Source: Dehalococcoidia bacterium (lineage in GTDB: Bacteria; Chloroflexota; Dehalococcoidia; Dehalococcoidales; W498). Taken from it: 9,207 nt of DNA. The DNA lies in the NCBI GenBank assembly GCA_030608125.1, contig JAUWEU010000019.1, positions 1 to 9,207 on the forward strand, written 5' to 3'. Shown piece after piece: positions 1 through 9,207 of this stretch. Positions within the stretch are counted from its first letter, which is position 1. Every line of letters starts with the position of its first letter. The notes under the pieces were generated by a model that saw only the letters and a program-made list of their open reading frames with translations, was not told the DNA's origin and did no database searches. The translations under genes and the position numbers were made by a program.

Positions 1-1135
1 GAGCGCAGATACGAATATGCACCTCTTTGGTTCCTGCCCTTTTCAGCAGCTTCACCACCTGGGGAGTAGTCGTGCCACGGACAATGCTATCGTCAATCAC
101 CACCACTCGCTTACCATCCAGCATCTGGGGCAAGGGGTTAAATTTTAGTTTAACGCCGAGGTCTCTGATTCGCTGGTCAGGTTCAATGAATGTTCGCCCC
201 ACATAGCGATTCTTGAGCAGTCCTTCGCATAGGAGGATATTTGACCGGCGGGAATAACCGATGGCAGCAGCGGTGGCTGAATCAGGCACACCCAAAACCA
301 AATCGGCATCTACCGGGTGTTCTTCAGCCAGCCCCTCTCCCATAGCCTGCCGTGCCGGGTAAAGCAGCCGACCATTAATCACACTATCAGGACGGGCAAA
401 GTAGATATACTCAAAGATGCACAGCGCTCTTCTACTCAACTCTGCCTGGTAGGTATCAACACCATTTTCAGTGATAGAAGCTATCTCACCCGGTTCAATC
501 TCCCTGACAAAACTGGCTCCTATATGGTCGAGGGCACAACTCTCTGAGGCTATAACCCAGCCGCTATCAATAGCCCCCAGACATAGCGGACGCACACCCA
601 AGGGGCCACGAACTGCATACAAACTATGGTTAGTCATAATTACTAGAGAATACGCCCCCTGAAGCCGACGCATAGCATAGCTTATCTTGTCTATCCAGTT
701 TTTCTCAGGGGAAGAAAGGATGAGGTTGCCGATAACCTCAGTATCGGTGGAGGTGTGAAAGGTATAGCCCTGCTCAGAGAGTTCCTCATACAGGTGCTCA
801 GCATTAACAATATTCCCGTTATGGGCTATGGCAATAGTATTTGAATGGGTGCCTACCAAAATAGGCTGGACATTAGCTACCCGGCTGGAACCTCTGGTGG
901 AATAGCGATTATGACCGATGGCAATATCACCGCTGAGCTGACTTAACGAATCTTCATTAAATACCTGGGACACCAACCCCATCCGGGCATAAACCTGGAG
1001 TCTCTTGCCATCAGTGGTAGCAATGCCAGCACTCTCTTGACCGCGGTGCTGAAGAGCAAATAGAGCAAAAAAGGTAAGCCGAGCTACATCCTCATTGGGG
1101 GCATAAACACCAAAAACGCCGCAACACTCGTACAA
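1..1135 (-). CDS. purF: amidophosphoribosyltransferase PurF (3' end outside window)
   Basis: Catalyses the first committed step of purine synthesis: glutamine plus PRPP gives phosphoribosylamine. About 378 codons are present; relatives have roughly 470-500, so about 100 C-terminal residues lie beyond base 1. The N-terminus reads MYECCGVFGVYAP. Cys5 before GVFG is the expected Ntn glutaminase nucleophile, leaving a four-residue propeptide to be removed. Further glutaminase motifs are QHRGQESAG, GHNRYSTRG, AHNGNIVNA and GPLGVRPL. The PRPP-binding motif VVVIDDSIVRGTT is complete, with the Asp pair at 348-349. A Cys just before IFEYIYFARPDS matches the position of an Fe-S ligand in the B. subtilis-type enzyme. 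The start is TTG, because an in-frame TGA lies four codons upstream and no ATG or GTG fits; GAGAGG (1144-1149) sits 8 nt upstream. It has its own promoter. Identity is certain; only the start is mildly uncertain. Confidence 0.96.
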   Translation of the reverse strand, partial: MYECCGVFGVYAPNEDVARLTFFALFALQHRGQESAGIATTDGKRLQVYARMGLVSQVFNEDSLSQLSGDIAIGHNRYSTRGSSRVANVQPILVGTHSNTIAIAHNGNIVNAEHLYEELSEQGYTFHTSTDTEVIGNLILSSPEKNWIDKISYAMRRLQGAYSLVIMTNHSLYAVRGPLGVRPLCLGAIDSGWVIASESCALDHIGASFVREIEPGEIASITENGVDTYQAELSRRALCIFEYIYFARPDSVINGRLLYPARQAMGEGLAEEHPVDADLVLGVPDSATAAAIGYSRRSNILLCEGLLKNRYVGRTFIEPDQRIRDLGVKLKFNPLPQMLDGKRVVVIDDSIVRGTTTPQVVKLLKRAGTKEVHIRICA

Positions 1136-1177
1136 GTTTACTGCCTCTCAATTTTGCTCGACTAACCTTATATATTA

Positions 1178-1207
1178 ATTATAAACTATTTTCTATTTGT
1201 AGGTCAA
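1178..1207 (-). promoter_or_regulatory. sigma70-type promoter of purF
   Basis: On the minus strand, -35 TTGACC (1207-1202) is separated by 18 nt from a perfect -10 TATAAT (1183-1178). Transcription would begin near 1171, giving a leader of about 35 nt that includes GAGAGG and the TTG start at 1135. It lies in the 83-nt gap after the hydrolase stop, so purF can be transcribed independently of tlyA and the hydrolase. Confidence 0.7.
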
Positions 1208-1218
1208 TTTATAATAAC

Positions 1219-1995
1219 CTATCCTAAACCACTAATTGGGGCGTGAGATTTCAGCCAGTCCAAAACAGCAGCCATTGCCCTATCATTTTGCCGTAGCTCG
1301 TGCTCGGCTCCATCAATTATGATTAGCTGCTTAGGTTCCCCGGCTTCATCATATAGCTTATAGGCATGACTGACCTCAACAGTCTCATCCCTGTTGCCAT
1401 GCACCAATAGTAATGGTCTGGGAGAAATTCTAGCTACATATTTAATAGGGCTAATCAGCCTGAAGCCACTAAGCCACTCTTGAGCAGAGTGAGGGAAATC
1501 CTTATCCCTGATGGCGCCAATGCTGCGAAAGTGGTTGACAACAGCCTGCGGTTCATTAACCTCAGTAAGGAAGCTAAACTCTGCCGGGCAGGCACAGGTT
1601 ACAACAGATGATACCCGCCTATCCTGTGCTGCCACATATACTGACACAGCAGCTCCACCGCTAAAACCGAGCAGTGACAGATGAGACTTATTCACCTCAG
1701 GCAAAGTGCATAAATAATCAATAGCTGCCTTCAGGTCCCTGGTCCAGCCCGAAATGTCAAGATTCCCACCGCTAGCCCCCGTCCCTCTGAAATTGAAAGT
1801 CAATACGGCAAAGCCGTGGTGGCAAATCCTTTCCGCCAGTAGGGGGTAGTCTTTATGATTGGGGTCGGGGCTCTTAGCCGGAATACCATGACAAATGCAA
1901 ACAGTAGGAAACAAACCCTTACCTTCACCGGGCAAGTAAAGCTCACCAACAATGTTTAAGCCCTCTATTTCCAGAGCAACACTCTTCCTAAGCAT
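1219..1995 (-). CDS. alpha/beta hydrolase, dienelactone-hydrolase/acyl-peptidase-like
   Basis: A 258-residue cytosolic serine hydrolase with no signal peptide or membrane segment. The visible triad is Ser112 in the nucleophile elbow GFSGG (110-114), Asp203 in HGNRDETV, and His232 in GAEHE. The oxyanion-hole His-Gly is at 36-37 (CHGIPA), and FRGTGAS (69-75) is the usual loop after strand 4. Length and motif spacing fit small single-domain esterases, dienelactone hydrolases and the catalytic domain of acyl peptidases; the substrate cannot be read from sequence. Its ATG shares one base with the tlyA stop (TAATG), so the two are almost certainly co-transcribed and translationally coupled. That does not prove a shared function. 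The family is clear; the reaction is unknown. Confidence 0.9.
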   Translation of the reverse strand: MLRKSVALEIEGLNIVGELYLPGEGKGLFPTVCICHGIPAKSPDPNHKDYPLLAERICHHGFAVLTFNFRGTGASGGNLDISGWTRDLKAAIDYLCTLPEVNKSHLSLLGFSGGAAVSVYVAAQDRRVSSVVTCACPAEFSFLTEVNEPQAVVNHFRSIGAIRDKDFPHSAQEWLSGFRLISPIKYVARISPRPLLLVHGNRDETVEVSHAYKLYDEAGEPKQLIIIDGAEHELRQNDRAMAAVLDWLKSHAPISGLG

Positions 1996-2720
1996 TATGT
2001 CAACCTCAGTAGAACAAAAAATTCCTTATTTCCTGAAGCACCGGGGATAGGTGACGCCACCAGTCCCTTCAGCCTGATGCCATGCTCTATCGCCCAGGCG
2101 ATGAAGCGCCCCAGAACTCTGGCATGCACTAGAGGCTGCTTAATCACTCCCCCCTTGCCCACCTCCCCTCTCCTAGCCTCAAACTGTGGCTTGATGAGCA
2201 CTAGTAAATAACCATTATCTTTGATTAACCTAGCTACAGATGGTATTACCTTCTCCACTGAGATAAAGGACAAATCCATAGTAGCCAAATCTACCTTTTG
2301 CGGCACAGGGATAGGATAGCGGGCATTGACCCTATCCATAACCACCACCCGTGAATCCTGCCTCAAACGGTAGTCTAGCTGACCATAGCCGACATCAATA
2401 GCATAAACCCGGCTTGACCCGTGCTTGAGCAGGCAATCGGTGAAGCCACCGGTTGATGCCCCAACATCAGCCACTACCTTAGCCGAGACATCAAGCTGGA
2501 ATTTATCCAGAGCATGCTCAAGCTTAAGCCCACCCCGGCTAACAAAAGGAGGCGGCTCAAGTATAGTAATTACCGCCTCCTCATTTACCAGAGTTCCCGG
2601 CTTAATAACAGCTTTTCCCTCGACCATTACCTCCCCAGCCATAATGAGCGCCTGAGCCTTGGCTCGGCTCTCCACCAACCCCCTCTCAACTATCAAGCTA
2701 TCAATCCGCCGCTTGGTCAC
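1995..2720 (-). CDS. tlyA: TlyA family rRNA (cytidine-2'-O)-methyltransferase
   Basis: Probable SAM-dependent 2'-O-methyltransferase acting on rRNA cytidines (16S and/or 23S in characterised TlyA proteins). Its 241 residues have an N-terminal S4 RNA-binding domain (about 5-60, RIDSLIVERGLVESRAKAQ), the linker SRGGLKL (61-67), and an FtsJ-like Rossmann domain with SAM motif ADVGASTGGFTD (84-95). The expected K-D-K-E catalytic tetrad is present at Lys66, Asp149 (MDLSF), Lys177 (LIKPQFEA) and Glu233 (GNKEFF), with spacing matching M. tuberculosis TlyA as I recall it. The start is GTG, which aligns with the family N-terminus (MTKRRID); no strong Shine-Dalgarno is visible. A copy of the dispersed repeat lies about 17 nt upstream. 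It overlaps the downstream hydrolase by one base. The old name 'hemolysin' is misleading. Confident. Confidence 0.95.
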   Translation of the reverse strand: MTKRRIDSLIVERGLVESRAKAQALIMAGEVMVEGKAVIKPGTLVNEEAVITILEPPPFVSRGGLKLEHALDKFQLDVSAKVVADVGASTGGFTDCLLKHGSSRVYAIDVGYGQLDYRLRQDSRVVVMDRVNARYPIPVPQKVDLATMDLSFISVEKVIPSVARLIKDNGYLLVLIKPQFEARRGEVGKGGVIKQPLVHARVLGRFIAWAIEHGIRLKGLVASPIPGASGNKEFFVLLRLT

Positions 2721-2729
2721 TGCTTATCT

Positions 2730-2757
2730 ACCACTGTACAAACATCGGGATGTATGT
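2730..2757 (+). repeat. dispersed palindromic repeat, copy R1 (tlyA junction)
   Basis: The core is ACCACTGt followed by a dyad with arms ACAAACATC and GATGTATGT around GG (2738-2757, one mismatched pair). The first 20 bases of this core differ from copy R2 at a single position. It lies between the tlyA GTG start and the GNAT stop, so close to tlyA that it must be in that gene's leader if transcription comes from upstream. Beyond the core, similarity to the other copies fades. Confidence 0.8.
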
Positions 2758-2800
2758 TAATTCATAATAAAAATAGTAGAGTCTACAACTTGCAATTAGT

Positions 2801-2819
2801 AAAAAACAAGCTATTGTTT
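2801..2819 (-). terminator. weak intrinsic terminator after the GNAT gene
   Basis: On the minus strand, AAACAA (2819-2814), loop TAGC and TTGTTT (2809-2804) are followed by three more T. The stem spans the TAG stop of the GNAT gene. It is only six A/T-rich pairs, so termination would be inefficient. The rest of the gap down to tlyA holds an 11-bp palindrome, GTAGAGTCTAC (2776-2786), and repeat copy R1. Confidence 0.3.
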
Positions 2820-3467
2820 ATCCAAGTTTGAGCTCGTGCGTAGCTCATTGGACTTTTCTCTTAACATAGCCCAATTAGTAAGCTTAGTTTCGGGAATGGC
2901 AGATTTCTCGATTACCTTAAAACCGAAGTGCTCATATAGCCGGACATTTATTTCGTCCAGAGTCTCGAGATAGCACGGTAAACCTTCTTCATCTATTCTG
3001 GCAAACTTTGCGCGCAGCAGCTTACCTGCGTAGCCTTTTCTCTGAAACTGAGGGTCTACCCCGAGGGTCTGCAAAAACCAATGCTTGAAAGGGGCCAGAC
3101 GCTTGTGCATTGCGTCTATATACTCACCAAAATACTTCATTCTAGCGCCACCCGCTCTGCCGAAACTAATCATCATTGAAAGTGGAACGGAGCGTATTGA
3201 TCTCCAAAGTGTCATAGGATAATTATCAGACGTTAACCAAGCGGCGACGCCTTCCAGATTCGGAGATGTAGCATAAGTTTCACCATACCGAACACAATAA
3301 CTAAGGATATACTGGAAAAAGTAAGGTGCTATTTTCTTCCTTTCGAACTCGTCGGGGAAGGAATACTGAAGTGCCGGGTAATTTTGAAATGCCCGAGTCA
3401 GCACTTCAGCAGCAGGTTTAATATGGGACTTATTCAATTGCACGAGATCTTTTAAATCAGTGCCCAT
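2811..3467 (-). CDS. GNAT family N-acetyltransferase
   Basis: A cytosolic acyl-CoA-dependent acetyltransferase fold of 218 residues from the ATG at 3467, or 228 from the TTG at 3497 (residue numbers here count from the TTG). The CoA pyrophosphate-binding motif A is LGVDPQFQRKGYAGKLL (145-161), with the R/Q-x-x-G-x-G/A pattern at 153-158; motif B is NVRLYEHFGFKV (184-195). The N-terminus, KSHIKPAAEVLTRAF (23-37), resembles small GNATs acting on peptides, polyamines or drugs; the substrate cannot be assigned. I chose the ATG because it gives a normal family N-terminus and lies about 36 nt after a possible transcription start; neither start has a good Shine-Dalgarno. The gene is a single-gene unit bounded by repeat copies R1 and R2, which suggests an accessory insertion between dnaN and tlyA. 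Confidence 0.88.
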   Translation of the reverse strand: MGTDLKDLVQLNKSHIKPAAEVLTRAFQNYPALQYSFPDEFERKKIAPYFFQYILSYCVRYGETYATSPNLEGVAAWLTSDNYPMTLWRSIRSVPLSMMISFGRAGGARMKYFGEYIDAMHKRLAPFKHWFLQTLGVDPQFQRKGYAGKLLRAKFARIDEEGLPCYLETLDEINVRLYEHFGFKVIEKSAIPETKLTNWAMLREKSNELRTSSNLDKQ

Positions 3468-3508
3468 AGGGTTTATAGAACTCTGACTTTTTCCCAACGC
3501 ATTACTAT

Positions 3509-3536
3509 TCTATATTTAGAACCTTAGTTGTTGCAA
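3509..3536 (-). promoter_or_regulatory. possible promoter of the GNAT gene
   Basis: On the minus strand, TTGCAA (3536-3531), a 16-nt spacer and TATAGA (3514-3509). The match is moderate. The predicted transcript would start only a few bases before the TTG at 3497, which is one reason to prefer the ATG at 3467. The TTGCAA box is part of the 8-bp palindrome GTTGCAAC. Confidence 0.35.
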
Positions 3537-3599
3537 CTCATGTATCGCTAATTTTAATAAACTGAACAATCCCCTAATTCTTTTTCGATGATCAAAAGG

Positions 3600-3672
3600 T
3601 CACCACTGCACAAACATCGGGATGTCTGTCCAGCGATGCGTATGGCTATTCAATTCCGTTTTCAGCGTCTAT
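3600..3672 (+). repeat. dispersed palindromic repeat, copy R2 (long form)
   Basis: The core TCACCACTGc plus the dyad ACAAACATC / GATGTcTGT around GG occupies 3600-3629. Similarity to copy R3 continues without a gap through shared blocks ATGCGTAT, TATT, CCGTTT and CTATA at identical offsets. My hand count over 70 aligned bases (3603-3672 against 4465-4534) is 51 matches. It lies between the GNAT and ABM-like genes. Confidence 0.8.
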
Positions 3673-3702
3673 ATCAAGGGATAGATAGGCGAAAGTAATA
3701 AT

Positions 3703-3725
3703 CCAAGCAAATGTGCATTGCTTGG
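3703..3725 (-). terminator. hairpin downstream of the ABM-like gene, possible terminator
   Basis: A perfect 8-bp inverted repeat, CCAAGCAA (3703-3710) and TTGCTTGG (3718-3725), encloses a 7-nt loop. On the minus strand it is followed by ATTATTACTTTC, a poor but T-rich tail, about 130 nt after the ABM-like stop. The intervening 3726-3855 contains no gene, only small stems such as GAGGC/GCCTC (3805-3822). Confidence 0.4.
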
Positions 3726-3855
3726 CGGACAAATAATTCTCTCCGGATAAAACAGTCTGTCAGATCCGCCCTATGACTTTCAAAGTTGAGGCAAATCGTC
3801 GCTCGAGGCGGACTGTAGCCTCCAGAAGATGTGCGCCAGAGGACCACCCACTAAC

Positions 3856-4146
3856 TTACGCTTTCGGTTCGTAAACTTCAAATAACCGACGGGTCGGTGG
3901 CCCTTTAACGATCCCGCTAAGGGCCTGTTCTATTTGGGGACCCAAGACTTCACCAGCGGCCTCAACCTCTTCTTTTGACTCCCATAGGCTCAGCGAGCCA
4001 TACTCACCTACTGTCTCATCACCTATGTATGTCACGCTTTTGAAACCCTTGATGGTCTTATGTTTGGAAGCAAACTGATCCGCAATTTTCTCTGCTGTCG
4101 ACCGCATTCCCGGCCCTAACGTAAACATAAACAGCTGTGCATACAT
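3856..4146 (-). CDS. ABM-like dimeric alpha/beta-barrel protein (putative)
   Basis: A 96-residue small cytosolic protein. The pattern fits one ferredoxin-like repeat of the antibiotic-biosynthesis-monooxygenase / stress-responsive barrel superfamily. An N-terminal strand MYAQLFMFTLGPG leads into a helix (about 15-28), then GFKSVTYIGD and EYGSLSLWESKEEVEAA, a typical strand pair and helix with the conserved 'S-x-W-E-S' feel, and a final strand RRLFEVYEP. Such proteins usually dimerise; roles range from quinol or haem oxidation to none known, and I see no residue set that fixes the activity. Expression signals are unusually good: GGAGG (4154-4158) lies 7 nt before the ATG and a TTGACA promoter lies further upstream. 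The gene sits alone between repeat copies R2 and R3, like the neighbouring GNAT gene. The CDS is secure; the fold assignment is moderately so. Confidence 0.85.
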   Translation of the reverse strand: MYAQLFMFTLGPGMRSTAEKIADQFASKHKTIKGFKSVTYIGDETVGEYGSLSLWESKEEVEAAGEVLGPQIEQALSGIVKGPPTRRLFEVYEPKA

Positions 4147-4265
4147 TACTGTTCCTCCTTTTTAAGAAATATTGAGTGTCATCCCGTTCCACCCAGTCTT
4201 CTAGTCCGACATTTCCCATTTCAACTCGCGATGAGTTAATTCTACTCCGTTACCATCTGTATTAG

Positions 4266-4294
4266 ATACTACATCCACGGCATCTGCTTGTCAA
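4266..4294 (-). promoter_or_regulatory. promoter of the ABM-like gene
   Basis: On the minus strand, consensus -35 TTGACA (4294-4289), a 17-nt spacer and -10 TAGTAT (4271-4266). Transcription would begin near 4259, leaving a leader of about 110 nt before the ATG at 4146. No riboswitch or stable hairpin is obvious in that leader. This explains part of the 4147-4544 gap; the rest holds a 7-bp inverted repeat CTCATCT/AGATGAG (4328-4354) and repeat copy R3. Confidence 0.6.
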
Positions 4295-4461
4295 GACTCG
4301 TCTCTCAGCTCTGCAGCACTCAGAATGCTCATCTATCAGCGATGACCAGATGAGAGACCTCAATCGGCTCAAGGCGTGGCTTTACCAGCAGAGGACTCGT
4401 GTAAGGTTAGACAGAGAACGAGCCGAGAGGCGACAGCAGAAAGAGGAACCTTATTCCCTAA

Positions 4462-4534
4462 TGACCACTGAACAAACATGGGGATGTTTGCCCTTATATG
4501 CGTATAAATATTTGATACCGTTTGCCTTTTCTAT
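4462..4534 (+). repeat. dispersed palindromic repeat, copy R3 (long form)
   Basis: The core ACCACTGa plus ACAAACATG-GG-GATGTTTGC (4472-4491) still forms a 7-8 bp stem. The right flank matches copy R2 as described there. It ends directly against copy R4, so two copies are almost adjacent behind dnaN. On the minus strand the hairpin could weakly terminate dnaN transcription. Confidence 0.78.
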
Positions 4535-4544
4535 AAAGTGAAAA

Positions 4545-4571
4545 TCACCACTGGACAAACATCGGCATGAT
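4545..4571 (+). repeat. dispersed palindromic repeat, copy R4, inside the dnaN 3' end
   Basis: TCACCACTGgACAAACATCGG is shared with copy R2 except for the variable base, followed by CATGAT in place of GATGTnTGT, so the right dyad arm is incomplete. Read on the minus strand it supplies the last codons and the TGA of dnaN. The codons for Ile-Met-Pro-Met, native to clamp C-termini, coincide with the repeat segment that reads CATCCCGATG in R1 and R2. Confidence 0.75.
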
Positions 4572-5678
4572 GACATGGACATAGTTATCCACCCCTACCG
4601 GGCGGATAACGCCAGGGCTGGATGGATTGGTCGTCTCCAGGGCTACCTGTGCCTCATGAAGCACACTAAGCACATCGCTTAGATACTTGCCATTAAAGGC
4701 AATCTTTGCCTCCTCACCCTCGACAATAGCATCAATCTCACCAACATCATCGCCTATCTCTTCAGAACGGGCTGAAACAGTTATCTTGCCCGGGGTTAGC
4801 TCACCACCCGGAGTTATCACTAAACGGACAATGCCACTGCCATCACGGGCAAAGATAGAAGCTGTCTTGGTCGCTCTTAAGAATTCAGCGACACTAACTA
4901 TTGCCTGGGTAGTGTAGCTCTGGGGAATAAGCTGGGTATATTGGGGAAAGGTGCCCTGAACAAGCTGGGATACCAGCTCAATATTCTTCAAGCGAAATAG
5001 AGCCTGGCTCTTTTTAGGATTTACTGTTATCTCAACTGCCTCCTCCTCATCAACCATAAGCCGATTTAGCTCAGCCAAGGTTCGGCTTGGAATAATGACC
5101 TCGGTCTTCTGGCTAACCGGGACGGCAAGAGGCAGTTTGTATACGGCTAATCTAAAGCCGTCGGCGGCGGCTAATGTCAGCAAATCACCATCAAACTGGG
5201 CATCAACACCAGTACGCACCGGGCGCGACTCTTCGGTGGCAGCGGCACATATAACATGGGTAATTCCTTGACGAAGGGCATCTACCTCTACCCTGGTGGT
5301 AATGCCCTCATCAACCCGGGGTATAGGTGGGAAATCCTTGGCATCAACCCCGCTGATTCGTGCCTCAAAGCGAGCACACTTTAATCCCAAGGTCTTGGTC
5401 GGAGGGGAAAGGTTAATTTCAACCTTCTCGCTGGGCAAGGAGTTAATGAACTCGGTAAGAAGTCTAGCCGGAACGGTAATTGCCCCCTCTTCCTCTACTT
5501 TGGCACCAATCCAGCAACTAATAGCCATTTCCAGATTGGTGGCAGCTAGCTTGAGACGAGACTGGTCGGTGGCTAAGAGAACATTATTGGTTATAGGCAG
5601 GGTTGTTCTGGTAGCTACTGCTCTCCCGACCACGCTAAGCCCCCGATTTAGATTCTCCTGAAGACATGACAACCTCAT
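4545..5678 (-). CDS. dnaN: DNA polymerase III beta subunit (sliding clamp)
   Basis: The ring-shaped processivity clamp that tethers the replicative polymerase and serves repair and initiation-control factors. At 377 residues it has the usual length, with three clamp folds (about 1-120, 130-252 and 255-377). Landmarks are VVGRAVATRTTLP (16-28), ADGFRLAVYKL (172-182), IIPSRTLAEL (195-204), QGTFPQYTQLIP (241-252), FNGKYL (338-343) and IRP (358-360). The C-terminus runs NYVHVIMPM and then FVQW instead of the usual MPM-Arg-(Leu) end; those last codons belong to repeat copy R4. The ATG follows GGGGGGTG with 5-7 nt spacing and a good promoter. dnaA and recF are not adjacent, so the gene has left the classical origin cluster or the cluster was broken up. 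It seems monocistronic. Identity is certain. Confidence 0.97.
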   Translation of the reverse strand: MRLSCLQENLNRGLSVVGRAVATRTTLPITNNVLLATDQSRLKLAATNLEMAISCWIGAKVEEEGAITVPARLLTEFINSLPSEKVEINLSPPTKTLGLKCARFEARISGVDAKDFPPIPRVDEGITTRVEVDALRQGITHVICAAATEESRPVRTGVDAQFDGDLLTLAAADGFRLAVYKLPLAVPVSQKTEVIIPSRTLAELNRLMVDEEEAVEITVNPKKSQALFRLKNIELVSQLVQGTFPQYTQLIPQSYTTQAIVSVAEFLRATKTASIFARDGSGIVRLVITPGGELTPGKITVSARSEEIGDDVGEIDAIVEGEEAKIAFNGKYLSDVLSVLHEAQVALETTNPSSPGVIRPVGVDNYVHVIMPMFVQW

Positions 5679-5716
5679 AATACACCCCCCAAAAATTATA
5701 CTAACTGTAATAGACT

Positions 5717-5745
5717 AGTATATACCAAATTCTACTCAATGTTAA
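5717..5745 (-). promoter_or_regulatory. sigma70-type promoter of dnaN
   Basis: On the minus strand, -35 TTAACA (5745-5740), a 17-nt spacer and -10 TATACT (5722-5717). The start would be near 5710, about 32 nt before the ATG, leaving room for the G-rich Shine-Dalgarno (about 5684-5691). It lies in the AT-rich 117-nt gap between rdgB and dnaN. Confidence 0.65.
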
Positions 5746-5766
5746 TTGTTTCGCTCAATAATTTAC

Positions 5767-5785
5767 AGGGCATATTTACTGCCCC
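5767..5785 (-). terminator. possible weak terminator after rdgB
   Basis: A five-pair stem, GGGCA/TGCCC with loop TATTTAC (plus-strand orientation), lies 11-29 nt after the rdgB stop, and the minus-strand tail is AT-rich without a T run. A second AT-rich dyad, CAAAAATC/GATTTTTG (5797-5814), spans the rdgB stop itself. Either could slow polymerase; neither is a textbook terminator. Confidence 0.28.
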
Positions 5786-5795
5786 TTAATTTACC

Positions 5796-6410
5796 TCAAA
5801 AATCCTGATTTTTGGCGACTCTTAACTTCTCCAGCACCTGGTATACTTTTCTGGCTGCCTGTCCCCGATGACTAATTTGGTTTTTTGTTGCCAGAGGTAA
5901 CTCAGCCATTGTCTTGCCCAGTTCAGGAAGGTAAAAGATAGGGTCATAACCAAAGCCTTGCTCACCCCTGGGTTCAAAGGTGATAAATCCCCGACACTCA
6001 CCGCAACAAAATTCTACTTTTCCCTCAGGCGTGGCTATGGCGATAACACACCTGAAACAGGCAGACCGCTTCTCCCAGGGCACACCCTTGAGCCGTGATA
6101 ATAAGTAGTTGACCCTGTCACTATCTGAAGCACCCTCCCCAGCATAGCGAGCTGCTAACCAGCCAGGTTCACCACCCAAAGCATCAACCTCCAATCCTGA
6201 ATCGTCAGCTAAAGCCAGTAGTTGACTTTTAACCGCACCGGCAATAGCCTTTAATCTAGCATTCTCCTCAAAGCTCTCTCCCACCTCACTAACTATGCTG
6301 ATGACGCCCTCTTCAGCCGGGGTAACCAGTTCGTAGGGGAGGTTCTGGAGTAAACTCCTGTATTCGTGCACCTTGGCTTGATTGTTTGTCGCCAAGAAGA
6401 GCTTGGACAT
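5796..6410 (-). CDS. rdgB: XTP/dITP diphosphatase (RdgB/HAM1 family)
   Basis: Hydrolyses non-canonical purine triphosphates (dITP, XTP, ITP) to monophosphates plus pyrophosphate, keeping them out of DNA and RNA. Its 204 residues are full length. Family signatures are all present: the N-terminal substrate loop LFLATNNQAK (4-13), ESFEENARLKA (45-55), LADDSGLEVDALGG (67-80) with the general-base Asp69, GEQGFGYDPIFYLPE (149-163) gripping the base, and the C-terminal KNQISHRGQAARK (176-188). The start is ATG, 9 nt after the fbp stop, without a strong Shine-Dalgarno of its own, so coupling to fbp is likely. It is the last gene of the cobO-fbp-rdgB run. No residue is missing and nothing suggests decay. 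Confidence 0.96.
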   Translation of the reverse strand: MSKLFLATNNQAKVHEYRSLLQNLPYELVTPAEEGVISIVSEVGESFEENARLKAIAGAVKSQLLALADDSGLEVDALGGEPGWLAARYAGEGASDSDRVNYLLSRLKGVPWEKRSACFRCVIAIATPEGKVEFCCGECRGFITFEPRGEQGFGYDPIFYLPELGKTMAELPLATKNQISHRGQAARKVYQVLEKLRVAKNQDF

Positions 6411-6419
6411 GCCCGTAAC

Positions 6420-7514
6420 TTATAGGCTGGTAAACCTTCCCTCCAATTTTTTCATCACCTGAGGCATAGTAGTATATTCCATCTCCTCCAGGGGCAGGCG
6501 GTGCGGCTCGAAGGGACCGTGGCGACGCATAAAATCGGCTACCTCGTTTGCCTGGTGGCGAGCTGGGTCAAATGATTTATCAGCAAACATGTCACGAGGT
6601 CCCACCAGCTTGCCGTCGCAAAGCTGGAAGCCAACAGCCACTGCTCGTGGCGGACCATCAAAGCGAGTCGGTGTGCTATCCTCAATAGCTACTGGCATAA
6701 GGGGACCATGATGCGAACCTCGCATCCAACCCTCCACCAGCAGGGGCAAGGTGAATGGTTCCAGCACCTCTCCTACCGCTGGGAACTGACCCTGGGAGCG
6801 AACAATACACACCGGGTCATCCTTACCCACATACCGACCAGCCATTAAAGACAAGCGCTGGGTGGAGGACACAGCCGCTATCTCCTTAGTTTCCCGGTGA
6901 TAGACTGCCTTTACCATATATCGGGAAGGTGCCCCTATGAAAACCAGCATATCATAAATCTCATCAGGGGCGTTAAAGGTTATCTTCTTACCTTCCTTGA
7001 CATCGTGCACCTCAAAGCTAAACCCAGTGTGCATATTGTCAGCAATAACCAGCCCGATGGTATTAAACGGGTCAGCAAACATCTTATATAGCGGCATATT
7101 CCATGCCCCAGCCGAGGTCTTATCAGCCATAAAAATAATAATGGTCTCAGCCACCCGCTCCTCAAATTCCATCTCAGCCACCCCCGGACCCAGCCCCTTG
7201 ATAGTGCCGGTAAAGGCATCAGACAGCAAATCCTGACCGACGCCATGAAGCTTTAGACTTCTAGCCACCTGAGTGCAGTCAACAAAGGTATCCCAAGCTA
7301 ACTTATGGATTTTTTCACTATCTTCACCCTGTTGGTGGGTCATAATCAATTGCAGGTCATCCCCGCACTTGGTTACATGATAGTCAACCAGTAGCCCTTC
7401 CTTCTTAGTCTTAGCCAGGCATTCTCTAGCTTTGGCTAAAACATCAGGATGAGACTCAGAATGCCCTATATAACCACCAACATCAGCCTTAATTACACTC
7501 AGGGTGATACTCAT
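6420..7514 (-). CDS. fbp: bifunctional fructose-1,6-bisphosphate aldolase/phosphatase
   Basis: One-domain class V FBPase that condenses dihydroxyacetone phosphate with glyceraldehyde 3-phosphate and then dephosphorylates the product to fructose 6-phosphate, making gluconeogenesis effectively one-way. Its 364 residues match archaeal enzymes in length. Visible signatures are SVIKADVGGYIGHS (6-19), CGDDLQLIMTH (50-60) and GVGQDLLSDAF (91-101), which include Asp/Gln metal and phosphate ligands, then ADKTSAGAWNMPLYKMFADP (130-149), GRYVGKDDPV (226-235), GWMRGSHHGPLMPV (252-265) and TRFDGPPR (273-280). Tyr228 and Lys231 align with the Schiff-base Tyr229/Lys232 of the Sulfolobus/Thermoproteus proteins. 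GGAGG (7521-7525) lies 6 nt before the ATG. It starts 25 nt after the cobO stop. The enzyme is typical of archaea and some anaerobic, deep-branching bacteria, consistent with autotrophic or acetate-derived carbon flow. Confidence 0.97.
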   Translation of the reverse strand: MSITLSVIKADVGGYIGHSESHPDVLAKARECLAKTKKEGLLVDYHVTKCGDDLQLIMTHQQGEDSEKIHKLAWDTFVDCTQVARSLKLHGVGQDLLSDAFTGTIKGLGPGVAEMEFEERVAETIIIFMADKTSAGAWNMPLYKMFADPFNTIGLVIADNMHTGFSFEVHDVKEGKKITFNAPDEIYDMLVFIGAPSRYMVKAVYHRETKEIAAVSSTQRLSLMAGRYVGKDDPVCIVRSQGQFPAVGEVLEPFTLPLLVEGWMRGSHHGPLMPVAIEDSTPTRFDGPPRAVAVGFQLCDGKLVGPRDMFADKSFDPARHQANEVADFMRRHGPFEPHRLPLEEMEYTTMPQVMKKLEGRFTSL

Positions 7515-7539
7515 AAATTCCCTCCTTGATAGTATTTAG

Positions 7540-8106
7540 TTAATAATCAATCCCCTTTCGTGCCTTTACCCCTTTATCATGGGGATGCTTAATCTTCAGC
7601 ATCTCAGTAACCGTGTCTGCCAGTTGAACTAGCTTGGTATCAGCCTGGCGACCGGTAAGGATAAGCTCCACATGCTTTGGCTTATCAGTAATAAGCTTAA
7701 TCACTTCATCCAGTTCAACCAGTTTCCAGGCTACTGCTAGATTCACTTCATCTAATACCACCAAATCATAATTGCCACTGAGCATAGCTTCACCACTAGC
7801 CGCCAAAGCCTGCCTTGCCTGCTCTATTTCCTGCGGCTTAATATTTGCCGGGTCAATGAATTCTCTTTGCCCAAAGCTAGCCACATTGACATTGGGTAAC
7901 TTAGACAGAATATTGCGTTCACCATAGGGGTAGCCACCCTTCATAAAGTAAGCAAAATATACTCTTAGACCATGCCCCGAGGCTCTGAATACTACCCCTA
8001 GTGCCGCCGAGGTCTTGCCCTTGCCATCGCCGGTGAAAATATAAACAAGCCCCCTCCTCAACGGTTCAGAGGACAAAAAATCATACGAGGAAATCTCTTC
8101 TGTCAT
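7540..8106 (-). CDS. cobO: corrinoid adenosyltransferase CobO-type (BtuR/CobA family)
   Basis: Transfers the adenosyl group of ATP to Co(I) corrinoids, giving adenosylcobamides. From the ATG at 8106 it has 188 residues, the usual family length: P-loop FTGDGKGKTSAALG (24-37), YDLVVLDEVNLAV (113-125), LTGRQAD (150-156) and C-terminal HPHDKGVKARKGIDY (174-188). The frame stays open to an upstream ATG at 8259, giving 239 residues. I reject that start because the extra 51 residues have no family counterpart, that ATG lies inside a repetitive element, and a consensus promoter plus operator-like dyad occupies this stretch. Neither start has a clear Shine-Dalgarno. It heads the cobO-fbp-rdgB run. No cobalamin riboswitch was recognised upstream, which is notable because this gene class is often so controlled. 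Family certain, start about 75%. Confidence 0.93.
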   Translation of the reverse strand: MTEEISSYDFLSSEPLRRGLVYIFTGDGKGKTSAALGVVFRASGHGLRVYFAYFMKGGYPYGERNILSKLPNVNVASFGQREFIDPANIKPQEIEQARQALAASGEAMLSGNYDLVVLDEVNLAVAWKLVELDEVIKLITDKPKHVELILTGRQADTKLVQLADTVTEMLKIKHPHDKGVKARKGIDY

Positions 8107-8127
8107 AAAATTGCCAACCAAAGACCA

Positions 8128-8148
8128 AGACTGTGGCGACCACAGTCT
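8128..8148. promoter_or_regulatory. perfect inverted repeat at the cobO promoter, candidate operator
   Basis: Arms AGACTGTGG (8128-8136) and CCACAGTCT (8140-8148) are perfectly complementary around CGA. The dyad covers most of the -10 element and the predicted start site of cobO, the position of a repressor operator. If transcribed as a leader it would be a 9-bp hairpin instead. I do not recognise the motif as that of a named regulator. Confidence 0.5.
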
Positions 8149-8172
8149 AACAACCTGACCCAGCCGTGTCAA
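8144..8172 (-). promoter_or_regulatory. sigma70-type promoter of cobO-fbp-rdgB
   Basis: On the minus strand, consensus -35 TTGACA (8172-8167), a 17-nt spacer and -10 TAGACT (8149-8144). Transcription near 8137 leaves about 30 nt to the ATG at 8106. It would lie inside the coding region if the longer cobO start were used. Confidence 0.6.
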
Positions 8173-8254
8173 GGAATTGTGCGCGTCCGGTAGTTTGATG
8201 ACATATTTCTCTTCTTTTAAGGTTGTAGAAGGTGGCGAATGTTCCCTCTGTTTC

Positions 8255-8361
8255 GTCATTGCCAGAGATTGCTTCGTCGCTCACGCTCCTCGCAAAGACA
8301 AAAAGGGATGTCATTGCCAGCCTCTTTTTTTGTCATTGCGAGCCGAAGGCGTGGCAATCTC
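8255..8361. repeat. GTCATTGC...GCAATCTC palindromic intergenic repeat element
   Basis: The left arm GAGATTGC...CGCAAAGAC (8265-8299) is an imperfect inverted copy of the right arm GTCATTGCGAG...GGCAATCTC (8332-8361). A further GTCATTGCC precedes the left arm (8255-8263) and another lies in the middle (8310-8318). From memory, repeats of this type are scattered through many bacterial genomes, including Dehalococcoidia; they look like REP/MITE-type elements and have no coding capacity. It fills the space between cobO and hisA and supplies the spurious upstream ATG of cobO. The internal T7 run (8325-8331) is part of the spacer. Confidence 0.75.
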
Positions 8362-8373
8362 AGTGGTGGAGCA

Positions 8374-8403
8374 TTGTTATCACGGCAACCATAATGATAT
8401 AAT
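8374..8403 (+). promoter_or_regulatory. sigma70-type promoter of hisA
   Basis: -35 TTGTTA (8374-8379), an 18-nt spacer and a perfect -10 TATAAT (8398-8403). The start would be near 8410, leaving only about 22 nt to the ATT at 8432 and placing the GAGAGAGG ribosome site in the leader. This makes a start far downstream in the gene unlikely. Confidence 0.65.
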
Positions 8404-8431
8404 ACATTTGTCATAAATAGAGAGAGGTAAG

Positions 8432-9151
8432 ATTAAAATAGAATTAATTCCTGCCGTAGACCTTAGACAGGGTAAGTGCGTCCGCCTGTATCAGGGCAAC
8501 TATAACGAGGAAACCATATTCTCTGACGACCCGGTAGAGGTAGCTCTACAGTGGCAATCGCTGGGAGCACCACGGCTCCACATTGTTGACCTTGATGGTG
8601 CGGCTACGGGTGAGCTCCATAACTTGGACATTATTAAAGAGATAGCCAGTACGGTATTAGTTCCTATCCAACTGGGTGGTGGCATCCGCCAACTGGAAAC
8701 AATAGAGCAATTGCTTAAAGCAGGCATAGAGCGTGTCATCCTGGGCACAGCCGCTGTGGAAGACCCCAAGCTCGTTGAAGAGGCATGCCGTAAGTTCGGT
8801 GAATCTATTATTGTTGGCATTGATGCTTGTGAGGGATATATTGCTATCCATGGCTGGCGCCAGCAAACAGAGCTTAAGACTGTAGAATTTACCAAGTCTA
8901 TGGTCAAGCTAGGGGTAAAGCGTTTTATCTACACTGATATTAGTCGTGATGGCACCCTCACCGAGCCAAATTTTGCCACTATCGCTGACCTGGTAAATGC
9001 AGTCAGATTACCTATCATTGCCGCCGGTGGCATTTCATCGCTGAATCACCTGAAAATGCTCAAGTCACTCGGCGTAGAGGCGGCTATAATCGGCAAGGCG
9101 CTTTATACCGGAGACATCAACCTGAAACAAGCCCTAGCCGCTATTGGCTAA
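8432..9151 (+). CDS. hisA: ProFAR isomerase HisA, non-canonical start codon
   Basis: Fourth step of histidine synthesis: Amadori isomerisation of ProFAR to PRFAR. From ATT at 8432 the (beta/alpha)8 barrel has 239 residues, the family norm: (M)KIELIPAVDLRQGKCVRLYQ with acid Asp10, VDLDGAATG (52-60), QLGGGIR (80-86), ILGTAAVEDP (103-112), GIDACEG with catalytic Asp131, YTDISRDGTL (167-176) and AAGGISS (137-143 in the part after codon 64). No ATG, GTG or TTG occurs in frame between the TAA at 8414 and a TTG at codon 65, which would delete Asp10 and the first phosphate-binding elements. GAGAGAGG (8420-8427) lies 4 nt before the ATT, 10 nt before an alternative ATA (8438). It is a monocistronic unit with promoter and terminator; hisF and other his genes are not adjacent. 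Identity certain; initiator codon unresolved. Confidence 0.94.
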   Translation: MKIELIPAVDLRQGKCVRLYQGNYNEETIFSDDPVEVALQWQSLGAPRLHIVDLDGAATGELHNLDIIKEIASTVLVPIQLGGGIRQLETIEQLLKAGIERVILGTAAVEDPKLVEEACRKFGESIIVGIDACEGYIAIHGWRQQTELKTVEFTKSMVKLGVKRFIYTDISRDGTLTEPNFATIADLVNAVRLPIIAAGGISSLNHLKMLKSLGVEAAIIGKALYTGDINLKQALAAIG

Positions 9152-9162
9152 ATGTAGAGTTA

Positions 9163-9183
9163 AAGAGAGGCTTTGCCTCTCTT
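9163..9183. terminator. hairpin terminator after hisA, possibly bidirectional
   Basis: AAGAGAGGC (9163-9171) and GCCTCTCTT (9175-9183) form a perfect 9-bp stem with a TTT loop, 12 nt after the hisA stop. Outer bases ATGTA/TACAT can extend it. There is no long T run on the plus strand; the minus-strand exit is TTTAACTC. It probably ends hisA and insulates whatever lies to the right. Bases 9184-9207 show nothing recognisable. Confidence 0.6.
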
Positions 9184-9207
9184 ACATAACCGATTCCCAC
9201 TCCCTTA

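Follow-up and report, generated by a model that had tools for sequence, protein, structure and literature searches.

The dnaN–tlyA interval and its repeats

What separates dnaN from tlyA at this locus? In the window, by which we mean the whole 9,207-nucleotide stretch of Dehalococcoidia DNA analysed here, tlyA (1995..2720, minus strand; S4 plus FtsJ-like methyltransferase, Pfam FtsJ and S4) and dnaN, encoding the DNA polymerase III beta clamp (4545..5678, minus strand; three DNA_pol3_beta Pfam domains, ending ..VIMPMFVQW*), are accompanied by four plus-strand copies of a short repeat: R1 (2730..2757, GG at 2747-2748), R2 (3600..3629, GG at 3619-3620), R3 (4462..4491, GG at 4481-4482) and R4 (4545..4571, GG at 4564-4565). 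With up to three mismatches allowed, CCACTGNACAAACATCGGGATGT is found at 2731-2753, 3603-3625, 4465-4487 and 4548-4570, always on the plus strand and nowhere else across the whole window, and 200 dinucleotide shuffles yielded no copy, which confirms the four same-orientation copies described in an earlier, sequence-only reading. Its spacings of 872 bp (R1-R2) and 862 bp (R2-R3) are also correct, and R3-R4 measures 83 bp. The same reading saw a dyad in every copy, and here it has to be corrected: the dyads of R1, R2 and R3 are imperfect, and R4, which consists of the left half only, has none, since dnaN coding sequence (GGCATGATGAC) forms its right side. The full TCACCACTG is restricted to R2 and R4. 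The end copies had been said to touch tlyA and dnaN; R1 indeed begins ~10 bp from the tlyA start, but R4 is the last codons of dnaN rather than a mere neighbour.

On the minus strand the repeat reads CCG ATG TTT GTN CAG TGG stop, the last dnaN codons (..IMPMFVQW*), and the "n" of the previously noted core is a wobble base of the dnaN frame. By this identity, the four repeats are copies of the end of dnaN. R1, which reads M-F-V-Q-W-TAG on the minus strand (stop at 2728-2730), is on this evidence the former dnaN end, moved 1,817 bp away and fused to an element arm (attR-like), and R4 is the present end (attL-like); R2 and R3 each join a dnaN-tail half to an element arm, with the stop codon lost in R3. 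Rejoining the window's flanks at the central GG yields ..VIMPMFVQW, the stop, 7 bp and the tlyA start; by this reconstruction, tlyA originally lay directly downstream of dnaN. The relation extends well beyond the window. A first collection made with the repeat comprised 95 sequences (the window, viral contig L001 and 93 genome stretches); of these, 63 had a dnaN match, L001 and the window counted in, and the dnaN 3' end lay at the repeat in all 63. Left-half variation in 218 distinct copies falls mainly at -12, -9, -6 and 0, which are wobble positions in the dnaN frame, while position -3 (Met) is nearly invariant, and the same holds for the 117 copies outside the dnaN-end class. The GG is kept in 101/101 dnaN-type and 109/117 other copies; most of the latter resemble dnaN left of the GG only, with element arms to its right.

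Measured from GG to GG, unit A (2748..3619) spans 872 bp with a GC content of 41.1%, as compared to 48-49% in the backbone, and carries a GNAT acetyltransferase (2811..3497, minus strand; PF13508 3.2e-8, PF00583 1.7e-7) whose 536 database relatives mark it merely as a member of a common family. Unit B (3620..4481, 862 bp) holds a 96-aa ORF (3856..4146, minus strand) once labelled ABM-like, which gave no Pfam hit at 1e-3; PADLOC returned no defence match for these two cargo genes. Nor can they safely be called promoter-bearing, as they had been, for the 6 promoter-like sites found are not clearly above the 3.1 (sd 2.1) of shuffles. Unit C (4482..4564) comprises just 83 bp, and units of this length in two other genomes are 83% and 78% identical to it. 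The arms of R2 (3621..3673) and R3 (4483..4541), both on the plus strand, read ..TSGCLSSDAYGYSIPFSAS and ..TWGCLPLYAYKYLIPFAFSIK-stop in the frame of large serine recombinases (LSRs) and represent putative traces of an integrase C-terminal tail: tblastn matched LSR P0117 to 3571-3672 (E 3.3e-6) and LSR P0034 to 4449-4535 (E 1.2e-5). A remnant search of the window found these arms only. An Rfam scan at gathering thresholds gave no match in the window, and ARAGORN detected neither tRNA nor tmRNA.

Serine recombinases, empty sites and arrays in relatives

In relative L143/L090, dnaN and tlyA are adjacent, with 6 bp from the dnaN stop to tlyA, as in an empty site. The tlyA-side flank up to the site is common to L143, the window, L140 and L002, and the last three diverge from the L143 dnaN within a few bases past the GG; the left flank of R1 accordingly matches the tlyA flank of the L143 empty site and of the L140 and L002 sites, its right flank being element arm. 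The window's junctions thus share a short core, and rejoining their flanks restores the empty site. L140, the closest full-length relative (dnaN 92.6%, tlyA 89.6% identical to the window), has a 9.06-kb interval with a type I restriction-modification system and AbiD instead, and defence systems are among the variable genes gathered at the dnaN locus in several of the relatives read.

In relatives, LSR genes converge on dnaN and end inside the site's bases on the opposite strand. This gives the sequence-only reading, which had overlooked the dnaN identity of the repeat, the old dnaN end in R1 and the type of recombinase, the recombinase gene beside the same repeat that it had proposed to look for, and fits its suggestion of an enzyme lost or acting in trans. 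The LSRs of L040 and L059 have Resolvase, Recombinase and Zn-ribbon domains all above cut-off; the Resolvase domain of L005 falls just below it, and a fragment in L014 matched none of the three. We fetched 30 LSR loci from the order: in 14 the site lies by the LSR 3' end in the expected orientation, in 15 there is no such site, and in one (L188) it faces the opposite way. The 14 include all 11 loci with a best segment at 45% or more identity to L005 or L040, three of these 11 being C-terminal pieces only. Since loci were gathered via the repeat or the LSR, these frequencies are biased upward. In two phage contigs (L204, L207) the site lies within the integrase (LSR) gene itself, which makes it an attP; the dyad there is only partial, and is clearer in many attR-type copies. 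The six peptide patterns of the L040 LSR gave no viral match.

Many genomes of the class carry arrays of units like these. After merging overlapping loci (71 pairs in 44 stretches before), all 65 distinct adjacent copy pairs face one way. The 74 distinct units have a median length of 1.26 kb, and only eight of them gave an LSR match at E<=1e-3 with three query LSRs. G018 and G150 share a 1,113-bp unit at 92.5% identity from end to end, next to a 2.3-kb block (96.8%) that precedes it in one genome and follows it in the other. Together with the differences between relatives in whole repeat-to-repeat content and the recombinase gene ending at the site in many of them, this recurrence supports the array that the sequence-only reading had inferred, built by serial site-specific insertion and with an attachment-like repeat in each unit. 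In a minority of relatives the repeat also occurs at additional loci, on one strand or the other; G423, G425 and G426 carry similar sites where dnaN is absent from the locus, so that the dnaN target is not exclusive.

How the interval may have been built

We consider it very probable that the dnaN 3' end is the attB of one LSR family in Dehalococcoidia and that three insertions are stacked in the window. This gene end appears to be a landing site for phages and genomic islands carrying one serine integrase family, and successive insertions would thereby have pushed dnaN and tlyA apart. The attachment site would have GG (CC in the dnaN sense) at its centre, and the ~20 bp towards the dnaN stop, which encode PMFVQW-stop, would be common to element and host, so that an incoming element may supply a new working dnaN end while pushing the old one outward as a direct repeat (attR). 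An essential replication gene, that of the sliding clamp, would then receive its last codons from mobile elements, in a mostly uncultured class. From these comparisons we infer where the crossover took place (at GG), how many events there were and in which order—R1 the original end, R2 and R3 internal junctions, R4 the present end—and that the integrase genes were lost, of which the arms encoding the integrase tail would remain. In the window, three elements, decayed or non-autonomous, are best read as having accreted in tandem at the dnaN attB. Set against this explanation are the absence of LSR catalytic sequence from the window, right ends of units A and B that do not read as LSR C-termini, the 83 bp of unit C, too small for an ordinary element, the similar sites away from dnaN in some relatives, and the fetched LSR loci that lack the site (15/30) or have it reversed (L188).

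Alternatively, the units might be non-autonomous cassettes with their own attP, gathered and shuffled at dnaN by an LSR in trans as a serine counterpart of the integron array, which we regard as possible, if rather unlikely. The scarcity of LSR matches (8/74) and the small median size would fit, as would the 1,113-bp unit with its 2.3-kb neighbour on opposite sides, the end sequences shared by units around unrelated cargo within arrays L169, L158 and L144, and the 83-bp units of identical length in three genomes. However, among the units in which no LSR was detected, at least five (u0, u51, u54, u68, u69) end, by eye, in apparent truncated LSR C-termini, as decay predicts; the similarity of the 1,113-bp unit starts at the left repeat but continues ~100 bp beyond the start of the right one, and homologous recombination may account for its spread. 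The units of the window itself do not discriminate. A true integron cassette array (IntI tyrosine recombinase, folded single-strand attC sites) was rejected, the site integrase in relatives being a serine recombinase and folding being near that of shuffles.

Two further explanations start from the repeat itself. Simple tandem duplication of the dnaN end, with genes inserted later by other means, would account for the left half of the copies being dnaN coding sequence, but most non-dnaN copies match dnaN only up to the GG, and the site marks the end of LSR genes and is present in phages, making this origin highly improbable. The imperfect dyad of R1-R3 and the copies at several loci in some relatives recall a palindrome of REP type that a RAYT transposase disseminates, or else a hairpin with a regulatory or terminator role. 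Yet adjacent copies keep one orientation, which leaves the scattering once offered as an alternative unsupported at the dnaN locus, and variation follows the dnaN-frame wobble. Single-strand folding of R1-R4 is little or no better than in shuffles (z -0.30, -0.12, -1.56 and -0.42) and no terminator-like site was found at the repeats, so that the hairpin idea was rejected; given the dnaN-tail origin and the single orientation, so was a REP/RAYT element. We consider this explanation extremely improbable.

A bolder proposal, which we advance only tentatively and think improbable, is that the LSR family uses its attachment site as both a molecular switch and a cassette port. As the integrase gene runs through attP, a circular element would make an integrase with the conserved tail ..GCLSSHAYxYxIPFxFS. 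Integration at dnaN would swap this tail, usually for ..QTSA-stop, with the last dnaN codons encoded by these bases on the opposite strand. Losing the tail would fix the element in its integrated form, and dnaN would gather, in trans, small units that have these ends but lack an integrase, as an integron-like array run by a serine recombinase. If the tail is such a switch, it would offer a testable control of serine-integrase direction without a separate factor. SSV-type archaeal integrases are tyrosine recombinases whose attP lies inside the integrase gene, so that integration alters the gene. The dnaN-site LSR likewise has attP within its gene, but it is a serine recombinase in which the C-terminal tail alone would be lost or changed.

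Relation to known integration systems

Staphylococcal and enterococcal cassette chromosomes (SCC/ECC) target rlmH and use paired CcrA/CcrB. Here the target is dnaN, which excludes identity with SCC/ECC; one LSR gene was seen in each of the two dnaN-side elements read (L139, L142), its 3' end containing the site. The dnaN islands nevertheless resemble them in the apparent use of an LSR to enter a conserved gene at its 3' end, in direct-repeat att sites and in highly variable cargo; the SCC/ECC inverted repeats in attR and in the circle's site resemble R1-R3, unlike the attL-like R4 (PMC6222049). Closer by taxonomy are the Dehalococcoides ssrA islands, attributed to the serine recombinase DsiB, which share with the dnaN arrays the bacterial class, tandem islands, direct repeats of a gene 3' end, an integrase adjoining attL, variable cargo and an incomplete spread of integration genes, only 16/31 islands there having the integration module (PMC3146451). 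They target the tmRNA gene ssrA instead of a protein gene and have an integration module of six genes, and the main text of that paper does not contain "dnaN" (PMC3146451); with no tmRNA or tRNA in the window and a repeat that is the dnaN end, identity with them was rejected. The dnaN arrays are best read as working like both systems at another target.

Site-specific accretion of ICEs, CIMEs and IMEs likewise involves successive integration at one gene end and leaves remnants with att sites whose integrase is lost (PMC5704250). A pneumococcal prophage between dnaN and ychF, with 14-bp repeats and a rearranged ychF promoter, adjoins dnaN as the elements here do, though the passages on it do not describe the dnaN coding end as its site (PMC6375853). 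Word searches of the open-access literature, in themselves weak evidence, gave no recognised description of LSR integration at the dnaN 3' end or of an LSR tail changed by integration; the sources include the SV1 integrase paper (PMC4068962) and an LSR survey whose main text contains neither "dnaN" nor "Chloroflex" (PMC10083194). On the present sequences, the replacement of the integrase tail on integration and the many units without an integrase are the least familiar features. Extra dnaN-tail copies are a simple marker with which to map islands in these genomes, and the LSRs at the site offer a natural family in which related attB/attP pairs are plentiful.

The end of dnaN as a repeat

What is the repeat that divides the interval between dnaN and tlyA? 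The four copies in one orientation reported by the sequence-only reading are real: all lie on one strand, and 200 shuffles gave none. The left half of the repeat, taken on the minus strand, reads CCG ATG TTT GTN CAG TGG plus a stop codon, which is the end of dnaN (…VIMPMFVQW-stop); R4, the copy at the present dnaN terminus, is the gene end itself, and the base left unspecified in the originally described core is the wobble base of the Val codon. We compared 218 distinct site copies from the gathered loci, which a rule on the preceding codons divides into 101 dnaN ends and 117 others (the latter including a few probably missed dnaN ends and one phage dnaN). Relative to the centre, their left halves vary chiefly at positions −12, −9, −6 and 0 and barely at −3, as retrieved with a search pattern (≤2 mismatches) that is biased to conserved letters, leaves −9 and 0 free and allows two bases at −12 and −6. 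The variable positions correspond to third codon bases (Gln, Val, Phe and Pro), and the Met between them is fixed. Such wobble-type variation is also seen in the detached copies, which therefore still bear the mark of dnaN's reading frame. The central GG is kept in all 101 dnaN-type copies and in 109 of the 117 others.

An exact genome scan returned 93 stretches, with record titles almost all of Dehalococcoidia, Dehalococcoidales, Chloroflexi/Chloroflexota and SAR202, and otherwise of Dehalococcoides mccartyi, Thermoflexus, Deltaproteobacteria, Bathyarchaeota and Euryarchaeota. Together with the window and the viral contig L001 (95 sequences), 63 have a dnaN match, and every one of the 63 ends at the repeat. 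In a sample of 393 genomes from the closest relative's class, 310 have at least one copy (≤2 mismatches), against 10 matches altogether for the reversed control pattern, and 119 of the 156 genomes of its order have a match at ≤1 mismatch; because plain dnaN ends are included, these are not counts of insertions. Adjacent copies (≤1 mismatch, gathered loci) share one orientation in 65 of 65 distinct pairs, counted after merging overlapping loci (71 pairs in 44 stretches before) and after dropping hits <30 bp apart, which are other-strand self-matches of palindromic copies. Genome G018 (L144–L146) carries nine copies across 40 kb in a single orientation, the last one at dnaN, and one more far away on the opposite strand. 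G423, G425 and G426 have extra copies at loci lacking dnaN, in both directions genome-wide, which counts against a dnaN-only rule. In the same three genomes (L153–L165), several dnaN-less loci with this site type often hold one gene per unit.

A further set of short repeats, of the form CATTGCGAGCC...GGCAATCTC, lies at 8260–8370 of the window, between cobO and hisA; these resemble REP-like sequences, which are widespread in bacterial genomes.

A serine integrase sharing its terminal codons with dnaN

On the strand opposite dnaN, ORFs such as those at L005 1421–3031 and L040 1252–2784 encode large serine recombinases (LSRs) whose last codons (…TTAQTSA and …TTGQTWA) are the same bases that encode PMFVQW of dnaN. 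LSR matches (E≤1e-20) were found in 34 of 156 genomes of the order. A site lies no more than 700 bp from the matched end of the LSR in 15 of 30 fetched loci, in the expected orientation in 14 of the 15 and with dnaN also present in 12; the other 15 fetched loci have no site. Those 14 include every locus, 11 in total, with a best segment ≥45% identical to L005 or L040; in L191, L192 and L194 the match spans no more than 71–84 residues. The 120 best among the 267 relatives listed for the L005 enzyme divide into 67 that stop directly after the C-terminal motif in A, 35 that continue past it (into antisense dnaN in some cases, into element arms in others) and 18, several of them fragments, that do not have it. 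On a 59-row LSR tree, presence (44) or absence (15) of the site takes two changes as against 13.5 in shuffles, and no shuffle of 500 went that low; columns belonging to the site itself were kept in, database rows took their label from the C-terminal motif and comprised every third of those ≥480 aa, and near-copies inflate the result. The 44 with-site rows do not form one clade. A contig of a Euryarchaeota-labelled MAG, PAYF01000042 (L022, L059), holds two LSR genes carrying the site, which may reflect misbinning or a wider host range.

In the viral contigs L204 and L207, the site falls within the 3′ part of the phage's own integrase gene. In L204, structural genes and repressor (ORFs for tape measure, tail terminator and a CI-like repressor) flank it on two sides; in L207, it has the terminase to one side and, to the other, several ORFs, one of them HNH-like. 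We read both sites as attP. The integrase frame continues beyond GG in L204 (…IEQTSACLHYDAKFSFTRLMNVC), and in 24 site arms of the same register, including those of R2 and R3 but not R1, it extends as GCLSSHAYxYxIPFxFS(I/V). In this frame, codon differences of a single base are synonymous in 711 cases and not in 516, compared with 469:1025 and 138:1235 in the other frames, although the counts come from pairs of related sequences, hence not independent, and the arms were chosen by a protein-reading motif. The tail past GG resembles conserved protein and is replaced on integration at dnaN. A further viral contig, L208, encodes an LSR 75% identical to that of L005; where the contig stops, the end of this LSR adjoins dnaN-like sequence.

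Probable gain and decay of units, and their reordering

The MAG E44_bin29 (L143/L090) shows the site empty, with 6 bp between dnaN and tlyA. Up to the site, the window, L140 and L002 have the same tlyA-side flank as this MAG; right of GG, element arms follow in the window and in L140, and L002 departs from dnaN sequence after four bases. Joining the window up to 2748 to the sequence beyond 4565 yields …VIMPMFVQW, TAG, seven bases and the GTG start of tlyA. Since the rejoined flanks restore dnaN end, stop and tlyA start, R1 is read as the old dnaN end, with 1,817 bp gained. Units A and C have GC contents of 41.1% and 35.4%, compared with 48–49% in the backbone, from which unit B, at 47.8%, is not distinct.

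How the units came to lie side by side can be explained by accretion of elements with decay or by cassettes mobilised in trans. Both fit the data, and for the window we favour the former. The 74 distinct site-to-site units in the gathered loci have a median length of 1.26 kb; an LSR match is present in eight, and several LSR-less units terminate in apparent truncated LSR C-termini (judged by eye). A 1,113-bp unit is 92.5% identical along its whole length between G018 and G150, the similarity beginning at the left repeat and extending ~100 bp beyond the start of the right one. A 2.3-kb block (96.8%) precedes this unit in G018 and follows it in G150; the units have therefore been reordered by some mechanism. 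The 83-bp unit of the window (4482–4564) is tentatively the scar of a double-site element end. This unit is found again between two sites, with its length unchanged, in G416 and G423, and in G006 its sequence forms the start of a unit (L166, L162 and L141 being the loci in relatives).

Among described systems, the nearest are the Dehalococcoides ssrA islands (PMC3146451) and SCC/ECC at rlmH (PMC6222049), where attR and the site of the circle are described as having inverted repeats, the same pattern as the contrast here between R1–R3 and R4; accretion leaving integrase-less remnants has been described for ICE/IME elements (PMC5704250). For dnaN as an LSR target, a word search of the open-access literature found no published match, which is weak evidence of absence.

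Cargo and phage clamps

In L140, the closest full-length relative found, the repeats next to tlyA and dnaN enclose HsdM, AbiD (Abi_2), HsdS and HsdR; in L139 the island bears an LSR, a TIR protein and a HEPN match under its cut-off. Among the cargo at L139, L140, L147, L150 and L167 are type I and II restriction-modification, AbiD, a TIR effector, OLD/GajA-like and subtilase-type proteins. Because these include defence-type proteins, the end of dnaN may act as a hot spot for defence genes.

The viral contigs L001, L205 and L209 encode distant DnaN proteins of their own, 27–39% identical to that of the window and ending in MPMFVQW. As they keep the same codons, the tail may be important for the clamp, or phage dnaN may itself be a target.
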